Assembly (NCBI GenBank): GCA_003215695.1
Contig: QCJZ01000006.1
Coordinates: 1-37,641, forward strand
Length of the DNA: 37,641 nucleotides
Direction: 5' to 3'
From: Prochlorococcus sp. AG-409-J03
GTDB lineage: Bacteria > Cyanobacteriota > Cyanobacteriia > PCC-6307 > Cyanobiaceae
A model generated the notes under the pieces. It did no database searches and was not told the DNA's origin. It was given only the letters and a program-made list of their open reading frames with translations. The position numbers were made by a program, and so were the translations under genes. Shown piece by piece: positions 1 to 37,641 of this stretch (position 1 is its first letter; each line of letters starts with the position of its first letter).

Positions 1-93
1 AAGACCTAATGAGACCAAGCCAAGAGCTTGCTCCGGATTGATTTCAGTACTTGAGTTATTGTTGTTTGAATCCTTTTGCTGAGGTACGGACAT
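1..93 (-). CDS. Partial N-terminus of an unidentified protein (runs off the left edge)
   Basis: A leftward reading frame starts at an ATG at 93-91 and stays open for 31 codons to the window edge. The product begins MSVPQQKDSN, followed by an Asn/Ser-rich stretch and then EINPEQALGLVSLGL. The polar start followed by a helical-looking segment resembles the N-terminus of many small cyanobacterial proteins, but I do not recognise the family. It is divergent from csoS1D, with about 100 bases between the two starts. The fragment is too short to exclude a chance open frame; confidence rests on the protein-like composition and the sensible divergent layout. Confidence 0.5.
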   Translation of the reverse strand, partial: MSVPQQKDSNNNNSSTEINPEQALGLVSLGL

Positions 94-194
94 TCTTCAA
101 TCAGATCAATTTATATTGAATTTATCGGCTTAAATTCAGCATGCAAGTCTAAATTGCTAGCTAAAAAGGCAATCTTTGAGGTAGTATCCCGCCC
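94..194. promoter_or_regulatory. Divergent intergenic region upstream of csoS1D
   Basis: This 101-base AT-rich spacer lies between the leftward partial gene and csoS1D and must hold the promoters of both. A GAGG at 178-181 sits about 13 bases before the csoS1D ATG and may act as its ribosome binding site. I see no strong operator-like palindrome. csoS1D is therefore likely transcribed separately from the main carboxysome series, from which it is also separated by rdgB on the other strand. Confidence 0.4.
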
Positions 195-971
195 ATGACA
201 AGATTCGCCACATTTGAAAATAATGAAAGGCGACTAGGTGGTAGCCAGAGAATTACTGGTGCAGAAGTAAATGAATATCTTGCTGACGATCCAAAGAGAG
301 TAATAACAACTGACTCCGAAAAATCGTTAGTTGCTCGTCAAGCAAGTCATGTAAAGCAAATTGAATTAAGAACATATGTATTTTTAGATTCTTTGCAACC
401 TCAACTTGCGGCTTATATGGGAACTGCAAGTTCAGGATTCTTACCCATACCTGGTGATGCTTGTCTTTGGATGGAGGTTTCTCCAGGAATGGCTGTTCAC
501 AGGGTTACAGATATCGCACTAAAAGCCAGCAACGTTAGATTAGGTCAAATGATCGTTGAAAGGGCATTTGGATCTCTTGCGCTTTATCACCGCGATCAAA
601 GTACAGTTTTGCATTCAGGCGATGTCGTTTTAGATGCAATAGGAAGCACAATTGATAGGAGAACTAATCCTCAAGTTACATGGACTGAAGTTATTCGCTC
701 TATTACTCCGGACCATGCTGTTTTGATCAACCGCCAAAATAGACGTGGCTCAATGATTCAATCTGGCATGAGCATGTTCATCCTTGAGACTGAACCAGCT
801 GGGTATGTTTTGATGGCTGCAAACGAGGCAGAAAAAGCATCAAACATAACAATCGTTGATGTGAAAGGAGTTGGTGCTTTTGGAAGACTGACTTTAGCGG
901 GTAAAGAAGGCGATGTTGAGGAAGCTGCCGCTGCGGCTATGAGAGCTATTGATTATATAAATAGAAATTAA
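195..971 (+). CDS. csoS1D: Carboxysome shell protein CsoS1D (tandem BMC domain)
   Basis: The 258-residue product matches CsoS1D of alpha-carboxysomes in length and sequence. An N-terminal extension of about 50 residues precedes two BMC-type domains. The first contains [14 protein letters not shown] (residues 120-133); the second contains [33 protein letters not shown] near the C-terminus. E122 and R123 fall where the gating Glu-Arg pair described for the Prochlorococcus protein (E120/R121) would lie. In that protein, trimers stack into a double layer with a large gated pore thought to pass metabolites such as RuBP. The gene sits upstream of the main cso cluster, as in other Prochlorococcus. 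Its stop codon directly abuts the stop of rdgB, which converges on it. I infer the same shell role here; the family call is firm. Confidence 0.93.
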
Positions 972-1559
972 TTATTTTTTAATTCCTATAGCTTTCAAAA
1001 GGTAAGGAGCTAATTCTCTAGCTGCTTTACCTCTACTTCCATGTTTTGATAATTGTGAATTATTTAATTCTCCATAAGTGCAATTAGTTTCACGAACCCA
1101 AAATAATGATTCAAATTCACCATTTGGATAAGCAGGCTTTTTTAAAATTTCACCCCAACAAATACCTATAGTATTTTTAATTATCTTTCCATTGTTTGTG
1201 CAGAGCACCATTACGCTGCATACTTTTGCACTTCTGTAAGGACTGTCGCCAAGAGCAGTAAGAATCTTTTCTATTTTTGCTTCATTTGTCTCTGCAAGTC
1301 GAGCAGAAAAGATACCGGGAGCATTCCCAAGAGAATCAATTTCAAGTCCAGAATCATCTGCAATAGTCCAACTGTTAGTTAATGCTGCCGCTGCTTTTGC
1401 TTTCAATATTGCATTGTCCAGGTATGTTTTTCCGGTTTCTTCAACATCTAAAGAACTCGGTTGTTTTTTAACCTCAATTGGGAGCGGTCCGAGCATTGCC
1501 TCTATCTCGGCAACCTTTTTAGGATTACCACTAGCTATGGTTATTAGTGGCTTTTTCAA
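972..1559 (-). CDS. rdgB: Non-canonical purine NTP pyrophosphatase (RdgB/HAM1 family)
   Basis: A 195-residue protein of usual HAM1 length. The family N-terminal motif TIASGNPKKVAEIEAML (about residues 7-23) and the active-site segment ADDSGLEIDSLGNAPGIFSAR (about 67-87) are both clear. The family hydrolyses dITP, ITP and XTP to monophosphates, keeping deaminated purines out of nucleic acids. The C-terminal substrate loop, SHRGKA in many members, reads HGSRGKAARELAPYL here, a variant I believe is common in picocyanobacteria. The start is a TTG at 1559-1557; no in-frame ATG precedes the TIASGN motif. The gene lies between csoS1D and csoS1 on the opposite strand, so it interrupts the carboxysome locus. 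There is no functional link to the carboxysome in the sequence. Confidence 0.9.
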   Translation of the reverse strand: MKKPLITIASGNPKKVAEIEAMLGPLPIEVKKQPSSLDVEETGKTYLDNAILKAKAAAALTNSWTIADDSGLEIDSLGNAPGIFSARLAETNEAKIEKILTALGDSPYRSAKVCSVMVLCTNNGKIIKNTIGICWGEILKKPAYPNGEFESLFWVRETNCTYGELNNSQLSKHGSRGKAARELAPYLLKAIGIKK

Positions 1560-1916
1560 ATCAAATAGTTTAACTATCTATATATAGTCTTACAGCAAGA
1601 AGTCAAAAACAATAGCTGTTGGAATTTTTAGATGTTTTTGAGACAGTTTTTGGGTGAACATTCCAACCCTGACATAGCCAGGAAGCTGTCTCGTGGGTAA
1701 AAATAACTATATAACCAGGTTTACGCAATGCAATATGCGTATGTCCTAACTGTTAACCTAATAGCGTTACTCAAGTGTCGTAGCAAGGGTGATAAGTTTA
1801 GCTTATATAAAAGACTAGAAACTGTAATCAGCGCTACTAGAGAATTCCCTTGACTAATTGCTATTTGACGGGTCATTGTCCCTTCTGAACATTCCATCCC
1901 TTTACAGAAATAGGAC
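1560..1916. promoter_or_regulatory. Control region between rdgB and csoS1 (cso operon promoter region)
   Basis: This 357-base stretch has no convincing gene. It must hold the leftward rdgB promoter and the rightward promoter of the csoS1-rbcL series. Visible elements are a 10-base palindrome CTATATATAG at 1578-1587; a possible -10 element TATATAA at 1804-1810; TTGAC-type hexamers near 1850 and 1865; and a 16-base element present twice, at 1655-1670 and 1886-1901, with one mismatch. The second copy ends 15 bases before the csoS1 ATG, so it is probably in the 5' leader. Which hexamers are used cannot be decided by eye. Confidence 0.55.
1655..1901 (+). repeat. Spaced direct repeat TGAACATTCCA(A/T)CCCT upstream of csoS1
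   Basis: The 16-mer TGAACATTCCAACCCT at 1655-1670 recurs as TGAACATTCCATCCCT at 1886-1901: 15 of 16 bases match, with starts 231 bases apart. The upstream copy lies inside an imperfect inverted arrangement (GGGT at 1652-1655 and ACCC at 1666-1669). Two copies of such a long word in a short non-coding region are unlikely by chance. They could be binding sites for a regulator of Rubisco/carboxysome expression, or a relic of duplication. Function is inference. Confidence 0.5.
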
Positions 1917-2228
1917 ATGGCTAGCGAAACTATGGGTATTGCTCTCGGCATGATCGAGACACGCGGATTAGTACCAGCAATTGAAGCTGCTGACGCGATG
2001 ACCAAGGCGGCAGAAGTGCGCTTGATTGGTCGTGAGTTCGTTGGTGGTGGTTACGTAACAGTTTTGGTTCGCGGAGAAACTGGTGCTGTAAACGCTGCAG
2101 TTCGTGCAGGTGCAGATGCTTGTGAGCGTGTAGGTGACGGACTTGTTGCAGCTCACATCATTGCTCGCCCTCATCGTGAAGTTGAGCCAGCTTTGGGCAA
2201 CGGTAACTTCTTGGGTCAGAAGGACTGA
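1917..2228 (+). CDS. csoS1: Major carboxysome shell protein CsoS1 (hexameric BMC)
   Basis: A 103-residue single-domain BMC protein. The diagnostic start is GIALGMIETRGLVPAIEAADAM (residues 6-27), and VGGGYVTVLVRGETGAVNAAVRAGADA and VAAHIIARPH follow. The family forms flat hexamers with a small charged central pore that tile the icosahedral facets and let bicarbonate and phosphorylated sugars cross. The start ATG at 1917 gives the family length exactly. It is the first gene of the main carboxysome series, 72 bases before rbcL. Cyanobacterial alpha-carboxysome loci usually have one csoS1 here, unlike the csoS1CAB sets of proteobacteria. A paralogous BMC domain occurs in csoS1E further along; the protein sequences are close but the codons have diverged. 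Confidence 0.96.
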   Translation: MASETMGIALGMIETRGLVPAIEAADAMTKAAEVRLIGREFVGGGYVTVLVRGETGAVNAAVRAGADACERVGDGLVAAHIIARPHREVEPALGNGNFLGQKD

Positions 2229-2237
2229 TTTTTGACT

Positions 2238-2259
2238 AAGTCCGAAGAGGAGAGGACTT
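2238..2259 (+). other. Inverted repeat in the csoS1-rbcL spacer
   Basis: AAGTCC at 2238-2243 is complementary to GGACTT at 2254-2259, with a purine-rich 10-base loop. The predicted RNA stem is only 6 base pairs and no U-run follows, so it is not an intrinsic terminator. It could slow decay or processing of the mRNA between csoS1 and rbcL. An rbcL ribosome binding site (AGGAG, 2291-2295) follows separately, about 5 bases before the ATG. Confidence 0.4.
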
Positions 2260-2300
2260 TTCAAATTTTCAACCTTTTAACTTATTAACAGGAGCTATCA

Positions 2301-3713
2301 ATGGCTAAAAAGTATGATGCTGGAGTTAAGGAGTATAGAGATACTTACTTCACTCCTGATTACGTCCCCCTAGATACTGATCTACTTGCATGTTTTAAAT
2401 GCACAGGTCAGGAAGGTGTACCTAAAGAAGAGGTTGCAGCAGCTGTTGCGGCTGAATCATCTACAGGTACCTGGTCAACAGTTTGGTCTGAATTACTTGT
2501 AGATCTTGAGTTCTATAAAGGCCGCTGTTACCGCATCGAAGATGTCCCTGGAGACAAGGATGCCTTCTATGCATTTATTGCCTATCCATTAGATCTTTTT
2601 GAAGAAGGATCTATCACTAACGTTTTAACCTCACTTGTTGGAAACGTCTTTGGGTTTAAAGCTTTGCGACATCTTCGTCTTGAAGATATCCGCTTCCCAA
2701 TGGCATTTATTAAAACTTGTGGCGGACCACCAAGTGGAATCGTAGTTGAACGTGATCGTCTTAATAAATACGGTCGTCCTTTACTTGGATGTACTATTAA
2801 GCCAAAACTAGGTCTTTCTGGTAAAAACTACGGTCGTGTAGTTTATGAATGCCTTCGTGGCGGACTAGATCTAACGAAGGATGATGAGAATATAAATTCT
2901 CAACCATTCCAGCGTTGGAGAGAGCGTTTTGAATTCGTAGCAGAAGCTGTAAAATTAGCTCAACAGGAAACTGGTGAAGTTAAGGGTCATTATCTAAATT
3001 GTACAGCGACTACTCCTGAGGAGATGTATGAGCGTGCTGAGTTCGCCAAAGAGCTTGACATGCCAATCATCATGCATGATTACATCACTGGTGGTTTTAC
3101 AGCCAATACAGGTTTGGCTAACTGGTGCCGTAAGAATGGCATGCTTCTTCATATTCACCGTGCTATGCATGCGGTTATTGACCGTCATCCTCAGCATGGT
3201 ATTCACTTCAGAGTTCTTGCGAAGTGTTTACGCCTATCAGGTGGAGACCAACTTCATACAGGAACAGTTGTTGGAAAATTAGAAGGAGATCGTCAAACAA
3301 CTCTTGGTTATATAGACAATCTTCGTGAATCCTTTGTCCCTGAAGACCGTAGTCGCGGTAACTTCTTTGATCAGGACTGGGGTTCAATGCCTGGTGTGTT
3401 CGCCGTTGCATCTGGTGGTATCCATGTTTGGCATATGCCAGCATTGCTTGCCATCTTTGGAGATGATTCATGTCTTCAGTTTGGTGGTGGTACTCATGGT
3501 CACCCATGGGGATCAGCTGCTGGTGCGGCTGCGAACCGTGTAGCTCTCGAAGCATGTGTTAAAGCACGTAATGCAGGTAGAGAAATCGAAAAAGAAAGTC
3601 GTGACATCCTTCTTGAAGCTGCAAAGCATAGCCCTGAGCTTGCGATAGCTCTTGAGACATGGAAGGAGATCAAGTTCGAATTCGATACAGTCGATAAACT
3701 CGACGTTCAGTAA
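2301..3713 (+). CDS. rbcL: Ribulose-1,5-bisphosphate carboxylase/oxygenase large subunit (form IA)
   Basis: The 470-residue protein is full length for form IA RbcL and catalyses CO2 fixation onto RuBP inside the carboxysome. Visible active-site segments are [32 protein letters not shown] with the carbamylated lysine at K193, HIHRAMHAV, loop 6 [11 protein letters not shown], and the C-terminal [21 protein letters not shown]. The Met start at 2301 follows an AGGAG at 2291-2295. One detail: the residue before the TKDDEN signature is Leu (GLDLTK), where most form I enzymes have Phe. The context, csoS1 upstream and rbcS then csoS2 downstream, is the standard alpha-carboxysome order. Some bacteria use the symbol cbbL for this gene. 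Confidence 0.98.
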
Positions 3714-3721
3714 TAAGAAAA

Positions 3722-3747
3722 AGAGGTGACATTTATTAGTTACCTCT
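3722..3747 (+). other. Stem-loop in the rbcL-rbcS spacer
   Basis: AGAGGTGAC at 3722-3730 pairs with GTTACCTCT at 3739-3747 (nine pairs, one G-U), with an 8-base loop. It lies just after the rbcL stop codon at 3711-3713. The bases after the stem are mixed pyrimidine/A rather than a run of T, so complete termination is unlikely and would cut rbcS off. A role in protecting the 3' end of rbcL RNA, or in processing, is plausible but inferred. Confidence 0.5.
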
Positions 3748-3813
3748 ACCTTTCTTAAATTCTCTAGTCGATAAATCAATCGACTTTCATTCATTCACAA
3801 ACCTAAGTTCACC

Positions 3814-4155
3814 ATGCCTTTCCAGAGCACAGTAGGTGACTATCAGACAGTCGCCACCCTGGAAACATTCGGCTTCTTACCGCCGATGACCCAGGACGAA
3901 ATTTACGATCAAATCGCTTATATCATTGCTCAAGGTTGGAGTCCAGTTATTGAGCATGTTCATCCAAGTGGTTCAATGCAGACCTATTGGTCTTATTGGA
4001 AATTGCCTTTCTTTGGTGAAAAGGATTTGAATCTAGTAGTAAGTGAGTTAGAAGCTTGCCACAGAGCATATCCAGATCATCATGTACGCATAGTTGGATA
4101 TGACGCGTATACACAAAGCCAAGGTACTTGCTTTGTGGTTTTCCAAGGCCGCTAA
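3814..4155 (+). CDS. rbcS: Rubisco small subunit (form IA)
   Basis: A 113-residue small subunit that caps the L8 core of form I Rubisco. The N-terminus carries the family pattern ETFGFLPPMTQDEIYDQIAYII (about residues 17-38). Next come GWSPVIEHVHP, then YWSYWKLPFFGEKDLNLVVSELEACHRAYPDHHVRIVGYDAYTQSQGTCFVV in segments typical of RbcS. Length fits the carboxysomal form, which lacks the extra hairpin loop of plant proteins. It lies 100 bases after rbcL and 97 before csoS2. Both spacers carry hairpins, which may help keep large and small subunit production high relative to the downstream shell genes. Confidence 0.97.
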   Translation: MPFQSTVGDYQTVATLETFGFLPPMTQDEIYDQIAYIIAQGWSPVIEHVHPSGSMQTYWSYWKLPFFGEKDLNLVVSELEACHRAYPDHHVRIVGYDAYTQSQGTCFVVFQGR

Positions 4156-4174
4156 TTTTTAGGCTTTGATAAAT

Positions 4175-4200
4175 TTAGCCCTGAAAATTTTCAGGGCTAA
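4175..4200. other. Perfect 26-base palindrome between rbcS and csoS2
   Basis: Each half is TTAGCCCTGAAAA or its exact complement, so positions 4175-4200 form a perfect palindrome. As RNA it can fold into an 11-bp stem with a tight AU loop. It starts 19 bases after the rbcS stop. The bases right after it (TAATAATTCC) are not a T-run, although an A/T-rich tract with eight Ts follows at about 4226-4233. I read it as an attenuating or RNA-stabilising hairpin that lowers csoS2 and later genes relative to rbcLS, rather than a full terminator. A DNA-binding operator is an alternative. Confidence 0.65.
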
Positions 4201-4252
4201 TAATTCCTTAGAGAATTAAAAAATTTTTTTTCGGTCTCTCCATTGGATTGAT

Positions 4253-6637
4253 ATGGCTAAACAAACAAGTAGACAATTAGTTCTTGATCGCCGCAAGGCT
4301 TTGAGTCAAGGAGGAAAAAATGCCTCTATTAAAGGTTCAACACCTAATAGAGTTCGTTCCTCTGGTGATGCGAGAGCCACTAGAACTGATTCAGCTTTTG
4401 TTAAGCCCAAAAAGAATTTAGCGAATTCAAATAATACTTCTTCTCAGGTAAGCACTAGTAGCTATCAATCAAGTGCTTCTGGAAGTTCCGCAGGGTCAAG
4501 ATCATATAAGAATTCAGTAGCGAATTCTAGTCGTAAGCTTGTAATTGCCAGAAGAGAAGCACTATCTCGAAGAGGCAAATCTGCTGATCATACAAAAGAT
4601 ATTACTAGGGTCGACGTTGAAAAGAAAAAGGTTCAAAATATTCCTTCTTATGATGCTAAAAAAGCTGAACATTGTTGTCCAGAGTGCGAGCAAAAAGCTT
4701 TAGAGCAGGCTAGTAATACAATTTCAAAACCAGAAATTAGTTTGACTCTAAATAAAAGAACAACTGACCACCGTTCTACTGTTAAAAGAAAAGCTATTAC
4801 TAATTCAAGCAGAGCTTTTGTTCTTGCTCGTAGAGAGGCTTTGTCAAAACATGGTAAGTCTGCAGGGAAGCAACCAACCTCAGCTGCCTCTGTTGCTAGG
4901 CAAGGTAATCCAGATCTAACTACTAAAGAAATAGCTCAAAGAGTAAGAGAGCTTAAAAGTAAGACTGGTGCCACTGGAACAAGCCGCACTGCAGCAACAC
5001 GTCCTTGTGGGCCCAATAAAAATGGGGCGAAACAAAATGCTAGTGCTCCAGATGCTCATTGGAAGGTTGGTATGAGTCAAACTTCTACGGGGCAACTTGT
5101 TACTGGAACTCAAGCGAATAGATCTCTGAAAACGACAGGTAATGAAGCAAGTACATGTCGTTCGATTACAGGTACTCAATATTTAGGTTCAGAAGTTATT
5201 GATTCTTTCTGTAATGGGGCGAATACCCCTATAAGTCAGCCAGCCAAGGTAGCTGTTACAAGTACAACTCATGGGAATTTGGTAACAGGGAATGAGGTCG
5301 GTAGATCAGAAAAAGTTACTGGAGATGAGCCAGGAACTTGTAAGAATCTCACTGGGACTGAATATATATCTGCAAACCAATCAAATGCCTACTGCGGAAG
5401 TGTTAATCCTTCGCCTTCAAAAATTGGCTACAGTAATACAATTGATGGTAGGAAAGTAAGTGGAACGATGACAGGAAGGTCAGAGTTGGTCACAGGTAAT
5501 GAAGCAGGTTCAGGCAAAGATTTAACAGGAGATCAATATTTAGGCGCTGATCCCTTGCCTTCTGGAAGACCTGCTGAAAAGGTTGGTTCTTTAAAAACAA
5601 TTCGTGGTAATGGAGTAACTGGCACTGATGTCTCAAGAAGAGAAAATGTTACTGGAAATGAGGCTGGCAGTTGTAAGAATGTGACAGGAGACGAATATGT
5701 AGGTTCTGGACAATTCGATTCTTTTTGTGGAGGAAAACCTAATCCTGATCCTGCCAAAGTTGGTTTAAGTCTTACAAATAAGACTCAGTCTATCTCTGGA
5801 ACTATGACTGGTAGATCTCAGCTTGTAACTGGAGATGAACCAGGAACTTGTAAAGCAGTAACTGGAACACCATATGCAGGCCTAGAACAAGCAAGTCAAT
5901 GGTGCGATAGCTCAACTTCTGCTGAGATAGAAGCTAGAACCCCTCGTCAACTAGGTACTCCTGCAGCAAGATTGACTGGTCAGCAACCTGGTATCGGCGG
6001 GAAAATGACAGGTGCTCATAAAGGTGCTTGTGAGCCTTTAACTGGAACCCCATATGTTGGTGGCGATCAATTAAGAGATAATTGCTCTCTTGCAAATGAT
6101 TCTGCAGGTTATGCACATCAAGAAAGTACTACAAAAGCACCTTGGACAAGTTTTAGTGTTAAATCTCCAGCAAGGCAGGCTCACATTCAAACAGAGTTAA
6201 AATCAGGTGTTACTGGAACAAGCTACGAAGATAGCTCCAGAATTACAGGCCCATTTGACATGGCTGCTAATAAAGTAACTGGTACTGAACAATTTAGATT
6301 TGATAAGAAAATATCTAATGCTCAGCAAAATAAAGTTGATGAAGTAGTGAACGAAGAGACAAAACAAAGACCGACTTCACGAATTACAGGAGAGGGACAA
6401 TCAGCTGGTTTAAACATTACTGGTGATGATTGGGCAAGAGGGCAACACGTTACAGGAACTGAAGGAGCATCTGCTAAGAGAAGAAATCCTTCGCGCCCAG
6501 GTGCAATGAGTGCGATGCAGGCAGCTGAATTGAAGAGAAATCAGGAAGTTCCTGAACCAGACTTTTTGATTACAGGATCTAGTGGTAATACAAGGGAAGG
6601 CCAATTGGTGACTTTCTCTGGTGGAGCAAGAGGTTAA
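4253..6637 (+). CDS. csoS2: Carboxysome scaffold protein CsoS2
   Basis: A 794-residue, low-complexity, largely disordered protein that links Rubisco to the shell. Three N-repeats of the type SRxxVxxRRxALSxxGK are visible at about residues 6, 93 and 186; in the family they bind Rubisco. Six middle repeats built on VTG/TG motifs begin near residues 271, 332, 390, 443, 502 and 572. A C-terminal region from about 652 ends with FLITGSSGNTREGQLVTFSGGARG in pieces typical of the family shell anchor. Most middle repeats carry paired cysteines (STC...DSFC); the third has none. A CCPEC cluster lies between N-repeats 1 and 2-3, near residues 143-147. The frame is unbroken, and I see no clear slippery site of the kind that yields a short form in Halothiobacillus. 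csoSCA follows after 7 bases. Confidence 0.96.
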   Translation: MAKQTSRQLVLDRRKALSQGGKNASIKGSTPNRVRSSGDARATRTDSAFVKPKKNLANSNNTSSQVSTSSYQSSASGSSAGSRSYKNSVANSSRKLVIARREALSRRGKSADHTKDITRVDVEKKKVQNIPSYDAKKAEHCCPECEQKALEQASNTISKPEISLTLNKRTTDHRSTVKRKAITNSSRAFVLARREALSKHGKSAGKQPTSAASVARQGNPDLTTKEIAQRVRELKSKTGATGTSRTAATRPCGPNKNGAKQNASAPDAHWKVGMSQTSTGQLVTGTQANRSLKTTGNEASTCRSITGTQYLGSEVIDSFCNGANTPISQPAKVAVTSTTHGNLVTGNEVGRSEKVTGDEPGTCKNLTGTEYISANQSNAYCGSVNPSPSKIGYSNTIDGRKVSGTMTGRSELVTGNEAGSGKDLTGDQYLGADPLPSGRPAEKVGSLKTIRGNGVTGTDVSRRENVTGNEAGSCKNVTGDEYVGSGQFDSFCGGKPNPDPAKVGLSLTNKTQSISGTMTGRSQLVTGDEPGTCKAVTGTPYAGLEQASQWCDSSTSAEIEARTPRQLGTPAARLTGQQPGIGGKMTGAHKGACEPLTGTPYVGGDQLRDNCSLANDSAGYAHQESTTKAPWTSFSVKSPARQAHIQTELKSGVTGTSYEDSSRITGPFDMAANKVTGTEQFRFDKKISNAQQNKVDEVVNEETKQRPTSRITGEGQSAGLNITGDDWARGQHVTGTEGASAKRRNPSRPGAMSAMQAAELKRNQEVPEPDFLITGSSGNTREGQLVTFSGGARG

Positions 6638-6644
6638 ATAGTTA

Positions 6645-8204
6645 ATGGCCTTCCGTAATTTGGCCAAGAAAGCTCTTCGTGGGCCTACCGCTCCCATGAA
6701 AAGATTTGATTATATAGAAACTCAGAATATGGATTCTGAAGTTGTTAAAACCACTAACTCATTTTCTGATGAAATTAAATCTATTAGCTCTTTCACAGCT
6801 GATCACCCATTAACCAATTCCGAAGAAAACCAGAAGTTAAATCAATACGAAAAAAAGGTTAAGGGTCGATTTGATAATATTGTTCCTTTTTTAAAAAGAG
6901 TCTCTAGTCTTCAAAATGATCTGAATTTTGTGGAAAGAGCTCAAAATTTATGTCGATCAGAATTAGGTTATGAATTGCCCTCGCATATACTTGAGAAGGC
7001 TTGGGTTGGAAATGTTGACATAAGTGCTTTGTTTGCATGGTGTGTTTTTCAAGCACACCAATTAACAAGTAATGAATTTTTCAATTCAGATCCACTAGAA
7101 GGATCTGACAATAGTAAAAATGCAAAATCTTTTCAGTCTTTCCTATATCAATGTGGCTTTCATCTTTTAGATGTCACACCTTGCGCCGATGGTCGATTGG
7201 CTCATGCTATTTCCTATGCATTAAGAATACCTTTTAGTTCTGTTAGGAGACGTTCTCATGCAGGCGCCTTATTTGATATCGAAAAGACAGTTAATAGATG
7301 GATAAAAACTGAACATAGTAGATATAGAGAGTCAAATCCGAATTCTGCAACTGAGCCAACAAGATATTTAAAATCAGTAATCTATCATTTTAGTTCTGTT
7401 GACCCTACACACCAAGGATGTGCTGCTCATGGTAGCAATGATGAATTAGCAGCCTCAGAAGGTCTGAAGCGTCTATTAGATTTTAGGGAAGCAGTTGAAA
7501 ATAGTTTTTGCTGTGGTGCATCTGTTGATTTACTTTTAATTGGAATTGATACCGATACAGACGCTATCAGAATTCATACCCCTTCAAAAAACAATGAAGT
7601 TGATTTGAAATCATGGGTTTGTACAAATGAAATTTACAAAGAGACTCAATTTCTGAATGTTGATGAGGCTCTTCAAAAAATTCAAGAAAATGTTGTGAGT
7701 GTTTGTCCAGGAGAAACAGACCCTAATATGGTCAAATTTATTACAAAGCTTATTTCAAATAATATTTCTCAAATTGACTATGTGAAAAAGTTTTATTCTG
7801 GAAGTTACCAAGATGCAGGTCATGCCGAGAGATTTATTGGCGTAGGCATTGGTTTTAAAGAAGTTCATTTAAGGAATCTTACTTATTTTGCTCATTTGGA
7901 GACTGTTGAACAAGGAGCTCCTGATCTTGACGTTGGGGTGAAAATTTTTACCGGTCTCAATATCTCGAGGAGTCTACCAATTCCTATTGTCATTCGCTTT
8001 GATTATTCAGGAAGTGTTCCTCATGCAAGAAATAGAGCATTATCCGATTGCCATAGAATTAATGAGGCTATTAAATCTCGTTATCGAGATTTAATAGATG
8101 ATGGTTCACTTCACACATTTCTTACTATTCGAGATCGAGATAAAAAGGCTCCTGCAGAAGTTGTAGGTTCTTCACTCGATCCAGTCACTCAGGAGGCTCA
8201 CTAA
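6645..8204 (+). CDS. csoSCA: Carboxysomal carbonic anhydrase CsoSCA (CsoS3)
   Basis: The 519-residue protein matches CsoSCA, a divergent beta-class carbonic anhydrase that converts bicarbonate to CO2 beside Rubisco within the shell. Zinc ligands and the catalytic pair are recognisable: C180, D182 and R184 in TPCADGRLAHA; H248 in VIYHFSS; and C259 in HQGCAAHGSNDELAA. The 11-residue spacing between the His and second Cys equals that of the Halothiobacillus enzyme. The N-terminal 60-70 residues are poorly ordered in composition, as in relatives where this segment binds Rubisco. The C-terminal domain resembles a decayed second catalytic copy, as the family expects. ATG at 6645 is 7 bases after the csoS2 stop, and csoS4A starts directly after the TAA, so translation is probably coupled. 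Confidence 0.95.
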   Translation: MAFRNLAKKALRGPTAPMKRFDYIETQNMDSEVVKTTNSFSDEIKSISSFTADHPLTNSEENQKLNQYEKKVKGRFDNIVPFLKRVSSLQNDLNFVERAQNLCRSELGYELPSHILEKAWVGNVDISALFAWCVFQAHQLTSNEFFNSDPLEGSDNSKNAKSFQSFLYQCGFHLLDVTPCADGRLAHAISYALRIPFSSVRRRSHAGALFDIEKTVNRWIKTEHSRYRESNPNSATEPTRYLKSVIYHFSSVDPTHQGCAAHGSNDELAASEGLKRLLDFREAVENSFCCGASVDLLLIGIDTDTDAIRIHTPSKNNEVDLKSWVCTNEIYKETQFLNVDEALQKIQENVVSVCPGETDPNMVKFITKLISNNISQIDYVKKFYSGSYQDAGHAERFIGVGIGFKEVHLRNLTYFAHLETVEQGAPDLDVGVKIFTGLNISRSLPIPIVIRFDYSGSVPHARNRALSDCHRINEAIKSRYRDLIDDGSLHTFLTIRDRDKKAPAEVVGSSLDPVTQEAH

Positions 8205-8480
8205 ATGCTCATTTGTAAAGTTCTCAAACCACTTGTATCAACCAATCGTATTCCAGGCTTTGAACATAAGCATTTACAGGTCGTCTTGGACGGTAGCTCA
8301 AAAAAAGTTGCTGTTGATGCTGTTGGATGCAAACCAGATGACTGGGTTATATGTGTAGGAAGCTCTGCTGCACGCGAAGCTGCTGGAAGTAAGTCTTATC
8401 CAAGTGATCTAACAATTGTTGGAATTATTGATCATTGGGATCCAGAGACACAACAACAGATTTCCGGAGGAGCTAAATAA
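8205..8480 (+). CDS. csoS4A: Carboxysome vertex protein CsoS4A (BMC-P pentamer)
   Basis: A 91-residue BMC-P / EutN-CcmL family protein. It begins MLICKVLKPLVSTNRIPGFEHKHLQVV (in overlapping family-typical pieces), then VAVDAVGCKPDDWVICVGSSAARE and DLTIVGIIDHWD. Family members form pentamers that cap the twelve vertices of the icosahedral shell and keep it gas-tight. The ATG follows the csoSCA stop codon with no spacer. The last base of its TAA is the first base of the csoS4B ATG, so all three are almost certainly translated from one message. The pair S4A/S4B is standard in alpha-carboxysome loci. Confidence 0.95.
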   Translation: MLICKVLKPLVSTNRIPGFEHKHLQVVLDGSSKKVAVDAVGCKPDDWVICVGSSAAREAAGSKSYPSDLTIVGIIDHWDPETQQQISGGAK

Positions 8481-8731
8481 TGGAGATTATGCAAGTTATG
8501 GGACGCCTGGTTTGTACACAAAGAGTTGAAGGGTTAGGACATATGCATTTAAGAATTTTGTGTAATAACAAAGGGAAAAGACTTGTAGCTGTTGATCCTG
8601 TCGGAGCGAGAGAAGGAAATTGGGTTTTTACAGCAACTGGAACAGCCGCTAGGTGGGGGTGCCCTGATCCAAATGTTCAAACTGATCTAACTATTGGAGG
8701 AATTATTGATAATTGGTCACCTGATGATTAA
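8480..8731 (+). CDS. csoS4B: Carboxysome vertex protein CsoS4B (BMC-P pentamer)
   Basis: An 83-residue paralog of CsoS4A with the typical start MEIMQVMGRLVCTQRVEGLG, followed by VAVDPVGAREGNWVFTATGTAARWGCP and DLTIGGIIDNW. Like S4A it is a pentameric vertex protein; both are normally minor shell components, and losing both yields leaky shells. The start overlaps the csoS4A stop by one base (TAATG). A 48-base gap separates it from csoS1E. The Cys in WGCPDP lies near the place where relatives have CPN. The call rests on whole-length similarity to remembered CsoS4B proteins. Confidence 0.95.
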   Translation: MEIMQVMGRLVCTQRVEGLGHMHLRILCNNKGKRLVAVDPVGAREGNWVFTATGTAARWGCPDPNVQTDLTIGGIIDNWSPDD

Positions 8732-8779
8732 GTTTGATTATTTATTCATAAACGATTAACTCTATAAAATCATAAATTC

Positions 8780-9328
8780 ATGGCTACTCCACAAAAACGT
8801 CAATCAAAAAGTAGTAATAAGAGTTTTAAAACTAAAGATCAAGTAGTTGATGTCACTCCTTTAGATTTAACTGAACAATCAAAAACCTCTGCTCAAGAGA
8901 AGTCTTCCTTAAATGAAAATTCCTTTAATAGTTCAAAAAAAACTACTTCTAACAACTTATTAGATGGTGCTGAGAGCGGTGGATTATCTAAGCCCCCTGC
9001 TGGAAAGAATAGTGCTTATACAGCTAATGCTAATTTTGGAATTGCTTTAGGAATGATTGAAACTCGTGGTTTAGTACCAGCGATAGAAGCGGCGGATGCA
9101 ATGACTAAAGCTGCTGAAGTTAATTTGACAGTTAAGGAACTAGTTGGTGGTGGATATGTAACAGTAATGGTTCGAGGTGAAACAGGTGCCGTGAATGCTT
9201 CTGTGAGAGCAGGTGCTGATGCCTGTGAACAAGTAGGAGATGGATTGGTGGCGGCACATATTATTGCTCGACCTCATGTTGAAGTTGAACCAGTATTGAA
9301 AGGCAGCGGGGCAAAAAGGAGAAGTTGA
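8780..9328 (+). CDS. csoS1E: BMC shell protein with long N-terminal tail (CsoS1E-like)
   Basis: A 182-residue protein. Residues from about 85 on form a complete BMC domain nearly identical in protein sequence to CsoS1 (GIALGMIETRGLVPAIEAADAM, GGGYVTVMVRGETGAVNASVRAGADA, VAAHIIARPH). The first 84 residues are Lys/Ser/Asn/Thr-rich and low in hydrophobics, so probably disordered. This layout matches CsoS1E, an extra shell protein known in some Prochlorococcus and marine Synechococcus. The tail could reach into the lumen or cytosol, or bind a cargo or scaffold; its role is not visible. The gene lies 48 bases after csoS4B and 75 before the acRAF-like gene, on the same strand. Codon differences from csoS1 show an old duplication, not a recent one. 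Confidence 0.88.
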   Translation: MATPQKRQSKSSNKSFKTKDQVVDVTPLDLTEQSKTSAQEKSSLNENSFNSSKKTTSNNLLDGAESGGLSKPPAGKNSAYTANANFGIALGMIETRGLVPAIEAADAMTKAAEVNLTVKELVGGGYVTVMVRGETGAVNASVRAGADACEQVGDGLVAAHIIARPHVEVEPVLKGSGAKRRS

Positions 9329-9403
9329 CTAATTTTTAAATTATAAATTATTTCCTCAATCAATTCACGATGTAGTAGTTTTTAAAAAAGATAAGTTTTT
9401 TTC

Positions 9404-9667
9404 ATGGAAGGATGGAGGCAAAAAAAAAGACCAGAGTGTCTAGAAAAAAGATTTGAATTTCAATCCTTTGAAAAAAATAGAGATTTCCTTGATGCATTAG
9501 GTGATTTTTGCGAGAAGGTCAATCGCTATCCCGATATAAGTTTTGGTAAGACTTATGCAAATATCACCATTAGACCTTTAGAAAATAATGAGAAAGTGGA
9601 AATATCTAAAGATGATCATGATTTTGCAAGTAAAATAGATTTTTTAAATAAACAACAAGAAGATTAA
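9404..9667 (+). CDS. Pterin-4a-carbinolamine dehydratase-like Rubisco assembly factor (acRAF)
   Basis: An 87-residue protein with the pterin dehydratase fold pattern: RFEFQSFEKNRDFLDALGDFCEKVNRYPDISFGKTYANITIRP (in pieces), then the acidic ending DHDFASKIDFL. Active dehydratases have an HHP-type motif in the segment that here reads NRYPDISFGKTYANI, so the catalytic histidines are missing. That is typical of acRAF, the alpha-carboxysome Rubisco assembly factor found near cso genes in cyanobacteria and proteobacteria. It is the last gene of the rightward carboxysome series. Its 3' end overlaps the convergent small gene by 4 bases. A residual enzymatic role is unlikely given the lost histidines. 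Confidence 0.85.
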   Translation: MEGWRQKKRPECLEKRFEFQSFEKNRDFLDALGDFCEKVNRYPDISFGKTYANITIRPLENNEKVEISKDDHDFASKIDFLNKQQED

Positions 9668-9894
9668 TCTTCCTCTTTTGGTTGTTCTAGATCTCTTTTG
9701 ATTAATGCCATTAGATAAGAGGGGGTCTTATATCTTCCTGGCAAACAGCGATTGAGAGTCTCTAAGTGGCTCCAGCAAACAGTTCTTTGGATTTGATCAG
9801 CTGTGCGTCCTTGTTGCAAAAGCCTCCTAAGTGCTTTGCAGTAAAGAGGGTATCCTGCTTCTAGTTCGCCAATAGTCAACTTGGCAGTGGACAT
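9664..9894 (-). CDS. Small conserved cyanobacterial protein (DUF3136-like)
   Basis: Starting at the ATG at 9894 the product has 76 residues: MSTAKLTIGELEAGYPLYCKALRRL in family-like pieces, then GRTADQIQRTVCWSHLETLNRCLPGRYKTPSYL and an acidic tail. The frame continues upstream to an ATG at 9939, but those 15 residues look unlike a gene start, so I prefer 9894. The sequence resembles a small cyanobacterial family I remember as DUF3136; no function is known to me. Regularly spaced hydrophobics suggest a three-helix fold, and QIQRTVCWSHLETLNRCLP could be a helix-turn-helix-like segment. It ends 4 bases inside the acRAF gene and converges on the carboxysome locus. Confidence 0.75.
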   Translation of the reverse strand: MSTAKLTIGELEAGYPLYCKALRRLLQQGRTADQIQRTVCWSHLETLNRCLPGRYKTPSYLMALIKRDLEQPKEED

Positions 9895-9980
9895 TGTGCA
9901 TCGCGAATCAATTATTAATTTAGACAATAATGGGGCCACTTAGCAAAGTGGCAAGGGCCTATTTAGTCACAATGTTGTTT

Positions 9981-10388
9981 TTACTCATTATTGCCCAGCC
10001 AAGCTATGCAATCTATCTCAACTTTTCCTCCCTTGGGAAGATTTGACACCTCAACGCATGCTCTTGCGGGGGTGACTGTTTGGCTAAAAGTGTCTGCATA
10101 AATTGCGTTTACTGTAACGAAATCATTTAAATCAGTTAAATAAATGGTTGTTCTCACTACATTAGAAGACTTTCCTCCAGCGGCTTCGACTACAGAAATT
10201 AAATTCTTTAGTACTTGTCTAGTTTCTTCTTCAATATTTCCTCCTCCGATCATTGCACCAGTTGAGGGGTCTAAAGCGATTTGTCCCGAGCAATACAACC
10301 AATTGTCAACTAAAACAGCTTGGTTGTAGGGACCAACGGGTTTGGGGGCGAATTTTGTTTCGATTGGCTCAATCGCTGAACTTTTCAT
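9981..10388 (-). CDS. ridA: RidA-family enamine/imine deaminase (YjgF/UK114)
   Basis: A 135-residue RidA protein. Typical segments are KPVGPYNQAVLVDNWLYCSGQIALDP, EEETRQVLKNLISVVEAAG, VVRTTIYLTDLNDFVTVNAIYADTF and the C-terminal signature TPARACVEVSNLPKGGKVEIDCIA. The conserved Arg of the signature (in PARACVEV), which binds substrate carboxylate, is present. RidA homotrimers hydrolyse reactive 2-aminoacrylate and related enamines released by PLP enzymes such as threonine dehydratase. ATG at 10388. The gene is leftward, 45 bases after the glyoxalase II-like gene, and may be co-transcribed with it; both are metabolite-damage control functions. Confidence 0.93.
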   Translation of the reverse strand: MKSSAIEPIETKFAPKPVGPYNQAVLVDNWLYCSGQIALDPSTGAMIGGGNIEEETRQVLKNLISVVEAAGGKSSNVVRTTIYLTDLNDFVTVNAIYADTFSQTVTPARACVEVSNLPKGGKVEIDCIAWLGNNE

Positions 10389-10433
10389 GGAAGATGAGAC
10401 TTTATTGAAGAGATTTGATTTATAAATTTGAAT

Positions 10434-11189
10434 TTAACATTTCCAACTATCTTTGTGCCTTCTTAGTTTTGTAAAGTCTTCGAGATTTTTTGCTCTTAAA
10501 AATAAGTTTGTCTTTCTTTCTTCTGAGAGTGTTGAGGGGAGACTACATAATCCTTCCTGACGTTTAGCTTGAATAAGCTTTAATCTTTCGATAATAAAAA
10601 TATTCTCCGAATCAAATGTTAAGGCCCACTTTAAGTTGTTTTCTGTATATTCATGAGCTGAGTATATTTTAGTATTTTCAGGAAGAGAATTAAGTTTATT
10701 TAAACTTTCAAACATTTGTAAAGGAGTGCCTTCTAAAAGACGGCCGCAACCTCCACCAAATAAAGTATCACCAGGGAATAATACACTATATTTAGTATTT
10801 GGTTTTGATATGTAAAAAGCTATATGGTTGTTAGTATGTCCATGCACTTCAATAACTTTTATCTCACTACCCATTAAATAAAAAATATCATTATCTTCAA
10901 CAGAAAATGTTTGAAAAGGGATCCTTTTAAGCTCCTTTTTAGATGCAATTACCTTTGCGTTTGGCCATCTTTTGATTAACTTTTGTGTCCCACCAATATG
11001 GTCCTCATGATGATGTGTTTGGAGGATAGCTTTTAATGATAGGTCTTTTTCTAAAAGCCATTTTTCTAAAGGACCTGATATAGAAGGATCTACTACCACT
11101 GCATTGCAATTGTGGACCCATACCCATACGATATTGTCCTGTAAGACAGTAATGGGGTAAATAGTGAATTCGCTTTTTTTTTCTACCAT
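10434..11189 (-). CDS. gloB: Hydroxyacylglutathione hydrolase (glyoxalase II)
   Basis: A 251-residue metallo-beta-lactamase-fold protein with all glyoxalase II metal motifs: H59, H61, D63 and H64 in QTHHHEDHIGG; a His in EVHGHTNNHIAFY; an Asp in FPGDTLFGGGCGRLLEG; and the final His of YSAHEYTENNLKWA. The reaction is hydrolysis of S-D-lactoylglutathione to lactate and glutathione, the second step of methylglyoxal detoxification. Length and the GCGRLLEGT motif favour GloB over generic MBL hydrolases. The ATG at 11189 is 50 bases from the divergent hisG start. It sits upstream of ridA on the same strand. Glutathione reductase and a GST-like protein lie further along the window but are not linked by operon. 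Confidence 0.93.
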   Translation of the reverse strand: MVEKKSEFTIYPITVLQDNIVWVWVHNCNAVVVDPSISGPLEKWLLEKDLSLKAILQTHHHEDHIGGTQKLIKRWPNAKVIASKKELKRIPFQTFSVEDNDIFYLMGSEIKVIEVHGHTNNHIAFYISKPNTKYSVLFPGDTLFGGGCGRLLEGTPLQMFESLNKLNSLPENTKIYSAHEYTENNLKWALTFDSENIFIIERLKLIQAKRQEGLCSLPSTLSEERKTNLFLRAKNLEDFTKLRRHKDSWKC

Positions 11190-11239
11190 TTTTTATTTAG
11201 ATACTGGAATAGTTAGAGTCCACTTCAAATGTTTTTAAC

Positions 11240-11902
11240 ATGTTTACTGTTGCATTAGCCAAAGGAGCTTTGTTAAAAGAATCAGTCTCAATGTTTTCTG
11301 ACGTTGGACTTGATTTCTCTGCTGTTTTAGAAGATAGCAACCGGCAATTAATGGTTCCGTCAGCCTGTGGCCGTGCTAAAGCCCTCTTGGTTAGGAATAG
11401 CGATGTCCCTGTTTACGTATCTTATGGTCAGGCCCAACTAGGAATAGTGGGTTTTGATGTATTACAAGAGCAGAAATTGCAAGTATCGAATTTAGTAGAC
11501 CTTGGATTTGGGGAGTGCCACATGTCTGTTGCTGTCAAATCCAGCAGTGGTTATTTGAGTGCTTCTGATCTACCACCAAACTGTCGAGTGGCGAGTAAGT
11601 TTACTAATTGCGCTAAGAATTTTTTTGATCAAATTGATTTGCCCGTTCAATTGGTACATTTGAGTGGATCTGTTGAGCTTGGCCCCATAACAGGTATGGC
11701 TGAAGCAATCGTTGATTTAGTCGCAACTGGTCGTACTCTTAGAGATAATGGTCTTATTGAAATTGAAGAGCTTTTCAAATCAAGTGCTCGGCTTGTTGGC
11801 CATCCTCTATCCCTAAGACTTGATAAAGGTCCCCTTCAAGAAATTATTGATTCAATTCAAATCCAATCCAAGATTAACTTCTTTTCTGATGGCAAAAAAT
11901 GA
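11240..11902 (+). CDS. hisG: ATP phosphoribosyltransferase, short form catalytic subunit
   Basis: A 220-residue short-form HisG catalysing the first step of histidine synthesis (ATP + PRPP to phosphoribosyl-ATP). It has [11 protein letters not shown] at the N-terminus, [14 protein letters not shown], and the PRPP-binding loop segment [26 protein letters not shown] in family-like pieces. Short HisG lacks the C-terminal regulatory domain and in other bacteria works with HisZ; no hisZ is in this window. ATG at 11240. The stop lies 14 bases inside the ABC transporter gene, a coding overlap that suggests translational coupling. The other histidine gene here, hisIE, is 15 kb away, so the pathway is scattered. 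Confidence 0.93.
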
Positions 11903-13685
11903 TTTTCGAAGAGTTAAGAAACTTGGAAAGTATTTAAAAAAAGAAAAAAAACGATTAGTTATAATATTATTAATTTTAATACCTGTTGCATTAGCGGGCG
12001 CAATTCAACCTCTTCTTGTTGGACAAGCTATTTCTGTTTTAAGAGGTGAGAATACGATACCTTTTTTTGACAATTTGTCTAAGGAATTATCAATTCGTCT
12101 AATAATAGTAATTTTGTTTATAACAGTATTACTTAGACTTGGATTACAAGGATTTCAGTCCTACAATATACAGGCCGTAGGACAAAGGCTGACGGCAAGA
12201 ATTAGAAATGATTTATTTTCTCATTCCATGTCATTGTCTTTGCGGTTTCATGACCAAATGCCCGTTGGTAAATTACTTACAAGATTAACAAGTGATGTTG
12301 ATGCATTGTCAGAAGTTTTTGGTAGTGGAGCTGTAGGTGTTTTAGCCGACTTTGTAAGTTTAATAGTTATATCAATAACAATGATTTTAATTGAGTGGAG
12401 GTTAGGTATTTTCCTTTTGATAATTCAAATACCTGTGACATTATTTATTCTATGGCTCCAAAAACGTTATCGAAAACAAAATTATAAAGTTAGAGAAGAA
12501 CTTTCTCAATTGAATTCGAATTTTCAGGAAAACCTACAAGGTCTAGAAGTTGTTCAAATGTTTAGAAGGCAAAAATTGAATGGTCAAAACTTTTTTAAAA
12601 CTGGAACTAATTATAAAAATGCAGTAAACGGCACCATTTTTTACGATAGTAGTATTTCTGCGTTTATTGAATGGGTCTCATTAGCTGCGGTTGCCTTGGT
12701 TATTTCTCTCGGAGGTTACATGGTTACAGCAGGAGCAATGGGATTAGGCACCCTCACTACATTTATTCTTTACTCACAAAGATTGTTTGAGCCCTTAAGA
12801 CAGTTAGCAGAGAGGTTCACTCAAATACAGGGAGGCCTAACAGCAGTTGAGAGAATAAGTGAATTGCTTGAGAAAAAAATAGAGATTTATGATGAAGTCA
12901 ACACTAATGCAGAAAATAAAAAATTAATAAATTCAAGTAAAAATGTTTTTGGTGAAGTTATATTTGAAAACGTAAGTTTTTTTTATAGAGAAGATGAACC
13001 AATAATAAATGATTTAAGTTTTGAAATAAAATCAGGCGAACATGTAGCTCTTGTCGGACCAACTGGTTCAGGGAAGACTACTTTAATTAGACTATTATGT
13101 AGGCTTTATGAACCTCAAAAGGGAAACATTTTTCTTGATGGTCTAAACATTAAAGATATACCTATCGATATATTAAGGAGGCAACTTGGAGTTGTTCTTC
13201 AAGATACTTTCCTCTTCAGTGGAAATGTTGCAGATAATCTTCGTTTAGATTCTTCAATAGATAATCAACGCTTAAAAGATATATGTAGTGAGTTAGGCCT
13301 AAACTCTTTATTGAGAAAGTTGCCAAATGGATTAGATACTTATATTAGAGAAAGAGGTGGAAATCTTTCTTCAGGGGAGAGACAGCTTTTGTCTATTGCA
13401 AGAGTTGCAATAAGAGATCCAAAAGTATTAATCATGGACGAAGCGACAGCTTTTATGGATCCTTCAACCGAAGCAACTTTACAAAGAGATCTTGATAGAT
13501 TGTTAGAGAAAAGGACAGCGCTTGTAATTGCCCATAGATTGGCAACTATAGAGGCTTCTGATCGGATTCTTGTAATGAGAAAAGGTAGTCTAATTGAGCA
13601 AGGCACTCATGAAGAATTGAGGGCTTTAGGTGGACTTTATTCTCAGCTTTCTAATTTGCAAGAAAAAGGTTTAACAACTATCTAA
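11889..13685 (+). CDS. ABC exporter, fused membrane and ATPase domains (MsbA/multidrug type)
   Basis: From the ATG at 11889 the protein has 598 residues. The frame opens at an ATG at 11820, but those 23 extra codons lie wholly in hisG, so the later start is preferred. After a basic N-terminus come about six membrane segments (from [19 protein letters not shown] to residue ~300) with the exporter coupling pattern. The ATPase half has Walker [10 protein letters not shown] at about residue 390, the Q-loop VVLQDTFLF, signature LSSGERQ at about 491, Walker B VLIMDEAT at about 513 and the switch His in VIAHRLAT. Such proteins dimerise to flip lipids or export drugs or peptides; the substrate cannot be read. 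It overlaps hisG by 14 bases and is followed by a GNAT gene 12 bases later. Confidence 0.9.
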
Positions 13686-13697
13686 TAGTAGTAACTT

Positions 13698-14240
13698 ATG
13701 ATTAATTTAGGATCAAAAAATATAGGTATGCCAGGGTGGAGAAATGAAAATATACTTTCAGATGAAACCTTGACAAATATATATGGGCAACAAGCCTTTC
13801 AATATTACAGCAAGAATAATTCATCGCTTTTTGTTTTTAGTAATTCAAAATCCTTTGATTTAATTGAACTAGAGCAACTGCTTCAAGCAGTTGGTTGGGG
13901 AAGAAGGCCACTGAGGAGAGTGAAACGAGCATTGGATAATAGCTTGCTCAAGATTGGTCTATGGCAACATGATCCTAAATTCCCTAGGTTGATTGGATTT
14001 GCAAGATGCACTGGGGATGGAATTATTGATGCAACAATATGGGATGTAGCAATTAACCCTGTTTATCAAGGTTATGGCTTAGGGAAACAACTTATGTCAT
14101 ATTTAATGAGTTGTTTGAAAAACAAAGGTATTAGCAGAGTAACCTTATTTGCTGATTCTGATGTGATTACTTTTTATAAAAGACAAGGATGGACTATAGA
14201 ACCAAAAGGTAATAAATGTGCATTTTGGTATTCAAACTAA
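13698..14240 (+). CDS. GNAT-family N-acetyltransferase (Ycf52/NSI-like)
   Basis: A 180-residue GNAT protein. The acetyl-CoA-binding motif A is VAINPVYQGYGLGKQLMSYLM with the Q-x-x-G-x-G core (QGYGLG). It is followed by GISRVTLFADSDVITFYKRQGW, the typical end of the domain. An N-terminal segment, LEQLLQAVGWGRRPLRRVKRAL, resembles the cyanobacterial and plastid Ycf52/NSI group, which acetylates proteins or small amines; the substrate is unknown here. ATG at 13698, 12 bases after the ABC exporter stop, so probably the third gene of a hisG-ABC-GNAT unit. A 7-bp hairpin follows the stop. Confidence 0.82.
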   Translation: MINLGSKNIGMPGWRNENILSDETLTNIYGQQAFQYYSKNNSSLFVFSNSKSFDLIELEQLLQAVGWGRRPLRRVKRALDNSLLKIGLWQHDPKFPRLIGFARCTGDGIIDATIWDVAINPVYQGYGLGKQLMSYLMSCLKNKGISRVTLFADSDVITFYKRQGWTIEPKGNKCAFWYSN

Positions 14241-14260
14241 CAGGTTATATTCTTGTTAGT
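14236..14260. terminator. Possible bidirectional hairpin between convergent genes
   Basis: ACTAACA at 14236-14242 pairs with TGTTAGT at 14254-14260 around an 11-base loop. It spans the GNAT stop codon and lies just before the end of the convergent glycosyltransferase gene. The stem is AT-rich and no long T-run follows on either strand, so it is at best a weak terminator. Confidence 0.3.
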
Positions 14261-14263
14261 AAA

Positions 14264-14968
14264 TTATGAATAGTATTCTTTGGATAGGTTGTCTATATTA
14301 TGACCTTTTTTCCACTTCTTTCTTAACCTAGCGTTTTTAATTGCACGTTCAATTATATTAGAATTGGACCACTTTACATCATCTGTATATATATTTTCTT
14401 TAATACGCTTGACTTTATTCGCTCTAGTTATTCTTGTTATAAATTCGATGTCTTCCATTATTTTCAAGGAAGAGAACCCGCCTAATTTGAAATATAGATC
14501 TTTATAAATTAGCAAGCCTTGGTCTCCATAAGGACGTTGTAAAAAGTGACTTCTTAGTGCTACTGCTATTTCTAGCAATCTAAATTCTATATTGTATTTT
14601 TTGATTTTAAAGTCAAAATACCATGCAAAATTTTTTGATGTTTTATTTTGAATTACTTTGTATAAACTTCTTACCCATCCTGGGCCTAGTCTACTATCTG
14701 CATGTAGAAATAAAAGCCAATCTCCAGTTGCCTTTAAAGCACCAGTTTTTAATTGATATCCTCTATTCTTTCTGTTGGTTTTAATAACATCTATCCCTTG
14801 GTTTTGCGCAATTGAAATAGTTAAATCTGTACTCCCTCCATCAACTACGATAAGTTCAAAATCATAAGGCCATACCTTTAAATCAGCAATAAGAAGAGGG
14901 AGGTGACTTGCTTCATTTAAAGTTGGTATGATGATGCTGAGAGTCGGAAACTTTTGTAATCTAGCCAT
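14264..14968 (-). CDS. Family 2 glycosyltransferase, arsenosugar-associated type (TIGR04283-like)
   Basis: A 234-residue GT-A glycosyltransferase. It starts LSIIIPTLNEASHLPLLIADL and has the nucleotide-binding VVDGGSTDLTISIAQNQG, the acceptor-site segment GDWLLFLHADSRLGPGW, and GDQGLLIYKDLYFKLGGFSSLKIMEDIEFITR with the ED pair typical of this subgroup. Length and these motifs match the TIGR04283 group, which is usually paired with TIGR04282 proteins and annotated in cyanobacteria as involved in arsenosugar synthesis. The start ATG at 14968 lies 52 bases inside the upstream partner gene, a long overlap that supports co-expression. The biochemical role is known only by association. Confidence 0.85.
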   Translation of the reverse strand: MARLQKFPTLSIIIPTLNEASHLPLLIADLKVWPYDFELIVVDGGSTDLTISIAQNQGIDVIKTNRKNRGYQLKTGALKATGDWLLFLHADSRLGPGWVRSLYKVIQNKTSKNFAWYFDFKIKKYNIEFRLLEIAVALRSHFLQRPYGDQGLLIYKDLYFKLGGFSSLKIMEDIEFITRITRANKVKRIKENIYTDDVKWSNSNIIERAIKNARLRKKWKKGHNIDNLSKEYYS

Positions 14969-15648
14969 TTTGACAAATCCATAATATTATCCAAATCATT
15001 TTTAGTTTGAAGAAGTTGATAATTGATTTGATTTAACGATGCTATTTGAATTGTTTGTTTAAGTACTTTGTTAGTTCCCCAGCTTATACCAGAAAATGGC
15101 CAGGAACATAATGGATTTAAAAAATTTTTTGATAGTCCTATAAGCCAATATCCTCCATCAATTGAAGGGCCTAAAACCATGTCTTTATGATTAAGTGTTT
15201 GGATAGCCTGCATTAATTCAAAATGTGAGATTGAGGGTAAATCAGTTCCAATTAGTAAGATAGGTTTTCTAGTTTGTTGAGAAAGTTTTTTTTCAGCATG
15301 AGTCTTTAAAAACTGTCTTTTCATTTTTGTTCCTAGATTTCCAGGACCTTGAATCGCGACCGTTTTGATTTTATGTATTATTGCCCATCTTTTTGCGGCT
15401 TTGATACCAATACCATCGATGGCAACTTTAATATTTGCTAGGCCTCTTCTTTCAATTTCTTTGGCTACGCTAATTGTGTGATGCGTTAGTTTCTCTTGTA
15501 CCTTTGCTGCTTTAAATGACCCTATATCTTTTGACAAACGACTTTTACATCTATATATCGCATTCCATCTTGTCATCAAAATTATAGTTGGTTTATTTTT
15601 GTTGTTATTCTCTTTTGTAGTTGATGTTTTGCTTTTAATAAGATACAT
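14917..15648 (-). CDS. DUF2064/TIGR04282-like nucleotidyl- or glycosyltransferase (arsenosugar-associated)
   Basis: From the ATG at 15648 the protein has 243 residues; a TTG at 15672 would add eight. Recognisable segments are IILMTRWNAIYRCKSRLSKDIG near the N-terminus, LIGTDLPSISHFELMQAIQTL, MVLGPSIDGGYWLIGLS and FSGISWGTNKVLKQT. These are the motif series of the TIGR04282 group, which resembles the CofC/MobA nucleotidyltransferase fold. In many genomes it is paired with TIGR04283 and linked to arsenosugar or selenium-related clusters. No arsM or radical SAM partner is in this window, so the pathway assignment is by association. The downstream gene starts 52 bases before this one ends. Confidence 0.82.
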   Translation of the reverse strand: MYLIKSKTSTTKENNNKNKPTIILMTRWNAIYRCKSRLSKDIGSFKAAKVQEKLTHHTISVAKEIERRGLANIKVAIDGIGIKAAKRWAIIHKIKTVAIQGPGNLGTKMKRQFLKTHAEKKLSQQTRKPILLIGTDLPSISHFELMQAIQTLNHKDMVLGPSIDGGYWLIGLSKNFLNPLCSWPFSGISWGTNKVLKQTIQIASLNQINYQLLQTKNDLDNIMDLSKWLDYKSFRLSASSYQL

Positions 15649-15872
15649 ATTTACTATTTTCGGATTATTCAATATTTTGGAAGCTTAAGTTACTATTCAT
15701 TTCATCTGATTAATTTTTGTTCTGAAAAAAATAAATATTTATTTGCATTTATCTTTCTAATCCATTGCGATAGTTGCTTTTTGGTATGACACAACACAAC
15801 TCTTACAACTGGATTCCCAGATTTAAGAATGACTGATTAGAGTTTTTAGCTACACTCATATTCCATTAGGTA
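15649..15872. promoter_or_regulatory. Divergent region upstream of dnaA
   Basis: This 224-base AT-rich spacer separates the leftward glycosyltransferase pair from dnaA. It must hold both promoters. An AGG at 15866-15868 lies close before the dnaA ATG. I looked for DnaA boxes of the TTATCCACA / TTTTCCACA type and found no good match, so there is no visible evidence of an origin or of DnaA autoregulation here. Confidence 0.35.
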
Positions 15873-17273
15873 ATGCATGTGCCAGCTAGCAATGAGCTAT
15901 GGACGAAGGTGCAGCAATTATTGCAAAAGAATTTAAGTAAGCCTTCATACGAAACATGGATACGTCCGGCGGAATTCTTTGATTTCAAAGATGGTTGTTT
16001 GACTTTGGTCGCTCCAAATAGTTTTTCCAGTGATTGGTTAAGAAAAAATTATTCTCATACAATTGAAGAGATTGCATCAGAGATATATGGGCATGAAGTT
16101 AAAGTTTACATAAAAGTAAAGGAAGAATTTCGATCAAATAAAAATAGTACAAACAAGACTTTTTCAAATGTAGAAAATAAAGCATTAGGCCCTCGTGAAA
16201 ATTCAGGCTTCCTATCAAAGCAAGCCTCAACAAAAAAAAACTTGCCGGGTTTAAATCTTCGATATGTTTTTAATAGATTTGTTGTAGGTCCTAATAGTCG
16301 GATGGCGCATGCTGCAGCAATGGCAGTAGCTGAGGCTCCAGGTCGAGAGTTTAATCCATTATTTATTTGTGGAGGAGTTGGCCTGGGTAAGACCCATTTA
16401 ATGCAATCTATTGGTCATTACAGATTGGAAATCGACCCAGATGCAAAGGTTGCTTACGTTTCTACTGAGACGTTTACCAACGATTTAATAGTTGCTATTA
16501 GAAAAGATGGAATGCAAGCTTTTAGAAATAGATATAGAGAAGCTGATTTGATTTTGGTTGACGATATTCAATTTATAGAGGGTAAAGAATATACTCAAGA
16601 AGAATTCTTTCACACCTTTAATGCTTTACATGAGGCAGGTAGGCAAATAGTTCTTACAAGTGATAGGCCTCCAAGTCAAATACCTCGTTTGCAAGAACGA
16701 TTGATTTCAAGATTCTCAATGGGACTAATAGCAGATATCCAAGCCCCCGATTTGGAGACGAGAATGGCAATATTACAGAAAAAAGCTGAGCATGAGAGGA
16801 TGCGTTTGCCGAGAGATTTGATTCAGTTTATCGCAGGACGATTTACTTCTAATATAAGAGAATTAGAAGGAGCATTTACTCGTGCTGTTGCATTTGCCTC
16901 TATAACTGGATTGCCAATGACAGTGGAATCAGTAGCACCTATGCTTGATCCTACTGGACAGGGAGTAGAAGTTAAACCTAAACAAGTATTAGAGAAAGTC
17001 GCTGAGGTCTTTGGCGTTACGGAGGAGGAAATGCGTAGTTCAAGTAGACGTAGGCCTGTTAGTCAGGCACGACAGGTAGGCATGTATCTAATGCGCCATG
17101 GAACAGATTTAAGTCTTCCTCGTATTGGAGAATCTTTTGGGGGAAAAGACCATACAACAGTCATGTATGCTATTGAACAAGTAGAAAAAAAATTGTCAAG
17201 TGAGCCGCAATTAGCAAGTCAAGTTCAAAAAGTAAAAGATCTTCTTCAGATCGATTCACGAAAACGTCGTTGA
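15873..17273 (+). CDS. dnaA: Chromosomal replication initiator protein DnaA
   Basis: The 466-residue protein has all four DnaA domains. Domain I spans residues 5-80 ([22 protein letters not shown]). A short disordered linker runs to about 125. The AAA+ domain opens with [23 protein letters not shown] and has Walker A GGVGLGKT at 167-174 and Walker [10 protein letters not shown] with D230/D231. The C-terminal DNA-binding domain has [40 protein letters not shown] in pieces, containing the GGKDHTTV signature. It binds DnaA boxes and opens the origin. In cyanobacteria dnaA is often away from dnaN, and here it has unrelated neighbours. Whether oriC is near cannot be shown from this window. Confidence 0.97.
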
Positions 17274-17307
17274 ATTTAATTTTTGAAAGTTAGATCAATT
17301 TTAGATA

Positions 17308-18549
17308 TTAATTAAACGGTAAAGGATTTTGATCTAGCCTGTTACTAATTGGTATTTTAGGACCTTGATCGATACCATCAATATTTGCAGTACGTTCAAG
17401 AGCTTGTCTAAATAATCTTCCGGATAATAAAGGCATATCTCTTGGAACTGAAATTCTATCTCGTAGGTAACGTAACGCAGAGGCGCTTTTTACCTCAGGA
17501 GGGCAATCTTTTTTTGAAATCATAGAAGTTAAGGCTGCTCTCAAAGGCTGATCAAATAATTTATTTTTCATGGGGCTAACAGCAATGATTTTTTCTTTAT
17601 GTTTCATTACCCTTTCTATAGCTATTGCCTCAAATTGTTGTGCAGAGTTTTGATTGTTTTTGGAGTCTACAAGCTCTAATTTCCCTAACCCAGTACCTAT
17701 ATCAATTTTATGGGCATAGGTTTGTTGGGTTGCATTTGAATAGGTAAAACAACCTCCCATTTGAGGAGGTAAATCATGAGCATGAGTGTGAAAATCTCCC
17801 TGACTTCCTCTATATTCCTCAAGTTTTTCAAGATTTTCAAGCCATCTATTTATAAAAGGGTGTTCTTCTCTTAATGAAAATCCTTTGTAGTAAGCCAATG
17901 AGGCATTCATCCTTTCAACATATGGAATAAAAATAACATCAGCTGATCCGGGCTTTTCTCCATGTTTTGTTGATATTGGTGTGAGCCATCCTGAAGCATG
18001 TTTTTGTAGCTCTTTTTCAAATTTTTTGGCGACACTTCTGAAATTTTCTTTCTTTTGTTCTTCTTGGGTTTGGAAAAGAGAATTACGACATAACCAATTA
18101 CACCATGATGAGAATAATTCTCTTTCAAGTCTTCTATGCTCTAGGACTTTCCTCTCATTTAGCGGTTGACCTAAAGGACCATAAATTTCTTCCAGAACAA
18201 ATAAGATTTCATCGCTTTCTGTGATTACATGATTATCAATTTCGATTGCAGGGAGCATTCCTGAGGGTACTTTTCTTAAATACCATCTTTCTTTTTCCCC
18301 ATAGCAACGCATTGTAACTTTTTTAATCCTGTAAGGAATTTTCTTAAGCTCCAACCAAATCCAAACTTTTTGGCAGTAGGGACACCAAGCATGATTGTCT
18401 CTGTAAAGGGTAATAATTGCCTCGGATTCACTTTTGTTAAATAGACGAAGTAAGGAATACGGGTTATTTAAGCCGTTGATTTGATCAATTGGATCAGCTG
18501 CATATGTTGCTAATTCTTCCCAACTCATTGCATTTCTGGTTGGATTCAT
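17308..18549 (-). CDS. Glutathione S-transferase-like protein with N-terminal thioredoxin-fold domain
   Basis: From the ATG at 18549 the protein has 413 residues; the frame extends to 18588, but that start would lie two bases from the divergent gor start. The N-terminal part has LYRDNHAWCPYCQKVWIWLELKKIPYRI (in pieces) with a glutaredoxin-like CPYC (C56, C59). VPSGMLPAIEIDNHVITESDEIL follows, the cis-Pro and Glu-Ser signature of glutathione binding. A helical GST C-domain follows to about residue 260. The last ~150 residues are extra and of no family I know; they include GQGDFHTHAHDLPPQMGGCFTYS-like text seen in plant and cyanobacterial homologs. It is back to back with glutathione reductase, consistent with a redox role. 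The substrate is unknown. Confidence 0.8.
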   Translation of the reverse strand: MNPTRNAMSWEELATYAADPIDQINGLNNPYSLLRLFNKSESEAIITLYRDNHAWCPYCQKVWIWLELKKIPYRIKKVTMRCYGEKERWYLRKVPSGMLPAIEIDNHVITESDEILFVLEEIYGPLGQPLNERKVLEHRRLERELFSSWCNWLCRNSLFQTQEEQKKENFRSVAKKFEKELQKHASGWLTPISTKHGEKPGSADVIFIPYVERMNASLAYYKGFSLREEHPFINRWLENLEKLEEYRGSQGDFHTHAHDLPPQMGGCFTYSNATQQTYAHKIDIGTGLGKLELVDSKNNQNSAQQFEAIAIERVMKHKEKIIAVSPMKNKLFDQPLRAALTSMISKKDCPPEVKSASALRYLRDRISVPRDMPLLSGRLFRQALERTANIDGIDQGPKIPISNRLDQNPLPFN

Positions 18550-18590
18550 TTTTTTCAACAAGAATAGGGAAATAATACTAGGTTGCAAAA

Positions 18591-19952
18591 TTGAAAAGGT
18601 CTTTTGATTTAATTGTCATTGGTGCAGGATCTGGTGGATTGGCTGCTGCAAAGAAAGCAGCTAGTTATGGGGCATCTGTTGCTATCGTCGAGGGTGATCT
18701 TGTTGGAGGAACATGTGTAATCAGAGGTTGTGTTCCGAAAAAATTATTAGTGTGTGGGTCATCTCTCTCAGAAAGTTTTTTGTCTGCACCATCTTATGGC
18801 TTTGATTTTGATAATTTAAAGATCAAGTCAGAACTTTTATTAGCTAATGTTCGGAGAGAAGTTCAAAGGCTCAATGAATTACATGAGAATTTTTTATATA
18901 AGGCTAATGTGGAACTTTTTAAAGGTTGGGGAGAGTTTAAAAATACAAATTGTGTTGTCATAAAAAATCGACGAAATGGAGAGATCTTAAATGAACTTTA
19001 TGGAGAAAAAATTCTTATTGCAGTAGGGGGTAGACCTAAAAGACCAAATATCGAGGGGGCTTTTTTAGGTTGGACAAGTGATGATATGTTTCTTCTTAAA
19101 AACTTTCCGAATAAAATTACAATTGTTGGTGCAGGCTATATCGCGTGCGAATTTGCATGCATACTGCAGGGATTAGGTGTTGAAGTTACACAATTGGTTA
19201 GAGGTGAAAGAATCTTGAAAGGATTTGATTTCGAACTTGCTTCATCATTAACGGAGGTAATGAAAAATAAGGGTATTAATTTGAACTTCGGAGAGAATAT
19301 TGCTTCGATAAAAGGAACACCTGGATCTTTAATTATAAGTACAAATAAAGATAGAGAGTTTAATTCCGGAGGGTTGCTTTTTGCTATTGGTAGGGAGCCT
19401 TTTATAGAGGGGCTGAAGTTAGAAGAATCTGGCGTAGAAATTTTTGAAAATAAAATCAAAGTTAATAGTGAAAGTAAAACAAATATTTCTAATATTTTTG
19501 CTATAGGAGATGTAACTGACAGGATTAACTTGACACCTGTCGCAATTGATGAAGGTAGAAAGTTTGCTGATAGAAATTATGGTGAGTCAAGTTGTAAGGT
19601 TAATTATGATTTTGTTCCTTATGCTGTATTTAGTCAGCCTGAAATTGCTTCTGTTGGCATAACTGAAGAGAAAGCTATCCAATCGATGGGGGAAGATAAT
19701 ATTAAAGTATACAGATCAATATTTAGGCCCTTATCTAAATCATTGCCAAAATCTGGCTCTAAATGTATCTTAAAGTTAATAGTTGATAAAAATAATAATA
19801 AAGTTTTGGGATGTCACATGATTGGTGATAATGCATCTGAAATTATTCAAATGGCCTCGATTTCTCTAATGCTAGGAGCGAAAAAATCTGATTTTGATAA
19901 TACAATGGCATTACACCCTACAATAGCTGAGGAATTTGTGACAATGAGATGA
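18591..19952 (+). CDS. gor: Glutathione reductase (NADPH)
   Basis: A 453-residue flavoprotein disulfide reductase that regenerates glutathione from its disulfide. The FAD-binding GAGSGG is at residues 11-16. The redox cysteine pair is C42/C47 in VGGTCVIRGCVPKKLLV. The NAD(P)-binding fold is IVGAGYIACEFACILQGLG with VRGERILKGFD after it; the basic residues suit NADPH. Then come FAIGDVTDRINLTPVAIDEG and the C-terminal HPTIAEEF with the catalytic His-Glu. The CVIRGCVPKKLLV variant distinguishes GR from lipoamide dehydrogenase. The start is a TTG at 18591, and no upstream in-frame ATG exists. The gene is divergent from the GST-like gene with a very short shared promoter region of about 40 bases. 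Confidence 0.94.
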   Translation: MKRSFDLIVIGAGSGGLAAAKKAASYGASVAIVEGDLVGGTCVIRGCVPKKLLVCGSSLSESFLSAPSYGFDFDNLKIKSELLLANVRREVQRLNELHENFLYKANVELFKGWGEFKNTNCVVIKNRRNGEILNELYGEKILIAVGGRPKRPNIEGAFLGWTSDDMFLLKNFPNKITIVGAGYIACEFACILQGLGVEVTQLVRGERILKGFDFELASSLTEVMKNKGINLNFGENIASIKGTPGSLIISTNKDREFNSGGLLFAIGREPFIEGLKLEESGVEIFENKIKVNSESKTNISNIFAIGDVTDRINLTPVAIDEGRKFADRNYGESSCKVNYDFVPYAVFSQPEIASVGITEEKAIQSMGEDNIKVYRSIFRPLSKSLPKSGSKCILKLIVDKNNNKVLGCHMIGDNASEIIQMASISLMLGAKKSDFDNTMALHPTIAEEFVTMR

Positions 19953-19966
19953 TTCATTGTAAAGTA

Positions 19967-21061
19967 TCAGTTATTAGAACTTTTTCTTAGCCTTAACCAG
20001 TAAGAAATTGTTTTATATATAATAATTATTATTGATAATGATATGGCTATAAAAACTAATTCTTTGAATGTTGAATGCAAGCTTGGTAAGGTCAGAGGTA
20101 TTATTTTATCTGCAATGTAAAGCATATATAATCCTAATAAAACACCACCTTCACCTCTACTTATTATTCCTTTGGTCCAAAAAATGGGCATGCAAGCAAG
20201 TGTAGTAATTACCATGATAGGAATATCCTTAGTTATTAGTAAATCTTCAACAACTAAACCACTGCCTCCAGAAAATACCGAACAGCTACCTAAAACTAGT
20301 AATTGATTTAATAAACAACTTCCTATTACGTTACCTATTGCTAGATCAGTTTGACCACGAATAGCAGCAACTAATGACGTGATTAACTCAGGTAAAGAGG
20401 TGCCCAGTGAAACTATCGTTAACCCAATTATAGCTTCACTTATCCCTAGTAATCCTGCAATTGTCGATGCGCCTTCTATTAACAGTCGTGATCCAAGAGT
20501 AAGCAAGAAAATACCACTTAATAATTTCATGCCTGCTTTTAATAAACTTGTTGAATCTTTTTCTATATTGATTTCTGGCTCAGCTTCTTGGCTCTTTTGA
20601 GGCTCCTCTCTTGCTGTGCGTATTTCCCAAGTGGTATTAATTATTAGCGCAACTATCAAAGCTAATCCAAATTGCCAAGTTATTAGCCCTGAAGCTGCCA
20701 TCCCCCAAACTGCAGTTGATACTCCTAAAAGAAGAGGAATGTCTCTCCTTACAAGACGACTTTCAACTCTTAAAGGTCGTAAAAGTGCACTTCCTCCTAG
20801 AACTACCATCACATTGAAGATATTGCTACCAACAATGTTGCTCAAAGCAAGACTGTCTGATCCAGTGAGCGAGGAGTTAACACTCACAAATAGCTCAGGT
20901 GCACTTGTTCCGAGAGATACTATTGTTAAACCAATAACTAGTTGAGGAATTCCAAGAATTAAGGCTAAAGCTACAGACCCTTGAATAAAGAACTCTCCAC
21001 CGCTAAAAAGTATAAATATTCCAGTAATAAGCTCTAAAAATGACAATAACATTGATGGCAT
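19967..21061 (-). CDS. Ca2+/Na+ antiporter-like membrane protein (CaCA family)
   Basis: A 364-residue integral membrane protein with the duplicated alpha-repeat of cation/Ca2+ exchangers. Repeat 1 is GLTIVSLGTSAPELFVSV...SNIVGSNIFNVMVVLG; repeat 2 is GLTIVSLGTSLPELITSL...GNVIGSCLLNQLLVLG. The acidic residues in the two GTSxPEL motifs bind the cation in known exchangers. About ten hydrophobic segments are visible, with a hydrophilic loop in the middle (REEPQKSQEAEPEINIEKD). YrbG-like bacterial members exchange Ca2+ for Na+ or H+; the ion cannot be told from sequence. The start is ATG at 21061. It converges with gor, with 14 bases between stops, and is divergent from pyrC. Confidence 0.9.
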   Translation of the reverse strand: MPSMLLSFLELITGIFILFSGGEFFIQGSVALALILGIPQLVIGLTIVSLGTSAPELFVSVNSSLTGSDSLALSNIVGSNIFNVMVVLGGSALLRPLRVESRLVRRDIPLLLGVSTAVWGMAASGLITWQFGLALIVALIINTTWEIRTAREEPQKSQEAEPEINIEKDSTSLLKAGMKLLSGIFLLTLGSRLLIEGASTIAGLLGISEAIIGLTIVSLGTSLPELITSLVAAIRGQTDLAIGNVIGSCLLNQLLVLGSCSVFSGGSGLVVEDLLITKDIPIMVITTLACMPIFWTKGIISRGEGGVLLGLYMLYIADKIIPLTLPSLHSTFKELVFIAISLSIIIIIYKTISYWLRLRKSSNN

Positions 21062-21209
21062 AATTAAGTGGTTTATTGAGGAACTAAATTAGTGAATTAA
21101 TATTTATTATTTCAATTTGGTATTCTCATAATATCTTAGCTCTTTATTGATACTTGAAGACTTATTGAACAAGGTTTAATAAGATATACATTGAGAAAGC
21201 TTTAATCCT

Positions 21210-22274
21210 GTGGATGTTTCTGTTAATCAAATCTCATTATTGAAGCCGGATGATTGGCATCTTCACTTGAGAGATGGAAAGATCCTTAAAGGTATTTTAA
21301 GGCATACCGCAGATGTGTTTTGCCGTGCAATCATCATGCCTAATCTTGATCCTCCGATAACCACTTTAGACCAAGCAAAAGAGTATAAAAAAAGAATTAT
21401 TCAGTCTATCCCAGAAGGTGTTTCTTTTACTCCATTAATGACAGCATATCTTACAGATGATATGCCTTCACAAGTACTAGAGAAAGGCTTTAGAGAAGGT
21501 GTTTTCCATGGAGCAAAGCTCTATCCAGCTAATGTAACAACTAATTCCTCTTATGGGGTTACAGATATAGGTAAAATCGACAATTTATTTGAGACGATGG
21601 AAAAAATTGGTATGCCATTATTGATTCATGGAGAAGTGACCAATTTCAATGTTGATGTGTTTGATAGAGAAGCTGTTTTTATTGAACGTCATCTTGAACC
21701 ATTATTACGAAGATTTTCATCACTTAAAGTGGTTTTAGAACATATCACGACCATAGATGCAATTGATTTTGTGGAAAACAGTCAGTTTGATATAGCAGCT
21801 ACAATCACACCTCATCATCTACATATCAATCGAAATGCAATGTTCAATGGCGGTTTAAGAAGTGATTTTTATTGCTTACCCACAGCCAAACGGGAAATTC
21901 ATCGTATTGCCCTGAGACAAGCGGCTACTAGTGGTAAATCTTGCTTTTTCCTTGGAACTGATTCAGCACCTCATACCCGTAGGTTTAAGGAAAGTTCATG
22001 TGGATGTGCAGGAATTTTTAACGCCCCTTTCGCTTTGGAAAGCTATTTAAAAGTTTTTGAAGAAGAAAATGCAATAGATAGGTTTGAAGCTTTTTCAAGT
22101 ATTAATGGAGCAACTTTTTATGGATTACCATTAAACACAGAGAGAATAACATTAGTTAAAAAAGATATTTCTGTACCAAAAATTATTGACGTTGGATTAG
22201 ATGGTGATCCCGATGATTTTGTAAAACCATTTCATTCTGGAGAAACTCTGGGCTGGGCAGTACTGGCTGTGTAG
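21210..22274 (+). CDS. pyrC: Dihydroorotase (type II)
   Basis: A 354-residue dihydroorotase that closes carbamoyl-aspartate to dihydroorotate in pyrimidine synthesis. Visible are the metal-binding HLHLRDG (residues ~17-23), IIMPNLDPPITT, the carboxylated-lysine segment GAKLYPANVTTNSSYGV, LIHGEV, VLEHITT, TITPHHL and the late-domain GTDSAPHTRRFKESSCGCAGIFN. These are the motifs of the compact class found in E. coli PyrC, which is close in length. The start is a GTG at 21210. It stands alone: the antiporter gene is divergent 148 bases upstream, and tRNA-Leu follows 141 bases after the stop. Confidence 0.95.
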   Translation: MDVSVNQISLLKPDDWHLHLRDGKILKGILRHTADVFCRAIIMPNLDPPITTLDQAKEYKKRIIQSIPEGVSFTPLMTAYLTDDMPSQVLEKGFREGVFHGAKLYPANVTTNSSYGVTDIGKIDNLFETMEKIGMPLLIHGEVTNFNVDVFDREAVFIERHLEPLLRRFSSLKVVLEHITTIDAIDFVENSQFDIAATITPHHLHINRNAMFNGGLRSDFYCLPTAKREIHRIALRQAATSGKSCFFLGTDSAPHTRRFKESSCGCAGIFNAPFALESYLKVFEEENAIDRFEAFSSINGATFYGLPLNTERITLVKKDISVPKIIDVGLDGDPDDFVKPFHSGETLGWAVLAV

Positions 22275-22415
22275 GGAGATTGGTGAATGATTCTTCTAAA
22301 GATTATTTAACACTAGATATTCTTAAGAGTACTGATTTAAGCACATACGTTTACGCTAATATGTAAATGGCTTAGAGTTGAATCTCTAGCAATGCGATAA
22401 TCCTTGCTATCACTG

Positions 22416-22502
22416 GGGAGTGTGGCGGAATTGGTAGACGCACCAGACTTAAAATCTGTTGGCCGCTTTTTGGCCGTGGGGGTTCAAGTCCCCCCACTCC
22501 CA
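22416..22502 (+). tRNA. tRNA-Leu (UAA anticodon), uninterrupted
   Basis: The acceptor stem pairs GGGAGTG (22416-22422) with CACTCCC (22495-22501), with A73 at 22502. The D-arm GGCGGAATTGGTAGACGC, an anticodon loop CTTAAAA giving UAA, a long class II variable arm (GGCC...GGCC) and the T-arm GGGGGTTCAAGTCCCCC are all present. CCA is not encoded. Many cyanobacteria carry a group I intron in this gene; here the anticodon arm is continuous. The last tRNA base is also the A of a possible ndhL start ATG. Confidence 0.97.
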
Positions 22503-22774
22503 TGATGTTTTGTATTTCGACTGTGTGTTTAATCCCTTTTGGATTAATAAGTGCTGTTAATCCGATAATTACATTATTTGCTTATGTGGTATTGGGAGGG
22601 TTGTATTTATTGGTAGTTCCTTTATTTCTTTTTTATTGGATGAATAATCGTTGGAATGTTATGGGAAAGTTTGAACGCCTTTTTATGTATGGTCTTGTTT
22701 TTCTTTTCTTCCCTGGAATGGTTGTGTTTGCACCATTTCTTAATTTAAGAATGAATGGGAAAAAGGAGTCTTGA
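22502..22774 (+). CDS. ndhL: NAD(P)H-quinone oxidoreductase subunit L
   Basis: The diagnostic NdhL core is [21 protein letters not shown] and then [29 protein letters not shown], with two or three membrane segments. NdhL is a small cyanobacterial and plastid subunit of the NDH-1 complex used in cyclic electron flow and CO2 uptake. The frame as given starts at ATG 22502 (90 residues), but that base is the discriminator of tRNA-Leu. A second ATG at 22505 and a GTG at 22523 (83 residues, closer to the 77-80 I remember for the family) are alternatives. DUF3007-like and trpA genes follow, an arrangement I know from marine picocyanobacteria. Confidence 0.88.
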
Positions 22775-22777
22775 ACT

Positions 22778-23110
22778 TTGACAAGAGCACAGGTTTTTCA
22801 AATAGGTTTGTTCGTTTTTGTGTTGGGAGCCTTAGGATATGAGGTTTTTCAGCTACTTGGATTTGAATCAATATCTGCTGGTATTGCAACACAATTAATA
22901 TTGATTTTAATTATCTTTGCATGGACAGTTTCTTACCTTTTTAGGGTTTTTTCTGGGAATATGACGTTTATGGAGCAACGTAAACGTTACAGAGATGCTT
23001 ATGAAAAACTGACTGATAAAAAAATTAAAGAAAAGTTTGATGCTATGACAGATAAAGAAAAAAATGAATTACTAAAAACCATTGAGGAAGAAAGTATTGA
23101 AGAAACTTAA
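22778..23110 (+). CDS. Small membrane protein, DUF3007-like
   Basis: A 110-residue protein with two hydrophobic segments, IGLFVFVLGALGYEVFQLLG and ISAGIATQLILILIIFAWTVSYLF. A basic, strongly charged helix follows (EQRKRYRDAYEKLTDKKIKEKF). It matches the DUF3007 family of cyanobacteria and plants, which I recall next to ndhL; no biochemical function is established as far as I know. The start is a TTG at 22778 with a GGAG about 10 bases upstream, inside the end of ndhL. Only 3 bases separate it from the ndhL stop, so the two are surely co-transcribed. Partnership with the NDH-1 complex is an inference from location. Confidence 0.82.
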   Translation: MTRAQVFQIGLFVFVLGALGYEVFQLLGFESISAGIATQLILILIIFAWTVSYLFRVFSGNMTFMEQRKRYRDAYEKLTDKKIKEKFDAMTDKEKNELLKTIEEESIEET

Positions 23111-23193
23111 GTTTTAATTACTAAGTCTCAACAATTTTCTACTCTTATGGATATAAAAATGATAAAAAAGATAGATACCCAAGGCTTAGACCA

Positions 23194-23994
23194 TTGAAAA
23201 GTACAAATATCAGTAGGTCCTTTTCCAAAATAAAAGAGGAGAAAAGAATCGCGCTAATGCCTTTCCTTATGGCAGGTGACCCTGATCTAGAAACTACAGC
23301 AAAAATTTTGTTAGAACTTCAAGCAAATGGCGCTGACATGATTGAGCTAGGAATTCCATATAGTGATCCTTTAGCAGATGGGCCGATTATTCAATTAGCA
23401 GCTTCTAGAGCGCTCTCTGCAGGAACTTCTCTTGACAGAGTTTTTAAAATGTTGTCTGAATTGAGATATCAATTGACAATACCAATAATTTTATTTACTT
23501 ACTCCAATCCACTTATTAATAAAGGTCTGGAGGAATTTTGTTTACAAGCTTCAAAAGTAGGTGTCTCTGGACTTGTTGTTCCTGACCTTCCTTTAGAGGA
23601 GGCAGAAAAACTTTCTGAGATAGCTGAATCCAAAGAAATTGATTTGGTTTTACTTGTTGCTCCTACAACACCCAAAGATAGGATGAAAAAAATTGCAGAG
23701 ACTTCTAATGGGTTTACTTATCTTGTTAGTGTTACTGGAGTAACAGGAGAAAGGTCCTCCCTAGAAGAAAATGTTGGTTCTCTTGTTAAACAACTAAAAC
23801 TCTCTTCATCTAGTCCAATTGCTGTGGGTTTTGGTATCTCGGAGGTTAAACATATTCATCAAGTTAGAGAGTGGGGCGCTGATGGTGCAATTGTTGGTAG
23901 TGCATTAGTTAAAAGGATTGCTAATGCCTCTATCGGAATGAAAGTTGAAGAGGCTGGCTTTTTTTGTAAAGAACTAAGAGCTGCAACTTACTAA
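23194..23994 (+). CDS. trpA: Tryptophan synthase alpha subunit
   Basis: A 266-residue TrpA, the alpha subunit that splits indole-3-glycerol phosphate and passes indole to TrpB. The catalytic pair aligns as E51 ([10 protein letters not shown]) and D62 ([15 protein letters not shown]). [33 protein letters not shown] and AVGFGIS with [10 protein letters not shown] complete the phosphate-binding barrel. The start is a TTG at 23194; an ATG at 23160 is out of frame and soon stops. It is third in line after ndhL and the DUF3007-like gene, with an 83-base gap that may hold its own promoter. No other trp gene is in the window. Confidence 0.95.
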
Positions 23995-24086
23995 TATTTT
24001 TATAAATAGCAACAGATCAAGCTGGATATTGAATTCTTTTCTATGTTTTAGCTTGAAAAAAATTGTCTTTATTTAACTTCAAAACT

Positions 24087-24356
24087 ATGGATCAATTTGT
24101 CCTTTGGGGTTCTTACTGTGAAGACGCTCTAATAAAGAGAACACCTTTTAGGGAAGAGCATCTTCGTAGACTCTCATTACTTAAGGAAGATGGTGTCCTA
24201 ATAACATTAGGACCGACAAAATGTAATAAATATGTTTTTGGAATATTTAAATCTGATGACATTGAGCATATAAAAAGTCTTATCAAAGAGGACGTTTATT
24301 GGAAAGAGGGTATATGGACTGATTTCGAAGTTTACTCCTGGATCCAGGCTTTTTGA
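24087..24356 (+). CDS. YciI-family protein
   Basis: From the ATG at 24087 the product has 89 residues: MDQFVLWGSYCEDALIKRTPF, REEHLRRLSLLKEDGVLITLGPT and IFKSDDIEHIKSLIKEDVYWKEGIWTDFEVYSW. This is the YCII-related ferredoxin-like fold, with the usual alternation and an H-x-R-type position (EHLRRL). Members are putative enzymes with a conserved His-Asp pair; substrates are mostly unknown. A TTG at 24063 would add eight residues, but the ATG fits the family N-terminus. The 3' end overlaps the convergent cytochrome gene by 25 bases. Confidence 0.8.
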   Translation: MDQFVLWGSYCEDALIKRTPFREEHLRRLSLLKEDGVLITLGPTKCNKYVFGIFKSDDIEHIKSLIKEDVYWKEGIWTDFEVYSWIQAF

Positions 24357-24682
24357 GCTTGTTCCCAGACCCAATCAGCTACAATTTGATCGCCATTGTC
24401 TCCTAATTCATCTTCATAACCATTCATCATTCCAATCCCTTGTCTTGCTATCTTCGCTATAGCTTCTTGATTGTCAATTCCATTACGCTTCAGTGATGAA
24501 ATCTTCAGATTCTTTGATCTTCTGATGATATTTCCGCCATTAATGTGACACCCCGCACAGTTGTTTTTGAAAAGATTTTCACCTAAATCTTTTTCCAGTG
24601 CATTTATGTCCTTCGGCAAACTTAAATAAAAAAATATTAAACAAATATTGATAAGCAAAAAAAATGTCAATCTTTTTTTCAT
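24332..24682 (-). CDS. Small c-type cytochrome (cytochrome c6-like), exported
   Basis: A 116-residue precursor. Residues 1-28 are a signal peptide (basic MKKR, hydrophobic core, cleavage likely after INA). The mature part has the haem attachment motif CAGCH (42-46), and GMMNGYEDEL offers the axial methionine (M85 or M86). GDNGDQIVADWVWEQAQ is the final helix of class I cytochromes c. Length and motifs resemble cytochrome c6 (petJ), a lumenal donor to photosystem I. Plastocyanin is also encoded in this window, so this could be a divergent c6C-type or another lumenal carrier. It ends a four-gene leftward unit headed by a sigma factor, 11 bases after the preceding gene. Confidence 0.85.
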   Translation of the reverse strand: MKKRLTFFLLINICLIFFYLSLPKDINALEKDLGENLFKNNCAGCHINGGNIIRRSKNLKISSLKRNGIDNQEAIAKIARQGIGMMNGYEDELGDNGDQIVADWVWEQAQKAWIQE

Positions 24683-24693
24683 GGCTTTGTTCT

Positions 24694-25023
24694 TTAGTTG
24701 TTGAAATTAATTTTTGAAAGGTCCTCGCAAATTTCATCAAGAAGATCCAGTTGTCCAGATGAATTTAATTCAAGGCTCTTTTCTTCTTCTCCTTCATCTT
24801 TTTTCCATACTTCTTCAACTTCGCAAAGTCGCTTTGCAATTATTGGAATACCACCAGAGATAAAATCTTTTTTTAAAAAATCAATTAAAGTTGGCATTCT
24901 TGCTGAAGGAAGGTTAAGACTTTGGCAAAGTTCTACTTGTGTTCTTCCTGTCTGTCTTAACCAATCTTTGATAAGAAGTATGAGATCTTCTTCGATTTCT
25001 TTTGACCAGTGCTCTTTGCTCAT
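24694..25023 (-). CDS. Unidentified small acidic protein in the sigma-factor unit
   Basis: From the ATG at 25023 the product has 109 residues. This start overlaps the stop of the upstream gene as ATGA, which is why I prefer it to the ATG at 25035. The N-terminal half, DWLRQTGRTQVELCQSLNLPSARMPTLIDFL, looks like a helix-turn-helix: TQVELCQSLNLPS is a plausible first helix and turn. The C-terminal half is strongly acidic and ends ELNSSGQLDLLDEICEDLSKI. I do not recognise a named family. A DNA-binding or partner-switching role beside the sigma factor is possible but unproven. Confidence 0.72.
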   Translation of the reverse strand: MSKEHWSKEIEEDLILLIKDWLRQTGRTQVELCQSLNLPSARMPTLIDFLKKDFISGGIPIIAKRLCEVEEVWKKDEGEEEKSLELNSSGQLDLLDEICEDLSKINFNN

Positions 25024-25385
25024 AGAGGAAACCATTTATCAAGCTTAGATTTAGCTCTAAACTTTATCTCTGGAGTAATGTGATGTTGCCAAAGACTAAT
25101 TACAGCAGTTAGGGCCACAAGATCATCACTAAACCCTGAGGCAGGAATGAAGTCGGGAATTAAATCAACAGGAACAATTAAATAAGTGAGTGCTCCCATG
25201 ATAGATATCCTCACCTGAGGAGGTGTTGAATTATCCATGATTAGTTCAAATCCCTCTAAAGCGGGCTGCGCAATTGCTCTTCCTGCTCTTACTAAGATTT
25301 TTTTAAGTACGCCCTCGTCGATAACAGAACTTTCAAGTACTTCTGCTTCAAATACTTCTTTATCTGAGTTTCTTGGAAAAACCAA
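25020..25385 (-). CDS. DUF1232 (YkvA-type) small membrane-associated protein
   Basis: A 121-residue protein. The core GALTYLIVPVDLIPDFIPASGFSDDLVALTAVISLW is the hallmark of DUF1232: a hydrophobic hairpin with the PxDLIPDFIP motif. The first ~50 residues are acidic then basic (VLKKILVRAGRAIAQPALEGFELI). Function is unknown for most members. The start is a TTG at 25385, 2 bases after the sigma-factor stop; the next in-frame Met is around residue 49, too late for the domain. It overlaps the next gene by 4 bases. Translational coupling with the sigma factor is likely. Confidence 0.83.
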   Translation of the reverse strand: MVFPRNSDKEVFEAEVLESSVIDEGVLKKILVRAGRAIAQPALEGFELIMDNSTPPQVRISIMGALTYLIVPVDLIPDFIPASGFSDDLVALTAVISLWQHHITPEIKFRAKSKLDKWFPL

Positions 25386-25387
25386 AA

Positions 25388-26311
25388 TTAAATACTTGTC
25401 TCTAAAAGACCGCTTTGAATACTAGTCTTTCTCAATTTCCTTAGTGCGCGTTGAACTACTTGTCTGCAATATTCCCTACTACAATTCATTTGCCTAGCCA
25501 CTTCGGCTAGCGTTCTCCATTCATTAGATCCATCTAGGCCAAATCTAAGACTTAGTATCGTTCTTTCTTTTGGTGTGAGGTTTGATTTATCCAATAATGA
25601 CCAAGCTGAAGCACTTCTCTCTGCTGATTCGGCTAGTTCCATAGGAGGAACCTCCTCACTGGGGAGAAGATCGACAAGCTCTGAGGGGTCTGCTTTAGAT
25701 TTCACTGCACCTTGCAAACTTACTGTGATACTTCTCAACTCGCATGCAAGCAATTCTTCTACTTCTTCTAAAGGTATTTTCATGTGTATTGCTATTTGGT
25801 TGGTGGAGGGATGAACCCCAAGTTCTTGCATTAGTCGAGACTTTGCGGCACGAAGTTTTGTTAGCTTTTCATTGATGTTTACAGGGATTCTTATAGTTCT
25901 ACTTTGCGTTGACAGTGCTCTATTTAAACCTTGTCTAATCCACCAATAAGCGTAGGTTGAAAATCGATGACCTCTTTTGGGATCGTATTTCTCAACAGCT
26001 CTAGTTAAACCTAGGGTACCTTCTTGTATTAAATCTAGAAGATCAAGTCCTTTGCCTTGATAGCGCTTAGCTAAATTTACAACTAGCCTCAAATTTGCTG
26101 TAATCATTTGATTTTTGGCCTTTTCACCTGCTTTAAGTGTTTTCTTCTCTGCTCTTGAATATTCGCATTCTGGCCCATTCCCTCCAGCTTGTTGGCAACG
26201 TTCAGTAAGTGCAACCATGGCTTGCACTTCTCTACCCATTGTGAGTTCTTGCTCTGGGGTGAGCAATTCGTGTCTTCCTATCTCTCCAAGAAAGTCGCTT
26301 AATGAACTCAC
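25388..26311 (-). CDS. RNA polymerase sigma-70 factor, group 2
   Basis: A 307-residue sigma factor with regions 1.2 (DFLGEIGRHELLTPEQELTMGREVQ), 2 (MITANLRLVVNLAKRYQGKGLDLLDLIQEGTLGL, RFSTYAYWWIRQGLNRAL), 3 and 4 (LTPKERTILSLRFGLDG, TLAEVARQMNCSREYCRQVVQRALRKLR), each in family-typical pieces. It lacks the long region 1.1 of the primary SigA, and its short length and strong similarity fit the cyanobacterial group 2 factors used in stress, light or nitrogen responses. The target genes cannot be inferred. The start is GTG at 26311, supported by a strong AAGGAGG about 7 bases upstream on the minus strand. It heads a tight unit with three downstream genes and follows a long AT-rich gap. Confidence 0.93.
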   Translation of the reverse strand: MSSLSDFLGEIGRHELLTPEQELTMGREVQAMVALTERCQQAGGNGPECEYSRAEKKTLKAGEKAKNQMITANLRLVVNLAKRYQGKGLDLLDLIQEGTLGLTRAVEKYDPKRGHRFSTYAYWWIRQGLNRALSTQSRTIRIPVNINEKLTKLRAAKSRLMQELGVHPSTNQIAIHMKIPLEEVEELLACELRSITVSLQGAVKSKADPSELVDLLPSEEVPPMELAESAERSASAWSLLDKSNLTPKERTILSLRFGLDGSNEWRTLAEVARQMNCSREYCRQVVQRALRKLRKTSIQSGLLETSI

Positions 26312-26767
26312 GATTTATTCCTCCTTATATTAATAACCTAGAGAAAAATTGTTTACTTTCAATAGGCGTAATAAAGTGTTCGGAATTTATTATTTATATT
26401 TTATCTGTTTTTCAAGCCTTAATCGGGTCAAATAAGTTTCCGAAAGGCTACTTTATTTTTTTTTTGCTTTTTAAAAAGAGGGAATAGATAAATTATTTTT
26501 TTTAAATTTCTCTCAAAACCATTGATATGAAAGAAATGTTTTCTTGTTATCTTTTTTTATAAAACTCTTTAAAAATTTTTCTGACTCGAATAATTATTTT
26601 CAAGCGTATTCATGATTCTAACTTAACCATATTCTAACAAAGATTTAAGAAAGCAGTTTAATTCGTTTTTCTCTTATTCAAGACTTTTTTAAATTTTATC
26701 CTTTGTATTTCTACCAAGAAATTTCTTTCTAAATAAATAAATAAATTATATAAGAGTTTTCTTTTTG
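26312..26767. other. 456-base AT-rich intergenic region, no gene seen
   Basis: This is the longest non-coding stretch in the window. It lies upstream of the sigma-factor gene and downstream of hisIE (both leftward). It contains poly-T runs near 26457-26465 and 26496-26502, a 12-base palindrome AAGAAATTTCTT at 26716-26727, and a short AAAT tandem (26730-26745). Frames inside are short and of no recognisable protein type. It must hold the sigma-factor promoter and may hold a small RNA, but no folded structure stands out by eye. Confidence 0.5.
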
Positions 26768-27412
26768 CTACTGATTTCTTCTTGGAGCACTTCTTCTGCT
26801 AACTAAAACTTTTAGAACGTCTTCCCAGGAAACGTTTTGATGGGCTAAAGAAACTTGCATATGGAAAAGTAGATCTGCAGCCTCATTAGCAACTGATATC
26901 GGATTTTTATCTTTACAAGCCATAATAAACTCGGCCGTTTCTTCGCCTATCTTTTTTAGGATTTTATTATCGCCTTCCTTTAGAAGACTATTTGTATAGC
27001 TCCCTTCCTCCGGATTGCTTTTACGACTTTCTATGACTTTGAATAATTCACTACAAGCATCAGATGGAGGATGAAGAACCTCTTTATTTGTTTCTAAATC
27101 TTTAAAGAAACAACTTCTTTTCCCTGTATGACATGCTATTGAACCAATTTGCTCAATTGATAAAAGTACTGTATCTGAATCGCAATCAGTCCTAATACCT
27201 TTCAATTTTTGAAAATGACCACTAGTTTTACCTTTGTGCCAAAGTTCTTTTCTTGAACGACTCCAATAGTGAACTTCACCAGACTCTAATGTTTTCGTAA
27301 TGGATTCTTTGTTCATCCATGCCAGCATTAAAATTGAGCCATCAACCCAATCTTGAGCTATGGCTGGGATCAAGCCGTTTTGATCAAAATGTAAATTATC
27401 TATAAAATGCAT
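26768..27412 (-). CDS. hisIE: Bifunctional phosphoribosyl-AMP cyclohydrolase / phosphoribosyl-ATP pyrophosphatase
   Basis: A 214-residue fused HisI-HisE protein for histidine synthesis steps 2 and 3. The HisI half (residues ~1-115) has [32 protein letters not shown], the metal-binding DCDSD with C77, and [13 protein letters not shown] with C94 and C101. The HisE half (from ~125) has [24 protein letters not shown] and [12 protein letters not shown], the MazG-like pyrophosphohydrolase motifs. The ATG at 27412 fits. It lies back to back with the QueD-like gene across a 77-base spacer. hisG is also in the window but about 15 kb away. Confidence 0.95.
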
Positions 27413-27489
27413 TTTTAATTAAGCCAATTAGGCTGTACAAATCTAACTATTTAAATTTAAACCTCTATTGGTTTTTTATTCATCTTTTT

Positions 27490-27972
27490 ATGACGATTAA
27501 AGATATTCCGTTTACTTGCTCAAAGCATTTTAAAAACTATCCCTGCACTCATCGTCAGTGGAAACATAAAGGACACTGTCGTTATATTCATGGTTATAGT
27601 CGAAGCTTTACCTTTTGTTTTGCTTCAAATGGACTTGATGAAAATGGCTTCGTTGTCGATTTTTCAAGTCTGAGACCTTTGGAAGATAAGTTAAGAGAAC
27701 ATTTTGATCATACTTTTTTAGTCAATTTTGATGACCCTCATCTTGAAACATGGAAAAAACTTCACTCTGAAGAAGTATTGGATCTTAGAATCATGAATAA
27801 TGTTGGGATGGAATCAACGGCTGAATTGGTTTGGGGATGGGCTAATGACCTTTTGTTTTCAAGAGATAAAGGTAGATCTTGTTGTTGGAAAGCCATAGCC
27901 TATGAAAATGAAATTAATTCTGCTAGTTACACCTTTCCCCCTGAGTGGTTTAACTTTGAAATCCTAAGATGA
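27490..27972 (+). CDS. 6-pyruvoyl-tetrahydropterin synthase / QueD-like protein
   Basis: A 160-residue T-fold protein of the PTPS/QueD group. The N-terminus has FTCSKHFKNYP, the middle HKGHCRYIHGYSRSF, then DENGFVVDFSSLRPLEDKLREHFDHTFL (in pieces) and GMESTAELVWGWA. The catalytic Cys is C30 and a zinc His is H34, but the usual CxxxHGH motif reads CRYIHGY, with Y36 where the third zinc ligand normally lies. The DHTFL and ESTAE signatures are intact. QueD makes carboxytetrahydropterin for queuosine; PTPS makes tetrahydropterin cofactors. The altered motif makes the exact reaction uncertain; I recall similar HGYS variants in other bacteria. It is divergent from hisIE and converges with clpB. Confidence 0.78.
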   Translation: MTIKDIPFTCSKHFKNYPCTHRQWKHKGHCRYIHGYSRSFTFCFASNGLDENGFVVDFSSLRPLEDKLREHFDHTFLVNFDDPHLETWKKLHSEEVLDLRIMNNVGMESTAELVWGWANDLLFSRDKGRSCCWKAIAYENEINSASYTFPPEWFNFEILR

Positions 27973-28012
27973 TTAAGTTGATATGCAATTAGATCCCTTA
28001 GCCTTTCCCACT

Positions 28013-30604
28013 TTAGTTGAAAATTAATTTTGATTCTTTCTTCTCTATTTTTATAGTGCTTCCTTCTTTATATCTGCCTTTAAGAAGATGTTTTGCTATC
28101 TCACTTTCTAATTCTTTTTGAATCACTCTTTTTAAAGGTCTTGCACCATAGCTGGGATTGTATCCAATTTCAGTGATAAAAGACAGAACATCATTATTTA
28201 TCTCAAGCGCGATTCCTTTCGCTTCTAATCTTTTTCTTAAACGATTTAATTGTAAATCAACTACTTTAAGTAGAGTTTCTTTTTTAAGTGGTTCGAAATG
28301 AATTATTTCATCAAGTCTGTTTAGGAACTCAGGTCTGAAATTTAATTTTAGTTGTTGATTAATAAGACTATCTGTATTTGACGAGAGATTATTCTCTATA
28401 TCTTTATCAATGATTAATTCACTTCCTAAATTACTCGTGAGAATAATAATAGTATTTTTGAAGTTTGTTGTTCTTCCCTGTCCATCAGTTACTCGGCCTT
28501 CGTCAAGTATTTGTAGCAATACATTGAATACATCTTTATGTGCTTTTTCAATTTCATCAAAGAGCAAAACGCAATAAGGTTTTCTTCTAATTGCTTCTGT
28601 TAATTGTCCACCTGCTTCGTAACCAACGTAACCAGGAGGCGCGCCAATTAAACGACTTATAGAATGTTTTTCCATATATTCAGACATGTCTAATCTTATA
28701 AGGGCATTTTCACTATCAAATAGTTGAGAAGCCAAAGCTTTAGATAATTCTGTTTTGCCGACGCCTGTGGGTCCTAAAAATAAAAAAGTTGCTATAGGTC
28801 TACTTGGATCATTAAGTCCTGTTCTTGATCTTTGTATTGCAGAAGATATGGACTGAACCGCTTTATTTTGACCAATAACTTTTTTATGAAGCTCAAATTC
28901 AAGATTGAGTAATTTTTCAATTTCAGTTTGAGCAAGTCTTTTTACAGGGATAGATGTCCATTTGGCAATTATTTCCGCGACATCATCAGCTATAACCTCT
29001 TCTCTCAAAAGTGATTTTTCAGCATTTTGAGAGGAATTTTTTAAATTAAGCTCTTTAGATTTTAAATTTTGTTGATAATTTGCCAGGGTGCCATATTCAA
29101 GTTCGGCAGCCTTGTTGAGGTCATAATTCCTTTTTGCTTTTTCTATTTCGAGTTGTACTTTCTCAATTTCTTCTTTAAGTGTTGAGATCTCCTCGATTGA
29201 GTCTTTTTCTGCTTTCCATTTCTTGTTTACTTCAAGTTGATTCTTTGTTAAAAAGGCGAGTTCAGTATTAATTAATTCGAGTCTCTCTTTACTTGAAATA
29301 TCTGATTCACCTTCCAAAGATAATTTCTCCATTTCAAGTTGGATGATTTTTCTATCTATTTCATCAATTTCTTCTGGTTTTGATGTGATTTCCATCTTTA
29401 AACGTGAGGCAGATTCATCTATCAGATCAATAGCTTTATCTGGTAAAAACCTCTCAGGGATATACCTATCACTCAATGTTGCAGCAGCTATGAGAGCGTT
29501 ATCAGAGATACGAACACCATGATGGACTTCATATCTTTCTTTTAGCCCACGTAAGATTGAAATCGTATCTTGGACAGAGGGTTGTTTTACAAGTATTTGC
29601 TGAAATCTCCTTTCTAAAGCTGGGTCTTTTTCAAAATATTCTCTATGTTCATTTATCGTTGTTGCACCAATACATCTAAGTTCACCTCTGGCAAGCATCG
29701 GCTTTAAAAGATTACTAGCGTCCATTGCGCCACCACTCGCTCCTGCCCCAACAACAGTATGAATTTCATCGATGAACAAAATTATTTTCCCTTCTGAATC
29801 AGTGACATTTTTAAGTACTGATTTGAGTCTTTCTTCAAATTCACCGCGGAATTTTGCACCTGCTATTAGTGCTCCCATGTCCAAGGAAATTAGTTGACGG
29901 TTCTCTAGGGACGTTGGGACATCTCCATTGATAATTCTTTGTGCTAGACCCTCAATAATTGCGGTCTTACCGACACCAGCCTCACCAATTAATACCGGAT
30001 TGTTTTTAGTTCTTCGACTAAGTATTTGAATCGTTCTTCTGATTTCCTCATCTCTTCCAATTACAGGATCTAATTTCCCATCTCTAGCGGCAGAAGTAAG
30101 GTCTAGACCATATGTTTGAAGAGCTTCGTAGCTGTTTTCGGCATTTTTCTGGGTCACTTTCTTGTCACCTCTGATAACCTTTATAGCCTCAAGAAGACTA
30201 TCTTTGTTGATTTGATTCTTTTCAAACAATTTATGGCAAATCCTCTCATCATCAAATAGGGAAATCACTAAATGTTCACTTGAGATGAAATCATCATTGA
30301 AAGATTGTTTAATATTTTTTGATCTTGAAATTGATAAAGATATATTCTTACCGAAGAAAATTGACTCTTGAGCTGTTTTCATTTTTGGTTGGTTCTTTAT
30401 AAAATCTTCAATTTCTTTAAGCAGACTTTTTATAGATCCGCCTGACCTTTCTATTGCTTTTATTGTGATTTCATTTCTCTTTAAAAGAGAACAAAGAAGA
30501 TGTTCTGTTTCTAAAATCTGATGTTTTTCAGTTAATGCTAAGTCTTTTGCATCAATGATCCCTTGCCAAGCACTGTTAGTAAAATCATCAGGATTTAGCT
30601 TCAT
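28013..30604 (-). CDS. clpB: ClpB-type AAA+ disaggregase
   Basis: An 863-residue Hsp100 protein. The N-terminal Clp repeat domain spans about 1-145 ([22 protein letters not shown]). The first AAA+ domain opens [26 protein letters not shown] and has Walker A GEAGVGKT at 207-214 and Walker [16 protein letters not shown]. The coiled-coil middle domain spans roughly 400-540, as in ClpB and not ClpC or ClpA. The second AAA+ domain has Walker A GPTGVGKT at 611-618 and [13 protein letters not shown], with [12 protein letters not shown] at the end. No IGF loop for ClpP is evident. ClpB works with DnaK to rescue aggregated protein. ATG at 30604. An inverted repeat sits 28-45 bases upstream. Picocyanobacteria often have two ClpB; which one this is cannot be told. 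Confidence 0.93.
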
Positions 30605-30940
30605 CCTAAAAAATAATTGTCAAATTTATATTATTCAAATTTTTGAATATATAAATATAAGAAAACCGACCTATATTGACTTGAAAAAAATATATTTTTT
30701 AGATTACTTGAAGTCTTTGGAAAAATTAGGTGAGATTTTTACAGCTTAAAATTACCTTCTATATATCTATTCTTCATATTGAGTAGTAGTTTTATCATAT
30801 TTAAAATCCACAAATTTGATGGTGAGTAAAACCTTTTGTTTAACTAGATATAAATCTGTTGATGTTTAAAATTTCTATAGTTTTTCTTTTCAAAAAATCG
30901 TGCTCAGTGGTTTTGATTAAGTTTCTAAATATATTTTGAC
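30605..30940. promoter_or_regulatory. Upstream region of clpB, AT-rich, no gene seen
   Basis: The full gap between clpB and petE is 384 bases, and its last 48 bases hold the petE terminator. The remainder is very AT-rich, without a convincing reading frame on either strand. It holds the leftward clpB promoter. A near-perfect inverted repeat with 8-base arms lies 28-45 bases before the clpB ATG. I see no CIRCE-type HrcA operator. Confidence 0.45.
30632..30649. promoter_or_regulatory. Inverted repeat just upstream of clpB
   Basis: TATTCAAA at 30632-30639 is exactly complementary to TTTGAATA at 30642-30649, with a TT centre. Allowing the first and last pairs, the arms are 8 bases each. It sits 28-45 bases upstream of the clpB start, in the range of an operator or 5' leader hairpin. 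AT-richness makes chance inverted repeats more common here, so this is only a candidate. Confidence 0.35.
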
Positions 30941-30968
30941 AAAAAAAAGATGGGGTCTCCCCCATCTT
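30941..30968 (-). terminator. Intrinsic terminator of petE
   Basis: Read on the minus strand, AGATGGGG (30967-30960) pairs with CCCCATCT (30955-30948) around a GAGA loop and runs straight into eight Ts (the A-run 30941-30948 on the plus strand). This is a textbook rho-independent terminator 21 bases past the plastocyanin stop codon, and it fits the high expression expected of petE as a single-gene unit. Confidence 0.9.
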
Positions 30969-30988
30969 CCCTTAATTCTTATGGAGTT

Positions 30989-31339
30989 TTAGTTGACTAC
31001 GATTTTCCCAACCATTCCTGCACCCCTGTGAGGCTCGCAGTAAAAGTCGTAAGTTCCAGCTGTGCTAAAAGTTCTCTCCCAAGATTCTCCTGGAGCAAAA
31101 GCTAAATCTGGATGACTTAGATCGTCATTTCCATCAAAAACTGCATTATGAGGAGCTAGTTTGTTGTTTACAAACTTTACGGTGTCCCCAGCGCTTATGT
31201 TTACGGTGCTTGGTTCGAATGCAAGCATTCCAGCATCGGTACCAAGCTTAACTTCAACAGTTGAAGCATTCACGTTGGAAACTCCAATTACTAGGAATGT
31301 AAAGAAAGCAAATAACGCTGTTGAAATAGAACGAATCAT
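30989..31339 (-). CDS. petE: Plastocyanin precursor
   Basis: A 116-residue precursor. Residues 1-25 form a signal peptide ending SNVNA, for export to the thylakoid lumen. The mature blue-copper domain has ligands H64 (APHNAVFDG), C101, H104 and M109 ([20 protein letters not shown] in pieces), all present. Plastocyanin carries electrons from cytochrome b6f to photosystem I, sharing that job with c6-type cytochromes. Length is normal. It is transcribed alone, with a strong terminator downstream; the SDR gene's 54-base spacer upstream may hold its promoter. A c-type cytochrome in this window could be a partner or substitute. Confidence 0.97.
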
Positions 31340-31393
31340 GAAATTAATTCTTTTCTTTTTTTAATTTTACTACTTTAGCTTCTATTTACCATT

Positions 31394-32380
31394 TTAGTGC
31401 TTAGTTAAACCAGAATTATGTAAAACTTGACTTAGAGTTTTTGCATAGCTTATACCTCCGAAGGTTTCAGGAGAAGTTACAGGCTCATGTATAAAGTTTT
31501 TTTGTCTAAGACTAAATCTATCCCAGTTTGTAATTTGAATTGGGAGTACTATAGTTAAAAGTTCTATAAGCCAAGTCCAGAGTGGAATTTGAGGGACTTT
31601 ACTCATTCCTTTCCATTTAAGGAGCGTTTGAATAACTACATCAATACTTATGTATGGTTGCCCTAGAACGTATTTTCTTATTTTAGAGCCAGAAACAGGT
31701 TGTTCAGGGTCGAAATTATAGGTTGCTAGATGCCCGCAAATGAAAGCAATGTCTGCCGCATGAATAAAATGAAACCTTGAGAATAATTTTATCCATCTTG
31801 CCAGCCAGACCCACTTCAATGCATCTCTCAGACCTTTTGTAAGATAGCTAGTTGGAAATTTGCTTTTGCCGTCTAAACGTCCTCCAAAAACTAGTGTTGG
31901 AAAAACAGCGATAATCTTCGATGATAGAAAATGAGATTCGAGCTGTTGGAGGCATTGTGCTTTTGTTTGTATGTACTCTGTTCCATAGGTAAAAGCTTCA
32001 GGTAATAAATTTAAGTTTCTATCAAGAACACTTGCAGTTGAGAAATAAATAATTTGCTTGATTTTGGAAGGATTTAGTAAATTGAGCAAATTTTTTACTG
32101 CATCAATATTTACCTCTTGCGCTCTTTTGGGATCACCCCAAGCAGTTGCTGTATGAATAACTCTGTTGACTTCTGAAATTTCTTTTTTGAATTTATTTGA
32201 TTCTCTCAGGTCTCCTACTAAAACTTTAACCCTTGGATTTTCTAAATTTATTGAAGTTATTTTTTTAGGATCTCTAACCCATAAAAATAATTCTGAACTT
32301 GAGTTTTCTATTAGCCAATTTGCTATGTATTGTCCAACACATCCACTTGCTCCAGTGATCAGGATTATTTCGTTTTTCAA
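31394..32380 (-). CDS. Extended short-chain dehydrogenase/epimerase-like protein (NAD(P)-binding)
   Basis: A 328-residue protein of the extended SDR superfamily. The Rossmann motif is [15 protein letters not shown] (GxxGxxG). [20 protein letters not shown] follows, then [11 protein letters not shown] in the place of the usual HxAA, a Ser in [10 protein letters not shown], and the catalytic YIQTK (Y-x-x-x-K). The C-terminal part resembles sterol or UDP-sugar epimerase relatives, with no specific match I can name. The substrate is unknown. The ATG at 32380 overlaps the hemE stop by 4 bases, so it is co-translated with hemE; whether that link reflects tetrapyrrole function is unclear. Confidence 0.82.
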
Positions 32381-33435
32381 GATGAAGCTTTTATAAGTTC
32401 ATTGACATTCTTACCAGCCTCAAAAAATACTCTCGCATTTTCTTCTGGTGTCCCAGGAAGTATTCCATGGCCAAGGTTAAGAATATGTTTTCTACCTTTT
32501 GCCTTTTTGACCACGTCAACAATTCTAGATCTAATCGCCTCAGGAGTACCAAACAAAAGTCCTGGATCAACATTTCCTTGGACTCCGACTCTTTGAGGCA
32601 GTCTTTTTAGTCCATCTGCCATGTCAACAGTCCAATCTAGAGAGACTATATCTACTCCAGTTTGTCCCATCCTTTCAAGAACTCCAGCACTGCCAGAGAT
32701 GTATAAAATCATAGGTGTATTCGGATGCTTTTCTTTTACTAAATTGACTACTTTTTGTTGATAAGGTGCTGCAAACTCGTCGTAATCTTGTGGGCTTAAT
32801 TGTCCTGCCCATGAATCAAACATTTGAACTACTTGGGCACCAGATTCTATTTGGTAGGACAAATAGTTTGCAATTGATTCTGCAAAATGATTTAAAAGTT
32901 GATGCAGTAGTTCTGGCTCTTGGAATGCCATCGCCTTAATAACTGCATAATTTTTGCTGCTTTTCCCCTCTACAACATATGCAGCAAGAGTCCAAGGAGC
33001 ACCTACAAACCCCAGGACTGCAGCCTTGTTCCCAACGCTTTCTCTTAGCCTTCCTAGGACTTCCCCAACAAAAGACATGCTTTCTTTTGGTTGAAGGGGC
33101 TTTAGGTCTTTAACTTGTTTGAGGGTTCTTATTGGGTCATTTATTAACGGTCCTTTGCTTTCAACGATGTCAAAGTTAATTCCCATTCCAGGAAGTGGAG
33201 TCAAAATATCAGAAAAAAGTATTACTCCATCTGGTTGAAAAGCTTTAAAAGGTTGCATTGAAATTTCATAAGAAAGATCGGGGTTTTCGGATCTTTCCCT
33301 GAAACTCGGATGGTTATCACGCAGGTCACGATATACCTTCATGTATCTCCCCGCTTGGCGCATCATCCAAACTGGGGGCCTTTCAACATTTTCTCCGCGA
33401 GCTGCACGAAGTAGTAGAGGAGTAGTTTCGTTCAT
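32377..33435 (-). CDS. hemE: Uroporphyrinogen decarboxylase
   Basis: A 352-residue HemE, which removes four carboxyl groups from uroporphyrinogen III to give coproporphyrinogen III on the path to haem and chlorophyll. The N-terminal signature is [14 protein letters not shown] with R26 and R30 binding substrate. [44 protein letters not shown] and the C-terminal [21 protein letters not shown] are all standard. ATG at 33435. The next gene leftward, an SDR protein, starts inside its stop codon (ATGA). A 162-base gap separates it from glgB upstream. Confidence 0.96.
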
Positions 33436-33597
33436 TATTTTGTCCTTTTAAGCAAAAAACTTACATGAATCAGTAACTTGAAAATCATGAAATTACGTTC
33501 TCTGCAAAAGTTCGTTATACCTTTTGAATTTTTACATCCGGACGACTGTTGAAATTAGATTATGAGTCAAGGTTGAAACATTTCTATTCGAGGAGGG

Positions 33598-35865
33598 TTA
33601 ATTCTTGTTTGATTTATGCTTGAGAATGAGAACACTAAGAGGCGGGAGGCATAGATCTATAGAATTTTCATAGCCGTGTATGTTGTATGAGTTTGTTGAT
33701 TTGCCTCCCATATTACCTAAATTTGATCCTCCATATTGACTTGCATCTGTATTAAAAATCTCTTCATAGAAACCTCCAATTGGGACACCTATTCTGTAAT
33801 TTGAGTGGTTTTGAGGGGTAAAGTTTGCGACTATTACTAACCATTCGCCATCAACTCTCTCTCTTCTCATAAAACTAATTACTGAATTTTTATTGTCATC
33901 GCAATCAATCCATTGGAAGCCATATTCGTCAAAATCATTCCTCCACAAGGCAGGTTCTTTTTTGTATAAAGTATTCAAATCATCAACTAATTTTTGGATA
34001 CCTTTGTGTGGTTCATAGTTTAAAAGATCCCATTGCAAATCGTCCCAAACATTCCATTCTTGTCGCTGCCCAAATTCCATTCCCATAAATATTGTTTTTT
34101 TACCTGGATGTGTCCACATATAGGCTAGTAAGGCTCTTGTATTAGCATACTTTTGCCAGTCATCACCTGGCATCTTATGGAGGAGATTACTTTTCCCATG
34201 AACAACTTCATCGTGGCTTAGAGCAAGCATAAAGTTTTCGGTAAAGTTGTAACAAATGGAGAAAGTAATGTTGTTTTGATTGAATTGTCTAAACCATGGA
34301 TCAATTTCAAAATAATCGAGCATATCGTGCATCCAACCCATGTTCCACTTGAGATTAAAACCGAGTCCGTTAATGTCAGTTGGTTTCGTTACACCAGCCC
34401 ATGTAGTTGATTCTTCGGCAATAGAAAGTGAACCGGGGAAATGTTGAAAAAGAACGTGATTAGCTTGTTGTAGAAATCTAACTGCTTCATAATTCTCATT
34501 CCCTCCATCTTCATTGGGTATCCATTCACCCTCTGGACGAAGATAGTCTTTGTAAAGCATTGATGCAACAGCATCAACACGTATTCCATCTATATGAAAT
34601 TGATCAAACCAAAAAATTAGATTTGCAACTAGAAAATTACGAACTTCATTGCGGCTGTAGTTGAAAATTAAGGTTCCCCATTCTTTGTGCTCTCCAATTC
34701 TGGGATCTGAATGCTCGTATAGATGGCTGCCATCAAAATAAGCAAGACCATGCTGATCTTTAGGGAAGTGGCCTGGGACCCAATCGAGAATGATCCCTAT
34801 GCCCTCTTTGTGGCATGCATCAACGAAGGCACGAAACTCATCTGGTGATCCATATCTACTTGTTGGCGCATACCAACCAGTAACTTGATAACCCCATGAG
34901 CCGTCAAAAGGGTGTTCTGAAATTGGCATGAGCTCGATATGAGTGAAGCCTCTTTCTTTGACATAGGGAATGACTTTGTTAGCCAACTCTTTATATGTAA
35001 GCAACCTTGTGCCAGGCTTCATGTCTGCAGCTGGTACGGGAGTTCTGTGTTCTCCATTTGAGTTGATAAATGGATCGTCTGTGGAAGCATGCATCCAGCT
35101 TCCTAAATGCATCTCGTAAACTGATATCGGTTGTTCTAGAGGATTTCTATTGTCACGCTGGGATATCCAAGACTGATCATTCCATTGATAAGAATCAATT
35201 CTGGAGATGACTGAGCTTTTCGCAGGTCTTACTTCATGTTGAAAACCATAAGGATCGGCTTTCTCGTAACAATGACCTTTGTCACTTCTGATTTCATATT
35301 TATATAAATCACCCTCACTTAGACCTGGTATAAATAGCTCCCATATTCCTCCTAGACGTTTTTGCATGGGATGATGTCGTCCATCCCATGAATTGAGATC
35401 ACCAATAACCGAGACGCTTTTGGCATTAGGCGCCCATAAGCAAAACATTACTCCTTGCTTTTTGTCTATTTCAGTGAGGTGGGCACCCATCTTTCTCCAG
35501 ATGTGATGGTGATTTCCCTCCGCGAAAAGATGTCTATCAATTTCACCCATCCACTCATTTCGGAAGCTCCAGGGATCATGTTGAATATGTTCAATTCCGC
35601 CTCTAGTTACTTTTATTTGATAATCAGTACCAGGATCTTTTTCTAAAACTCCTTCAAATATCCATTCATGGTTCGGATTTTGTAGCTTAATCTTCCTTTC
35701 TTGTATTATCAATTCAACTGAATTTGCTTCAGGCATCCATATTCGAATTATCCATTTATCTTTAAAAGGTTGGGGACCAAGAATAGAAAATGGACTTTCA
35801 TGTTTGCATTCAGCGAGTCTTTGACCGTCCTCTCTCAAAGAATCTAGAAGAATTGAGACGGTCAT
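33598..35865 (-). CDS. glgB: 1,4-alpha-glucan branching enzyme
   Basis: A 755-residue GH13 branching enzyme that introduces alpha-1,6 branches into glycogen. Two N-terminal CBM48/early-set domains are visible ([42 protein letters not shown]). The catalytic barrel has [20 protein letters not shown] with nucleophile D431, SIAEESTTW with acid/base E484, and [14 protein letters not shown]. The 53-residue spacing between D and E equals that in E. coli GlgB. The C-terminal beta domain ends [12 protein letters not shown]. Length is normal. It lies between hemE and the CocE-like gene on the same strand, with separate spacers, so probably its own unit. In picocyanobacteria this fits glycogen storage over the day-night cycle. 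Confidence 0.96.
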
Positions 35866-35921
35866 GACTTATCGCATAAATAGCAAGCCAGCATAATGCT
35901 ATGCAAGCAAATATTGAACCC

Positions 35922-37499
35922 CTAGGAGGAAATAAGTGATTCAAATTTAAGTTTTGAATTTGAAAGGAGTAGCGTAATTGTAGTCACGAGGCAGTGAGGG
36001 CTGGGGCCCTCGCATAAATATTCACTCTGTCCTGGATTTATTCCAATTGCTGGCCATCCAGATCCTGAGAGAGAAATTCTTAGACGATCTCCTTTCTTAA
36101 AGGAGGCTAGAATTGGTTGAAGTTTGATTTGTCTTGCGCTTTTTTTACCTTTATCACAATTTTTAATTCTGAGTACGCCAGTCGAAAGTTGATTAACAGT
36201 GCTTTCAACCTCACTGGGAATTATTGATAATGCAACAAAAAGATCAAAACTTTCCCTGTCACACTTGGTTTCTAATAAAAGAGTTGGGATACCCTCCAGC
36301 CTTAGACTCTTTAAAATTGGTTCTGATGTAAATATTGCTACATCAGGGCGAATATCAATTTTATATCTGTTTGCTTCACCAGGAGTATCACTGAGATGCC
36401 CACCAACTGATGGTACGGGCCTCCATGGATCATGAACTAAATTAACCTCACCATTTTCTTCTAAATCACAGTTAGGGATCAAGCATCCTTCTGAATGATT
36501 TATAGAGGCCAAGCCTTCGCTACGAAGATTCCATATGGGAGTCTGAGTGTTAACCGATAGTTCCCAACTTTTCGTGGTTAGATTCCAAAGATTGATTCTA
36601 GGGAAAAGAATTTCTTTGTTTTTCCTTTTTAAATGATAATCAAAAAAATTTAACTGGGTGCGTTGTACAGTTTCCCACCATTGAAGGTGAGTAGCAGGTC
36701 CGATAAATAAATCAGGATTTCCCCCTGCCTTTTTTGCTTTTTCATAAATATTTAAAATTCCTTTCAAATGAGGATCCCACCAACCCCCAATTAGAAGCAA
36801 TGGTTTTTTTAACCAAATATTTAATGGCTCGTGAGTTTCCCATTGAGCATTATTTTTGGAAGAAAGATTGAGCCATTTATAAGCCATCCCTTCTGGGTCA
36901 TGCTTTTTAAGTAATTCATAACCGTTGAATAAGTATTTTTTTGATTCAAGGCTTTCACGGATTTCATGCCAAGCTGTCCAATCCTTACCTCTTTGTGCCT
37001 TTTGGGCAGCTAATTGCAAACCCCATCCTATTCCAATATGCCACCAAAAGGCTCCTCCTTCACAACTCCAATGTTCCTCCTCTGAAATACCTGTCATCGC
37101 AGGAATCATGCAATCAGGTGGAGGAGTACCTTCTTCTGCAATGAGTTGTGTTAATCCTTGATATGAAAAACCGTATGTGCCTAGCATTCCATTGGATTCA
37201 GGTAAGGTTCGAACCCAATCATGAGTTTGACTCGTATCTGCAGCCTCTTGGCTAAAACCAGAGAATTCCCCTTCTGACCCGCCTTGTCCTCGCACATCCT
37301 GTATTACGACTAGATAGCCATTACTCGCCCACCAAGAGGGATGAGCGTATGTAACTGTAGAAGCAATTTCTCTACTATATGGCTGTCGCATTAGTAAGAC
37401 AGGCCATGGCCCATCCCCCTGAGGTAACCAGATTCGGGATTTAAGTAATGTTCCATCTTTAAGTTGTAAGTCTTCGTCTCTAAATTTTATTGAATTCAT
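35922..37499 (-). CDS. CocE/NonD-type alpha/beta hydrolase (peptidase S15-like)
   Basis: A 525-residue hydrolase. The N-terminal part, LQLKDGTLLKSRIWLPQGDGPWPVLLMRQPY in pieces, is the S15/CocE start. VVIQDVRGQGGSEGEFSGF contains the oxyanion region, and the nucleophile S112 lies in GTYGFSYQG (G-x-S-Y-x-G). LLLIGGWWDPHLKGILNIYEKA and FIGPATHLQWWETVQ carry the Asp and His of the triad, and a jelly-roll C-terminal domain begins near residue 330. Family members are X-prolyl dipeptidyl peptidases or acyl hydrolases such as cocaine esterase; the natural substrate is unknown here. ATG at 37499. It is upstream of glgB on the same strand with a 56-base spacer. Confidence 0.88.
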   Translation of the reverse strand: MNSIKFRDEDLQLKDGTLLKSRIWLPQGDGPWPVLLMRQPYSREIASTVTYAHPSWWASNGYLVVIQDVRGQGGSEGEFSGFSQEAADTSQTHDWVRTLPESNGMLGTYGFSYQGLTQLIAEEGTPPPDCMIPAMTGISEEEHWSCEGGAFWWHIGIGWGLQLAAQKAQRGKDWTAWHEIRESLESKKYLFNGYELLKKHDPEGMAYKWLNLSSKNNAQWETHEPLNIWLKKPLLLIGGWWDPHLKGILNIYEKAKKAGGNPDLFIGPATHLQWWETVQRTQLNFFDYHLKRKNKEILFPRINLWNLTTKSWELSVNTQTPIWNLRSEGLASINHSEGCLIPNCDLEENGEVNLVHDPWRPVPSVGGHLSDTPGEANRYKIDIRPDVAIFTSEPILKSLRLEGIPTLLLETKCDRESFDLFVALSIIPSEVESTVNQLSTGVLRIKNCDKGKKSARQIKLQPILASFKKGDRLRISLSGSGWPAIGINPGQSEYLCEGPSPHCLVTTITLLLSNSKLKFESLISS

Positions 37500-37507
37500 T
37501 AGTTACT

Positions 37508-37641
37508 TTAAAAAGTCTCTGGGCAATAAAGACCTCTTACGTACATCGAGAGGATCTCAGCATCAACTTCGCTTATATTATTTTTAATTGAGATTTTTTG
37601 TATTGACTTAGGTGAACCAGCTGAAACCTTTTTTTTATTTA
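37508..37641 (-). CDS. C-terminal end of a gene cut by the right edge
   Basis: A leftward frame is open from the window end to a TAA at 37510-37508, giving about 44 residues: KKKVSAGSPKSIQKISIKN, then NISEVDAEILSMYVRGLYC and PETF. The composition is protein-like (a basic linker, then an amphipathic helix EVDAEILSMYVRGLY). The stop is 8 bases from the hydrolase ATG, so the two may form one unit. I cannot name the family from this piece. Confidence 0.6.
   Translation of the reverse strand, partial: NKKKVSAGSPKSIQKISIKNNISEVDAEILSMYVRGLYCPETF

Follow-up and report, generated by a model that had tools for sequence, protein, structure and literature searches.

The window, that is, the whole stretch of 37,641 nucleotides analysed here, contains a four-gene cluster whose first three genes, for a sigma factor, a DUF1232 protein and a helix-turn-helix (HTH)-like acidic protein, are best explained, with confidence just short of even, as an rpoD7 operon that includes an orphan regulator, one which is functional even without RpoD7 and probably binds DNA. 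A single transcript would start at a conserved promoter just 5' of the sigma gene, as a position-locked element there suggests, and would cover all three genes, of which the DUF1232 and HTH-like ones overlap or nearly overlap and may be translationally coupled. The HTH-like protein is best read as a small regulator that binds DNA and carries a conserved contact motif near its C terminus; it would be co-produced with RpoD7 yet have an RpoD7-independent job of its own, consistent with its observed retention after sigma loss. The fourth gene, for a cytochrome c6B, would have reached the end of the operon by deletion of intervening genes in small-genome Prochlorococcus lineages, where it may be co-transcribed with the operon as a passenger. 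The features concerned are:

26311..25388, minus strand: sigma factor (probable RpoD7, group 2 sigma-70), 307 aa, GTG start
25385..25020, minus strand: DUF1232 (YkvA-type) protein, 121 aa, TTG start, with a single moderately hydrophobic stretch
25023..24694, minus strand: HTH-like acidic protein, 109 aa, ATG start, family-restricted, without Pfam or NCBIfam match
24787..25011, minus strand: core domain of the HTH-like protein (residues 5-79), four predicted helices, pLDDT 94.7
24721..24756, minus strand: conserved C-terminal motif of the HTH-like protein, GQLDLLxEIxxD (residues 90-101)
24682..24332, minus strand: probable cytochrome c6B with CxxCH haem motif, 116 aa, ATG start
26368..26387, minus strand: putative upstream promoter element AATTCCGAACACTTTATTAC, about 76-77 bases 5' of the sigma start
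26335..26341, minus strand: CTAGGTT box (CTANGTT), probable -10 region, 46 bases past the start of the upstream element; its promoter role is presumptive

Two bases separate the first pair of genes, the second pair overlaps by 4 and the third lies 11 apart, in full agreement with the preliminary description, and the acidic character that it gave to the HTH-like protein is borne out by a pI of 4.6. The unusual start codons are credible because relatives start at the same spot, the position of the DUF1232 start being GTG (four) or ATG (one) in all five congeners. A consensus scan found neither a promoter-like nor a terminator-like minus-strand site at the junctions of the cluster, a result of little weight because the scan also missed the putative conserved promoter upstream of the sigma gene. 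An Rfam search matched a tRNA only.

The sigma factor belongs to group 2 and is not the primary sigma of its genome. Its regions 1.2, 2, 3 and 4 all score above their Pfam cut-offs, it falls in one ortholog group (64-97% identity at this locus and 71-97% in further genome searches, against at most 51% for paralogs), and further sigma factors, including one about 39% identical with a longer frame, occur in all 30 genomes searched. Being missing from nine genomes that are at least 95% complete, this ortholog is dispensable. We infer that it is RpoD7, ortholog of PMM0577 of Prochlorococcus MED4, by setting gene order in genome G095, where it is the second of five sigmas along the chromosome, against the published order of locus tags, which in the accessible parts of PMC2663038 and PMC2921402 runs PMM0496, PMM0577, PMM1289, PMM1629, PMM1697. 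Five sigma factors are given for MED4 (PMC2663038, in part) and five occur in each of four high-light genomes; the likeness to MED4 RpoD7 comprises sigma regions 1.2 to 4, chromosomal rank and the number of sigmas per high-light genome. As qPCR primers for rpoD4 and rpoD8 have no match in any locus examined, the identification rests on gene order. RpoD7 is described, in the accessible part of PMC2921402, as a group 2 sigma reportedly specific to marine picocyanobacteria; PMM0577 is named sigD, after Synechocystis, in that of PMC7368042, and the window protein scores far under the cut-offs of both the SigD and SigC models. Our literature search found no description of RpoD7 operon partners, the accessible parts of PMC11119718, PMC10294614, PMC5082946 and PMC3441193 containing nothing on them, and no paper mentioning PMM0575 or PMM0576 by name.

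The HTH-like protein matched 136 genomes, from which 133 loci were retrieved (G077, G108 and G136 were left out) and 132 analysed, L133 being dropped since tblastn did not recover the gene there; sigma matches below 60% identity (L022, L065) counted as absent. The order sigma, DUF1232, HTH-like recurs on the same strand in 101 of the 132 family loci, and in another 18 the sigma gene precedes the HTH-like gene without DUF1232, giving 119 loci in which order and strand never differ; among named records, the sigma gene lies upstream of both others in 18 of 22 family loci. For 92 of 104 loci the distance from the DUF1232 gene to the HTH-like gene falls in the range -4 to +11, and in 11 of the 18 DUF1232-less loci the HTH-like gene starts 16-74 bases past the sigma gene. 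Recurrence in 101 loci places the three-gene order beyond chance, and we hold with high confidence, from gene arrangement, that the three genes form an operon; the linkage in 119 loci is also an argument for the sigma and HTH-like proteins working together. The operon's hosts are tiny cyanobacteria of ocean and lakes.

The DUF1232 assignment is secure (PF06803, 47.7 bits against a gathering cut-off of 23), and this likeness to YkvA-type proteins does not extend to gene context, for in none of 18 cyanobacterial DUF1232 loci outside the family does a sigma gene lie within the approximately 1.5-kb flanks, where the contig allows. Missing from 18 of the 119 sigma-bearing loci, the protein appears dispensable to the sigma/HTH-like pair.

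In 13 of the 132 loci the HTH-like gene stands without the sigma gene. These reflect about five losses, four of them placed by a quickly built tree covering 88 loci and one that of L022, outside the tree, and at every one of them the HTH-like gene was retained with its frame open. Decayed sigma remnants at L022, L070 and L072 represent true gene decay. A search of 11 of the 13 whole genomes (G091 and G111 were left out) found no RpoD7 ortholog, two of these genomes being only 69% and 89% complete, and other sigma factors in all 11. For the pairs listed, dN/dS of the HTH-like gene is 0.09-0.28 in four sigma-less groups and 0.04-0.33 in sigma-bearing groups; the gene is under purifying selection in the four sigma-less groups measured. 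Its retention where the sigma has been lost indicates that its product probably has a regulatory role independent of the sigma and is more than the sigma's brake. The reverse situation is represented by G025 (95% complete), where the sigma gene is present, neither small gene is at the locus and the HTH-like profile finds no match in the whole genome. It is the only clear case among 15 family genomes without an HTH-like match, of which 13, all less than 90% complete, also lack a sigma match at E 1e-80, and one, G103, has a contig that stops just past the sigma gene.

Encoded by all but one of the 94 good genomes of the family, the HTH-like protein matches no Pfam family at E up to 1 and no NCBIfam model, and no convincing relative was found in the other genomes of the class that were sampled; weak partial profile matches (best E 2.4e-5) in frames of about 355 aa in 15 genomes of one other genus were left out of the relatives. 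Its core is confidently predicted (pLDDT 94.7) with helix-turn-helix-like spacing, which, together with a GRTQ-x-L first helix, we take to resemble XRE/Cro-type regulators. It differs from these in failing to match the family by sequence, in fold-comparison Z scores of at most 4.3, in its acidity and in its additional C-terminal motif. Only a handful of the 94 members give profile matches to HTH families, all weak: four to HTH_37 (best E 3.7e-4) and one to HTH_19. The best E is 0.098 among solved structures and 0.018, to a repressor family, in PHROGs. Full model and core alone were both compared by Foldseek, which gave only E values above 1, and by VIA-align. No fold match was convincing: the best was to a designed DNA-binding protein (Z 4.3), a C-protein reached 3.4 and XRE-like chains 3.0 to 3.6, with weak matches to C.Esp1396I and 3eus. 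The family has a median pI of 4.75 (range 4.28-9.07, n=130), and the core alone one of 5.15, an acidity atypical of DNA binders. On balance, a DNA-binding regulator is slightly more likely than not.

A variable acidic linker separates the core from the C-terminal motif, in which Q91, L92, L94 and L95 are at least 90% conserved and D93 is invariant across 94 sequences. The protein might bind RNA polymerase or several sigmas, as an appropriator or co-factor acting through this motif, with RpoD7 as one partner. Such a role would fit an acidic, near-universal protein with a conserved QLDLL motif behind a variable linker, whose gene is sigma-linked yet viable without RpoD7 in genomes where other sigmas persist, but neither family nor fold searches linked it to factors of this kind, and we consider it unlikely though worth keeping in view. 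A broader and slightly less probable idea, offered as speculation, is that the 109-aa protein founds a new picocyanobacteria-specific family of core transcription regulators, acting on RNA polymerase or on DNA with more than one sigma, and that the rpoD7 element is the entry point for switching it on. RpoD7 would then be merely the sigma co-expressed with it, and the family's domain a confidently predicted four-helix one, with no clear structural relative, plus the C-terminal contact motif.

Picocyanobacteria make do with relatively few regulators. A protein confined to the family, almost universal there, and linked to a sigma that it nevertheless outlives is a candidate missing piece of their regulation, for which sigma-less genomes serve as natural knock-outs for asking the protein's own role and the position-locked element as a concrete handle on how RpoD7 is switched on.

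That element, a new observation, keeps a constant spacing from the sigma gene downstream and is presumably the conserved promoter of the rpoD7 operon. A first, loose pattern was discarded, as it occurred in 95 of 101 regions but also in 356 of 505 shuffles; two stricter patterns occur in 1 and 4 of 2080 plain shuffles of the same regions, counts that are descriptive since the patterns were drawn up from the same sequences. At up to three mismatches there are 69 matches in 33 genomes: the 22 with 0-2 mismatches, one per genome in 22 of the 33, all lie, to judge by position, upstream of rpoD7, and the other 47 have three (one, in G010, also upstream of rpoD7), against 49 matches for a reversed control pattern. 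A wider regulon motif was rejected on these counts. Conserved, position-locked and, in 22 of the 33 genomes, found once only, at the rpoD7 operon, the element is placed as local autoregulation requires, and the HTH-like protein might act by binding it. High-light Prochlorococcus, moreover, combine an altered form of the element with HTH-like proteins among the most diverged (33-36% identity). Yet in 11 of the 13 sigma-less loci neither form of the element matches with fewer than five mismatches, and S40, R42 and M43 of the recognition region are kept in the six sigma-less loci bearing DUF1232, four of them without the element, which hence cannot be the sole target in those loci. At L070 and L072, where the sigma is gone but the DUF1232 and HTH-like genes remain, its upstream half does survive with one mismatch, so that to say that the element always accompanies the sigma was too strong. 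This survival slightly raised our estimate of autoregulation, which stays quite improbable, and lowered that of the RpoD7-independent regulator from even to just below.

The preliminary description had likened the cluster to a sigma/anti-sigma arrangement, and co-directional genes in 119 loci, a small acidic protein adjoining a basic sigma (pI 9.14) and the hydrophobic stretch in DUF1232 would suit a dedicated RpoD7 anti-sigma, formed by either or both small proteins, from which a membrane signal frees the sigma. Such an arrangement is now very doubtful: the HTH-like gene, kept after about five sigma losses and under selection where measured, is not inherited together with the sigma and fails the co-loss test, DUF1232 is missing beside a retained sigma in 18 of 119 loci, and G025 retains the sigma with neither partner at the locus. 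That the HTH-like protein specifically is not a dedicated anti-sigma we regard as probable.

The last gene appears to encode cytochrome c6B, to judge from a CAGCH haem site and its nearest solved relative, 4kmg (E 4.7e-34; the next, 1.4e-20), which we take to be cytochrome c6B of Synechococcus WH8102. It scores 38.5 bits for Pfam Cytochrome_CBB3 (cut-off 27) and 86.7 bits for cytochrome c6 PetJ (NF045930), below the curated cut-off of 135. An N-terminal hydrophobic stretch and c6 kinship suggest a lumenal location. Of the claim that the four genes are one unit, and of the conserved order whose absence was named beforehand as its refutation, only the part concerning the first three genes stands. 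An opposite-strand, Nif11/cupin-like gene separates the HTH-like and cytochrome genes in 55 of 83 loci, so we rejected the cytochrome as an operon member; it lies directly behind the operon only in some small Prochlorococcus-like genomes. It is very likely a passenger, brought adjacent through deletion and outside the conserved operon. The proposal that it couples the operon to redox state, in favour of which stand the 11-base gap in the window and gaps of at most 60 bases in 16 of 73 loci, is scarcely credible given that intervening gene and five genomes taken as high-light Prochlorococcus: in three the cytochrome is more than 100 kb distant, and in two a search at E 1e-15 did not recover it. 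Genes for YciI and Nif11-domain proteins are reported neighbours of c6B (PMC8358224); the first is a neighbour here too, the second occur in relatives of this locus, and the gene in the window differs from WH8102 c6B in sitting immediately behind the rpoD7 operon.

The sigma factor gene of the window and the two small genes behind it are the rpoD7 operon of picocyanobacteria (family Cyanobiaceae), in which the small genes form a coupled pair and one of them is a family-restricted orphan under its own selection. No description of RpoD7 operon partners was found in the main text of open-access papers. The operon and the cytochrome gene directly 3′ of it comprise four frames:

26311..25388, minus strand, sigma factor (open frame; Pfam sigma regions 1.2, 2, 3 and 4 above cut-offs)
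25385..25020, minus strand, DUF1232 protein (open frame; Pfam DUF1232 above cut-off)
25023..24694, minus strand, HTH-like acidic protein of 109 aa (open frame)
24682..24332, minus strand, cytochrome (open frame; Pfam Cytochrome_CBB3 above cut-off)

Positions, strand and the intergenic spacings of 2, -4 and 11 bases are identical to those of the preliminary description, which had read all four genes as one unit. The HTH-like protein has no match in Pfam or NCBIfam, and the DUF1232 protein (25020-25385) matches a phage family of unknown function (phrog_14750, E 3.4e-20). The window is a single contig (C6) of a 0.91 Mb genome that is 54.8% complete. The closest named relatives of its DUF1232 protein are from Prochlorococcus sp. 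AG-402-G06, AG-424-E20 and AG-402-I20 (88-92% identity), and genome sizes are 1.8-1.9 Mb in its congeners and 1.6-1.7 Mb in genus g18; from these sizes we infer that the window genome belongs to the low-light clade LLI and that g18 is "high-light" Prochlorococcus.

The sigma factor belongs to a single ortholog group family-wide, with 64-97% identity at the rpoD7 locus and 77-97% in the genomes searched whole, where paralogs reach at most 51%. Its ortholog is the second of five sigma genes in genome G095 (at 455, 526, 1243, 1542 and 1617 kb), as is PMM0577 (RpoD7) in the MED4 locus-tag order PMM0496 (rpoD1), PMM0577, PMM1289, PMM1629, PMM1697 (PMC2663038 and PMC2921402), and it is therefore RpoD7 by gene order. 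RpoD7 and RpoD8 are said to be specific to marine picocyanobacteria (PMC2921402); in the present data RpoD7 is also encoded by, for example, Synechococcus sp. WH 5701 (78% identity). According to PMC2663038, PMM1289 transcripts reach their maximum at mid-day, and PMM0577 transcripts trail them by about 2 h and rise in continuous light; PMM0577 is also among the predicted targets of the small RNA Yfr28 (PMC7368042).

The HTH-like protein is encoded in 136 of 151 family genomes, including 93 of 94 with a completeness of 90% or more and low contamination. Among the 132 loci mapped (133 of the 136 were obtained; sigma was counted absent when its match fell below 60% identity), 101 have sigma, DUF1232 and HTH-like genes in this order and on the same strand, so that the order, whose conservation had been proposed as a check, is borne out for these three genes; 18 have sigma followed by the HTH-like gene and lack DUF1232, six have DUF1232 followed by the HTH-like gene and lack sigma, and seven have the HTH-like gene without either. 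DUF1232 and HTH-like genes are nearly fused (-4 to +11 bases in 92 of 104 loci), and the spacing from sigma to DUF1232 is looser overall, 2 bases in the window's genus and mostly 30-120 elsewhere. Sigma lies upstream in 18 of 22 named family loci; the others have a sigma fragment only (L237), no sigma (L244, L247) or a contig end (L250). An HTH-like profile run against 242 class genomes found no convincing relative beyond the family: 46 matched, 31 of the family (strongly) and 15 of one other genus (weakly and partially), and among the 196 without a match, all of the 20 listed are from other families. In each of the 15 genomes (G218, G294, G324 and 12 more of genus g80, family f22) the weak match, with E 2.4e-5 to 8.6e-4, falls within an open frame some 355 aa long. 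Eighteen DUF1232 loci of other cyanobacteria likewise have no sigma gene nearby, so the three-gene unit is family-specific as far as sampled. Many family genomes carry two divergent genes upstream of rpoD7 (e.g., L064:268-1481), one for a DUF2214 membrane protein and one for a small matrixin-like protein, the latter with a HELGH motif and 23.3 bits, slightly below the Pfam cut-off of 24; neither was found at the window's locus.

A two-part promoter-region element (window 26335-26387) is position-locked before rpoD7 across the family. With up to 4 mismatches, AATTCCGNASTCTTTATTAC lies upstream of sigma in 42 of 104 loci and the related AAGTYGGAAGCYTTTCNG in 45 further ones, against 1 and 4, respectively, of 2080 plain shuffles of those regions. 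The first form starts 75-79 bases before the start codon in 42/42, the second 77-79 bases before it in 34/45 and 84-89 in 11/45, and in the 33 best AATTCCGNASTCTTTATTAC loci a CTANGTT box follows 46 bases on, its C, T, A, T and T fixed in every row. The version is altered in high-light Prochlorococcus. Genome-wide, 22 of 33 genomes have exactly one AATTCCGNASTCTTTATTAC site of 0-2 mismatches, each time, judged by its position, at the rpoD7 operon, and the other 11 have none, four of them being sigma-less; matches at 3 mismatches are at control level. Within the 1700 bases upstream of the HTH-like gene, the better of the two forms (up to 4 mismatches) is present in 2/13 sigma-less loci versus 71/86 with sigma; in those two, L070 and L072, sigma remnants survive and the upstream half of the element persists at 1 mismatch. 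When 1 mismatch is allowed, the downstream box is found in 7/8 control loci with sigma but in 1/13 without it (L022, where it may be what is left of a promoter ahead of the sigma remnant). The element is tied mainly to the sigma gene and not to a wider regulon.

A dedicated anti-sigma factor is expected to vanish along with its sigma. Each of the 13 loci without sigma, however, retains the HTH-like gene as an open frame, and sigma remnants are discernible in L022, L070 and L072. Whole-genome searches of 11 of these 13 genomes (nine at least 95% complete, G059 89%, G043 69%) found no sigma ortholog, the best paralog reaching at most 51%. A quick tree of 88 loci, with several long branches and hence an uncertain exact number of changes, requires the presence of sigma to change four times and that of DUF1232 nine times; L022, outside this tree, is a fifth sigma loss. 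HTH-like dN/dS in four sigma-less groups is 0.09-0.28 (L065/L067 0.10; L070/L072 0.13; L076/L079 0.09; L121-L134 0.11-0.28 among the six pairs listed), and 0.04-0.33 in groups with sigma. Conversely, in G025 (95% complete) sigma is followed by a PsiE-like gene, DUF1232 and HTH-like genes are both missing there, and the HTH-like profile finds no match in the whole genome. Sigma and HTH-like protein are separable in both directions, and the sigma/anti-sigma arrangement once suggested for them is unsupported. In one lineage, genus g9, which lost sigma and DUF1232, three otherwise near-invariant residues of the presumed recognition region (S40, R42, M43) are altered; the six sigma-less loci having DUF1232 retain them. 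The contrast, seen in a single lineage, may point to an earlier role of the region in the operon.

Modelled whole (94 sequences), the HTH-like protein has a mean pLDDT of 75.5, a poorly predicted linker (81-90) and a C-terminal helix; for its core modelled by itself (91 sequences, residues 5-79) pLDDT is 94.7 and pTM 0.81, with predicted helices at 4-21, 25-31, 39-53 and 55-74. Foldseek against PDB and BFVD gave no good match (E >1). The best VIA-align matches, a designed DNA-binding protein (Z 4.3, rmsd 3.4 over 54 residues) and C.Esp1396I (Z 3.4, rmsd 3.6 over 59 residues), are at levels that the tool calls common. Helix-turn-helix is a fair label that stops short of XRE membership, and the protein probably binds DNA.

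The cytochrome is c6B (best solved relative 4kmg, E 4.7e-34; second, 1.4e-20). The available part of PMC8358224 gives Nif11-domain, YciI and DUF3136 genes as c6B neighbours and names no sigma factor among them. HTH-like and cytochrome genes are separated by an opposite-strand gene in 55 of the 83 loci having both and by a PsiE gene in 37, with neither between them in 28. At L064, Pfam calls the opposite-strand gene Nif11 (42.9 bits, cut-off 23.8; cupin part below cut-off), which identifies it as the Nif11 neighbour of that report, and the other intervening gene PsiE. The gap is at most 60 bases in 16 of 73 measured loci, and the 18 loci with a cytochrome match starting within 420 bases of the HTH-like match are all in genomes of at most 1.9 Mb. 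Among five g18 genomes searched, the c6-like gene is over 100 kb away in three and was not found at E 1e-15 in two. The cytochrome adjoins the operon by deletion; the four-gene unit accordingly holds for its first three members and not for the cytochrome, and the link between redox state and transcription drawn from it is unsupported.

Two minor overlaps were noted nearby. A tRNA gene (22416-22502) shares its last base with the first of the ndhL-bearing open frame (22502..22774), so that translation of ndhL probably begins at a later codon. The convergent c6B and YciI genes overlap by exactly 25 bases (24332-24356), identically in 57 of 73 loci with both measured, and both C-termini are therefore encoded on opposite strands of shared DNA.
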